NCBI GenBank assembly: GCA_002753505.1
Contig: PEAG01000024.1
Location: forward strand, 1-42,836
DNA from: Magnetococcales bacterium HCHbin5
GTDB lineage: Bacteria > Pseudomonadota > Magnetococcia > Magnetococcales > Magnetaquicoccaceae
Direction of reading: 5' to 3'
DNA length: 42,836 bases
Part shown: one piece after another, positions 1 to 42,836 of the stretch
Position numbering within the stretch: the first letter of the stretch is position 1
How the letters are laid out: every line of letters starts with the position of its first letter
Notes under the pieces: model-generated
Seen by the model: the letters and a program-made list of their open reading frames with translations, nothing else
What the model was told of the DNA's origin: nothing
Databases searched by the model: none
Program-made: the position numbers and the translations under genes

Positions 1-287
1 TCGGTCGGGCTGCCGCCCTCCAGGAGTGCCCCTGCGGGGCGTTTTGGGCGCGCTGCGCCCATTTGCTGCGCAAATGGGCTTTTGTGAAAGCGCGCCCGTT
101 ACATGCAGGGGCTTTGCCCCTGCACCCCACCGGGGACCGTGACGGTCCCCGGACCCCTGCAATTGTTTTAAAAGATTAATTGAGGGGGGCTTTTGTGAAA
201 GCGCGCCCGTCATGCAGGGGCTTTGCCCCTGCACCCCACTGGGGACCGTGACGGTCCCCAGGCCCCTGCAATTGTTTTAAAAGATTA
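1..287 (-). repeat. Right arm of composite palindromic repeat, cut by window edge, plus a second partial unit
   Basis: Two copies of the GC-rich unit found at other intergenic sites here. The first (about 1-176) has the full arm: the gcccatttgc/gcaaatgggc hairpin near 57-79, the gcaggggc/gcccctgc hairpin near 105-123, and the ggggaccgt/acggtcccc hairpin near 134-154. A second shorter unit (about 187-287) repeats the last two hairpins about 109 bp further on, with the outer pair of the last stem changed to ctgggg/ccccag. Both end in the family flank gcaattgttttaaaagatta. The linker and opposite arm would lie to the left of the window. Confidence 0.85.
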
Positions 288-339
288 AGAAAATTTATGG
301 GTGGGCTGAATGGTTACCTGCTTTTCAAGGATGAAACCT

Positions 340-1425
340 ATGTTGCCTGAAATGTTGCTGTCCCGTTCCGACCTGCGCGCCATGATCCGCGTGATGCGCA
401 CCCTCTACCGTTTACAACAACGGCCCGCCTACCGCCTCCAACTGGCCGCAGAACTGCCGGAGGTGGCGCGCTTTGATCCGGGCCACGCCTCGGTCATGAT
501 GGGCTACGATTTTCACTTGACCCCAGAGGGTCCACGCCTGATCGAGGTCAATACCAATGCCGGCGGAGCCCTGCTGGCCTGCCGGGCCTACCATCCCACC
601 TTTCCCGCAACCTCCACGGAGCGCATCAATCGCTACCAAACCAGGCTGTTGGAAACCTTTGCCCGGGAGATGCACCTCTTCAGCGGTGGCCGCACCACCC
701 GGCCCAACCAGGTGATCATCCTGGATGAGGAACCAGAAAAACAGTATCTGGCCGAAGAGATGCACGTCATGCGCGGCCTGTTCAACCGCTGGGGCGTGGA
801 GGCAGCCCTGGCCGATCCATCGGCACTGGATATGGGGGAGGAGGGGGTCTTTTTCCAAGGCAAAACGGTCGATATGATCTACAACCGCCACTGCGATTTT
901 TATCTGGACAGCCCGGAACTGGCTGGGTTGCGGGCAGCCTACCTGGCAGGCCGCCTCTGCCTCACCCCCAACCCCCGTACCTACGCCCTGCTCGCCGACA
1001 AACGGCGCATGACTCTCTGGTCCGATCCCGCCCGACTCGCCGACCTGGGGCTGACAGAGTCGGAGAGGAGTACCCTGCAAACCGCCGTACCGGTCAGCCG
1101 ACTGCTGGCGCAAATGGAGCCGGATTCTCTCTGGAAAGAGCGTAAACGGTGGGTCTTCAAACCGGTTACCGCCTTTGGCAGCCGGGGGGTTCTCCTGGGC
1201 GACAGCATCTCCCGACAACGCTTTCAGGGACTGAATCCCGACACCACCCTGGTGCAGCAGTTCATCCCACCCACGGCAGCCGCCAACGGTCGCATGAAGG
1301 TGGATTGGCGACTCTTTGCCTACCAGGAGCAACTGCTGGGGGTGGCCCCACGCCTCTACCAGGGCCAAGTGACCAATTTTCGCGAATCCGGCAGTGGCTA
1401 CGCCCCCGTGCGCCTGACGCAATAA
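340..1425 (+). CDS. ATP-grasp-like protein, possibly circularly permuted
   Basis: Predicted cytosolic protein of 361 aa, substrate unknown. Seen: an EVNTNAGG motif (E69, N71), like the Mg-binding Glu-x-Asn of ATP-grasp ligases, and a later FKPVTAFGSRGV segment (K274, glycine-rich loop) like the nucleotide-binding lysine and loop, followed by a VDWRLFAY strand. In ordinary ATP-grasp enzymes the lysine and loop precede the E-x-N motif; the reverse order fits circularly permuted ATP-grasp families, which ligate a carboxylate to an amine or thiol. Start at 340 is chosen because AAGGAT lies 8 nt upstream; 310 and 331 are in-frame alternatives. No neighbour identifies the substrate. The ATP-grasp assignment is by motif only. 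Confidence 0.7.
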   Translation: MLPEMLLSRSDLRAMIRVMRTLYRLQQRPAYRLQLAAELPEVARFDPGHASVMMGYDFHLTPEGPRLIEVNTNAGGALLACRAYHPTFPATSTERINRYQTRLLETFAREMHLFSGGRTTRPNQVIILDEEPEKQYLAEEMHVMRGLFNRWGVEAALADPSALDMGEEGVFFQGKTVDMIYNRHCDFYLDSPELAGLRAAYLAGRLCLTPNPRTYALLADKRRMTLWSDPARLADLGLTESERSTLQTAVPVSRLLAQMEPDSLWKERKRWVFKPVTAFGSRGVLLGDSISRQRFQGLNPDTTLVQQFIPPTAAANGRMKVDWRLFAYQEQLLGVAPRLYQGQVTNFRESGSGYAPVRLTQ

Positions 1426-1600
1426 AAAAAATCTCAACTACTCTTTGCCCTGGCAACGGTGAAAATGGTAGCATGCGGTTGTCGTCGTGTACGGGGGGGG
1501 AGGGCTCTGCCAACCTCCTCTCCGCTGTCGTTGGTTGGGGACTGCAAAGGGTACCCCTTGAACAGATAATCAGACACTCAAGCCCAGGCGTGAGGCCAAC

Positions 1601-1798
1601 ATGAACCCGCAAGAGAAATCCAATCCTTCAGAAGGCTTTCAGGTAGAAGACCCCCTGGCCGTCTTTACGGCCTTCAGCCAAGAGGAGATCCGTCGTTGGC
1701 GCAGTACAGAGCCAGAGTTTGACGAAGAACTCCACCAAGAGGCGGTGTCGCTGGTCTTGGGGCGACTCAAACAACGGCTCGATACAGCGAAAAGATAG
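1601..1798 (+). CDS. Small acidic hypothetical protein, first gene of ATPase operon
   Basis: 65 aa, charged, no signal peptide or membrane segment; predicted mostly helical. Not recognised. A GTGAGG ribosome-binding sequence lies just before the ATG. The stop is 11 nt before the start of the Rad50/YhaN-like ATPase, so the two are probably co-transcribed. In YhaN-type operons a metallophosphoesterase (YhaO/SbcD-like) would be expected next to the ATPase; this protein is far too short to be one. It could be an accessory subunit. The 1426-1600 gap upstream holds no other gene I can support. Confidence 0.6.
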   Translation: MNPQEKSNPSEGFQVEDPLAVFTAFSQEEIRRWRSTEPEFDEELHQEAVSLVLGRLKQRLDTAKR

Positions 1799-1809
1799 GG
1801 GGAATCTGC

Positions 1810-4047
1810 ATGATCATTCAAGCGTTGCAAGCAGAAAATCTATTTAAATTCAAAAAATTATCACTGACCGGCCTGCCGACTGCCGGGCGTATTCTGCTGA
1901 GTGGACCGAATGAGTCCGGTAAAACGGCTGTGGTCGAGGCCATCTGTCTGGGACTGTTTGGCCGCACGGCCTCCCTGGAGGCCAGCCAACTGGCCAAAGC
2001 GGTCAAATGGGGTGAGGAGCAGGCGGCGGTCACCGTCACCTTTTCGGGCTCGGACGACCAGAGCTATACGGTTTGCCGCTATGTGGACGCCAAAGGCCAT
2101 GGTCAGGCCAGCCTCAGTCAAACCGGAGCGGATGAGCCGATGGTCAAGGGGGTGGAGGCGGTGGACCAGGCCGTCCTGGCTCTGGCCGGTTTTGATTTTC
2201 AACAGTACATGGAGACCCTTTTTCTGGCCCAGAACCCTCGGGAGGGTTCGGCCAGGGAGGAGACCATCCAAACCCTGGCCGGTGTGGCCGATCTCGATGG
2301 CTTGGCCAATGCGTTGACCGCCGAAATGGCGACCAGCGAAGCGGAGATTGCGCAGGGGGATGCCCAGGTGGAGCAGCTGCAGGCGCAACTGGCCGACCTG
2401 AACCTGCAGGAAGAGGCTTTGGGTACCCTGGAGCGGGAACGGGATGCAGCGGTGGAACAGTTGGCTGCAGTCGACCGGGAGATAGATCGCTGGCAGCTGT
2501 TTGCCGCTGAGATGCAGGGAGCGGCGGATGGCATTGAATCCCATACCGGTCGCCTCTTGCAGTGTGGTCTGGAGAGTGGTCTGGAGGCGTGGCAGAGTCG
2601 GGTCAAGTCGGTGGGGCAGGCCCTGGTCGGGATGGATGCGGTTTGTCAGCGGCATCACGTCGAGATGGATGCGGTGCCGGGGGCTGCTCTGCGCAAGGCA
2701 ACCGAGGATCTCGGCAAACGGCTCTCCAGGGCCACCGCTTTCATGGAAGAGGTGGCCAGCCATCGCTATGGGTTGGCGGTGTGGCTGGGAGAAATTCCCA
2801 GCAAAGAGGGGACGGATACCCTGCACAGAACCCAGTCCCAGCGGCACGAACAGCTGCTCTATTGCGCCAAGCGTCGCCAGCGTACCGGCCTCATGGTCAC
2901 CATTGCCCTGCTGTTGGGTCTGCTGTTGGGGGCAGCTGGCGGCCTGCTGCAGTTTCAGCCAGAGTCCAACCTTGCCAGCATGATTGTCCCCCTGCTGAAA
3001 ATGGTCTATCCTGCCTGGGATGCGGCCCTGTTGCCTGTCCTGTTTGGGGTGGCGGTCGTCTTTTTGCTGCTGGCCACCAATGGTGCCGGTCGCAACTTTG
3101 GCCTGCGCAAAAAGATGGTGGAACATGAGCAGGCGTTGGCTGCATTGAAGGCGCGTGAGGCGGTGGTGCGGCAGATGATCCAGAACATGGATGCCGCCGC
3201 CAAGGAGTCTCTGCCCCGTCAGGTGGAAAAACTGGTGCAGTTGGAGGAGGGGGAGTGGGTGGCCGGTTTGGCCGAGTGGGCCAAGGAGGAGGGGCTGTTC
3301 CTGCTGGATGCCAAGGCGCAACAAAAGTTCATGGCGCAATTGCAGGGCCATCTGGAGACATTTCGCCAGGAGATGGCGGCGGATGCGGCAGAGATTGCGG
3401 CCCAACAGGCCGCCTCCCAACAGGCCCGGCAACAGCTTGGCGTGACCATCGAGCAGTTGGAAGCGGCGATTGAACAGGAAAAGGCGCGGCGGGCGCAGGA
3501 TGCGGCGTGGCGGGCGGAGTGTGCAGCGTTGGCAGCGGAGCGTCTCCGGCAGAGCCACCAGATTGCGGTGCGGCGTATTGCCTGCACGTTGTTGCGTGGG
3601 GCGTGCAAAGGGTTGTCGATCCGCTTCAACCAGGAGTTGCGGCGTTTTATCGCCAAGGCAGCCCCTCTCTTCACCCAGGGGCGGTATCAGCATTTGCGGA
3701 TTGATGAGCAGTTGCAGGTTGCCGCCTTTTCCACGGCCAAGAATGATTTTGTCGATTTTGACGAAATTTCCACGGGGGTACGCTATCAGTTGCTGTTGGC
3801 GGTTCGGATGGCGTTGGCGCAGGCGTTGGCAGCCCGTGTAGGCCGTGCGCAGCAATTTATCGTGTTGGATGAGCCGTTTGTCTTTTTTGATCGTCAGCGT
3901 ATTCGGGAGTCCCTGGATGCCCTGCTTCGTGTCAGCGATCAGATCAGTCAGGTATGGGTCATTGCACAGGAGTATGAAGCGGCGTTGGCGGAGGATTTGC
4001 ATCTCTCCTGTCTGACTGAGGAAGACTCTTTGGTGTATCAGGGTTGA
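1810..4047 (+). CDS. Rad50/YhaN-like AAA ATPase with a central transmembrane hairpin
   Basis: 745-aa SMC/Rad50-type ATPase. Walker A is GPNESGKT (residues 32-39) in the N-terminal lobe, with a Q-loop-like LFLAQNPREG near residue 140. The C-terminal lobe has an ISTGVRYQ signature and Walker B FIVLDEPF (D687, E688). Between the lobes are long Ala/Glu/Gln-rich coiled coils interrupted by two hydrophobic segments (about 360-382 and 404-424). The coil tip is therefore a membrane hairpin, where Rad50 has a zinc hook. This layout is known from YhaN-like proteins, linked to DNA processing in Firmicutes, but function here is unknown. GGGGGAA precedes the ATG. The next gene starts 3 nt after the stop, so they form one operon. 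No nuclease partner is present in the window. Confidence 0.85.
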   Translation: MIIQALQAENLFKFKKLSLTGLPTAGRILLSGPNESGKTAVVEAICLGLFGRTASLEASQLAKAVKWGEEQAAVTVTFSGSDDQSYTVCRYVDAKGHGQASLSQTGADEPMVKGVEAVDQAVLALAGFDFQQYMETLFLAQNPREGSAREETIQTLAGVADLDGLANALTAEMATSEAEIAQGDAQVEQLQAQLADLNLQEEALGTLERERDAAVEQLAAVDREIDRWQLFAAEMQGAADGIESHTGRLLQCGLESGLEAWQSRVKSVGQALVGMDAVCQRHHVEMDAVPGAALRKATEDLGKRLSRATAFMEEVASHRYGLAVWLGEIPSKEGTDTLHRTQSQRHEQLLYCAKRRQRTGLMVTIALLLGLLLGAAGGLLQFQPESNLASMIVPLLKMVYPAWDAALLPVLFGVAVVFLLLATNGAGRNFGLRKKMVEHEQALAALKAREAVVRQMIQNMDAAAKESLPRQVEKLVQLEEGEWVAGLAEWAKEEGLFLLDAKAQQKFMAQLQGHLETFRQEMAADAAEIAAQQAASQQARQQLGVTIEQLEAAIEQEKARRAQDAAWRAECAALAAERLRQSHQIAVRRIACTLLRGACKGLSIRFNQELRRFIAKAAPLFTQGRYQHLRIDEQLQVAAFSTAKNDFVDFDEISTGVRYQLLLAVRMALAQALAARVGRAQQFIVLDEPFVFFDRQRIRESLDALLRVSDQISQVWVIAQEYEAALAEDLHLSCLTEEDSLVYQG

Positions 4048-4050
4048 CGA

Positions 4051-4953
4051 TTGAACAAATTTTGGCTGGCTCTCTTTGTCGCTGTCTTGCCACTGCTGGG
4101 TTGGAGTGTGGTGGTGGAGGGGCGTGTTCCTGATCCGACGGCGCGTACCATTCGGGTCAAAGGTTCTGACACCATGGCGGTGATTTCGTCCCGTTGGGCG
4201 ACCCGTTATCAGGCCGAGACGTCGGGAGTGACGGTGGATGTGGCGGCGGGCGGATCGGGCAATGGCATTTCAGCTCTGATCAATGGCCATGTAGAGATTG
4301 CGACGGCCAGTCGCCCGCTCAAGTCGCATGAGGTGCGGCAGATTGTCAGTCGTTCCGGCAAACAGCCGGTGCTGTTTCTGGTCGGCCTGGATGCCATCTC
4401 TGTGGTGGTGCATCCGCTGAATCCGGTGCTGGGTCTCTCTGTGCGGCAGTTGGCGGATATTTATGGCAGGGAGGGGAGCATCAAGCGTTGGAGTGATTTG
4501 GGGGTGGTGGTGCCTGGTTGTGAGGATCGGGAGATTGTGCGGATCAGTCGCAAAAACAATTCAGGCACCTATTATCTGTTTCGGCAGGATCTGTTCCATG
4601 CCAATGCCCATTTTCAAACCAACATGGATTATGTGGCCAGTTCGGAGGCGGTGGTGCAGCAGGTGGCGCAGACGCCCTGTGCGATCGGTTATGTGGGGAT
4701 GGGGTTTGTGACGGCGGCGGTCAAGACGTTGTGCATTACCAACAAGAAGGGTGGTTCCTGTGTGCCGCCGACGGTTGCGTCGGTCCTTGAAAAGCGTTAT
4801 CCGTTGGCACGCGACCTGTACATGGTGACGTTGGGGCCGCCTGCGGAGTTGGTCAAGGACTATTTGCAGTGGATTCTGGGGCCGGTTGGGCAGGAGATTG
4901 TCAAAAAATCCGGTTTTATCCCGGTTCCCAAGTCGGCGCAGAGGCCGTTCTAA
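4051..4953 (+). CDS. PstS-like periplasmic phosphate-binding protein
   Basis: 300 aa, PBP-like fold of the PstS family, which binds phosphate in the periplasm. Seen: an N-terminal signal peptide (hydrophobic residues about 5-20), the RVKGSDTM strand and P-loop, a GGSGNGISALING segment, TASRPL, a KNNSGTYYLF motif and IGYVGMGF near the C-terminus, in family order. The start is TTG at 4051, with AGGG about 9 nt upstream, 3 nt after the ATPase stop. No pstCAB genes follow; instead there is a repeat block and then, 1.5 kb on, a PiT permease and PhoB-type regulator. It may serve as a sensor or scavenger rather than part of an ABC importer. Family is clear; phosphate specificity is inferred. Confidence 0.85.
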   Translation: MNKFWLALFVAVLPLLGWSVVVEGRVPDPTARTIRVKGSDTMAVISSRWATRYQAETSGVTVDVAAGGSGNGISALINGHVEIATASRPLKSHEVRQIVSRSGKQPVLFLVGLDAISVVVHPLNPVLGLSVRQLADIYGREGSIKRWSDLGVVVPGCEDREIVRISRKNNSGTYYLFRQDLFHANAHFQTNMDYVASSEAVVQQVAQTPCAIGYVGMGFVTAAVKTLCITNKKGGSCVPPTVASVLEKRYPLARDLYMVTLGPPAELVKDYLQWILGPVGQEIVKKSGFIPVPKSAQRPF

Positions 4954-4961
4954 CCGGGGTG

Positions 4962-5675
4962 CCCCTGCTTTTTCTGATCTTTTCAAACGATTGCAGGGGT
5001 CCGGGGAGCGTCACGCTCCCCGGTGGGGTGCAGGGGCAAAGCCCCATCTACGCTAACATGATGGCTATTCCCCTGCTTTTTCTGATCTTTTCAAACGATT
5101 GCAGGGGTCCGGGGAGCGTCACGCTCCCCGGTGGGGTGCAGGGGCAAAGCCCCATCTACGCTAACATGATGGCTATTCCCCTGCTTTTTCTGATCTTTTC
5201 AAACGATTGCAGGGGTCCGGGGAGCGTCACGCTCCCCGGTGGGGTGCAGGGGCAAAGCCCCTGCATGTAACGGGCGCGCTTTCCCAAAAGCCCATTTGCG
5301 CAGCAAATGGGCGCAGCGCGCCCAAAACGCCCCGCAGGGGCACTCCTGGAGGGCGGCAGCCCGACCGAGAGCGGGCAATAGGTTATTGGGTTTGGAAAAA
5401 AAACCGACCCTGGCCTTGTATCAAACAGGAAGTGTAATACAATCAAAGCGTAATATCCGAACGTTCTGTCTTCTTACCCAAACATTTTCCGTAACATAAC
5501 CGTGCGAGTCGGGCTGCCGCCCTCCCAAGGTCGCCCCTGCGGGGCGGCTTTGTGCGCGTTGCGCAAATTTTCTGCGAAAATTTGCTTTGGGAAAACGCGC
5601 CGTTCATGCAGGGGCTTTGCCCCTGCACCCCACTGGGGACCGTGACGGTCCCCAGACCCCTGCAATCGTTTAAAG
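4962..5675. repeat. Composite palindromic element with a three-fold 108-bp tandem array
   Basis: Left arm: three tandem units whose gcagggg cores begin at 4993, 5101 and 5209, an exact 108-bp period. The third runs on into the full arm (gcccatttgc/gcaaatgggc hairpin near 5296-5318, ending agggcggcagcccgacc near 5365). A linker (about 5366-5507) containing cttgtatcaaacagg and cataaccgtgcgag follows. Then comes an inverted arm (5508-5669) with the cgggctgccgccct end and a caaatttt/gaaaatttg stem. In the tandem units the main stem is ggggagcgt/acgctcccc, not ggggaccgt/acggtcccc, with both arms changed together. It lies directly after the PstS-like gene. Confidence 0.9.
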
Positions 5676-6458
5676 GAAGACCGCAATCCTGTTAGCGCAA
5701 CGGGCGCGCTTTCCCCATTCTCCCATCCCCCAACCATCTGAATATCCAGACGGCTACCATTCTCAGCCAATCCGCACAAATTATTATCGCCATTCCCTGA
5801 TACGACTAATCATAAAATCTTTATACATGTTCCAATCGCCTGCTTTGCCCCATCTTGCGGTTCCGCTGGCAACAAAAAATGTCAGCAAATTTTTCAATCA
5901 TCTGTCTCTTGTTTCTGACAGGTGCGACCAGCCTGGTACATGAACGAAACGATAAGCATGCCTCACATCCAATGCCGCCAAATCAAAAAATTGCAATTGT
6001 TACATATGCTGTATATGTATTTCATTAGTATTTCACTGATCGTTCATCGTTAATTAACATCAAAGTACTTGATTAAAAAGAGAATTTCTCCCATCATGCC
6101 CGCCGTGATTTCGTTTCGATGAACAATTTATGTGCCAGAATGGCAGTCAACACATCGGCCTCATGTTGATCCATTAAGATTCGGTTAAATCGAGTCTGGT
6201 ATGGCTATGCGTTGCCAAACTGGGTGCCGGGATTGTTATGTCGGTTACGTGATGTTTTTAACAAGATCTATACGCGGGATGAAACAACTCCGGTGCGGTA
6301 GAGACAGCGGCAAGGGATGGAGGCAATGGAGAGATTACGAAACAACAGACACATGAAAAAGATGAAGAGCCAATTCTGCCAAAACAGGATATCTGACAGG
6401 ACAGAGAGATTGGCAAGGCGGATTACCCATACTGCAGAGGAGGCCGGAGCGATAAACA
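5676..6458. other. Long AT-richer intergenic region upstream of the phosphate permease
   Basis: About 780 bp without a convincing coding sequence on either strand; only short open frames with poor composition and no good ribosome-binding sites occur. It is visibly more AT-rich than its surroundings, especially 5990-6090. An inverted repeat acatat-gctgt-atatgt sits at 6002-6018 and could be an operator. I looked for a Pho box (two CTGTCAT-like direct repeats) and found none I would defend. A small RNA or decayed gene cannot be excluded. Confidence 0.5.
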
Positions 6459-7517
6459 ATGGATAGCAATACCGTCATGATGTTGATGTGGGCGACAATT
6501 GTCGTCGTGCTGATTTTCGACTTTACCAACGGGTTTCACGATGCCTCCAACATTACCGGCAGCATCATCGCCTCCCGTGCCATGACCCCTATTCAGGCGG
6601 CCCTGCTCACGGGCGTCTTCCACTTTATCGGCCCCATGCTGGGCGGGGTTGCCGTGGCCAACACCATCGGGGGGTTTGTCAAGATTGATGACCTGCCCAA
6701 GGTCATGTCGCTGACAGTGGTCCTGTGCGGCATTTTTGGTTCCATTTTCTGGAACCTGCTGACCTGGTTTTTCGGTCTGCCCTCCTCCTCCTCTCACGCC
6801 CTCGTGGGCGGCATCGCAGGAGCAGTGCTGTTCGCCGCCGGGGGTGACCATGTGGTGTGGGGGGTTGAGAAACTGGTGGTGGATGGCAAGATGACCGGCG
6901 TCACCAAAGTGGTTCTCTCCCTGTTCATCTCGCCCATCCTGGGGTTCTGGCTTGGGTATATGCTGCAGGTTCTCGTGCGCCGCCTGACCAATCGGGCCCG
7001 CCCCTCCATCGACAAGGTGTTCAAGTGGAGCCAATACATCAGTGCCGCCGCCCTCTCCTTTTCCCACGGCACCAATGATGCCCAGAAAAGCATGGGCATC
7101 ATCGGACTGGCCCTGTTTCTGGGCGGAGAGATCCCGAAGTTTGGCATTCCGTACTGGGTCATTGTCACCTGCGCGGTGGTCATCACCATCGGCAACATGT
7201 TTGGGGGCTGGCGTATCGTCCGCACTGTGGGCTTCGGCATCTATCGGGTGAGACCCATTCACTCTTTCAACGCACAACTCACCTCGGCGGCGGTCATCTT
7301 CGGGGCAGCCACCATGGGGGCACCGGTCTCCACCACCCATGTGGCCAGTTCCGGCATCATGGGGGTCGGTTCGGCAGACCGGCCCAAGGCGGTCAAGTGG
7401 CGCAAGGGTAAGGAGATCCTGGCCACTTGGTTGTTGACCATTCCGGGCTCCGGTCTGGTGGGGGGTGCAACCTATCTGCTGACTGACCTGATTTTCCATG
7501 TCAGTGCCGGTCGCTGA
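6459..7517 (+). CDS. pit: PiT-family low-affinity inorganic phosphate permease
   Basis: 352-aa inner-membrane protein of the PiT family, which co-transports metal-phosphate or phosphate with cations. Both family signatures are present: FDFTNGFHDASN near the N-terminus and SFSHGTNDAQKSMG in the second half, each followed by hydrophobic helices, reflecting the internal duplication typical of the family. About 10 membrane segments are visible and length is normal for the short bacterial type. A GGAG lies 8-12 nt before the ATG. The next gene, 72 bp downstream, encodes the DUF47 partner normally paired with such permeases, and a PhoB-type regulator follows. Confidence 0.95.
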   Translation: MDSNTVMMLMWATIVVVLIFDFTNGFHDASNITGSIIASRAMTPIQAALLTGVFHFIGPMLGGVAVANTIGGFVKIDDLPKVMSLTVVLCGIFGSIFWNLLTWFFGLPSSSSHALVGGIAGAVLFAAGGDHVVWGVEKLVVDGKMTGVTKVVLSLFISPILGFWLGYMLQVLVRRLTNRARPSIDKVFKWSQYISAAALSFSHGTNDAQKSMGIIGLALFLGGEIPKFGIPYWVIVTCAVVITIGNMFGGWRIVRTVGFGIYRVRPIHSFNAQLTSAAVIFGAATMGAPVSTTHVASSGIMGVGSADRPKAVKWRKGKEILATWLLTIPGSGLVGGATYLLTDLIFHVSAGR

Positions 7518-7589
7518 GTCCGGGACGGCAGACTGCATCAATGTGTCACATATCATACACTTTCAGATAACGAACAATAGGAGAAAACC

Positions 7590-8285
7590 ATGAGTGGATC
7601 CAGTCCCGTCTTTGGGAGCTTGTTGGACAACGTGCTGCCCCGCGTCCCGCCCTTCTTCAAAATGTTGCACGAGCAGACGGAAATGCTCGTCAAGACCTTT
7701 TCCGCGCTTGTCCTCTACCTGGAAAGCGGCGAGCATATCCGGGCCGGGGAGGTGGCCGCCATGGAGACCCAGGCCGCCGAGTACAAGGAAAAATTGCTGG
7801 AGGTGTTGAACAACTCCTTCTCAACCCCCATGGACCGTGAGGATGTTTTCCGCTCCATCACCTCCATCCACGAGCCCATCTGGTCGGCCCGCATCGCCGC
7901 CGAGGAGATGGATGCCCTGGGCATCAAGTCCGACCGTTTTGCGGTGGAGATTGCCACCATCCTGCGCGAGGCCGCCATCTCCCTGGAACGGGGCTACAGC
8001 AAGATGGAAAAAAGCCCGAGCAGCGCGGATGGCGACGCGGTGGCGGCCACCCGTTGCCGGGCCAGCATTGACAAGGCCTATCGTCGGGCGCTGGCGGCAC
8101 TCTACAACGTGGATGCCACCCTGAAGTCCTTGCAGGAGAACGATACCAACGCCAAGGTGGATGCCATGAACCATGTGGTGGATATTCTCAAGCGTCGGGA
8201 GATGTATCGTCACCTCCATTTTGCGGGTCGGCAGATGGCGGACGCGGGCTCGGTCCTCCATGGCATTATTGTGCAATTGAGCTAG
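7590..8285 (+). CDS. DUF47 family (PhoU-like) accessory protein of the phosphate permease
   Basis: 231-aa all-helical cytosolic protein of the DUF47/TIGR00153 family, structurally related to PhoU. Family members sit next to PiT permeases and are thought to modulate them. Seen: long amphipathic helices, a MLHEQTEMLVKTF N-terminal segment, acidic EEMDALGIKSDRFAVE in the middle and a C-terminal RREMYRHLHFAGRQMADAG helix typical of the family. TAGGAGA precedes the ATG at good spacing. It probably forms an operon with the permease upstream. Confidence 0.92.
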   Translation: MSGSSPVFGSLLDNVLPRVPPFFKMLHEQTEMLVKTFSALVLYLESGEHIRAGEVAAMETQAAEYKEKLLEVLNNSFSTPMDREDVFRSITSIHEPIWSARIAAEEMDALGIKSDRFAVEIATILREAAISLERGYSKMEKSPSSADGDAVAATRCRASIDKAYRRALAALYNVDATLKSLQENDTNAKVDAMNHVVDILKRREMYRHLHFAGRQMADAGSVLHGIIVQLS

Positions 8286-8327
8286 CAGGGCAGCCAATCC
8301 GTATTTCCCACCCGTACCACATCTGAT

Positions 8328-8354
8328 CCGTGGGGGGGCAGAGCCCCCCCACGG
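8328..8354 (+). terminator. GC-rich hairpin between the DUF47 gene and phoB
   Basis: Perfect 12-bp inverted repeat ccgtgggggggc / gcccccccacgg with a 3-nt loop, 43 bp after the DUF47 stop and 84 bp before phoB. The stem is very stable but no T-run follows, so it may be a weak or factor-assisted terminator, or an RNA-processing or stability element. Confidence 0.5.
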
Positions 8355-8437
8355 TGTGGTCTCGGCGTGGCGTCTCGGTTGTGCAGCCGTTACCGTAATA
8401 ACCCCTCTTCAAAACGTCCCAACCGGGATACTGTACC

Positions 8438-9130
8438 ATGGCCAGCATTTTGATCATCGAAGATGAAACAGACCTGTTAGCCACCCTGGAGTACAACCTG
8501 CAGCGTGAGGGGTATCGAACCTATGCCTTTTCCACTGGCGAAGAGGGGTTGGAGTGGGCTCTGCAGCAGGACTCGCTGGATTTGGCTCTGCTGGATGTCA
8601 TGCTGCCGGGCATCTCCGGCATTGAGGTCTGCCATCGCCTGCACAGTCATGAGCGGACCCGCGGTACACCCATCGTCTTTCTCAGTGCCAGACGGGAAGA
8701 TATTGACCGGGTGATCGGTTTTGAGTTGGGTGCTGACGATTATGTCGCCAAACCGTTTAACGTCCGGGAGCTGATGTTGCGCATCCGCGCCGTGCTGCGG
8801 CGTACCAGTCCGGAGAGCGTCGGCCAGTATGGCACACAGCGAGTACTCGACAACCTCCGACTGGACAGCAAAAGCCACCAACTCTGGATTGATGCCCAGG
8901 AGGTGATGCTGACCCCGGTGGAGTTCAAACTGCTCTCCCTGCTGCTGGCCCGCAAAGGGTGTGTCCAATCACGAGAAGCCCTGCTGGCCGAGGTCTGGCA
9001 TGTGGATACCTCGATTCAGAGTCGTACCGTGGATGTCCATATCAAACGGCTCCGCGAAAAGCTCGGCACCGCCGGGACGATGCTCGAGACCGTGCGCGGG
9101 ATCGGCTATCGGATCCGGGAACACCACTGA
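8438..9130 (+). CDS. phoB: OmpR/PhoB-family response regulator, probable PhoB
   Basis: 230-aa DNA-binding response regulator. The receiver domain (about 1-120) has the acidic pocket E8-D9, phospho-acceptor D53 in LALLDVMLPG, the conserved hydroxyl residue in IVFLSAR and the lysine in YVAKPFN. The C-terminal winged helix (about 135-228) has the VMLTPVEFKLLSLL, SRTVDVHIKRLREK and VRGIGYR segments of PhoB-type regulators. Its place directly after the phosphate permease and DUF47 genes supports PhoB, activator of the phosphate-starvation regulon. No PhoR kinase gene follows; the downstream DUF302 gene is on the other strand. The ribosome-binding site is weak. Confidence 0.88.
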   Translation: MASILIIEDETDLLATLEYNLQREGYRTYAFSTGEEGLEWALQQDSLDLALLDVMLPGISGIEVCHRLHSHERTRGTPIVFLSARREDIDRVIGFELGADDYVAKPFNVRELMLRIRAVLRRTSPESVGQYGTQRVLDNLRLDSKSHQLWIDAQEVMLTPVEFKLLSLLLARKGCVQSREALLAEVWHVDTSIQSRTVDVHIKRLREKLGTAGTMLETVRGIGYRIREHH

Positions 9131-9236
9131 GCGGGAGATCTCTCTCCCTCCCGGAATGGTGCGCAAGGCCGACCTCCCCTGCCGGGGAGCAGGTTGACGC
9201 TCCCTGGGCTCCCAATGGGTTAAAAGGGAATCGGTT

Positions 9237-9644
9237 TTATGGGGCGACGACCGCTTGTATTGCTCGACGTATCCGCTCATCTGCCTCTTTTGCAACGGCC
9301 TCCACCTCCGGGCTGGCTATCATCGTGGCCATCATGATGGGATTGATGGCAGCGATTTCGACCTGTGCGCCATTCATGCGAACGACCACATTGCAGGGGA
9401 GGAGGGTTGCAATATCCGGGACCGCAGTCAAGGCACGCAAAGCCAGGGGCGGGTTGCAGGCACCCAGAATGACCGTTTTCGGATACTCTGCCCCCAATTT
9501 TTTGTGCAGAGTGCCGGAAACATCAATTTCGCAAAGGATGCCAAAGCTTTCGGCCGCGAGAGCTGTTCGTATGGCGGCAACCGTGTCGTCAAACGAAAGG
9601 GGGGATGGGAAAACGATGGCATAATGGGGCATGGCATTGTCCAT
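9237..9644 (-). CDS. DUF302 domain protein
   Basis: 135-aa protein matching the DUF302 fold: N-terminal SFDDTVAAIRTAL helix, GILCEIDVSGTLHKKLG strand-helix, ILGACNPPLALRAL with the conserved Cys-Asn-Pro, and LLPCNVVVR. The family is widespread, cytosolic or periplasmic, with no settled function. No signal peptide is visible. It converges with phoB; the 106 bp between them hold small GC-rich inverted repeats (for example ctcccc/ggggag near 9174-9189) that could end either transcript. Confidence 0.85.
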   Translation of the reverse strand: MDNAMPHYAIVFPSPLSFDDTVAAIRTALAAESFGILCEIDVSGTLHKKLGAEYPKTVILGACNPPLALRALTAVPDIATLLPCNVVVRMNGAQVEIAAINPIMMATMIASPEVEAVAKEADERIRRAIQAVVAP

Positions 9645-9731
9645 AGTGTGCTCACTTTATCCTGGATGCTAAAGTTGTCAACGGTACCTCGGAGGGTAAG
9701 CGTGATACAGGAATAACCGCAGGTCAAGGTG

Positions 9732-9800
9732 TTCTTTTAAACGATTGCAGGGGTCTGGGGACCGTGCCGGTTCCCGGACCCCTGCACTTGTTAAAAAGAT
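9732..9800 (-). terminator. Single-copy repeat-family hairpin after anmK
   Basis: A lone minimal member of the intergenic repeat family. The outer arms gcaggggtc / gacccctgc (9747-9785) enclose a weaker inner stem around ggggaccgt / ggttccc. On the minus strand it immediately follows the anmK stop and is followed by caatcgtttaaaag. Position and shape fit a transcription terminator. Unlike the composite elements, here the gcagggg arm pairs with cccctgc within one compact hairpin. Confidence 0.6.
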
Positions 9801-10946
9801 TTAAAAAGTGCGGGTTGCCGGATGCACCGCCCCCAACACAGCTGCCTCCCTGGCCCCCGTCGCACCCGGCAGGGAGGAGGGCAAATGGCGCAACGTGCGT
9901 ACCGCAAACCAACCAAAAGCCTGCGCCTCCAACGTCTCCACATCCACCCCCAACGCATCACTGGCCAAAATTTGACTTTCCGGCAACTCTTGTTGCAGTT
10001 GACGCACCAGCTCCCGGTTTTTTGTGCCACCACCACACAGGATGAGCTGATGCGGGGCCGGAGCCAACGTCTGACGACAGGCCATCGCCACCGTGCGAAC
10101 CGTCAACGCACTCAAGGTGGCAAAACAATCCACCACACTTAAGGCAGGAAACGCCTGCATAAACCGCTGCAAAAAAGGTAAACCAAACAGCTCCCGCCCG
10201 GTGGACTTGGGAAACGGCCGCCTGAAAAAGGGCTCTGCCAACAACCAGGCCAACGCATCCGGATGGACACTCCCCTGAGCCGCCTGCCCCCCGTCCCGAT
10301 CATGCGTCTCTCTGCCATCACTGGTCAAGGCGGCCAAAAGATCCAATAATGTGTTGGCCGGACCCGTGTCCCCCGCCAACAGAGGGGAAGCCGGATCACC
10401 GGACAAAGCGGTCAGGTTGGCAATGCCCCCCAGATTGACCACTGCTATCCGCTGACCCGCCTTGGCAAACAAGGCTTGGTGAAAGAGAGGCGTCAACGGA
10501 GCCCCCTCTCCACAGCGGGCCATGTCAGCAGGACGAAAATTTGCTACAGTGGTGATGCCCGTTTCAGCCGCAATGACAAAGGGGTTGCCAATCTGTACCG
10601 TGAAATGGGGCGGTCGATGGCGTATCGTCTGACCATGACTGCCGATGACCTGTACCTGGGTCGGGACCATCCCACCCCGCTGGATCACCGCCAGAGCCGC
10701 CTGGGCAAACAGCTGCCCCAGGGTCTGGTCCAACTGACCCATGCGGTCCAGTTCGTCGGCCCCCGGTTCATAAAGGGATAATACCTGGCGACGCACCTCC
10801 GCCGGGTAGGGGGTGACAGCATGCGCCAACACCTGAGGCGGAGCGATACCATCCGTGCGCAACAAAACGGCATCAATCGCATCCGCCGAAGTGCCGGACA
10901 TGAGACCAACAGCATAAAAAAGATCGTCAGTGGCAGGATTTATCAA
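9801..10946 (-). CDS. anmK: Anhydro-N-acetylmuramic acid kinase
   Basis: Phosphorylates 1,6-anhydro-MurNAc, released by lytic transglycosylases, to MurNAc-6-phosphate in peptidoglycan recycling. Seen: GLMSGTSADAIDAV at the N-terminus, GSHGQTIRH, NLGGIANLT, GDTGPANTLLD and CGGGTKNREL, in AnmK order. The open frame extends to 11081, but that part would overlap tyrS and lies before the conserved start. I place the start at a TTG at 10946, preceded by GGAGAA at 9-nt spacing, giving 381 aa, normal for the family. This leaves 32 bp between the divergent anmK and tyrS starts. A lytic transglycosylase that could generate its substrate is encoded nearby (13935). Confidence 0.92.
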   Translation of the reverse strand: MINPATDDLFYAVGLMSGTSADAIDAVLLRTDGIAPPQVLAHAVTPYPAEVRRQVLSLYEPGADELDRMGQLDQTLGQLFAQAALAVIQRGGMVPTQVQVIGSHGQTIRHRPPHFTVQIGNPFVIAAETGITTVANFRPADMARCGEGAPLTPLFHQALFAKAGQRIAVVNLGGIANLTALSGDPASPLLAGDTGPANTLLDLLAALTSDGRETHDRDGGQAAQGSVHPDALAWLLAEPFFRRPFPKSTGRELFGLPFLQRFMQAFPALSVVDCFATLSALTVRTVAMACRQTLAPAPHQLILCGGGTKNRELVRQLQQELPESQILASDALGVDVETLEAQAFGWFAVRTLRHLPSSLPGATGAREAAVLGAVHPATRTF

Positions 10947-10978
10947 CGTAACAGATTCTCCAGAGTGGGCCAAAAAAG

Positions 10979-12208
10979 ATGCCAACAGAACAAAACCAAA
11001 CCGTCGCAAAACAGATGCGCATGATCCGCCGGGGTATCGCCCACCTGATCTCGGAGGCAGAGCTGGAAGAAAAGTTGACACGCTCCCTCGCCACCGGCAT
11101 CCCCCTGCGCATCAAAGCCGGCTTTGACCCCACCGCCGCCGACCTTCACCTCGGCCATACGGTTCTTCTGCAAAAAATGCGCCAGTTTCAGCAGTTGGGG
11201 CACGAGATACTGTTTTTGATCGGGGATTTTACCGGTCGGATTGGGGATCCGACGGGAAAAAATGTCACCCGCAAACCGTTGACCTCCGAGCAGGTGGCGG
11301 CCAATGCCCAGACATATCAGGAGCAGGTGTTTTTTATTTTGGACCGTTCCCGGACCCAGGTGGTTTTTAACAGCAGTTGGATGGAAAAGTTGTCGGCGGC
11401 GGATATGATTCAATTGGCTGCCAGACATACGGTGGCCCGCATGCTGGAGCGGGAAGATTTTTCCAACCGTTATCACCAGGGGCAACCGATTGCGATTCAT
11501 GAATTTCTTTATCCGCTGGTGCAGGGGTATGATTCGGTGGTGCTGAAGTCGGATGTGGAGTTGGGGGGGACGGATCAGACCTTCAATTTGCTGGTGGGGC
11601 GGGAGTTGCAGCGGGATTATGGTCAGTCGCCTCAATGTGTGTTGACCATGCCGATTCTGGAGGGGTTGGATGGGGTCAATAAAATGTCCAAATCTTTGGG
11701 GAATTATATTGCCATTCAGGATCCGCCCGCCGAGATGTTTGGCAAGTTGATGTCGCTTTCGGATGGTTTGATGTGGCGATATTATGAGTTGTTGTCGGCG
11801 ATGGAGATGGAGGATGTGGAGGCGTTGCGGGCCCAGGTGGAGGCGGGTCGTTTTCATCCGATGGCGGCCAAAAAGCAGTTGGCCAAGGAGTTGACCGCCC
11901 GTTTTCATGGTCTGGAGCGGGCAGAGCATGCCCAGGAGATGTTTACCGCCGTTTTTGGCAACAAGGGGCTGCCGGAGGAGATCGAGGCGGTGACGTTGGC
12001 CAGCGAGGAGGGGGCGTTGGGGTTGGTGTCGGCCTTGTCTCAGGCGGGTTTGGTTGCCTCCAACAGCGAGGCTTTCCGCATGATTCAGCAGCAGGCGGTT
12101 TCGGTCGATGGCAGCAAGGTTGCCGACAACCGCATGATGTTGCAGGCGGGGAGGGAATATTTGCTGCGGGTGGGCAAGCGGCGTTTTGTGCGGTTGACCG
12201 TGGCATGA
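10979..12208 (+). CDS. tyrS: Tyrosyl-tRNA synthetase
   Basis: 409-aa class I aminoacyl-tRNA synthetase charging tRNA-Tyr. Class signatures: HLGH (residues 57-60) and KMSKS (235-239). The tyrosine-binding FDPTAADL and [11 protein letters not shown] segments are present, and a C-terminal S4 RNA-binding domain (about 355-409). Start is the ATG at 10979; the internal ATG at 11015 is possible. It is divergent from anmK with almost no spacer, so its promoter probably lies inside anmK. The stop overlaps the next gene by 4 nt (ATGA). Confidence 0.96.
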
Positions 12209-13014
12209 ACAAAATTGTCTGGGTTGCCATTGCATTGATCTGGATGCCCTGGGCGGAGGGGGGGGCTGCCGAGTTGTTTTTCGGGGCGGCCAGTGGGGAG
12301 CGACTCCAGTTCAAGTTGTACTGGATGGGGGTGTTGGCGGGGGAGGCGACCTTGCAGATGGAGAGTGGCCCGCAGGGCTCTTATGTGGTGCGGAGTACGT
12401 TGAGCAGTTCGGGGGCGGCGCGGTTGGTGCGGGCGATTGACGACCGTTTTACGGCCGAGGGGCAGCGTCATGGTTTCCTGTGGAGTGCCCGGCGGTATCT
12501 CAAGGAGCAGCAGAGGGGCAGTCAGAGCAAATGGAGTCGGTATCAATTTGATCGGGAGTTGCGGCAGGTGGTACGCACCCGGCGCGGGTCGGAGGAGCAG
12601 CGGGAGGAGCGGCTACCCATTGCAGTGGAGTCGGAGCAGGTTACGGATCCTTTCAGCAGTTTTTATGCGGTGCGCGCCTGGCCGGAGCTGTTTCCCAACC
12701 GCAGGTTGGATCGGTGGGCGGTGGAGGGGGAGAAGGTGCATTGTTTGAGTATTGCTGTGGGTGGCGGCCATATGTTGGCCACAAAACTGGGGGAGTTGGC
12801 TGTTTTTCCCGTTCGCATCACGGTGGGCAACTCGGAAATGTTTCGGAATCGGGGCCCCATTGTGGTTTGGTTGACGGACGATATTCGGCGCATTCCGGTG
12901 CAGGTGGAGGCGCAGTTGGCGATCGGTTCGGTGGTGGCGGAGTTGGTGGCCTATGAGGATGGTTTGGGGGGGAGCAAATCGGTGCAACAGGGGGTAGGTG
13001 AAAAGCGTGAATGA
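12205..13014 (+). CDS. DUF3108 domain periplasmic protein
   Basis: 269 aa with an N-terminal signal peptide (about 1-22). The body matches DUF3108: [20 protein letters not shown], then [14 protein letters not shown], a [13 protein letters not shown] segment and [23 protein letters not shown] near the C-terminus. The family is exported, predicted beta-rich and of unknown function. Overlap with tyrS (4 nt) and with kdsB (17 nt) suggests one translationally coupled transcript. Confidence 0.88.
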
Positions 13015-13762
13015 TTTTGGTGATGTGCCTGTTGTTGTCATTATTCCGGCCCGTTTTGCCTCCAGTCGGCTGCCGGGCAAGCCGTTGTTGGATTTGGGGG
13101 GCAAGCCGATGATTCGCCATGTCTATGAGCGGGCGATGCAGGCGGCGGTGGCGGCGGTCTGGGTGGCGACCGATGACCGGCGTATTTTTGAGGTGGTGCA
13201 GGGGTTTGGCGGGCGGGTGGTGATGACCTCTTCGGCCCATCTTTCCGGTACGGACCGGGTGGCGGAGGCGGCGCGGGCTGTTGTGCCGGCGGGGGCCATT
13301 GTGGTGAATGTGCAGGGGGATGAGCCGTTGTTGGAGCCGGCCTTGATCGATCAGGTGGCGGCTCCGTTGCGGCAGGATGCGGCTGTTGTGATGGCCACGG
13401 TGGCGCAGCCGTTGTATGATTTGTCGGCGGGGCAGGATCCCAATTGTGTCAAGGTGGTTTGTGACAGGCAGGGGTTTGCCCTCTATTTTTCCCGGTTGCC
13501 GATTCCTTTTGAGCGGGATGCGGGTTCGGTGGTGCGGCCTCTGTTGCGGCATGTGGGGTTGTATGCTTATCGGGGTGATTTTTTGCAGACTTTTGCCGTT
13601 TTGGCTCCCACCGAGTTGGAGCAGCGGGAGCGGTTGGAGCAGTTGCGGGTGTTGGAGCATGGTTATCGCATTCGGGTGGTGGTTGTGGAGGGGGGAGGGG
13701 AGGCCATCGGGGTGGACACGCCGGCGGATTTGCAGCGGGTGCGGGCGTTGCTTGTTGAGTGA
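12998..13762 (+). CDS. kdsB: 3-deoxy-manno-octulosonate cytidylyltransferase (CMP-KDO synthetase)
   Basis: Activates KDO with CTP to CMP-KDO for lipid A/LPS core assembly. 254 aa with the nucleotide-binding IPARFASSRLPGKPL motif, VWVATDDRRI, SGTDRVAEAA, VVNVQGDEPLLEP (metal-binding Asp) and GVDTPADLQRV at the end, all typical of KdsB. Start is GTG at 12998; a second GTG at 13007 has AGGTGA 5 nt upstream and may be the true one, which would shorten the protein by 3 aa. Its presence implies KDO-containing LPS. Confidence 0.95.
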   Translation: MKSVNDFGDVPVVVIIPARFASSRLPGKPLLDLGGKPMIRHVYERAMQAAVAAVWVATDDRRIFEVVQGFGGRVVMTSSAHLSGTDRVAEAARAVVPAGAIVVNVQGDEPLLEPALIDQVAAPLRQDAAVVMATVAQPLYDLSAGQDPNCVKVVCDRQGFALYFSRLPIPFERDAGSVVRPLLRHVGLYAYRGDFLQTFAVLAPTELEQRERLEQLRVLEHGYRIRVVVVEGGGEAIGVDTPADLQRVRALLVE

Positions 13763-13769
13763 TTGCTGA

Positions 13770-13816
13770 GGTCCAGGAGACCGTGACGCTCTCCTGGACC
13801 CCGGCAACTGTTTTTT
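13770..13816 (+). terminator. Terminator hairpin after kdsB, diverged repeat-family member
   Basis: Perfect 11-bp arms ggtccaggaga / tctcctggacc (13770-13800) around ccgtgacgc, then ccggcaactg and six T's (13811-13816). It resembles the common repeat (ggtctgggga..tccccagacc ctgcaattgtttt) in loop and tail, but both arms have changed while still pairing. It lies 7 bp after the kdsB stop. Confidence 0.7.
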
Positions 13817-13934
13817 GCGAGATTGGGAGGGGTGCGCACGGGTATTTGTTGGTGCGTATGGGTTTTTTGTGGAGTTTATTCGGGGTCCGGGTGGGCCTGT
13901 TCTCTTTTGCTTGTTTGGATATGAGGGGTGAGTT

Positions 13935-14624
13935 GTGGCGATTGTTCCCGACCATTTTTTGTTATCAGGCCAGGGGAATCGGCTGGCTTTGTTGTGGGCG
14001 TTGGGGGGGATGTTGTTGTGGGGGGGGTGCAGTTCGGTGCCCCGTGATGAGTTGGACATTTCCCAGATTGACATCAGTAATGCGTGCAGTATTTTTCAGG
14101 GGCGCAGCAGTTGGTATCAGGTGATGGATCAATCGTTTCGCAAGTGGGGGACGCCGGTGCATGTGCAGTTGGCGATCATTCATCAGGAGTCCAAGTTTCG
14201 GTCGGATGCGCGGCCGCGGGGCAAGAGCATGTTTGGTTTATTGCCGGGTCCGCTGCTCTCTTCGGCTTTTGGTTATGCGCAGGCGTTGGATGGTACCTGG
14301 GCGCATTACAAGGAGCAGACGGGCAATCGTGGTGCGAATCGGGAGGATTTCCGGGATGCGACCGATTTTGTGGGGTGGTACAACGACATCAGCAACAAAA
14401 AGTTGGGTATTTCCAAGTGGGATGCGCGCAATTTATATTTGGCTTATCATGAGGGGCATGGGGGGTATGCGGCGCGGAGTTTTCGCAAAAAGTCCTGGTT
14501 GTTGCGGGTAGCGGACAAGGTGGATCGGAATGCGGTGCGGTATGACAAGCAGTTGGCGACGTGCAAGCATCAGTTCAGTACGGGGGATGGGCGGGAGAGC
14601 AACTGGTTTATCTGGCCGTTCTAA
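13935..14624 (+). CDS. Lipoprotein lytic transglycosylase (SLT fold)
   Basis: 229 aa. A hydrophobic N-terminus ends in a lipobox (LLWGGC, Cys32), so it should be a lipoprotein anchored on the periplasmic side. The SLT-like domain has the catalytic Glu in LAIIHQESKFRSDARP (E85), followed by GYAQALDGTW and, near the C-terminus, NLYLAYHEGHGGYAARSF, as in EmtA/SLT-related proteins. It would cleave peptidoglycan to 1,6-anhydromuropeptides. Start GTG at 13935, with GGGGTGAG just upstream. The 13817-13934 gap has no supported gene. Confidence 0.85.
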   Translation: MAIVPDHFLLSGQGNRLALLWALGGMLLWGGCSSVPRDELDISQIDISNACSIFQGRSSWYQVMDQSFRKWGTPVHVQLAIIHQESKFRSDARPRGKSMFGLLPGPLLSSAFGYAQALDGTWAHYKEQTGNRGANREDFRDATDFVGWYNDISNKKLGISKWDARNLYLAYHEGHGGYAARSFRKKSWLLRVADKVDRNAVRYDKQLATCKHQFSTGDGRESNWFIWPF

Positions 14625-14650
14625 CCTCCTGTCTTTATCACTCTTCCAAG

Positions 14651-15215
14651 CGGATTGCGGGTCCAGGGGGATCATCCCTCTGGTGGGGTGCAGGGGCGAG
14701 GCCCACGATGTGCCAACGTGATGACAACGCCCATATTTTTCTAATCTTTTCAAACTATTGCAGGGGTCCGGGGACCGTCACGGTCCCCGGTGGGGTGCAG
14801 GGGCGAAGCCCCTGCATGAACTGCGCGTTTTCCCAAAGCCCATTTTCGCAGAAAATGGGCGCAACGCGCCCAAAACCGCCCCGCAGGGGCGACTTTGGGA
14901 GGGCGGCAGCCCGACTCGCACGGTTATGTTATGGAAAATGTTTGGATAAGAAAGCAGAAGGTTCGGATATGCAGTTTTTTTTCTGATACAAGGCCAGAAA
15001 CGGTTTTTTTTCCAAACCCTCCCAAACTTGGCCAGCTTTCGGTCGGGCTGCCGCCCTCCAGGAGTGCCCCTGCGGGGCGTTTTGGGCGCGCTGCGCCCAT
15101 TTGCGCAGCAAATGGGCTTCTGTGAAAGCGCGCCCGTTACATGCAGGGGCTTTGCCCCTGCACCCCACCGGGGACCGTGACGGTCCCCGGACCCCTGCAA
15201 TCGTTTTAAAAGATT
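14651..15215. repeat. Composite palindromic element, inverted relative to those at 4962, 24115 and 40575
   Basis: Starts with a degenerate unit (14651-14745), then an arm (14746-14925) ending gactttgggagggcggcagcccgac. A linker (about 14926-15042) follows, reading as the reverse complement of the linkers at 5366, 24300 and 40870 (cgcacggttatgttatgg at its left end). The opposite arm (15043-15215) has the ccaggagtgcccctgcgggg end and ggggaccgt/acggtcccc stem. The arm order is thus reversed as a block. A further piece resembling the linker (atccaaaccttttt..gtaacag, 15260-15284) lies just outside, upstream of the next operon's promoter. Confidence 0.88.
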
Positions 15216-15290
15216 AAAAAAAGCAGGCCACAGTTGGCAGATTCAAAAGAGGGGTGCTGCATCCAAACCTTTTTCGTAACAGAAGCGTTC

Positions 15291-15319
15291 TTGCCGTATC
15301 GCTTCATCTTTCGTATACT
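15291..15319 (+). promoter_or_regulatory. Near-consensus sigma-70 promoter for the NACHT operon
   Basis: TTGCCG (15291-15296), a 17-nt spacer, then TATACT (15314-15319). Hexamer quality and spacing are close to the sigma-70 consensus. Transcription would begin near 15326, leaving a leader of about 37 nt with AAAGGGG before the GTG at 15363. It sits next to a fragment resembling the repeat-element linker. Confidence 0.65.
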
Positions 15320-15362
15320 TAAAGCTGTCTGCGTTTGCTGAGTAAAAACCAAAGGGGCGGCT

Positions 15363-16634
15363 GTGACTTCAGCACGAACAAAGCAATTGTTTGAGCGTAT
15401 GGTGACGATCTGGCAAGCGTTATGGCTGGATCATCCGACGTTTCAGAACGAGGAACGCCCGTTGCGTGCCCAATGGGAAGACACCAAGGGGCGGATTACA
15501 GCACTGGCAAAGGAAATTTATGACAACCAGAACTCTGCACCCTGTCCGCGTCCGGTAGAGCTGGCCGCATTGGACAAAGCCTTGTATCAGGAGCATATGA
15601 CAAATCCGGGAGGAGATCGCATATGCTCTGATGTGACTGTAAATGGCCAGAAATTTCATGTCTACCTGCGCAGTTTTCCGCGCCCGTTCTCTCTGCATGA
15701 CACCCAAAGTGGTCATTTGGCGTTTTGGTTGCGTCACTATCGGATCGTACCGGCCTCCATCAGGGGTTATAGCGTCGATATAAAATTTTTGGATAGCACA
15801 TCAAACAAAAAGTTGCGCGGGGAGGGGAAAATCGCGCGTGTTTACCTGGGCACATTCCCGGATGGCTGTACTCCGGATTGGTCGGAGAAACATAAGCCAT
15901 ATTATGTGGCGGATAAAATAACGAATCCAGATCGTCGGCTTGGTTCCATCCTCCAGGCACTGGAAGAGGCAGAGCAGCAGGGAGCACAGGTCGTTTTGTT
16001 TCCAGAGTTGACGGTTACTGTTGCGCATCGGCAGGAGATCTGTCGTTGGCTGAATGGTCGTGAGCACCCTTTTTTGCTTGTGGTTCCCGGGAGCTTTCAC
16101 AAGGGCGCGCTGCCTGGTGAAAAGGCTCAATCATCCTGTAACGATCGACGCAATCAATCCTGTATTCTGAACAGTGCCGGTGTACCCTTGTTGGAACAGG
16201 ATAAATTGGTCCCTCTTTTTGTGCGCAACAGGTTGGAGGGAAACAACTCCTCGTCCACAGAGGACAAGAGATGTTTCGAGGGCGTGGGTTCGGCGGAAAA
16301 GATTCATCTGCTGGATACGGACATTGGACTGATTGCTTTGGCGATTTGCCGCGATCTGCTGCAAGAAAGTTCTCCGATCACCGATATTTGGGAATCTTTG
16401 GCCCCGGATTGGATCCTGGTGCCCTCCATGTCCGAAGGTGTGAGCGGGCACCAGTTGACGGCCGAACGGCTGTTTCGCATGTACGGCACCCGGGTATTGG
16501 TGGCCAATCAATGTTTGGCTGGCAAATTTGAGAAGGCGAGTCACGGCTTTGTTTCCCCCCTTCGAATACCGTTGGGTGAAATATTGCCCATTGCACCGCA
16601 TAATCGGCTGGCGAATGTGTCCATTCCAGGTTAA
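15363..16634 (+). CDS. Nitrilase-superfamily carbon-nitrogen hydrolase, first gene of the NLR-like operon
   Basis: 423 aa. The C-terminal two thirds form a carbon-nitrogen hydrolase domain with the full catalytic triad: Glu215 in VVLFPELTV, Lys281 in DKLVPLF and Cys329 in ALAICRDLL, with HPFLLVVPGSFHK between. Such enzymes hydrolyse amides or nitriles, or transfer acyl groups. The N-terminal ~180 residues are not recognised and make it longer than free-standing amidases. No signal peptide or membrane segment. Start is GTG at 15363 with AAAGGGG upstream. Sixty bp separate it from the next gene in the same direction. Position before a NACHT protein suggests an effector or regulator; the substrate cannot be read from sequence. 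Confidence 0.85.
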   Translation: MTSARTKQLFERMVTIWQALWLDHPTFQNEERPLRAQWEDTKGRITALAKEIYDNQNSAPCPRPVELAALDKALYQEHMTNPGGDRICSDVTVNGQKFHVYLRSFPRPFSLHDTQSGHLAFWLRHYRIVPASIRGYSVDIKFLDSTSNKKLRGEGKIARVYLGTFPDGCTPDWSEKHKPYYVADKITNPDRRLGSILQALEEAEQQGAQVVLFPELTVTVAHRQEICRWLNGREHPFLLVVPGSFHKGALPGEKAQSSCNDRRNQSCILNSAGVPLLEQDKLVPLFVRNRLEGNNSSSTEDKRCFEGVGSAEKIHLLDTDIGLIALAICRDLLQESSPITDIWESLAPDWILVPSMSEGVSGHQLTAERLFRMYGTRVLVANQCLAGKFEKASHGFVSPLRIPLGEILPIAPHNRLANVSIPG

Positions 16635-16694
16635 CATGAAGTCGTCGCCTGTGCTGGTTTATCTCACAAATATTTCAGAGAGGTTTGCCAAGCC

Positions 16695-17756
16695 ATGACC
16701 ATCGACCTTATGCATGACCTTCCTTTCATTCTGGCTGACACAGCCACAACCGACGAGTTGTGGAAAGCTGTGGCGGCTACTGAGCTTTGGACCCAGCGGG
16801 CCGCAGAGGTTTTGGACTATGTTTACCGGGTGCGTGTTGCCATGTTGCTGCGCACCCAGACGCCTCCTGACTCATTGCGCTGCTGGATTGAGCATCTGCA
16901 ACAGGTGGCGCAGTCTCGATTGCCAGAACAACTGGAAAGCCTGAATAAATCGTATGCAAGTCGATGGCTGGCTTTGCGGGATTTACTGGTTGAACGGTCT
17001 GATCATTATCCTGCGCCCCCCCTGCCAGCCGATCAAAGTTTGCCGGCAACTCTGTGGAAAACCGTACAGGACACCTCGGATTGGACACAGGAAGCAGCGG
17101 CAACGATGGATCAAGCCTACCGGACGGGCTTGATCGTGTTGTTGTGCAGTAAAACGGTTGATGCCGAGTTGGCTCGTTGGAGTGAACATCTGGGGCGGGT
17201 GGCCCATCCCCTCCTGCGGCAGGCACTGGAAAAGTTGGAAAAACGCTATATCAGTCGGTGGCAGCTGTTGCGGGAGTTGCTGGAGGATCGCTTGGCAATG
17301 CGCCGCTACCCCTTGCCAGAGTTGTTTCTGGAACGCCCTCATGTACAAACAACCTTGCAGCGGGTGGCCGATGGTGAGCTGAAAATAAAAGCCGCGTTGG
17401 AACAGCAAAAAGAGCATGAGGAACAGGATTTTACGCATAGTATGGAGCTGTTGGAACGATTGGAGTTGATTCGCTACGACATCGTGGACGGAAAAGAGAT
17501 CCTGTCGCTAAGTGTTCGGGCCGCGGATCTCCCGGCCGGGTATCTGCGGGCAGGATCTCTGGCTCAACCAAACAACATCAACGATGATCAAAGCGCATCA
17601 GATACAGGACCAAAGGCTGGAGTGGTTATATCCGGCTCTTCGGGAACCGCGAAATCTTGGCTTGCTCGAAGAGGGTCGAATGATCTTTTATGCGGCGTTG
17701 ATGGAGCAATCGGCAAGATAGATGCACAGGAACGCCGGAGGGCGGCAGCAGCATGA
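16695..17756 (+). CDS. Tandem-module helical protein of the NLR-like operon (C-terminus uncertain)
   Basis: 353 aa, not recognised. It contains two homologous modules (about 22-106 and 120-207) sharing ELWK/TLWK..V, a W-T-Q-x-A-A motif, Y-R, W-x-E-H-L, and a final S-R-W-x-x-L-R-x-L-L. Each is predicted as a helical bundle. A charged coiled segment (about 225-265) follows. From about 17584 another frame reads more like protein (45 residues including LEWLYPALREPRN and MIFYAALMEQ, ending TAG at 17719-17721), while the annotated frame becomes low in typical codons. However, the annotated stop overlaps the next ATG as ATGA, which favours it. A frameshift, programmed or a sequence error, is possible. 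Probably an adaptor for the NACHT protein. Confidence 0.65.
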   Translation: MTIDLMHDLPFILADTATTDELWKAVAATELWTQRAAEVLDYVYRVRVAMLLRTQTPPDSLRCWIEHLQQVAQSRLPEQLESLNKSYASRWLALRDLLVERSDHYPAPPLPADQSLPATLWKTVQDTSDWTQEAAATMDQAYRTGLIVLLCSKTVDAELARWSEHLGRVAHPLLRQALEKLEKRYISRWQLLRELLEDRLAMRRYPLPELFLERPHVQTTLQRVADGELKIKAALEQQKEHEEQDFTHSMELLERLELIRYDIVDGKEILSLSVRAADLPAGYLRAGSLAQPNNINDDQSASDTGPKAGVVISGSSGTAKSWLARRGSNDLLCGVDGAIGKIDAQERRRAAAA

Positions 17757-20700
17757 ACAACACTCTCTGCGCCACCTTTTACAGCTTTAAAGGGGGAGTG
17801 GGGCGTTCCATGTTGTTGGCCAATGTGGCCGCAGCCCTGGCTCTTGATTTGGTGGAACCGAACCAATCTCTTCGGAGTTCCAAGCGGGTGTTGATATGGG
17901 ATCTGGACCTGGAAGCTCCGGGTTTGCATCTGTTGGGAGCCCTGACTCCGCAACAACCTCCCACGCAAGGGTTTCTGGATTGGTTGGCCGACTGGCAAGT
18001 TGCCTCTGGTGACGTTGTTCCCGATGAAAACCAGATCAAACAGTTGCTGGAAAAGAGTATTTGTCCCCTGGGGAGGCTGGTCAAGCCGGCTCGGGACTCA
18101 ACCGGCGCAGCGGCAGGCCATGCGCAGAAATCGACAAGCCATTGGGAGCCGTTGGAGGGGTTGTCCCTGTTGCCAGCCATGTCTGGGGATACCGTTGATC
18201 TGGTTGCCTACGCCTTGATCGACTGGCATCAGATCCTGGTGGAACGGGCAGATATTGGCAAGCGGTTGTTTTTGGCCATTCTGGCGCAAGCGGCCAGAGA
18301 GTTTGACTATATCCTGATTGATTCCCGTACCGGGTTGACTGATCTGGGGGGAATTTTAACGGCTGTGTTGCCGCATGTTACGGTTTTGGTGGCCAATTAC
18401 AGTCGACAGAACACCCACGGGATTTCCGCGATTCACCAGGCTCTGACGATAGCAGTCGACGGCCACCACCCGGCGCGTGCCGCTCTGGATCAGCCAGCCT
18501 TGGAGTTGATAACCGTGGCCTCGCCCGTGCCTGCGGAGGACGCCCGGTTGTTGGAGGAGCGACGTGCCGTATGGCACCAACAGTTTCCCAATAGTCAGGC
18601 TCTGGAAATTCCGCTTTTGCCCGAGCTGTTGTTGCTGGAGTCGCTGCCTGTTTTGAGTGGTACGGATGTTCAAGCCAAGCCGTATGTGCAAGTGGCTATG
18701 CGTTTGAATTTATTGCGTCAGAATGATCAAGCGGAGAGGGAGAAAGAGGCAGAAGCCAAGGAGATCTATTCGGATCCTTCTGACCAGAGGGGGAAAGGCA
18801 GCGATCAGGGGTTCCGTTTTGAGCAGCAAGTGGCTCGGTTGTTAAGTCTGTTGGGATATAGTGTGGAAGAGAAACAACTGGTGGGTGGGAATCAGGTGGA
18901 TTTGATTGCCCGACAGAGCCGCGGTTTTGAGATGGTCTGTTATCTGGTGGAGTGCAGGGACCATAAAGGGCCAAAGGGCAAAGCGGTGTTGGAAAAGTTG
19001 CAGGGTTGGACGCAGGGTGAGGCGGGCAAAAAACTGGGTTGCCGGGCCATGGTGGTGGCCCATGATTTTACCTACCAGGCGCGCAGCTATGCCAAAGAGC
19101 AGAACATGGTGCTGACAACGCCCGAAGAGATGGAAAACATGCTTTTTCCGTTTCCGGCCTATCTGGCCGGTTTGCGGCAGGCGTTTGAGCAAAGCCGTTT
19201 GGCCCGTACCTATGTTGGGCAAAAGGTATTGCTGGAGGCGGAGCCGCAGCCGGAGGGGGTGGATCTGCTGGAGTATGCCGTGCGCTGGGCGACGGGTCAG
19301 GTTGGCAAAAATTTATGGTTGCTGCTGGGCGACTATGGCACCGGCAAAACAGCATTTTTTAAACGGTTGGCCTATGAGCTTGCTGTGCGGGCCGAAAAGG
19401 AGCCTGGCCAACCCATGCCCTTGGCCATCAACCTGAAACAGTTTCCCAACGCGGTCTCGCTGAAAACCCTGATCCAGGAATATTTGCGGGACCAGCAACA
19501 GTGGATTGGCGACCCGGAGATCCTGTTATACCTGCTGGAACAGGGGCGGTTGGTGTTGCTGCTGGATGCCTTTGACGAGATGGGCACGGCCACCATTGGC
19601 CGGAGTGTAGAGGAGCAATTTCGCCAATTGGCCTGGGCTGCCACCCGGGGCAAAGCGCGGGTACTCATCACCTGTCGCACCCATTTTTTCCGCGACCAGC
19701 AACAGATCAAGCGGCAGTTTTTGACGGCGCAGGACAGCCTGATCAGTCAGGACTCTCCCCTGGGGCAGGTGGCACGGGGTTTTGATGCCGCCCTGGACGA
19801 GTTGTTGCTTTTCAACCCGGCGCAAATCGAGCAATTTTTGCGGCAATCCCTGCAAAATGATCCGCAGCGCATGGACGAGGCGCAAAAATTTATTGAAAAC
19901 ACCTATAACCTGGGCAATTTGGCCCCCAGGCCGGTGATGCTGGAGATGATTCTGGGCTCGCTGGACACGTTGATGGCGGGGGCCGCAGCGCAGCAAAAAA
20001 TGACCCCCGCCCAACTCTACCATGCCTATACCAGTGAATGGTTGGAGGATCGCAGCAGCAAGCAGTTGCAGACCGGGGTGGAGCAGCGGCGCAAACTGTT
20101 GGAGCATCTGGCCTGGCTGCTGTGGAGTCAGCCCCAAAACCGCATTCACCATCAGGCGTTGGTGGATTTTCTGGCAACTCTTCAGAGTCGGGAGTTTGCC
20201 GGACTGGACCTGACGCGGGTTGACCTGGAGCTGCGCACGGCCACCTTTCTGACTCGCACCAATGAGGGCTATTTCAGTTTTTCCCACAAAAGCTTTCTGG
20301 AATTTTTTTGTGGTCGCTTTTTGTACCGCGCCCTGCAGGATAAAACCGCAGCGGCCAATCTGGCCAAGGCATTGAATACCACGCCGCTGACCAAAGAGAC
20401 GGGCGCATTTTTTGCGGATATGTTGGGGGAGTCGGACAGGGAAACCCTGGCACCCATTCTGCGCGACATTTTGTCGCAAGATTATCAACCCCGGGTGAGT
20501 GAAAATGCCCTGCGCTTGGCATATGGTGTGGCTGAACAGAGATCGGACTCGGGGGGCGTGCTACAAACGGAAATGAAAAAAATGGTGCCTGCCGGTGCCA
20601 AACTGGCCAGGGCTGAATTGGCAGGAGATGACTTGTTTGGGGGATGGTTGCGTGGAGCCGACTTGGCCGGGGCAAATTTATCCAGAACAAGTCTGGTGGG

Positions 20701-21040
20701 AGCAGATCTGAGCGGAGCCAATTTAACGGGGGCGATTCTGGAAGGTGCTAATTTGTTTGACGTGCAGGCTGTCGGAACAAATTTTAGTCAAGCAAATATG
20801 CGGGGTGCAGATCTTCCTTTTGGCCGTTTTGAGCAGGCAATATTCGCAGGGGCGGATATGCGCGGCGTTAGCGGCCAAGAGGCAGGATGGACGGCGGCCG
20901 ATTTTAACGGGGCCAACTTGGCGGGAGCCGTTTTATCCCCGGTCGATGCGCCGGACAAGCTTTTCGCGGGAGCAAACCTGGAAGATGTTGTCTGGGCTGC
21001 TGTTTCTCATCCTTCAGCAGAAAAATTAGTTGATCTTTGA
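17753..21040 (+). CDS. KGGVGR P-loop / Mrr-like nuclease / NACHT NTPase / pentapeptide-repeat fusion protein
   Basis: 1095 aa, four regions. (1) MinD/ParA-like NTPase, about 1-330: P-loop FKGGVGRS (12-19) with Arg18 where ParA has Lys, D50-x-D52 in IWDLDLEAPG, and YILIDSRTG (D190). (2) Mrr-like restriction endonuclease fold, about 350-470: GFRFEQQVARLL, GGNQVDLIA (D383), VECRD (E400, R402 where Lys is usual) and an FTYQARSYAKE helix. (3) NACHT NTPase, about 500-900: Walker A GDYGTGKT (526-533), Walker B LLLDAFDEMG (D605, D608-E609), RVLITCRTHF (636-645), then a helical region ending HKSFLEFFCGRFL. (4) Pentapeptide repeats of A(D/N)LxG type, about 949-1085. Resembles NLR-like bacterial immune sensors. 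GGAGGG 10 nt upstream supports the ATG. Function inferred. Confidence 0.88.
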   Translation: MNNTLCATFYSFKGGVGRSMLLANVAAALALDLVEPNQSLRSSKRVLIWDLDLEAPGLHLLGALTPQQPPTQGFLDWLADWQVASGDVVPDENQIKQLLEKSICPLGRLVKPARDSTGAAAGHAQKSTSHWEPLEGLSLLPAMSGDTVDLVAYALIDWHQILVERADIGKRLFLAILAQAAREFDYILIDSRTGLTDLGGILTAVLPHVTVLVANYSRQNTHGISAIHQALTIAVDGHHPARAALDQPALELITVASPVPAEDARLLEERRAVWHQQFPNSQALEIPLLPELLLLESLPVLSGTDVQAKPYVQVAMRLNLLRQNDQAEREKEAEAKEIYSDPSDQRGKGSDQGFRFEQQVARLLSLLGYSVEEKQLVGGNQVDLIARQSRGFEMVCYLVECRDHKGPKGKAVLEKLQGWTQGEAGKKLGCRAMVVAHDFTYQARSYAKEQNMVLTTPEEMENMLFPFPAYLAGLRQAFEQSRLARTYVGQKVLLEAEPQPEGVDLLEYAVRWATGQVGKNLWLLLGDYGTGKTAFFKRLAYELAVRAEKEPGQPMPLAINLKQFPNAVSLKTLIQEYLRDQQQWIGDPEILLYLLEQGRLVLLLDAFDEMGTATIGRSVEEQFRQLAWAATRGKARVLITCRTHFFRDQQQIKRQFLTAQDSLISQDSPLGQVARGFDAALDELLLFNPAQIEQFLRQSLQNDPQRMDEAQKFIENTYNLGNLAPRPVMLEMILGSLDTLMAGAAAQQKMTPAQLYHAYTSEWLEDRSSKQLQTGVEQRRKLLEHLAWLLWSQPQNRIHHQALVDFLATLQSREFAGLDLTRVDLELRTATFLTRTNEGYFSFSHKSFLEFFCGRFLYRALQDKTAAANLAKALNTTPLTKETGAFFADMLGESDRETLAPILRDILSQDYQPRVSENALRLAYGVAEQRSDSGGVLQTEMKKMVPAGAKLARAELAGDDLFGGWLRGADLAGANLSRTSLVGADLSGANLTGAILEGANLFDVQAVGTNFSQANMRGADLPFGRFEQAIFAGADMRGVSGQEAGWTAADFNGANLAGAVLSPVDAPDKLFAGANLEDVVWAAVSHPSAEKLVDL

Positions 21041-21522
21041 AGGGGTCTGGGGAACGTTACGGTCCCCAGTGAGGTGCAGGGGCACTCACGGAGGGCGGCA
21101 GCCCGACCGGGGGCGGGCAAAACAGGACAGGGCTTGGAACAAAAACCATACCCCGGCCAAATCGATGACTGAATATCCCACCGACTGTTTTTTTGCTCAA
21201 ACCTTCTCAATGACATAACCGTGCGTGTCGGGCTGCCGCCCTCCCAAGGTCGCCCCTGCGGGGCGGTTTTGGGCGCGCTGCGCCCATTTGCTGCGCAAAT
21301 GGGCTTCTGTGAAAGCGCGCCCGTTACATGCAGGGGCTTTGCCCCTGCACCCCACCGGGGACCGTGACGGTCCCCGGACCCCTGCAATCGTTTAAAGAAA
21401 GAGCGCAATCATCGCATATTGCTGCGCAAATGGGCTTTGGGAAAACGCGCCCGTCCATGCAGGGGCTTTGCCCCTGCACCCCACCGGGGACCGTGACGGT
21501 CCCCCGGACCCCTGCAATCGTT
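21041..21522. repeat. Degenerate composite palindromic element downstream of the NACHT gene
   Basis: Left arm is shortened and mutated: the stem ggggaacgt/acggtcccc no longer pairs fully and the central hairpins are missing, leaving gcaggggcactcacggagggcggcagcccgacc. The linker (about 21125-21228) is diverged but ends in the family's cataaccgtgcg. The right arm (21229-21395) is intact, and a second partial unit follows (about 21415-21522; the gcaggggc motifs are about 129 bp apart). Together with the element at 14651 it brackets the NACHT operon. Confidence 0.82.
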
Positions 21523-21567
21523 TGCTCGACGACAGAACGGGCAAACAGGAGGAGCAACCGCTCGCGA

Positions 21568-23157
21568 TCAATAACGAACCAGCTTGACCTCCAACACATT
21601 CGGCACATCACGCAACCGCTGCATCACCGCTGCCGGCACATCCTGATCCACATTGATAAAGGCAATGGCCCGCCCACCCGCTTCCACACGACCCAAATGA
21701 AAATTGGCAATGTTGATCGAAGCACTACCCAATATGGTCCCCACCCGCCCAATCAAACCCGGACTGTCCTGATTGGCAATAAACAACAAATTACCCTCCG
21801 GCGTCGCCTCGATGGGAACCTGATTCATGGAAACAATACGCGGCTGCTGACCATTGTTGAACAACGTCCCGGAAATACACCGCTCTCCCCGCTCCGTCAC
21901 AATGGCCACCGTGATCATGGAGGTAAAACCGGTCCGACACCGCTTGTTGATCGCCTCCACCACCTCAATACCACGCTCTTCGGCAATCAACGGCGCATTC
22001 ACAATGTTGACCCCCGTCTCCAGAATCGGCGTCAATAGACTGTTCAACAACACATTGGTGATGGGCTTCCGGTTGAGCTGCGATACCTCCCCCTCATAAG
22101 TGACCTCAATGCGCTGAATCCCCGTCTCCGTCAACTGCCCCATCATGGTCCCCAACTTGTCCGCCAGATTGAGAAATGGCCGCAAAACCGGCAACTCACC
22201 CTCGGAAACCGCCGGTATGTTCAACGCATTCTGTACCGTGCCGTTCAACAGATAATCGGCAATCTGCTCGGCAATCTGAACCGCCACATTTTCCTGCGCC
22301 TCCACCGTCGAAGCCCCCAAATGGGGCGTGCAAACCACATTCTCCAACTCAAACAACGGATTGTTGATCGCAGGCTCCTGCTCAAAAACATCCAACGCCG
22401 CCGCAAAAACCTTGCCGGACTTTAACGCCTCATATAACGCCGTCTCCTCAATAATACCACCCCGGGCACAATTGACCACAATCACACCCTTTTTCATCTT
22501 GGCAAACGCCGCCGCATCCACAATATGCTGGGTCTGGCGCGTCAACGGCGTATGCACCGTCAACAGATCAATCCGGGGCCAAAAATCATCCAACTGCTCA
22601 ATCAACTCCACCCCCATATCCTCCGCCCGCTGCCGGGAGAGAAACGGGTCGTAGGCGATCACATGCATCTTCAAGCCCTGAAACCGCTCCACCACCAGAG
22701 AACCAATGTTGCCGGTGCCAATAATACCCAGCGTCTTGCCCCCCAACTCCCGACCCATGAAACGGTTTTTTTCCCACTTGCCCGCCTTGGTGGAGGCGGT
22801 GGCCGAGGCGATGTGCCGCGAAGCCGCCAACGCCAACGCAACCGTATGCTCCGCCGTCGTCACCGAGTTGCCAAACGGGGCATTCATCACAATCACCCCC
22901 TTCTTGGAGGCCGCCGGAATGTCCACATTGTCCACCCCAATCCCCGCCCGCCCAATCACCCGCAACTGACTCGCCGCCTGAATCAACTCTCCGGTCAACT
23001 TGGTCGCCGATCGAATCGCTATCCCCTCATACGCCGATATGATCTCCTTCAACTCCGCCACCGACAGACCGGGACGGACATCCACCTCCAAACCGCGTTG
23101 ACGAAACAGCTCTTCCGCCTTGGGGGACATTTTATCCGCAATCAAAACCTTGGGCAT
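21568..23157 (-). CDS. serA: D-3-phosphoglycerate dehydrogenase
   Basis: 529 aa, the long form of the enzyme that commits 3-phosphoglycerate to serine synthesis with NAD. Order seen: N-terminal substrate domain, Rossmann GIIGTGNIGS, catalytic Arg in VVNCARGGIIEE, Glu and His in CTPHLGASTVEAQENV, an intervening domain, and a C-terminal ACT domain (LLFIANQDSPGLIGRVGTIL), which may bind serine. AAGGAAT precedes the ATG. Divergent from thiD across 147 bp. A repeat element lies 45 bp beyond its stop. Confidence 0.97.
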   Translation of the reverse strand: MPKVLIADKMSPKAEELFRQRGLEVDVRPGLSVAELKEIISAYEGIAIRSATKLTGELIQAASQLRVIGRAGIGVDNVDIPAASKKGVIVMNAPFGNSVTTAEHTVALALAASRHIASATASTKAGKWEKNRFMGRELGGKTLGIIGTGNIGSLVVERFQGLKMHVIAYDPFLSRQRAEDMGVELIEQLDDFWPRIDLLTVHTPLTRQTQHIVDAAAFAKMKKGVIVVNCARGGIIEETALYEALKSGKVFAAALDVFEQEPAINNPLFELENVVCTPHLGASTVEAQENVAVQIAEQIADYLLNGTVQNALNIPAVSEGELPVLRPFLNLADKLGTMMGQLTETGIQRIEVTYEGEVSQLNRKPITNVLLNSLLTPILETGVNIVNAPLIAEERGIEVVEAINKRCRTGFTSMITVAIVTERGERCISGTLFNNGQQPRIVSMNQVPIEATPEGNLLFIANQDSPGLIGRVGTILGSASINIANFHLGRVEAGGRAIAFINVDQDVPAAVMQRLRDVPNVLEVKLVRY

Positions 23158-23282
23158 GATAGATTCCTTTGTCTTGCTCCCCGATCCGCATGGCGGTTGT
23201 GGGAGTCTTGGTGTGGGTCAATTTTTCCGGTTGAAAAAAGGCTGAAAAACGGGTAGCCCTTTCCGACAGTGCAAGCCTCGTT

Positions 23283-23311
23283 CTTTTAACATACGGTTCA
23301 GGGGATGACAA
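23283..23311 (-). promoter_or_regulatory. serA: Possible sigma-70 promoter for serA
   Basis: On the minus strand, TTGTCA (complement of 23306-23311), 17 nt, then TAAAAG (complement of 23283-23288). The -35 is good and the -10 matches four of six. It would give a leader of about 118 nt and overlaps the thiD start, so serA and thiD transcription could interfere. Confidence 0.35.
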
Positions 23312-24114
23312 GCGTGGGACAACAACGACCTCCAACTGTTCTGGTTGTGGCCGGTTCCGATCCCGGTGCAGGGGCCGGGTTGCAAGCCGATCTGAAAACC
23401 ATTACCGCCCTCGGCGGTTATGCCTTGACCGCCGTCACCGCCATCACCGTGCAGGATACCCGGCGGGTTTATCAGGTTTATCCGTTGTCGCCTCAGCAGG
23501 TGGTGCAGCAGATGCGGGTCTCTTTGGCGGATGTGCCGATCGATTGCATCAAGTTGGGCATGTTGGCAACCCGGGCGATTGTGGAGGCGGTGGCGGAGCT
23601 GTTGGCAGAGTGGCCCGCCATTCCGGTGGTGGCGGACCCGGTATTGGCGGGTACGGCTGGGGGTACTTTATTGGATGCAGGGGGGCGGCAGGCTTTTCTG
23701 GCCGCCTTGTTGCCGCGCATTGCGTTGTTGACTCCCAATTTGCCGGAGGCGCAGGCGTTGACCGGCAGTTCGGTTCAATCGGTTGGGGATATGTTGCGGG
23801 CGGCTCGTCAACTGGCGGGTGTGCAGGGGCGGGCGGTGTTGGTCACGGGTGGGCATCTGGTTGGGGCGTCGCTGACCGATCTGTTATGGGATGGTCGGGC
23901 GGTGCGTCACTATTACAGTCAGCGGTTGCCCGGAACGTTTCATGGTACCGGTTGCACCTTGGCTGCGGCCATTGCGGTGGGTGTTGCCCAGGGCAAAAGC
24001 CATGATGAGGCGGTGCGGGTTGCGTTGCGTCACCTGCGTCGCGCCATGGCGGAATCGCTGCCGCTTGGACGGGGGCAACAGATTCTCAACCCCTTCTTCC
24101 ATCGCTTTTCTTAA
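23305..24114 (+). CDS. thiD: Hydroxymethylpyrimidine/phosphomethylpyrimidine kinase
   Basis: 269-aa ribokinase-fold enzyme that phosphorylates HMP and HMP-P in thiamine synthesis. Seen: VAGSDPGAGAGLQADLKT at the N-terminus, GGYALTAVTAITVQDT, IKLGMLAT, VVADPVL and the anion-hole/catalytic FHGTGCTLAAAIA near the C-terminus. Length is normal. CAGGGG immediately precedes the ATG. No TPP riboswitch (THI box) is visible in the 147-bp upstream gap. The stop is directly followed by a repeat element. Confidence 0.95.
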   Translation: MTSVGQQRPPTVLVVAGSDPGAGAGLQADLKTITALGGYALTAVTAITVQDTRRVYQVYPLSPQQVVQQMRVSLADVPIDCIKLGMLATRAIVEAVAELLAEWPAIPVVADPVLAGTAGGTLLDAGGRQAFLAALLPRIALLTPNLPEAQALTGSSVQSVGDMLRAARQLAGVQGRAVLVTGGHLVGASLTDLLWDGRAVRHYYSQRLPGTFHGTGCTLAAAIAVGVAQGKSHDEAVRVALRHLRRAMAESLPLGRGQQILNPFFHRFS

Positions 24115-24594
24115 TCTTTTAAAACGATTGCAGGGGTCCGGGGACCGTCACGGTCCCCGGTGGGGTGCAGGGGCAAAGCCCCTGCATGTAACGGGCGCGC
24201 TTTCCCAAAAGCCCATTTGCGCAGCAAATGGGCGCAGCGCGCCCAAAACGCCCCGCAGGGGCACTGCTGGAGGGCGGCAGCCCGACCGAGAGCTGGCCAA
24301 ATCGGGCATGGCTTGGAAAAAAACCGATCCTGGCCTTGTATCAAACAAAAAATGTAATACAATCAAAGCGTAATATCCGAACGTTCCGCTTTCTTATCCA
24401 AACATTTTCCATAACATAACCGTGCGAGTCGGGCTGCCGCCCTCCCAAGGTCGCCCCTGCGGGGCGGCTTTGTGCGCGTTGCGCCCATTTTCTGCGAAAA
24501 TGGGCTTTGGGAAAACGCGCATCTCAGCAGGGGCTTTGCCCCTGCACCCCACCGGGGACCGTGACGGTCCCCGGACCCCTGCAATCGTTTTAAA
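24115..24594. repeat. Composite palindromic element between thiD and the Sel1/DUF1566 gene
   Basis: The most regular complete copy. Left arm (24115-24296): ggggaccgt/acggtcccc stem, gcaggggc/gcccctgc stem, gcccatttgc/gcaaatgggc stem, agggcggcagcccgacc end. Linker (about 24297-24425) with ccttgtatcaaac and cataaccgtgcgag. Right inverted arm (24426-24594), whose stem is cccatttt/aaaatggg. It lies between convergent genes, so it could end both transcripts. Confidence 0.92.
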
Positions 24595-24625
24595 GCGAAA
24601 AGGCCAAGCCAAGCCATTCAAGCAA

Positions 24626-26419
24626 TCAAGGCACAACCGAACCCGTCCCCTGCGTCCGGATCTTGCGCACCGGCCAAACCAAATTTTTCCGCTCCTGACT
24701 GCCATTATACAACATGCCCCGATCAGGCAATAAATACCAAACATGATTCGGATTGGCCTCATGCAACGTACTCGACCAATAATAACTGGACGACTGTACC
24801 TCCTCAAACAAACCACTCTCCTGCCAGTCCAACAAAATCTGCATCTCACGCATGGTGGGTAACCGCCACTCACCCGCATGAGAACCATCCGTCAACTGAC
24901 AAGAGCCATTGGCAAGCGCATACACCACATCCCTGGCCTCAAGCCATTTCATCTTGCCGAAACAATTGGCATTTTTCAACCCAACCAACCCCTTCTTGTT
25001 ATCAGAAACCGTCCCATTGCCATTATCCACAAAACGCGGCAACGGCTTGGGAGGCGCAGGCAACGCCACCACCTCCTCCCGCCGCGGCGCAACAACCTCC
25101 CGCCGGGGCGCAGCATAAGAGGGCGGCGGCAACTCCTGCTCCCGAACCCCACCCCGTACCACCCCAGGCTCATCCCCCATATCAATCCGCTGAAAATGAA
25201 AGGTGGTGGCAGCCGCCGGCTCCTTCGGTGCCGATACAGTCGGCATCACACTATAACTGCCACTCTGGAAATCCGGCAAATCCTGCACAACAGGAGCCGC
25301 CTTGACCACCGGAACCGTGGCCGACGGGTTCATATCAATGGGGACAGAAGCAGACCGCCGGGAGTCGGACCCTGGACGATGACCGGCCCGCGATGAAACC
25401 GTACTCTGCCGGGAGACAGACGACTGAGTACGCGCCGAACCGTACGACCGACTCTCCACCGGCCGTCGCGGCCGCTGCACCACCGCCTTGCTCCGCTGAC
25501 GTACCGGACGCGCCTTCTGAACCCGCCTTTTGGCCCGGGCCTCCCTGGGCAATACCACCGCCGGGGCCTTCCTGGTCACCACCGGGGCCTGCCTGGTTGT
25601 CGCCGGGGCATCTTTGGCCGCCGCCGGGGCATCTTTGGCCGCCGCCGGGGGCTCTTTCTCTGCTGTTGAGGTCTCTTTGGTCGCTGCCGGGGGCTCTTTC
25701 TCTGCTGTTGAGGTCTCTTTGGTCGCGGCGGCAGCCTCCTTGTCCTCCTCCGCAACCGGTTTATCCTCTTCTGCAACTTTCTTATCCGTCTCTGCGGCCG
25801 CTTTGACCGCCGTCGCAGCGGCACCGGAGCCCTTGGCACCACCCCCCGCTATCTCACGCAACTTGGCCTGCGCCTTCAAATTGCCCCGGGCCGCCGCCTT
25901 GCGCAACCAGAACAGTGCCTGCTTCCTGTCCTGCGCAACCCCAAATCCCCCCTCATACATCAAACCCAGATTGGCCTGCGCCGTCACACTATCCTGGGCC
26001 ACCGCCTTGCGATACCAGTCCACCGCCTCCGCATGGTCCTGCTCAACCCCACGGCCATCCCGGAACAAATTACCCAAATTGTTCTGCGCCGCCGCCATGC
26101 CCTGCTCCGCCGCCTTCAAATACCAGGCCGCCGCCCCCTGGGAGTCCTGTACAACCCCATCACCCTTGTCATACATGCGACCCAACCGGTACTGCGCCCT
26201 GGGAGATCCCTGCTCCGCCGCCTTGCGCAACCAAAACTCGGCCTTGGCCTTGTCCTGCTCAACCCCCCGACCCTCCAGATAACGTAAACCCAGAATCCAC
26301 TGACTCTCCCTCTCTCCCGCCTCCGCCTTGGCGGTCACCGCGGCCAAATCGGCAGCCATGCCAACCCCACCAAAACAGACCAATCCCACCAACAGCAGCA
26401 AAAGCGGAACAATACGCAT
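24626..26419 (-). CDS. Exported Sel1-repeat protein with C-terminal DUF1566 (Lcl-like) domain
   Basis: 597 aa. Signal peptide MRIVPLLLLLVGLVC..GMAA, then four Sel1 repeats of about 36 aa (roughly 30-185; motif LGxxYxxGxGVxQDxxxAxxWxxKAAxxG), which form helical protein-binding solenoids. A long low-complexity Ala/Pro/Lys/Arg segment (about 190-440) includes tandem KE-x-PPAATKETSTAE and KDAPAA copies. The C-terminal domain (about 465-590) matches DUF1566: NGTVSDNKKGL, EWRLPTMREMQILL and YYWSSTLHEA. Start at 26419 is chosen for the signal peptide and AGAGGAA upstream; the frame stays open to 26659 but overlaps the preceding gene. Probably a periplasmic or surface protein. Confidence 0.85.
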   Translation of the reverse strand: MRIVPLLLLLVGLVCFGGVGMAADLAAVTAKAEAGERESQWILGLRYLEGRGVEQDKAKAEFWLRKAAEQGSPRAQYRLGRMYDKGDGVVQDSQGAAAWYLKAAEQGMAAAQNNLGNLFRDGRGVEQDHAEAVDWYRKAVAQDSVTAQANLGLMYEGGFGVAQDRKQALFWLRKAAARGNLKAQAKLREIAGGGAKGSGAAATAVKAAAETDKKVAEEDKPVAEEDKEAAAATKETSTAEKEPPAATKETSTAEKEPPAAAKDAPAAAKDAPATTRQAPVVTRKAPAVVLPREARAKRRVQKARPVRQRSKAVVQRPRRPVESRSYGSARTQSSVSRQSTVSSRAGHRPGSDSRRSASVPIDMNPSATVPVVKAAPVVQDLPDFQSGSYSVMPTVSAPKEPAAATTFHFQRIDMGDEPGVVRGGVREQELPPPSYAAPRREVVAPRREEVVALPAPPKPLPRFVDNGNGTVSDNKKGLVGLKNANCFGKMKWLEARDVVYALANGSCQLTDGSHAGEWRLPTMREMQILLDWQESGLFEEVQSSSYYWSSTLHEANPNHVWYLLPDRGMLYNGSQERKNLVWPVRKIRTQGTGSVVP

Positions 26420-26435
26420 GGCAGATTCCTCTGGA

Positions 26436-26714
26436 TCACCCTTTGTTTTTCTTGGGTTTTTTCTTGGGTTTTTTCTCTTTTCCCGCATCATTCCACATGG
26501 TCTGAATACAGAACTCTGCCTGATCAGGTGGGAACTCCTGGCAAATGGCATCATACAAAAATACCGGTACCGCATCCTGAACCCGCTTCCCCTGCGGAAA
26601 ATGACGCGGAGTGATGATGCGCGCCGAAGGGTGACTGTGCAGCCAGCTGGTACGGTCACTCTGGTTCAGAAAACCCACCACAATGTCGCCGATAATCGCA
26701 AATTTTTTGTTCAC
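26436..26714 (-). CDS. Small hypothetical protein with lysine-rich tail
   Basis: 92 aa, not recognised. N-terminal KFAIIGDIVVGFL strand-like segment, a central PQGKRVQDAVPVFLYDAI and a basic C-terminal tail (KEKKPKKKPKK). It sits 46 bp after the L,D-transpeptidase and 16 bp before the Sel1/DUF1566 gene on the same strand, so it is likely part of that transcript. The competing frame is the upstream extension of the Sel1 gene; this one fits the gap better. Confidence 0.6.
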   Translation of the reverse strand: MNKKFAIIGDIVVGFLNQSDRTSWLHSHPSARIITPRHFPQGKRVQDAVPVFLYDAICQEFPPDQAEFCIQTMWNDAGKEKKPKKKPKKNKG

Positions 26715-26760
26715 ACGCTCTCCTCTCTGTCAACCCCCCTCGGGAGGATAGACCAAATGG

Positions 26761-27471
26761 TTACGGTTCTGCAACAGGAATGCGATAGCGCGCCAAACGC
26801 TCCTCAATCTGCTGATACAACACAGGCAGCCAGGCGGGCGCAGCGGGAAGCGGGGACTGCTCCCGCAGCACACGAAAATCATAAGGCGCAATGATCACCT
26901 CGGCCGGGCCCCCCGCCGCCGTGAGTGCCAATACAAACAACTCCTCAATCGCCGCATCACCCACAGCAACACAACCGACCGAGCTTTTTCCCCCATGGAC
27001 AAAAATATCCCCCCCCAAATCTGTCCGACCCTCCTCGGCCGCACGCTGCTGATCAAACAGGTTGGGATAGTCCAGTTTTAATGCAAGGTGATAACTGCTG
27101 CTGGGATGCAACCAGATCACTTGATAGATTCCCTCTGGAATCTGCCGGTCGCCCCGCTGTTGTTTGGGACCAGCCTGACCGCTCATGGCCGTGAGGGGAT
27201 AACGCTTGACCAGACGGGGCACCGTGTCGGTGTGAACCCACAACTCCAGCCTCTGTTCCGCCTTGAAAACCAATAACGCAAAGGCATTATCCAGCGGATA
27301 CCCTATCCCGGCCCGATGGAGAAAATCGCGCACACGACCCTCCACCCCAGGGTCAATGGTAAAAAGCGCACCCGCATCCGCCAAGGGAACCGGCGCATCC
27401 GCCGACCAGGCGGTCAATACCCCCCCCCACAACACCATCACCATCCCAAAAATCCTCCAACCCTGGAGCAT
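26761..27471 (-). CDS. L,D-transpeptidase (YkuD domain, YafK-like)
   Basis: 236 aa with an N-terminal signal peptide (about 1-23). The catalytic YkuD motif is present: H159-G-G in IFVHGGKSSVGC, with nucleophile Cys167. The preceding IPEGIYQVIWLHPSSSYHLAL segment is typical of YafK-like members. These periplasmic enzymes make or break 3-3 crosslinks or attach lipoprotein to peptidoglycan. It is 33 bp downstream of suhB on the same strand. Confidence 0.9.
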   Translation of the reverse strand: MLQGWRIFGMVMVLWGGVLTAWSADAPVPLADAGALFTIDPGVEGRVRDFLHRAGIGYPLDNAFALLVFKAEQRLELWVHTDTVPRLVKRYPLTAMSGQAGPKQQRGDRQIPEGIYQVIWLHPSSSYHLALKLDYPNLFDQQRAAEEGRTDLGGDIFVHGGKSSVGCVAVGDAAIEELFVLALTAAGGPAEVIIAPYDFRVLREQSPLPAAPAWLPVLYQQIEERLARYRIPVAEP

Positions 27472-27504
27472 TTCCCCCCCCCTTGACGGATATCCCCTCT
27501 GATC

Positions 27505-28305
27505 TCAGGAACGATACAACTCCGAAGCCTGCACCTTTTCCAGAACACGACCATGAATGGCCGCACTGGCCGCAACCAGATTGCCGGAGGCCAAATAATC
27601 GCCCCCTCCCGCAAAATCCGTGATCAACCCCCCCGCCTCCTGGAGAATGAGTACCCCCGCCGCAATATCCCAGGGGGCCAAACCGCTCTCCCAGAAACCA
27701 TCATAACGACCATCCGCCGTATAACACAGATCCAGGGCCGCACTCCCCTGGCGACGGATACCATGACAAGCGGCGCACAACAGACGAAACGAGTCCAGAT
27801 AAGCGACCAGCTTCTCTTTGTGCCGGGTGGGAAAACCGGTCGCCAACAGCGCACGGGAGAGCAGACGATTTTGCCCGCTCCGAATGCGGCGGTCATTCAA
27901 AAAGGCCCCGCCACCCCGCTCCCCCACATACAACTCATCCCCCATCGGGTCATAAACCACCCCGGAGAGCAAAGTGTTCCCCTCCGCCAGGGCAATCGAA
28001 ATGGCAAAATGGGGTATGCCACGAATAAAATTGTCCGTCCCATCAATGGGATCCACAATCCAATACCGCCCGGCACCCTCTCCCTGCCAACCGCTCTCCT
28101 CCGCCTGAATCCCGAATTGCGGGTAACCCCTTTTCAGATGGTATAAAATTTCCCGCTCCACCGCCGTATCGGCATTACTTACCCACTCCCCAAAAGCCTT
28201 GCTCTGAATGTCCAGTTCATGCCGATTGCGAAACAGGTCAACAGCCCGCGCACCCGCCTGTCGGGCGGCACGAACGGCAACATTGGTGTGAGGCGCGTAA
28301 TTCAT
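27505..28305 (-). CDS. suhB: Inositol-1-monophosphatase family protein
   Basis: 266-aa Mg-dependent phosphatase of the IMPase/SuhB family. Metal-site motifs: AEESG, WIVDPIDGTDNFIRG (DPxDGTxN) and SGLAPWDIAAGVLI. In proteobacteria SuhB also acts in rRNA transcription complexes. The frame is open to 28542, but the start at 28305 (MNYAPHTNVAVRAAR) matches the usual N-terminus and length; the ribosome-binding site is weak. It heads a minus-strand run with the L,D-transpeptidase, the 92-aa and the Sel1 genes, spaced 33, 46 and 16 bp. Confidence 0.93.
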   Translation of the reverse strand: MNYAPHTNVAVRAARQAGARAVDLFRNRHELDIQSKAFGEWVSNADTAVEREILYHLKRGYPQFGIQAEESGWQGEGAGRYWIVDPIDGTDNFIRGIPHFAISIALAEGNTLLSGVVYDPMGDELYVGERGGGAFLNDRRIRSGQNRLLSRALLATGFPTRHKEKLVAYLDSFRLLCAACHGIRRQGSAALDLCYTADGRYDGFWESGLAPWDIAAGVLILQEAGGLITDFAGGGDYLASGNLVAASAAIHGRVLEKVQASELYRS

Positions 28306-28772
28306 AATGGTCCAGGGAGATAAAAGGAAGAGTCCATTGGCAGCGTCTCCACAGCGCAGACACCACCCCAGGAGGGCAGCATAACATGATACAGCAACTT
28401 CGTCATCCCAGCCCTTGCAAACGGCCATAAAATCACCACGACCAGCCACGCCATACCAGAAATACCCGCCGGCCATCTCCCAAAACATGCACCGGTTATT
28501 GAACAAGGCAAGATTTGCCGACAGCGCAGTGCTTGCTCCCAACCGGAGACCTGGATTGCCCGATTTTTTGGGAAAAAAAGGCCAAAACAGCCCATTAACG
28601 ATACCGAATGTTTTTGATAAAAGACTAACAATAACAATATTTTATATTGATTTGAATCGACCGGTGCCGAGGCTGTTTTTATGTTGGCACAAGCAGTGCA
28701 TAAAGGTAGCTCAACGCCATGGTCTCGAACGGTTAACAATGGCGGAGCGGATCGAAAGGGAGAGAGGAAGGC
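28306..28772. other. Divergent intergenic region between suhB and flgK
   Basis: 467 bp with no supported gene. It holds the sigma-54-type promoter of the flagellar cluster (listed separately), a strongly AT-rich tract at about 28609-28658 upstream of it that may aid DNA bending, and presumably the suhB promoter. Confidence 0.5.
28684..28700 (+). promoter_or_regulatory. Sigma-54 (RpoN) promoter upstream of flgK
   Basis: TTGGCACAAGCAGTGCA matches the -24/-12 consensus TGGCAC-N5-TTGCA with one mismatch. The GG and GC dinucleotides have exactly the required 10-nt spacing. It lies about 72 nt before the flgK ATG. Many flagellar hook and filament genes use sigma-54, so location and sequence agree. 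Confidence 0.75.
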
Positions 28773-30569
28773 ATGTCTGTCAATAATATTTTAAATGTTT
28801 CCAAGTCGGGTATTTACGCTGCACAAAATACGTTGCAGACGGTCTCCCACAACATTGCCAATGCCAATACTCCCGGTTATTCCCGGCAGACCGTTGCCCT
28901 GCAAAATGCGCCGCTGGGTTTGGGGGTGCAGATCAACGATATTTCCCGGCAATTGGACACCCTGCTGGATCGTCGCCAGGAGTTGGGCGTCGGGGAGTTG
29001 GGCAGCCTGGAGACCAAAGACCGCTTTCTGGCCCAGATCGAACAGATCTTTAACGAGGCCGACAAGGATGGCCTGTCGGTTCGCCTGGACTCCCTCTATG
29101 CGGCGGCTGACAACCTGGTGGACAACCCCACCAATCCGGTCGGGCGGGCAGAATTTGTCACCAAGGCGGACAGTACAGCCCGCTATATGCAGGATATGCA
29201 CAACCGGTTGGCAGGCCTGCTGACCCCGGTGGATCAGGAGGTGGATGTCCTGCTGGCCGATGTGAACAACCGCCTGAAGGCCCTGCGGGACATCAATGCG
29301 GTGCTTTCCGGCTCCGGTTCCACCGATCCTTCCGCCGACCTGCAGGATCAGCGGCGGCAGATGGTGCTGGAACTGGGCAAATTGATCGATATCCAGACCC
29401 TGGAGGTGCCGGGTGGCGGATTGCAAATCATGATGGCGGGTGGACAGGGGTTGCTGGCCGATTCGGTCCATGCCGCCACCCTGGTGCGCAGCAAAAACAA
29501 TGCCGTCGATCCAACCTTTCCGGTTGCACCGGGGACGCCCCCCAAATTGACCAACTTCCGGGGTATCACCCTGGATGATCGGGATGTGCTCAAGGTGCAG
29601 GGCGGGGCTCTGGGTGGACTGCTGGAGATTCGTGACACCGTCATCAATGGCAAAAATGGTGCCCTGACTCAGCTGGAGGCACTGGCGGACGAGATGCGTT
29701 ATCAGTTCAACCTCATCGGCAGCACCGCCGTCAGCCAGGGCATGTACAGCAGCCAGACCGGCGTCTTTTCGTTGGGAACCGACCTGGGGCTGCAGGCGAT
29801 GAGTGACCTCTCCGACGATCCGCTGGCGGATATGTATGCACACTCACCCGCCGACCTCTCCCGGGTGGTGGATGGCGAGATTGTCTTTGCCTCCGGTGCG
29901 GATGGCGACCATCTGACCACGATTTCCCGGGTGACCGTGCGCAAGGGGATGACCATCAGCCAGGTGCTGGAGGCGATCAACGAGGCCGATGCCGTCGATG
30001 CCAACGTGACGGCAGATAACAGATTGCAGATTCAGGCCGCCAACGGCCGGGTCTACGGGGTGGTCTCTGACAGCTCCCATGTGCTGGCCGCGTTGGGAAT
30101 CGGTGCCCTGTTCGGCGGCAAGGGAGCCGGGGATATCGCCCTCAATCCGGTCCTGGCAGACGACTCCCGCCAGCTGGGTGTCGGGAAAATGGTGAGCAAA
30201 AAAGAGGATCTGAACGATCCCACCCGGGTGACCAACGTCGTCTTCAATGATGGGGACAACCAGGCCGCTTTGGCCGTCAGTCGCTTGCGGACCACCAAAT
30301 TTGAAATTTCTGGTCGCACCGCCAGCCTGACCGGCAGCTATGCCGCCACGGTGGGCATGCTGGGCGCGGTGATCAATCAGAACAAAGAGTCACTGACAGC
30401 CCAACAGGCAGCACAAACCTTCATCGGTCAAATGCGGGAGTCCACTTCCGGGGTCTCCATGGAGGAGGAGTTGACCGACCTGATGCGCTTTCAACGGGCC
30501 TTTCAGGCCTCCAGCAAGATGGTGAGTACGGCTGACGAATTGATGCAAACCATTATCAATATGGTGTAG
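28773..30569 (+). CDS. flgK: Flagellar hook-associated protein 1
   Basis: 598 aa, forms the first hook-filament junction. The N-terminus (ILNVSKSGIYAAQNTLQTVSHNIANANTPGYSRQTV) carries the rod/hook/FlgK signature with the conserved NIANANTPGYSR. The C-terminus (SMEEELTDLMRFQRAF..SKMVSTADELMQTIINMV) is the matching coiled-coil end. The middle is variable. GAGAGAGGAAGG precedes the ATG. First gene of the cluster, followed 60 bp later by flgL. Confidence 0.96.
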   Translation: MSVNNILNVSKSGIYAAQNTLQTVSHNIANANTPGYSRQTVALQNAPLGLGVQINDISRQLDTLLDRRQELGVGELGSLETKDRFLAQIEQIFNEADKDGLSVRLDSLYAAADNLVDNPTNPVGRAEFVTKADSTARYMQDMHNRLAGLLTPVDQEVDVLLADVNNRLKALRDINAVLSGSGSTDPSADLQDQRRQMVLELGKLIDIQTLEVPGGGLQIMMAGGQGLLADSVHAATLVRSKNNAVDPTFPVAPGTPPKLTNFRGITLDDRDVLKVQGGALGGLLEIRDTVINGKNGALTQLEALADEMRYQFNLIGSTAVSQGMYSSQTGVFSLGTDLGLQAMSDLSDDPLADMYAHSPADLSRVVDGEIVFASGADGDHLTTISRVTVRKGMTISQVLEAINEADAVDANVTADNRLQIQAANGRVYGVVSDSSHVLAALGIGALFGGKGAGDIALNPVLADDSRQLGVGKMVSKKEDLNDPTRVTNVVFNDGDNQAALAVSRLRTTKFEISGRTASLTGSYAATVGMLGAVINQNKESLTAQQAAQTFIGQMRESTSGVSMEEELTDLMRFQRAFQASSKMVSTADELMQTIINMV

Positions 30570-30629
30570 GGCCAGCAGGCAGAGTGTGTAATGCTTCTCG
30601 GTGTTCTGGATGGATAGAGGAAAAAAAAG

Positions 30630-32378
30630 ATGCGCGTGACCAATAACATGATGTTTGCAGCCGGGGTGACAGCCCTGCAGGCACAGCAGCAGGAGATCAT
30701 GCAGGCCCAGGCCCAGAGCGTCTCAGGCATGCGGATCCAGAAGCCATCCGATGATCCCTCCGGCATCTTTCGGCATCTGCTCTTCTCCTCCGATCTCTCC
30801 GGGGTGCAGAGCCTGAAACGCAACACCGATATCGCCGCCCAACGCTTGGTCACCGGCGATACCAGCCTCGGCACCGCTCACAACAGCATGATGCGTGCCT
30901 ACGAGCTGGCGATGAATTTTGCCCATGGGACGGCCGGCAACGATCCGGAAATATTGAAAGGTTCCGCCACCGAAGCCCTTGCACTCTATCAGAACATTCT
31001 GACAGTGGCCAACATGGAGATGGATGGCGTGCCGCTGTTCGGGGGCGGGCGCACCAACACCCCGTTCGATGATACCCATCTGCAGACCACCGAAGTGCTG
31101 GTGCAGAGCAATGGGGTCGGCTCCCATCGACCGGTTCCAGCCGGGTTGGTGGCCGGTGTGGATGCGACCTTTGTTGTCCCGGATGAGCAGGTCGGGCTGA
31201 AAACTTCCTACGTGATCACCCCCTCCACCACCGAAGCCGGTGCCTATGATGTCGATATCAATGGGGTGCGGCAAGATTTGCCCATCTTCCCGACCGAACG
31301 GATCGGCATGGACCCCTACCTGGATCTGGGCAATGGCGTCACCATCAACATGGGCGGCAGCCTGGGTGAAGGCGATCGGCTCTTTTTCGATGTGCTGCCG
31401 CCGGCCAATGCCCGCTTCTACAAGGTCTCCCCCGCTGCGGACGGTGGTGGCGGCTACGATGTCGATGTGAACGGGGTACGGCAAGGCACCTCCGTCTTCC
31501 CGAAAGAGCGGACCGATCAAAACAGTGTGCTGGACCTGGGTAACGGCCTCACCCTGGATATGGGCAGTGAGTTGGGCATGCGGGTGGAGGGAGGAGAGAC
31601 CGTCTCCTTTGTGCCCCCGGGTACCCTCTTCACCACCACAACACCCAAACTGTTCCCGAACGAGGCCGATGCCCCAACGGATGTCAATGTCTCCGTCGGC
31701 TTTTCCGCCAAGGTGGCACCCGGTGCCACCTTCGACGATCTGCCCCTGAGCATCAAGCTCTCCTACCAGGCCAGCACCGGAAAGTATGCCGTCAACATCA
31801 ACGGCGTCGAACGCGCCCCGGTGGAGGTTCGGCCCGGTCGTCCCCCCCTGCTGGATCTGGGGAACGGTGTCACCTTCAACCTGGTGGGACAGCCGAAGGT
31901 GGGAGACATCTTCTTTTTTGAGGTGGTGCCCAGCTACCAGGGTGGCGAGGCTGATCGGCCGATCCTGGTGAGCGGCGGCAAAACCCTGCCCGGCAATGTG
32001 ACCGGGGGTGAGTTTGTGGAAGGAGGGGGCAGCATTGGCAAGGGGATCAATATTCTCGGCGCGTTGGCCTCACTGCGGGGGGCTCTGCTGCGGGGAGATT
32101 CGGCTGAGGTGGCGGTGCAGTTGGATCGCCTGCAGGCCGGACGGGCCCAGACCTCGGACATGCAATCGCTGACCGGTGTGCGCTCCACCCAGATGGATAT
32201 GACCGCCTCCATCCTGGCCAGCGATGAGGGCACACTGCAATCCTTGAAGGCCGACAATTCCGAGGCCGATCTGTTTGCCGTGATGAGTCGTTTGCAGCAG
32301 GCTTCACAGTCGATGCAGATGCTGACGACCACCGAGCGTGAAGTGTTGAACATCTCGCTGCTCGATTTTATTCGTTAG
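30630..32378 (+). CDS. flgL: Flagellar hook-associated protein 3 with a repeat-bearing insertion
   Basis: 582 aa, second hook-filament junction protein. The N-terminus (MRVTNNMMFAAGVTALQAQQ) and the C-terminal DMTASILASDEGTLQSLKAD region are typical of FlgL/flagellin coiled-coil ends. It is far longer than usual FlgL (about 300-400 aa) because of a central insertion with three related units at about 192-259, 261-330 and 373-435. Each has a Y-x-V-x-(I/V)NGV core and an LDLGNG(V/L)T strand. The first two are also alike at DNA level, suggesting recent duplication. AGAGGAAA precedes the ATG. Confidence 0.93.
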   Translation: MRVTNNMMFAAGVTALQAQQQEIMQAQAQSVSGMRIQKPSDDPSGIFRHLLFSSDLSGVQSLKRNTDIAAQRLVTGDTSLGTAHNSMMRAYELAMNFAHGTAGNDPEILKGSATEALALYQNILTVANMEMDGVPLFGGGRTNTPFDDTHLQTTEVLVQSNGVGSHRPVPAGLVAGVDATFVVPDEQVGLKTSYVITPSTTEAGAYDVDINGVRQDLPIFPTERIGMDPYLDLGNGVTINMGGSLGEGDRLFFDVLPPANARFYKVSPAADGGGGYDVDVNGVRQGTSVFPKERTDQNSVLDLGNGLTLDMGSELGMRVEGGETVSFVPPGTLFTTTTPKLFPNEADAPTDVNVSVGFSAKVAPGATFDDLPLSIKLSYQASTGKYAVNINGVERAPVEVRPGRPPLLDLGNGVTFNLVGQPKVGDIFFFEVVPSYQGGEADRPILVSGGKTLPGNVTGGEFVEGGGSIGKGINILGALASLRGALLRGDSAEVAVQLDRLQAGRAQTSDMQSLTGVRSTQMDMTASILASDEGTLQSLKADNSEADLFAVMSRLQQASQSMQMLTTTEREVLNISLLDFIR

Positions 32379-32385
32379 TGACCAT

Positions 32386-32405
32386 CACCCCCGGGTTGGG
32401 GGGTG
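32386..32405 (+). terminator. Weak hairpin after flgL
   Basis: cacccc(c)gggttggggggtg forms a short GC stem 8 nt after the flgL stop. No T-run follows, so termination is doubtful; it may only stabilise the mRNA end. Confidence 0.3.
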
Positions 32406-32490
32406 CAGGATTTACGCGCAACGGGCCTGTGCTACCCCACCTCGTTGCGTGACAGCAGGATTAACCATTTGGGTGTGGAGAGAGGATGTC

Positions 32491-33021
32491 ATGGAAATTC
32501 AGGGAACCCGGTTTGGTGTTCTGGAGTTTAAAGAGGAAGAGATCATCACGCTCAATGAGGGCTTGCTGGGTTTCCCGATGAGTCGGCGGTTTCTCCTGTT
32601 TCCTTACGGTGAGAACTCTTCATTCTTTTGGCTGCAGTCTGTTGATGAGCCTGAGATCGCATTCATCGTGGTAAACCCGTTCGACTTTTTTGCCAACGTC
32701 GAGTTCCAGGTTCAGGATGAGGACGCCTTGGCACTGGAGCTGGAACGCCCGGAGGATGTGGAAATTTTTACCCTGGTCACCATCCCGGAGGGGCGTCCGG
32801 AGGAGATGCGGACCAATCTGGCCGGTCCCGTAGTGGTCAACATCCAGAATCGCCAGGGGCGGCAAATATTGGTCAAGGAGTACTCTCCGCGCCAATTGTT
32901 GATTCCGCCCCACATGCAGGAGAGCTATCTGAAAGAGCGGGAGGTGCGGCGCAACAGTCGCCGTAACCGCAACAGACAGCGGACGGAACAAAACCAGTTA
33001 AAAATGGCTGCCGCCGGTTAA
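32491..33021 (+). CDS. fliW: Flagellar assembly factor FliW (first copy)
   Basis: 176 aa. FliW binds flagellin and, when free, binds and inhibits CsrA, coupling flagellin synthesis to export. Family features seen: GTRFGVLEFKEEEIITL, GLLGFPMSRRFLLF, FFWLQSVDEPEIAFIVVNPF and a basic C-terminal tail. Start at 32491 (MEIQGTRFG) is preferred over the in-frame 32449 because GAGAGAGGA precedes it and it matches the second FliW copy. The long flagellin gene follows 68 bp later. No csrA is in the window. Confidence 0.92.
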   Translation: MEIQGTRFGVLEFKEEEIITLNEGLLGFPMSRRFLLFPYGENSSFFWLQSVDEPEIAFIVVNPFDFFANVEFQVQDEDALALELERPEDVEIFTLVTIPEGRPEEMRTNLAGPVVVNIQNRQGRQILVKEYSPRQLLIPPHMQESYLKEREVRRNSRRNRNRQRTEQNQLKMAAAG

Positions 33022-33028
33022 GAACGTT

Positions 33029-33044
33029 CGGCCGGTCATTTGCA
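33029..33044 (+). promoter_or_regulatory. Sigma-54 (RpoN) promoter upstream of the long flagellin
   Basis: CGGCCGGTCATTTGCA has the -24 GG and -12 GC at the exact 10-nt spacing, and a full TTGCA at -12; the -24 half (CGGCCG) matches only in part. It would start transcription near 33055, about 35 nt before the flagellin ATG, letting the flagellin be expressed apart from upstream genes. Confidence 0.6.
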
Positions 33045-33089
33045 AATAAAAAAATCAACAGGTTCTAGCAATTACAGAGGAACAAAACC

Positions 33090-35051
33090 ATGCCACTTTA
33101 TATTAATACCAACGTACCTTCCATGACCGTGCAGCGTTATATGTCGGCTGGTAATGACGGCTTGAACAAAGTGTTCGCGCGCCTCTCCTCCGGCTTGCGT
33201 ATCAATACGGCTGGTGACGATGCGGCAGGTTTGGGAATCACCAACCGCATGACGGCGCAGGTTCGGGGGTTGACCCAGGCCATTCGCAACGCCAACGATG
33301 GTATCTCGGTATCGCAAGTGGCGGAAGGTGCCATGGCGGAAGATGCCAACATGTTGCAGCGCATCAGCGAGCTGAGTGTACAGGCCGCCAATGCCACCAA
33401 CAGCGACGCGGACCGCCAGAGCTTGCAGGAAGAGACCCTGCAACTGTTGGCCGAGATCGAGCGCATCTCGCAGGAGACCGAGTTCAATGGCTGGAACATG
33501 TTGAATGGCCGCCAGGATCCCCTGGTTTTCCAGGTGGGGGCCAAAGAGAATCAGGTCATCACGGTCAACCTGGCTGATGCTCAGGCCAAAACCTTGCTGG
33601 CCCAGCCGGTGCGGGTGGATCCCAACAGCCCGGCCAGCCTGTTCAACCGCAAGGTGGAGGGATTGACCGTGACAGCACCCAATCCGCCGTTGGAGGGTTC
33701 CAAACTGTTTTCCTCCACGGTTGGTTCCATGGTCAATGCGGTTGCCAACGGTGATACCAGCCTGGCCGCCAGCCAGCCCTATACCAGCACGGTACTCTCC
33801 GCCAACGTGGCGCGCAATCTGGCCATCGTCGCCGGCGTCAACGAGACCGTGGCGGCCGAGGTGACCGATGCCACGGCTGCCGCTATCAGCACGGCGGCTG
33901 TGACCGCCCTGAAAGGGTTGAGTGCCAACCCCACCGAGGCAGAGGTGACGGCTGCCCTGGCAACCGCCAGCGATGAGGTCAAGGCAGCGGCCATCAATGC
34001 CGTAAAAGGGTTGACATCGGACGGAGTGACCAAAATTGCCGGTGGCAGCAACCGGGAAAATGTCATCGCTGCCGTGATCGCCGCCGAAAGCGTCGTGGAG
34101 CTGAACGCCGTCTTTGCCAATAATACCGACAAGGCGCGGGTTTTGGCGGCGGGCATGTATGCCGCCAACAAGGATTACAGTGCCACCGATGGGGTGCCGG
34201 AGGCCTATCAGACCCTGGCGGGTCAGGGGGGCGGTGCGATTGCCGGTGCATCCGATGCGGCCAATGTTCTGACCAACGGGGTAAAATCGGGTACCCTGGT
34301 CGTGGACGTGCCGGTGGGCAACGTGCTCAAAGTGATCAAGGCCTTCACCGAAGCCATCAGCAAGGGCAAGGATATGGATACGATTGCCCGGGAGGCGGTG
34401 GCGGCGGACGCCGGCACCAATGGCAAGAAAAATCTCACCTTTGAACAGGCAAAAATTTTGGCAGCGGCGGGCATTGCAGCTGCTCAGGCGGGTGGAACGG
34501 TGGCTCTGGCGGTGACAGCCGGGGTGAATATTGCAAAGGTTTTGGCGGCCCGTGATGCAACGGCGGCCGCGGCGGCTGCACCCAAAGCCGGGGAAAAGGT
34601 GACGGTACCCAGTTGGTTGATCAATACCAAGGGTCAGAACAGCTATCCTCCGGTGCCGTTGGTGGATGTGACCGGGAAAACCATTCCCACCGATCCAACC
34701 CTGGAGTTTGACCCCCCCAATACCGACGCCGGTGGTTCCAAGCCCTACAACCCGCCGTTGTCCGGTCAGAAGGCAGCCGGGCGGATGTTGAGTATTGTCA
34801 TGGATGCCATCAACCGGGTCTCCAGCACCCGGGGCGAGTTGGGGGCCATTCAGGGGCGTTTCACCTCCAACATCGCCAACCTGACCAATGTGGTGGAAAA
34901 TGTTTCGGCGGCCCGTTCCCGCATCCTGGATGCCGACATCGCGGCGGAGACGGCCAACCTGACCAAGTTGTCCATTTTGCAACAGGCCGGTACCGCCATC
35001 CTGGCCCAGGCCAACCAATTGCCCCAGTTGGCGTTGCAGTTGCTGAAATAG
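33090..35051 (+). CDS. fliC: Flagellin with large variable insertion
   Basis: 653 aa, filament subunit. The conserved N-terminal D0/D1 part (about 1-165) has LSSGLRINTAGDDAAGLGI and AIRNANDGISVSQVAEGAM. The C-terminal D1/D0 part (last ~88 residues) has LGAIQGRFTSNIANL and SRILDADIAAETANLTK. Between them is about 390 aa of Ala- and Val-rich, mostly helical sequence unlike usual beta-rich D2/D3 domains, ending in a Pro-rich stretch (NSYPPVPLVDV..FDPPNT). The insert would be exposed on the filament surface. GAGG precedes the ATG. Paired with a FliW gene on each side. Confidence 0.95.
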   Translation: MPLYINTNVPSMTVQRYMSAGNDGLNKVFARLSSGLRINTAGDDAAGLGITNRMTAQVRGLTQAIRNANDGISVSQVAEGAMAEDANMLQRISELSVQAANATNSDADRQSLQEETLQLLAEIERISQETEFNGWNMLNGRQDPLVFQVGAKENQVITVNLADAQAKTLLAQPVRVDPNSPASLFNRKVEGLTVTAPNPPLEGSKLFSSTVGSMVNAVANGDTSLAASQPYTSTVLSANVARNLAIVAGVNETVAAEVTDATAAAISTAAVTALKGLSANPTEAEVTAALATASDEVKAAAINAVKGLTSDGVTKIAGGSNRENVIAAVIAAESVVELNAVFANNTDKARVLAAGMYAANKDYSATDGVPEAYQTLAGQGGGAIAGASDAANVLTNGVKSGTLVVDVPVGNVLKVIKAFTEAISKGKDMDTIAREAVAADAGTNGKKNLTFEQAKILAAAGIAAAQAGGTVALAVTAGVNIAKVLAARDATAAAAAAPKAGEKVTVPSWLINTKGQNSYPPVPLVDVTGKTIPTDPTLEFDPPNTDAGGSKPYNPPLSGQKAAGRMLSIVMDAINRVSSTRGELGAIQGRFTSNIANLTNVVENVSAARSRILDADIAAETANLTKLSILQQAGTAILAQANQLPQLALQLLK

Positions 35052-35099
35052 TTTCAACGGTTAAAAACGTTTATAATGGCAGAGTTCGGGGAGAGAACG

Positions 35100-35588
35100 A
35101 TGAAGGTTCACGGTACACGGTTTGGTTCTCTGACGTTCGGGGAAGAGGATCTGATCCATTTGGAGGATGGCTTGATGGGGTTTCCCAACAGCAAGCGGTT
35201 TCTCTTGTTTCCGTATTCGGAAAATTCTGCCTTCTTCTGGCTGCAATCCGTCGACGAGCCGGAGGTGGCGTTCATTGTGGTCAATCCCTTTGAATTTTTT
35301 GCCAACCTGGACATTACCATCTCGGATGAGGATACCTTGAGCCTGGGCCTGCTGCGTGGAGAGGATGCCGAGGTGTTCAGCCTGGTCAATGTCCCGGATG
35401 ATCAACCGGAGGCGGTGCGCACCAATCTGGCCGCTCCGGTGGTGGTCAATACCTGCAATCGCAAGGGCAAGCAGATGTTGGTCAGAGAGTATTCGCCCCG
35501 CCAGCCCCTGATCCCGGTGGAGATGCGGCGTGGCGTCAAGGAACGGGCAATGCGGGGGTATCCCCAACAGCAGATGGTGGCGGTTTAG
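35100..35588 (+). CDS. fliW: Flagellar assembly factor FliW (second copy)
   Basis: 162 aa, clearly paralogous to the copy at 32491; most of GTRFGSLTFGEEDLIHLEDG, GLMGFPNSKRFLLFPY and FFWLQSVDEPEVAFIVVNPF is shared. Start at 35100 (MKVHGTRFG) has GGGGAGAG upstream; the in-frame ATG at 35076 has none. It lies between the long and short flagellins. The two copies differ mainly in their C-terminal tails, which may reflect preference for different flagellins (inference). Confidence 0.92.
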   Translation: MKVHGTRFGSLTFGEEDLIHLEDGLMGFPNSKRFLLFPYSENSAFFWLQSVDEPEVAFIVVNPFEFFANLDITISDEDTLSLGLLRGEDAEVFSLVNVPDDQPEAVRTNLAAPVVVNTCNRKGKQMLVREYSPRQPLIPVEMRRGVKERAMRGYPQQQMVAV

Positions 35589-35621
35589 GCTTGGTATCGG
35601 CACCCAAAAAAGGATGGAACC

Positions 35622-36545
35622 ATGGCACTGATCATCAATACCAATATCACCGCGATGAACGCACAGAGAAATTTGGCTGTCGTCACCGACGGGTTGACTA
35701 AAACCTTTCAGCGTTTGTCCTCAGGCATGCGGATCAATACCGCCATGGACGATGCGGCCGGGCTGGCTATTTCGACCCGTATGACCTCGCAAATCAAGGG
35801 GTTGTCCATGGCCATCCGCAATGCCAACGACGGCATTTCCATGGTTCAGGTGACCGAAGGGGCGATGGAAGAGACCATCAGTGCCCTGCAGCGTATCCGG
35901 GAGTTGGCTGTTCAGTCCGCCAATGGCACGTTGACCGATAACGACCGCAAGGATTTGCAGTTGGAGGTGGATCAACTGCTGGCTGAAATTCAACGCATCG
36001 CCAACGACACCCAGTTCAATGGCTTCACCCTGATGACCGGCAATTTTCTCTCCACCGCTTCCACCAGACGGATGGTGATTCAGGTGGGGGCCAGGGAGGG
36101 ACAGGCCATCTCGTTCTCCATTGGCGATATGAGATTGAGCGGGTTGGGGTTGGGTATGACCAGCCTCTGGAGCTATAACGCGACGACAGAGGAGAGCGCG
36201 CAAAAATTGTCGAGCGATGGCAGTACCGGCAAGCTGGGTTATCTCCCCCTGATCGCTACCCGTCTGGCGGCAGAGAGTGCCATCAATACCCTGGACAGCG
36301 TGTTGGATCGGGTGGTCAGACAGCGGTCCAATCTGGGTGCGGTGCAGACCCGCTTCACCTCGGTAATCGCCAACCTCAGCAATGTGGTGGAAAACATGTC
36401 AGCGGCCCGTTCCCGCATTCTGGATGCCGATATTGCGGCCGAGACGGCCAACTTGACCCAAAAAGCCATCCTGCAGCAGGCTGGTACAGCGGTGTTGGCC
36501 CAGGCCAACCAGCAACCCAAATTGGCGTTGCAACTGCTCAGTTAG
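35622..36545 (+). CDS. fliC: Short flagellin
   Basis: 307 aa, near the minimal flagellin size: D0/D1 N-terminus with LSSGMRINTAMDDAAGLAIS and AIRNANDGISMVQVTEGAM, a short middle, and C-terminus with LGAVQTRFTSVIANL and SRILDADIAAETANLTQ. It is close to the 653-aa flagellin at both ends but lacks its insert. AAGGATGG lies before the ATG. Located 33 bp after the second fliW. Confidence 0.96.
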   Translation: MALIINTNITAMNAQRNLAVVTDGLTKTFQRLSSGMRINTAMDDAAGLAISTRMTSQIKGLSMAIRNANDGISMVQVTEGAMEETISALQRIRELAVQSANGTLTDNDRKDLQLEVDQLLAEIQRIANDTQFNGFTLMTGNFLSTASTRRMVIQVGAREGQAISFSIGDMRLSGLGLGMTSLWSYNATTEESAQKLSSDGSTGKLGYLPLIATRLAAESAINTLDSVLDRVVRQRSNLGAVQTRFTSVIANLSNVVENMSAARSRILDADIAAETANLTQKAILQQAGTAVLAQANQQPKLALQLLS

Positions 36546-36642
36546 CCGGTTGGTTTGGCGGCGGGTTCCGATCGGCAAGGCTCGCCTGTTAATGGGATTT
36601 GGACGCGGAAAGGCTTTTTCTGTTCACTGTTTCCCTCTGTTG

Positions 36643-36650
36643 GCCGATAA
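36643..36650 (+). promoter_or_regulatory. Possible sigma-28 -10 element
   Basis: GCCGATAA equals the FliA (sigma-28) -10 octamer and lies 62 nt upstream of the next flagellar-cluster gene, but no TAAA-type -35 is found at 15 nt. An octamer is expected about once by chance in a window of this size, so this is only suggestive. Confidence 0.25.
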
Positions 36651-36711
36651 TGCCTGTATGGGTGTCGGTTGCTTGTCTGGTCTTTGGTTGTATGGCGAGG
36701 AGTGTGTCACC

Positions 36712-37086
36712 ATGGGCGTATTGGGCTTCGGTCGTTTGGTTGCGGACAGTGGCTGTGAGGTGTCGAAGAAGGGTGTCGCCGGGCAGTTGCTGGGGGTTGC
36801 ACAGCACTGGGGCGAAGCGGCAGATCTTGCCGGGTCGGCTCAACAGGAGCCGGGGGTTGCGACCCTGTACTCTTTGCTGGATGAGGCCAACCAACTGCTG
36901 GATCGCCTGTCAACTGTAGAGGTGCAGGCGGCGGCAGACGGCGCAACCCTGAGCCTGCGGGTCGGGGATGAGCAGGTGGGGACGTTGTCCGATGGAGAGG
37001 CCAGGGTGTTGCTGGGGAAGGTGCGGTTGTTGCAGCGTCTGTTGACGCTCGATACCCCTTCGACCGTTGTGGGCGCACCCAACTGA
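36712..37086 (+). CDS. Hypothetical protein in the flagellar cluster, before fliD
   Basis: 124 aa, not recognised. Position (after flagellin, before fliD) is that of flaG in many bacteria, but the typical FlaG C-terminal motif is absent. Seen: a Gly/Val-rich N-terminus, a helix around TLYSLLDEANQLLDRLS, and a C-terminal TLSLRVGDEQVGTLSDGEA strand pair with a helix. Start at 36712 is chosen from GAGGAG 10 nt upstream; the frame is open upstream to a TTG at 36550. FliD follows after 19 bp. Confidence 0.6.
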   Translation: MGVLGFGRLVADSGCEVSKKGVAGQLLGVAQHWGEAADLAGSAQQEPGVATLYSLLDEANQLLDRLSTVEVQAAADGATLSLRVGDEQVGTLSDGEARVLLGKVRLLQRLLTLDTPSTVVGAPN

Positions 37087-37105
37087 GTCAATAGAGGAGA
37101 GAATC

Positions 37106-38599
37106 ATGCCTGCTATGCAGATTGGTGGATTGGCCACAGGTTTGCCTTCGGATCTGGTGGATCAGTTGATGCAGGCGCAGCAGACGCGCCTGAAGAGTTA
37201 TCAGAACGACAAGCTGAAAATTGCCGATCAACAGTCTGGCTATACGGCTTTCCAGACCAAGCTGACAGAACTCTCCAGCAAGGCGGCCGCCCTGCAGGAT
37301 GCCTCCGCCTGGGCACCCCATACCGTCACCAGCTCCAATACGGACAAGGTGACCGCGACAGCCATCGACTCGGCCACATCGGGGACGCATACGGTCTATG
37401 TGGCGCAGTTGGCCACCAATGACACCTTTGTCCTGGGGGATGCGACACTGACGGCGGGGTCCGGGGTGAGCAGTTCGACCGATACCATGGTGGCGGGTTC
37501 CGCTTTCTCGTTCACCTACAATGGCACCACCTATGGCACCAGTGCCGGCACGACCGGTTTTACCGATCTGAGTGGCAAGTCGCTGTCCGATATCGCCGGG
37601 TTGATCAACGGCATCGATTATGGCACCAGCGAGGGGGTGGCGGCCAGCGTCATGTATGACGGTGGAGCCTATCGCCTGGTGTTGACGGCCAGGGACAGCG
37701 GGCAAAACAGTGGGGCGGCCCGGTTGGCTGTCGGGGCGGACACCAGCATGAATTTTGCCACCAGCGGTCTCCTGACCGGTTTCAAGAACACCGTGCCAGC
37801 CCAGAACGCCATCTTCAGCCTGGATGGTGTCAATGTGACCAGCACCAGCAATGCCCCCTCGGATGTCTTGACCGGAGTGACCTTGCTGCTGAAGACGACG
37901 ACGACGGGGGCCACAGCGCAGGATACCAATGCCGACGGCATCAACGATGCCATGCTGTCGACGGGTACCGAGCCCGTGGTCATCACGGTTGCCAACGATA
38001 CCGCTACTGTCAAGACAAATCTCAACTCTTTTGTCGATGCCTACAACGCGGTTGTGGATTTTGTGACCAAGTACAGCAGCGATGGCCCGCTTTCCGGCTC
38101 CTCGTTGCTCCGCAGTGTGTTGGGTCAGTTGCGCAATACCTTGAATGGTCGCACCCACAAGGTGGGAGCGACCAGCGACACCGATTTTCTCTCCCGCTCC
38201 ACGCTGGCCGAATTCGGCATGCGTACCGATTCCAAAACCGGAAAAATCAGTTTTAATGGAGCTTCCCTGGACGACGCCCTCAAAAACGATTACAGTGGTC
38301 TGGCTGCGTTGTTCACCAATACCCAGTCCAAGGTGGGAACAGGCAAAAATGCCGGCTTGGCATACCGTTTTGATGCGCTGATCAAGGGGGTAACCAACAG
38401 TGTCACGGGCAGTTTGACGGCCCAGACCAGTGGCTTGCGCTCCAGAACGGCGCGGCTGGACAAGGATATTGATCGGGAAAACAATCGGTTGGACAAGGTG
38501 AGACAACAGCTCACTCTCAAGTATTCCAACCTGGAGCAGATGGTCAGTAAAATGAACAGTGCGGGCAGTGCCATGAGTTCGGCTCTCTCCAAACTGTAA
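37106..38599 (+). CDS. fliD: Flagellar filament cap protein
   Basis: 497 aa, HAP2, which caps the filament and helps flagellin polymerise. N-terminus QIGGLATGLPSDLVDQLMQ is the FliD_N signature. The middle has beta-rich Thr/Ser/Gly segments. The C-terminus has LAEFGMRTDSKTGKISF and a coiled coil (ARLDKDIDRENNRLDKVRQQ). Start at 37106 is set by AGAGGAGAG; the upstream GTG at 37067 lies within the previous gene. Two fliS genes follow, as usual. Confidence 0.95.
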   Translation: MPAMQIGGLATGLPSDLVDQLMQAQQTRLKSYQNDKLKIADQQSGYTAFQTKLTELSSKAAALQDASAWAPHTVTSSNTDKVTATAIDSATSGTHTVYVAQLATNDTFVLGDATLTAGSGVSSSTDTMVAGSAFSFTYNGTTYGTSAGTTGFTDLSGKSLSDIAGLINGIDYGTSEGVAASVMYDGGAYRLVLTARDSGQNSGAARLAVGADTSMNFATSGLLTGFKNTVPAQNAIFSLDGVNVTSTSNAPSDVLTGVTLLLKTTTTGATAQDTNADGINDAMLSTGTEPVVITVANDTATVKTNLNSFVDAYNAVVDFVTKYSSDGPLSGSSLLRSVLGQLRNTLNGRTHKVGATSDTDFLSRSTLAEFGMRTDSKTGKISFNGASLDDALKNDYSGLAALFTNTQSKVGTGKNAGLAYRFDALIKGVTNSVTGSLTAQTSGLRSRTARLDKDIDRENNRLDKVRQQLTLKYSNLEQMVSKMNSAGSAMSSALSKL

Positions 38600-38638
38600 A
38601 CACGGTGCGTTTGTCGGCGTTATAAGGGCAGTAAAGGC

Positions 38639-39010
38639 ATGGATATGGAAGTGCGTGACGTGGGCGAGGATGTGATTCAGAATCTCTCCCCATTGGAGGT
38701 GTTGATTCAGTTGTATGAAGGTGCCATCCAGTTTCTGGAGCGGTCTGCGGCGGCCTGCGAAGAGGGGCAGGTGGATGAGTTCAAGGCAGCGTTGGGGCGT
38801 GGCCAGCGTATCATCGAAGAGTTTCAACGGACGCTGGATTTCAGCCAGGGGGGTGGCGTTTCTGAACAGCTGAACGAGTTGTATGAGTTTATGTTGGAAA
38901 ACCTGACCCAGGCGGGGTTGACGCATGATGCCCAGTATATCCGGTTGGTGATCGGGCATTTGACGACGCTGCTGGATGGATGGCGGAGTGCCATGAGATC
39001 GACGGATTGA
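38639..39010 (+). CDS. fliS: Flagellar export chaperone FliS (first copy)
   Basis: 123 aa, four-helix protein that binds the flagellin C-terminus and prevents premature polymerisation. Seen: SPLEVLIQLYEGAIQFLERSA, a central ALGRGQRIIEEFQRTLDF and ELYEFMLENLTQA, all FliS-like. AAGGG is 10 nt upstream; the ATG at 38645 is an alternative start. Related to the next gene but clearly diverged. Confidence 0.9.
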   Translation: MDMEVRDVGEDVIQNLSPLEVLIQLYEGAIQFLERSAAACEEGQVDEFKAALGRGQRIIEEFQRTLDFSQGGGVSEQLNELYEFMLENLTQAGLTHDAQYIRLVIGHLTTLLDGWRSAMRSTD

Positions 39011-39022
39011 TAAAGGGTTGCC

Positions 39023-39457
39023 ATGTCGTATGGTCTGCGCAGCTATAAGACATCTCGGGCGAACACCGCCTCGCGGGAAGATCTGCTGATCCTCCTGTAC
39101 GAGGGTGCCATTCGCTTTCTGGAGCGTTCCATCGCCGAGATGGAGGCCAAAAATCTGAGCGAACACAAGATGTATTTGCGTCGTGGTCTTGCCATCATTG
39201 CCGAGTTGCAAAACACCCTGAATTTTGAAAAAGGCGAAGAGTTGGCGGTACAGCTGTTTGATCTCTATGGCTTCATGATCAACCAGTTGACCAAGGCCAA
39301 TGTTACCCAGGACATGTCTCACATTCGTGTTGTGATCAGCAATATGAACACCCTCCTGGAGGGTTGGCGCGAGGCGGTGCGTCAGGTCAAGTTGGGGCAG
39401 GATGGGGCGAGTGAAGAGCCGGATCCGTTGCGGCGTCTGGTCGGTGGGGTGGCATGA
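39023..39457 (+). CDS. fliS: Flagellar export chaperone FliS (second copy)
   Basis: 144 aa. The N-terminal SYKTSRANTASREDLLILLYEGAIRFLERS is a closer FliS match than the first copy, with YLRRGLAIIAELQNTLNF and DLYGFMINQLTKA following. AAGGG precedes the ATG at good spacing. Its stop overlaps the next gene (ATGA). Two FliS copies alongside two flagellins of different size suggest division of labour (inference). Confidence 0.93.
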   Translation: MSYGLRSYKTSRANTASREDLLILLYEGAIRFLERSIAEMEAKNLSEHKMYLRRGLAIIAELQNTLNFEKGEELAVQLFDLYGFMINQLTKANVTQDMSHIRVVISNMNTLLEGWREAVRQVKLGQDGASEEPDPLRRLVGGVA

Positions 39458-39807
39458 GGGCTATCCTCTCCCAGTTGGAGGCCATTCTGGACCGGTTGGC
39501 TCAGCCGGAGCGTCTGTCGGCTGAGGAGGTGGGGTTTCTGCTGCGGGATTGGGACACGGCGATGGCCTGCCTGGAGGGTTTCCCGGAGAGTGCGGCCGCG
39601 GCGGCTTTGGCTCCAGGGGAGAAACTCTATCTGCGTGTCTGGTTGCAGCGTATTCTGGAGCGGTTGCCGGTGGTGCAGGATCTGTTGGTTGTTCATAAAT
39701 CTGACCTTGCCAAACAGCTTTTTTCCGAAAATCGGCGGTTGAAATCGCTCAATAGCCGCTACTCTGCTGAATTCTGGGGCAACTCCCGGTTGCAGCAGAA
39801 GGTCTGA
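39454..39807 (+). CDS. Hypothetical flagellar protein, possible FliT/FlgN-type chaperone
   Basis: 117 aa, predicted almost entirely helical, with leucine-rich amphipathic stretches (ILSQLEAILDRLAQPERL; WLQRILERLPVVQDLLVV) and a charged C-terminal helix. Size and its 4-nt overlap with fliS match where fliT is often found, but similarity to FliT cannot be shown by eye. Last gene of the flagellar run. Confidence 0.6.
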   Translation: MRAILSQLEAILDRLAQPERLSAEEVGFLLRDWDTAMACLEGFPESAAAAALAPGEKLYLRVWLQRILERLPVVQDLLVVHKSDLAKQLFSENRRLKSLNSRYSAEFWGNSRLQQKV

Positions 39808-39915
39808 CTTTCCCTCCTGAAGTAAAGCCTGCAAAAAACAAATAGTCCATGGGTTTGGGGAGGCGGGTTGCGGCCTCTTCCGCAGTCGAGGCTGATAACC
39901 GGGTGTGGTGTGGGG

Positions 39916-40566
39916 ATGGATCCTGTCCTGTTGCTGGAAAATCTTGCCTGGGATGGGGTCATGCATCATTCCGGTGCGCCGTTGTTGCGTGCCGTGACCT
40001 GGGGGATTGCTGCGGGTGAGCGGTGGGCGGTGGTGGGTCCGGAGGGGTGTGGCAAGAGTACGTTGTTGCGTTTGATGGCTGGTTTGCTGGTTCCGACGCA
40101 GGGGGCGGTTTGGTTGAATGGGCAACCGTGTGCCAGTGTGGTCAATCGGGCGGCTGCGATGGGGGTACTGTTTGGAGATCCGGCGGCCCGTTTTTTGACT
40201 CCGGTGGTGTGGGAGGAGGTGGCCTTGACCCCCAGTTATTATGGACTGGCGGGGGATCTGTTGCAGCAGCGGGTGGTGGAGGCGTTGCAGCGGGTGGGTT
40301 TGTCGGCGGCGTGGGGGCGGCGCGAGTTGGCCACTTTGTCGGCGGCCCAGGCGGCGCGGGTGGCGTTGGCGGCGGTTCTGGTGATGCGGCCGTCGTTGTT
40401 GTTGTGGGATGAGCCGGGGGCGCAGCTTTCCGAGTCGGGGGAGTTGGCGTTGGCGCAGCAGTTGCGGGATATGACCAGTGTGGTTTTTACCAGTCGCATG
40501 GCGCGGGCCAAGTTGTTTGCGGATCGTTTGGTCTGGTTGGAGGAGGGGGAGTTGCGGTTTCTGTGA
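39916..40566 (+). CDS. Energy-coupling-factor-type ABC transporter ATPase
   Basis: 216 aa. Walker A GPEGCGKST, a Q-loop region GVLFGDPAARFLTP resembling the F-x-(N/D)P of EcfA/CbiO ATPases, and Walker B SLLLWDEPG. The signature is LSAAQAARVALA rather than LSGGQ-x-x-R. No permease or substrate-binding gene is adjacent, so the partner must be elsewhere or the role differs. Start at ATG 39916 fits homologues; the TTG at 39868 with GGGGAGG upstream is an alternative that adds 16 residues. Confidence 0.8.
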   Translation: MDPVLLLENLAWDGVMHHSGAPLLRAVTWGIAAGERWAVVGPEGCGKSTLLRLMAGLLVPTQGAVWLNGQPCASVVNRAAAMGVLFGDPAARFLTPVVWEEVALTPSYYGLAGDLLQQRVVEALQRVGLSAAWGRRELATLSAAQAARVALAAVLVMRPSLLLWDEPGAQLSESGELALAQQLRDMTSVVFTSRMARAKLFADRLVWLEEGELRFL

Positions 40567-40574
40567 AATTTTTT

Positions 40575-41238
40575 TTAATCTTTTAAAACGATTGCAGGGG
40601 TCCGGGGACCGTCACGGTCCCCGGTGGGGTGCAGGGGCAAAGCCCCATATGCGCTAACATGATGACCACGCCCATGTTTTTTCTAATCTTTTTAAACAAT
40701 TGCAGGGGTCCGGGGACCGTCACGGTCCCCGGTGGGGTGCAGGGGCGAAGCCCCTGCATGTAAGGGCGCGCTTTCCCAGAAGCCCATTTGCGCAGCAAAT
40801 GGGCGCAGCGCGCCCAAAACGCCCCGCAGGGGCACTGCTGGAGGGCGGCAGCCCGACCGAGAGCGGGCCAAATTGGGCGTGGCTTGGAAAAAAAATCGTT
40901 CCTGGCCTTGTATCGGAAAAAAACTGAATATCCGAACCTTCTGCTTTCTTATCCAAGCATTTTCCGTAACATAACCGTGCGAGTCGGGCTGCCGCCCTCC
41001 CAAGGTCGCCCCTGCGGGGCGGTTTTGGGCGCGTTGCGCAAATTTTCTGCGAAAATTTGCTTTGGGAAAACGCGCCGTTCATGCAGGGGCTTTGCCCCTG
41101 CACCCCACTGGGGAGCGTGACGCTCCCCAGACCCCTGCAATTGTTTAAAAGCACATCATCACCATGTTGCGTATATAAGCTGGGGAGCGTGACGTTGCCC
41201 GGACCCCTGCAATCGTTTAAAAGCACATCATCACCATG
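40575..41238. repeat. Composite palindromic element between the ABC ATPase and the M16 peptidase
   Basis: Left arm: two tandem units whose gcagggg cores start at 40594 and 40702 (again 108 bp apart), sharing the gctaacatgatg.. spacer of the 4962 array. The arm then continues to agggcggcagcccgacc near 40858. Linker about 40870-40982. Inverted right arm (40983-41150) with caaatttt/gaaaatttg and ggggagcgt/acgctcccc stems. A final partial unit (41151-41238) repeats aaaagcacatcatcaccatg twice around a broken stem. Confidence 0.9.
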
Positions 41239-41318
41239 TTTCTTTCAGGACAATCATCCATTTCTCAGGTATAATCCCCGCTTTCTGTTGGCATTTTCCT
41301 AACTGGCCGGTATATACC

Positions 41319-42647
41319 ATGTCCTTTACCCGTTTTTCCCCCACGGAATTGCCCATTCCTGACCCCGACTATCAACTCTCTACCCTGTCCAACGGGATGA
41401 TGGTGGCCACTTTTTCCATGCCCTGGCTGCACGAGGTGGGAATCACCCTGGTGGTGCGTGCCGGCAGTCGCTATGAGTCGGATGGACAGGCCGGTATTGC
41501 CCACTTTCTGGAACATATGCTGTTCAAAGGCACTGCAACCATTCCCGATCCGACCGATCTGCATACCTATCTGGAGTCCATGGCAGCCGACATGAACGCA
41601 GCCACCGGTCAGGAGAGCAATGCCTACTGGATCACCCTGCCGCCCCGTTATCTGACCGAAGGCTTTACCACCTTTTGCGAAATGTTTACCCAACCCGCCC
41701 TGGCCGGTATCGAAACGGAACGACAGGTCATTCTGGAAGAGATGCGGGAAGATGAAAACGAACGGGGGGAAAACATCAACCCTTCCACTTTGGGGGGGGA
41801 ATTTCTCTGGCCCGGCCACGCCCTGGCCCGTTCGGTGCTGGGCACTCCCGAGTCCATCCTGCGGATGGACATATCGGCCTTGCGGGCCTATCTGGAGCAC
41901 TATTACCGGGGCAGTCATATTGCAGTCGCCTTTTGTGGCCCGGTGGAACATCAAACCTGTGTTGCACTGGCGGAGCAATGCCTGGGCTCGCTGCCTCCCG
42001 GGGAGCCCCATCCCATCGATCCCCCGCCCGCCATGCCTCCCGGCCCTCACTGGCTGGCGGTGGACGATCAAACCTCCCAGTTTACCCTGACCCTCTTTTT
42101 TCGCACCGGTGGTTATCAGGATCCCTTCTTTTACCACATTGCCGCCTTGCGTCGTCTGTTGGACGATGGTTTTTCCTCTCGTCTGCACGCCTCACTGCGG
42201 GAGCAGCGGGGGTTGGTCTACGATGTCTGGTCCGCCTTCACCGCCCATTCGGACAGCGGCATGCTGGAGGTGGGGGCGACGGTCTCCCTGGATAATTTGA
42301 CCACCGTCTTTGCCGCTTTGTTGGAACAGTTGCAGTGGTTGACGATGACGCCACCCGCGGCTGATGAGTGGCAACGCCTGCTCAACCGTTGGCATGCCAA
42401 TCTGATTACCACCCTGGACCGTCCGGCCGAGTTGATCGAGCGTTATGTTTCCGATCGTCTGTTTGATGCCATGGAGCCCCTTTCCACCGCTTGGCGTCGG
42501 ATTGGCCAGTTGGATCCCAACCAGTTGCCCGCCGTCGCTGCCCAGACCCTGCATGAGAGCAATCGGGTTGTCATCCTGGTGGGCCCCAATGCCCGCAAAA
42601 AAATGGCAACCCTGCAAAACCATTCCGGCCAACGCATGATACACTGA
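41319..42647 (+). CDS. M16 family zinc peptidase (insulinase/PqqF/MPP-like)
   Basis: 442 aa. The inverted zinc motif HxxEH is intact (H62-F-L-E65-H66), with the second metal-ligand region ERQVILEEMREDENE about 75 residues on, and a C-terminal M16 half (SSRLHASLREQRGLVYDVWSAF). These enzymes degrade peptides, in the cytosol or periplasm. No signal peptide is evident. M16 genes often occur in pairs, one active and one not; here only the active type is in the window. The ribosome-binding site is weak. Confidence 0.93.
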   Translation: MSFTRFSPTELPIPDPDYQLSTLSNGMMVATFSMPWLHEVGITLVVRAGSRYESDGQAGIAHFLEHMLFKGTATIPDPTDLHTYLESMAADMNAATGQESNAYWITLPPRYLTEGFTTFCEMFTQPALAGIETERQVILEEMREDENERGENINPSTLGGEFLWPGHALARSVLGTPESILRMDISALRAYLEHYYRGSHIAVAFCGPVEHQTCVALAEQCLGSLPPGEPHPIDPPPAMPPGPHWLAVDDQTSQFTLTLFFRTGGYQDPFFYHIAALRRLLDDGFSSRLHASLREQRGLVYDVWSAFTAHSDSGMLEVGATVSLDNLTTVFAALLEQLQWLTMTPPAADEWQRLLNRWHANLITTLDRPAELIERYVSDRLFDAMEPLSTAWRRIGQLDPNQLPAVAAQTLHESNRVVILVGPNARKKMATLQNHSGQRMIH

Positions 42648-42665
42648 AGAGTTTCCGGGCGATTC

Positions 42666-42727
42666 TAATCTTTTTAAACGATTGCAGGGGTCCGGGGACC
42701 GTCACGGTCCCCGGTGGGGTGCAGGGG
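42666..42727 (+). repeat. Single repeat-family unit after the M16 gene
   Basis: ctaatctttttaaacgattgcagggg, then the ggggaccgt/acggtcccc stem and ggtggggtgcagggg, where similarity ends. It lies about 20 bp after the peptidase stop and could act as a terminator. The remaining sequence to 42836 shows no supported gene. Confidence 0.8.
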
Positions 42728-42836
42728 GTGTGTCCGAGATGTTTTTGCATCCATATTGACCGAGAAGTGTCAATCCGGGGAATTGTCCGTTCGCCCGGTA
42801 GCCTGATCCCCTTGTTGAAGGGCGACCTGACTACAA

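Follow-up and report, generated by a model that had tools for sequence, protein, structure and literature searches.

What is an ATPase of the DNA-repair type doing beside a gene for a periplasmic binding protein? The question arises from the window, by which we mean the whole stretch of 42,836 nucleotides analyzed. There, the initial annotation saw a YhaN-like ATPase with a membrane hairpin, coupled to a PstS-like protein. The three open reading frames (ORFs) were found at 1601–1798, 1810–4047, and 4051–4953 on the forward strand, and the flanking genes are as described, the 65-aa gene lying 11 nt and the PstS-like gene 3 nt from the ATPase gene. By ORFs and Pfam, no nuclease gene adjoins the ATPase in the window, also as described, the neighbors being ATP-grasp, 65-aa, and PstS-like genes. 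The features are as follows.

310–1425, forward strand: ATP-grasp ligase of 371 aa, with which the run begins on this contig (PF02655)
1601–1798, forward strand: soluble 65-aa partner protein without known family (gene order, hydropathy)
1810–4047, forward strand: Rad50/SMC-type ATPase of 745 aa, predicted to be membrane tethered (Pfam, profile, AlphaFold2 model, topology)
1903–1926, forward strand: Walker A, residues 32–39, GPNESGKT; G32, E35, G37, and K38 invariant in 44 sequences
2890–2946, forward strand: predicted first membrane helix, residues 361–379 (hydrophobic segment, AlphaFold2 model)
2947–3021, forward strand: predicted outer loop with a short helix, residues 380–404 (model; mean pairwise identity 20%)
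3022–3078, forward strand: predicted second membrane helix, residues 405–423 (hydrophobic segment, AlphaFold2 model)
3769–3783, forward strand: ABC signature region, residues 654–658, STGVR; S654 and G656 invariant in 44 sequences
3853–3891, forward strand: Walker B and D-loop, residues 682–694, QFIVLDEPFVFFD; D687, E688, P689, F690, and D694 invariant in 44 sequences
4051–4953, forward strand: PstS-like binding protein of 300 aa with a TTG start (PBP_like_2, TIGR02136)

The Rad50-type heads proposed for the ATPase were borne out. Pfam AAA_23 matched at 2.1e-9, above its cut-off, SbcC_Walker_B matched at 0.002, below its cut-off, and a profile built from 22 relatives found solved Rad50 at 5.5e-34. 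Walker A, signature, and Walker B are placed at the two ends of the chain with coils between, and nearly all of the 27 columns invariant in an alignment of 44 sequences fall within the heads, where mean pairwise identity is 45–50% vs. 19–27% in the other seven of the nine segments compared. The protein is a Rad50/SMC-type ABC ATPase, of a superfamily whose usual activity is the clamping of DNA or another polymer. Hydropathy gave two hydrophobic segments, residues 361–379 and 405–423, both of which continue the coil helices in an AlphaFold2 model (mean pLDDT 87.8). We scored the density of lysine and arginine in the 63 proteins, from 79 loci given, that showed two clear segments; in all 63, the window's included, both coil sides exceeded the loop. 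The hairpin reading of the coil tip was upheld by this positive-inside pattern together with hydropathy and the model: the tip is predicted to be a two-helix membrane hairpin, with the heads in the cytoplasm and the loop in the periplasm.

Rad50 and SbcC, with ABC heads split by antiparallel coils, gave the best profile and structure matches of the ATPase, which differs from them in its membrane hairpin tip, its 65-aa partner, and the lack of an adjoining nuclease gene. YhaN shares the Rad50-type heads and has a membrane hairpin in its coil. Membership in that family, implied by the label "YhaN-like," did not hold: AAA_27 matched the window ATPase at 0.026 (14.6 bits vs. a 22-bit cut-off), whereas the control, a YhaN of 1153 aa in another cassette-bearing genome (G027), scored 8.4e-68 and 228.5 bits. 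That YhaN adjoins a YhaO-type gene, separate from the same genome's cassette, and by eye the YhaO-type gene of G029 has its own YhaN too. The initial annotation had named an SbcD or YhaO partner elsewhere in the genome as an observation that would count against it; an SbcD is indeed present, but it stands beside its own SbcC of 1225 aa, apart from the cassette. Since genuine SbcCD and YhaN–YhaO pairs occur elsewhere in cassette-bearing genomes, the ATPase is neither SbcC nor YhaN. We rejected SbcC/Rad50 proper on the membrane hairpin tip, the lack of an adjoining nuclease gene, and the SbcCD elsewhere, and YhaN on the AAA_27 score and the lack of an adjoining YhaO-type phosphoesterase gene in the window. 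The Rad50-type heads and the SbcD of this genome might still suggest an SbcC or YhaN working with a distant nuclease. Given the nucleases' own partners and the different length, tip, and partner of the ATPase, this is hardly credible. A Lamassu- or MADS-like defense system is very improbable as well. Lamassu LmuB, an SMC-like ATPase, was a weak profile match (padloc LmuB 1.2e-11, mad3 1.3e-11) and ranked 18th among the structure matches, but Rad50 profiles and structures match better, the padloc scan of the 65-aa, ATPase, and PstS-like proteins found neither LmuA nor another known effector, and the ATPase is widely present in the order and forms one clade there.

That presence amounts to 33 of 48 Magnetococcales genomes, and the 21 Magnetococcales ATPases placed in a tree formed one clade (100/99). 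A profile search of 398 Pseudomonadota genomes matched 34 of the 48, namely the same 33 and a weak match near the SbcD of G020, while the other 350 genomes yielded 38 partial matches (best 1.6e-21), mostly in frames above 1000 aa, and no full-length member. A single-sequence scan of a contig collection returned no relative of the ATPase; a profile scan of it did, the total exceeding the matches listed. Two apparent fusions of 1091–1093 aa (L065, L073) were rejected, their lengths being caused by runs of N. The 65-aa gene precedes the ATPase in all 32 examinable Magnetococcales loci (the contig of G005 begins inside the ATPase, and the locus was excluded here and from the ligase count). Among loci of other groups, 44 of 49 have it in the same position, 29 of those 44 with called frames that overlap by 4 nt. 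The PstS-like gene follows the ATPase in 30 of 32 Magnetococcales loci, excluding G015, where the contig ends, and including G012, whose ATPase is broken by a stop; in G002 and G023, the ATPase stands without it. Outside the order, none of the 49 loci had a PstS-like gene in the flanks examined. The wider core is the pair of 65-aa protein and ATPase, which occurs with no PstS alongside in Gammaproteobacteria, Binatota, and Planctomycetota. Many gammaproteobacterial records with the pair bear names of sulfur oxidizers.

The three-gene order, whose conservation was proposed earlier as a check, is conserved across Magnetococcales; contrary to the suggestion that the operon may be accidental, it is not, and the grouping is real and old. 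The ATP-grasp ligase gene at 310–1425, overlooked in the initial annotation, is a member of the same conserved run. In 26 of 32 Magnetococcales loci, it precedes the ATPase at a distance of no more than about 2 kb. This count includes G042 on a ligase fragment at a contig end, omits G008, whose ligase sits behind an inserted gene, and scores G013 as absent (no ligase in the 3.6 kb before the ATPase, the gene being on another contig). Of the 29 loci with 2.7 kb or more of upstream sequence, 24 have a same-strand MFS gene no farther than 5 kb away; a divergent polA was found in 12 loci, which belong to several families. In Magnetococcales, the run reads MFS transporter, ATP-grasp ligase, 65-aa protein, ATPase, and orphan PstS-family binding protein, and, to judge by spacing and conserved order, it may be co-transcribed. 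Because conservation extends to the block upstream (MFS, ligase, and polA in some of the loci), synteny alone is no proof of a functional pair.

The same block leaves room for hitch-hiking, with the two halves of the run doing unrelated jobs and kept together by slow erosion of synteny in the order. We regard this as possible though on the unlikely side. Consistent with it, each of the two genes, PstS-like and ATPase, also occurs without the other. However, neighbors past PstS differ between groups, yet ATPase and PstS are kept together in 30 of 32 loci, and in G018, G025, and G026 they adjoin despite a broken upstream block, with the ligase elsewhere and no MFS gene nearby. In G006, G020, and G032, ligase and PstS adjoin without the ATPase, which makes the 65-aa/ATPase pair a separable module; between ligase and PstS in G006, we found no convincing ATPase remnant (best E 1.2). 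Our tentative preference, held at somewhat short of an even chance, is for a two-protein machine of 65-aa protein and tethered ATPase, a separable module within a transporter–ligase–binding-protein run. Of what it builds on, the anatomy and family of the ATPase, its topology as read from sequence, the gene order, and descent within the order are shown.

In this two-protein machine, cytoplasmic heads would do ATP-driven work, possibly on DNA, while the two-helix hairpin would replace a hinge or zinc hook and hold the coil tip in the inner membrane. The 65-aa protein stands at the place of the nuclease or kleisin of relatives and is probably a regulator of the heads. This role is guessed at from the order of the genes, as the protein has no known relative: searches of Pfam, NCBIfam, and PDB gave scattered chance-level matches and none that was convincing, and hydropathy showed no transmembrane segment. 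Since the pair is a module in an MFS–ligase–PstS run, production of the tethered ATPase is probably linked to how the binding protein's ligand is taken up or assembled. A search of open-licence papers found no account of a family combining a 65-aa protein and a hairpin ATPase. The data delimit a separable family, an apparently inner-membrane-anchored Rad50/SMC-type ATPase with its own small partner replacing a nuclease or kleisin. If the heads handle DNA, the family would connect the chromosome physically and directly to the membrane, and if the binding protein acts through the ATPase, an outside signal would reach the machine.

Such signaling could take the form of a trans-envelope receptor, with the ligand-loaded binding protein docking on the hairpin outside and controlling head engagement inside. 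The sequence-based placement of the loop in the periplasm would suit this, as would the adjoining binding-protein gene in 30 of 32 loci, including that of G028, a genome with no convincing PstC. We consider it unlikely: the loop has only about 25 residues, and its 20% mean pairwise identity, the second lowest among the nine segments, speaks against docking there; the hairpin also occurs in relatives without any PstS-like neighbor. The fuller proposal of a receptor-gated SMC-type ATPase, in which the binding protein of a magnetotactic coccus would pass an outside chemical signal through the hairpin to DNA-handling heads, is a distinctly doubtful one.

PBP_like_2 matched the PstS-like protein at 2e-39, TIGR02136 scored 201.4 bits, slightly below its 206.6 cut-off, and the N terminus, judged by eye, is hydrophobic and signal-like. 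The nearest solved structures were phosphate binding proteins of the Pseudomonas aeruginosa PstS type (4PQJ, 1.7e-38; 4OMB, 2.6e-38). The cassette copy differs from these closest solved relatives in lacking an adjoining PstC and in belonging to a separate clade. The PstC over cut-off in this genome lies on another contig (C164), near another PstS. We placed 28 of the 30 cassette proteins in a tree, omitting the incomplete G012 and G046, and all 28 fell outside the clade of transporter PstS (branch around the operon clade 100/99); all 28 have a histidine in the NGH motif vs. none of 15 operon proteins. Both phosphate-site motifs (SDT and SGT) are intact in 14 of the 28, and phosphate-site residues are altered in 7 of the 28, all of family f13 (SGT to SGD, SDT to SNA). 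G028, whose cassette keeps the PstS-like gene, yielded no convincing PstC. The link of the cassette to phosphate is therefore weak, given the non-transporter clade, the lack of an adjoining PstC, G028, and the changed f13 residues. Downstream in the window lies a PiT–DUF47–PhoB cluster; in the flanks examined, none of the other 32 loci showed it next to the cassette.

A phosphate sensor, with the PstS-like protein binding phosphate and coupling the handling of the chromosome or the storage of polyphosphate to the phosphate available, would agree with the family-level similarity and the 14 intact sites; the initial annotation had raised a link of this kind between chromosome handling and phosphate sensing. 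Polyphosphate storage by magnetotactic cocci, described in PMC8786505, would agree too. The separate clade and the altered f13 sites oppose such a sensor, which we hold to be improbable. Pho-box scans before the ligase and 65-aa genes showed no excess apart from single low shuffle scores (G044, 3/200; G029, 12/200), although the E. coli consensus has no power here because the control transporter operons were mostly negative, 1 of 14 standing out (L128, 4/200).

Downstream of PstS, where many loci have little sequence, a DedA-like gene was found in 8 loci only, all of family f1, and other neighbors vary between groups. As neighbor clusters mixed real genes with antisense frames, we drew neighbor counts from a separate tally. 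PF02655 matched the ligase at 4e-5 (24.2 bits vs. a 23.2 cut-off), and the ligase model (pLDDT 73) shares its fold with glutathione and glutathionylspermidine synthetases and YgiC, at 8–16% identity over the structure alignments listed.

The three genes of the cassette lie exactly where the initial annotation had placed their frames, separated by spacers of 11 and 3 nt, and are preceded by an ATP-grasp ligase gene:

310-1425, + strand, ATP-grasp ligase (371 aa)
1601-1798, + strand, 65-aa protein
1810-4047, + strand, membrane-hairpin Rad50-type ATPase (745 aa)
4051-4953, + strand, PstS-like protein (300 aa)

We found strong matches to the ATPase in 33 of the 48 Magnetococcales genomes, the window's included, and in none of the 52 genomes compared from outside the order; weak matches were seen in G021 within the order (6.9e-4) and in G096 (4.6e-4) and G099 (1.7e-5) outside it. 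The three-gene order, checked in the 33 genomes, is conserved: the 65-aa gene stands upstream of the ATPase in all 32 examinable loci (G005, at a contig end, left out), and of 32 loci (G015, cut, left out) 30 have the PstS-like gene next downstream in the same orientation, the exceptions being G002 and G023, which lack it. The ligase gene lies about 2 kb or less upstream on the same strand in 26 of 32 loci (G005 again left out); it is separated from the cassette by one inserted gene in G008, is 9 kb off in G018 and on another contig in G013, G025 and G026, and none was found in G023. Of the 29 loci with 2.7 kb or more of sequence upstream, 24 carry a same-strand MFS gene within 5 kb upstream (MFS_1-like at 9e-76 in the L032 copy), and it precedes the ligase in all but G023, where there is no ligase; the window's contig begins too late to include this position. 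Farther out, 12 loci share a divergent polA. As these upstream genes are kept as well, the order is in part conserved simply as synteny, and it becomes a weaker argument for function. Pure inertia is harder to reconcile with the variation between groups in the neighbours seen beyond PstS, and with G018, G025 and G026, which keep the ATPase and PstS-like genes together with the ligase elsewhere and no MFS gene near.

The modules are separable. The ligase and PstS-like genes adjoin without the ATPase in G006, G020 and G032 (gaps of 199, 31 and 51 nt), and in G006 loss of the ATPase is likelier, since five of the six other genomes of this genus, the window's included, have it. G024 has its MFS and ligase genes side by side; the ATPase was found nowhere in that genome. 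The ligase itself is barely above the cut-off for Pfam ATP-grasp_3; its model, of modest confidence (four sequences, pLDDT 73), matches glutathione synthetases, glutathionylspermidine synthetases and YgiC with TM scores of about 0.5-0.6, and the enzyme is predicted probably to form an amide bond.

The Rad50-type heads of the ATPase were borne out by Pfam (AAA_23, 2.1e-9) and by a profile built from 22 relatives, which matched solved Rad50 at 5.5e-34, and the two-helix membrane hairpin by hydrophobic segments at residues 361-379 and 405-423, mid-coil. In an AlphaFold2 model (44 sequences, mean pLDDT 87.8, pTM 0.50), the membrane pair directly extends the long coil helices, with a short helix (387-399) in between. 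Foldseek ranked Rad50 first and Smc5/6, MukB and LmuB lower, with the low whole-chain TM scores expected of long coils. The name YhaN-like did not hold: AAA_27 reached only 0.026, under the cut-off, and a true YhaN (1,153 aa, AAA_27 8.4e-68) adjoins a YhaO-type phosphoesterase in G027, an arrangement also seen by eye in G029. An SbcD elsewhere in the window's genome does exist and carries an SbcD_C domain, but it adjoins its own SbcC of 1,225 aa, which speaks against the ATPase as SbcC. SbcD is over the cut-off in 22 of 48 Magnetococcales genomes, and the ATPase is found in genomes both with and without it.

The density of K and R is higher in the flanks than in the loop in all 63 ATPases with two clear segments, the window's included, out of 79 loci among the matches listed; heads and coils should therefore be cytoplasmic, with about 25 residues outside. 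Among 22 proteins, mean pairwise identity is 45-50% in the heads and 19-27% in the coils, membrane helices and loop (loop 20%), so selection likely acts on work that the heads do in the cytoplasm, with the hairpin apparently serving as an anchor. The variability of the loop speaks against docking of the binding protein there. We prefer a tethered Rad50/SMC-type engine, with the 65-aa protein as its putative regulator, to a receptor that would sense the binding protein through its outer loop; DNA may be the substrate, by analogy with the superfamily alone. We found no account of such a hairpin-ATPase family among the open-licence papers listed in our searches.

Sequence comparison suggests reading the PstS-like protein as an orphan binding protein, whose ligand would be its own and may have changed. 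The window's genome has another PstS, near a PstC on contig C164. In a tree of 57 proteins, 15 operon PstS and four others form one side (100/99) that includes none of the 28 cassette proteins; these are not one clade, and several of their branches are long and unsurely placed. The His of motif NGH is present in 28/28 cassette proteins versus 0/15 operon PstS. All 15 operon PstS keep SDT and SGT; of the 28 cassette proteins, 17 retain the SDT Thr, 15 retain SGT and 14 retain both. The seven proteins of family f13 have SNA and SGD instead, SGD placing an acidic residue at what we take, from E. coli PstS, to be the phosphate site. G028, 99% complete and with the cassette, has no convincing PstC (best 1.6e-9), and G002, with the ATPase, has neither a PstS match nor a convincing PstC. 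The suggested pairing of the ATPase with a PstS-like gene stands as adjacency, and the link to phosphate is weak. PMC8786505 describes polyphosphate storage by magnetotactic cocci and suggests a tie of sulfur and phosphorus metabolism; this makes a phosphate role of the gene cluster thinkable and is no evidence for it. A separate cluster begins 1.5 kb downstream of the cassette and was not seen beside it in other loci, within available flanks:

6459-9130, + strand, PiT-type phosphate transporter, DUF47/PhoU-like protein and PhoB-like regulator

A profile scan of genome contigs gave at least 79 loci with ATPase relatives. L032-L037 are Magnetococcales; the 49 loci L038-L086 belong by record title mainly to Gammaproteobacteria, with sulfur-oxidiser names in many cases, and include Binatia, Planctomycetota, Wallbacteria and one Rubrivivax record (L073) almost identical in sequence to a Lamprocystis record (L065). 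Outside Magnetococcales the pair of 65-aa protein and ATPase stands alone: among the matches listed, 44 of these 49 loci have the 65-aa gene and none has PstS-like or ligase genes within available flanks. Of the five others, L056 is truncated, two (L069 and L086) show a short frame at the same place that gave no match, and no 65-aa gene was recognised in L082 and L085. In a tree of 44 ATPases, all 21 Magnetococcales proteins form one clade (100/99), whose earliest branch, at a fork not fully supported (94/90), holds the two copies from G023, neither accompanied by PstS. The simplest account would be descent within Magnetococcales, with the PstS link gained after the G023 split or lost in G023.

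Distant relatives (L087-L110, 24 loci) are Rad50/YhaN-like ATPases from archaea, Chloroflexota, Bacillota and other groups; among the matches listed, 15 of the 19 scored contain one or more strongly hydrophobic segments. The second G023 copy (L036 2301-7226, equal to contig C75, L165) has two genes behind it: one for a 382-aa protein that looks secreted and matched no Pfam family, the other for a 1,258-aa protein whose N-terminus is hydrophobic, which carries a metallo-beta-lactamase domain at its C-terminus and matches mad2 weakly. In the incomplete genome G012 (C306, L031/L186), one in-frame TGA splits the ATPase into two frames.

Elsewhere in the window, a large protein looks like a NACHT/STAND defence-type protein, preceded by two genes, one weakly nitrilase-like (PF00795, 20.7 bits, below the 23.2 cut-off) and one without assigned family:

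15363-16634 and 16695-17756, the two upstream genes
17753-21040, + strand, 1,095-aa protein with Mrr nuclease, NACHT and pentapeptide repeats, and by eye a ParA-like KGGVGR start

A dispersed GC-rich palindromic repeat, with two versions of a 19-base core, occupies ten sites (132, 241, 5003-5237, 5635, 15170, 21357, 21486 and 24554); the three at 5003, 5111 and 5219 stand in tandem, 108 bases apart.
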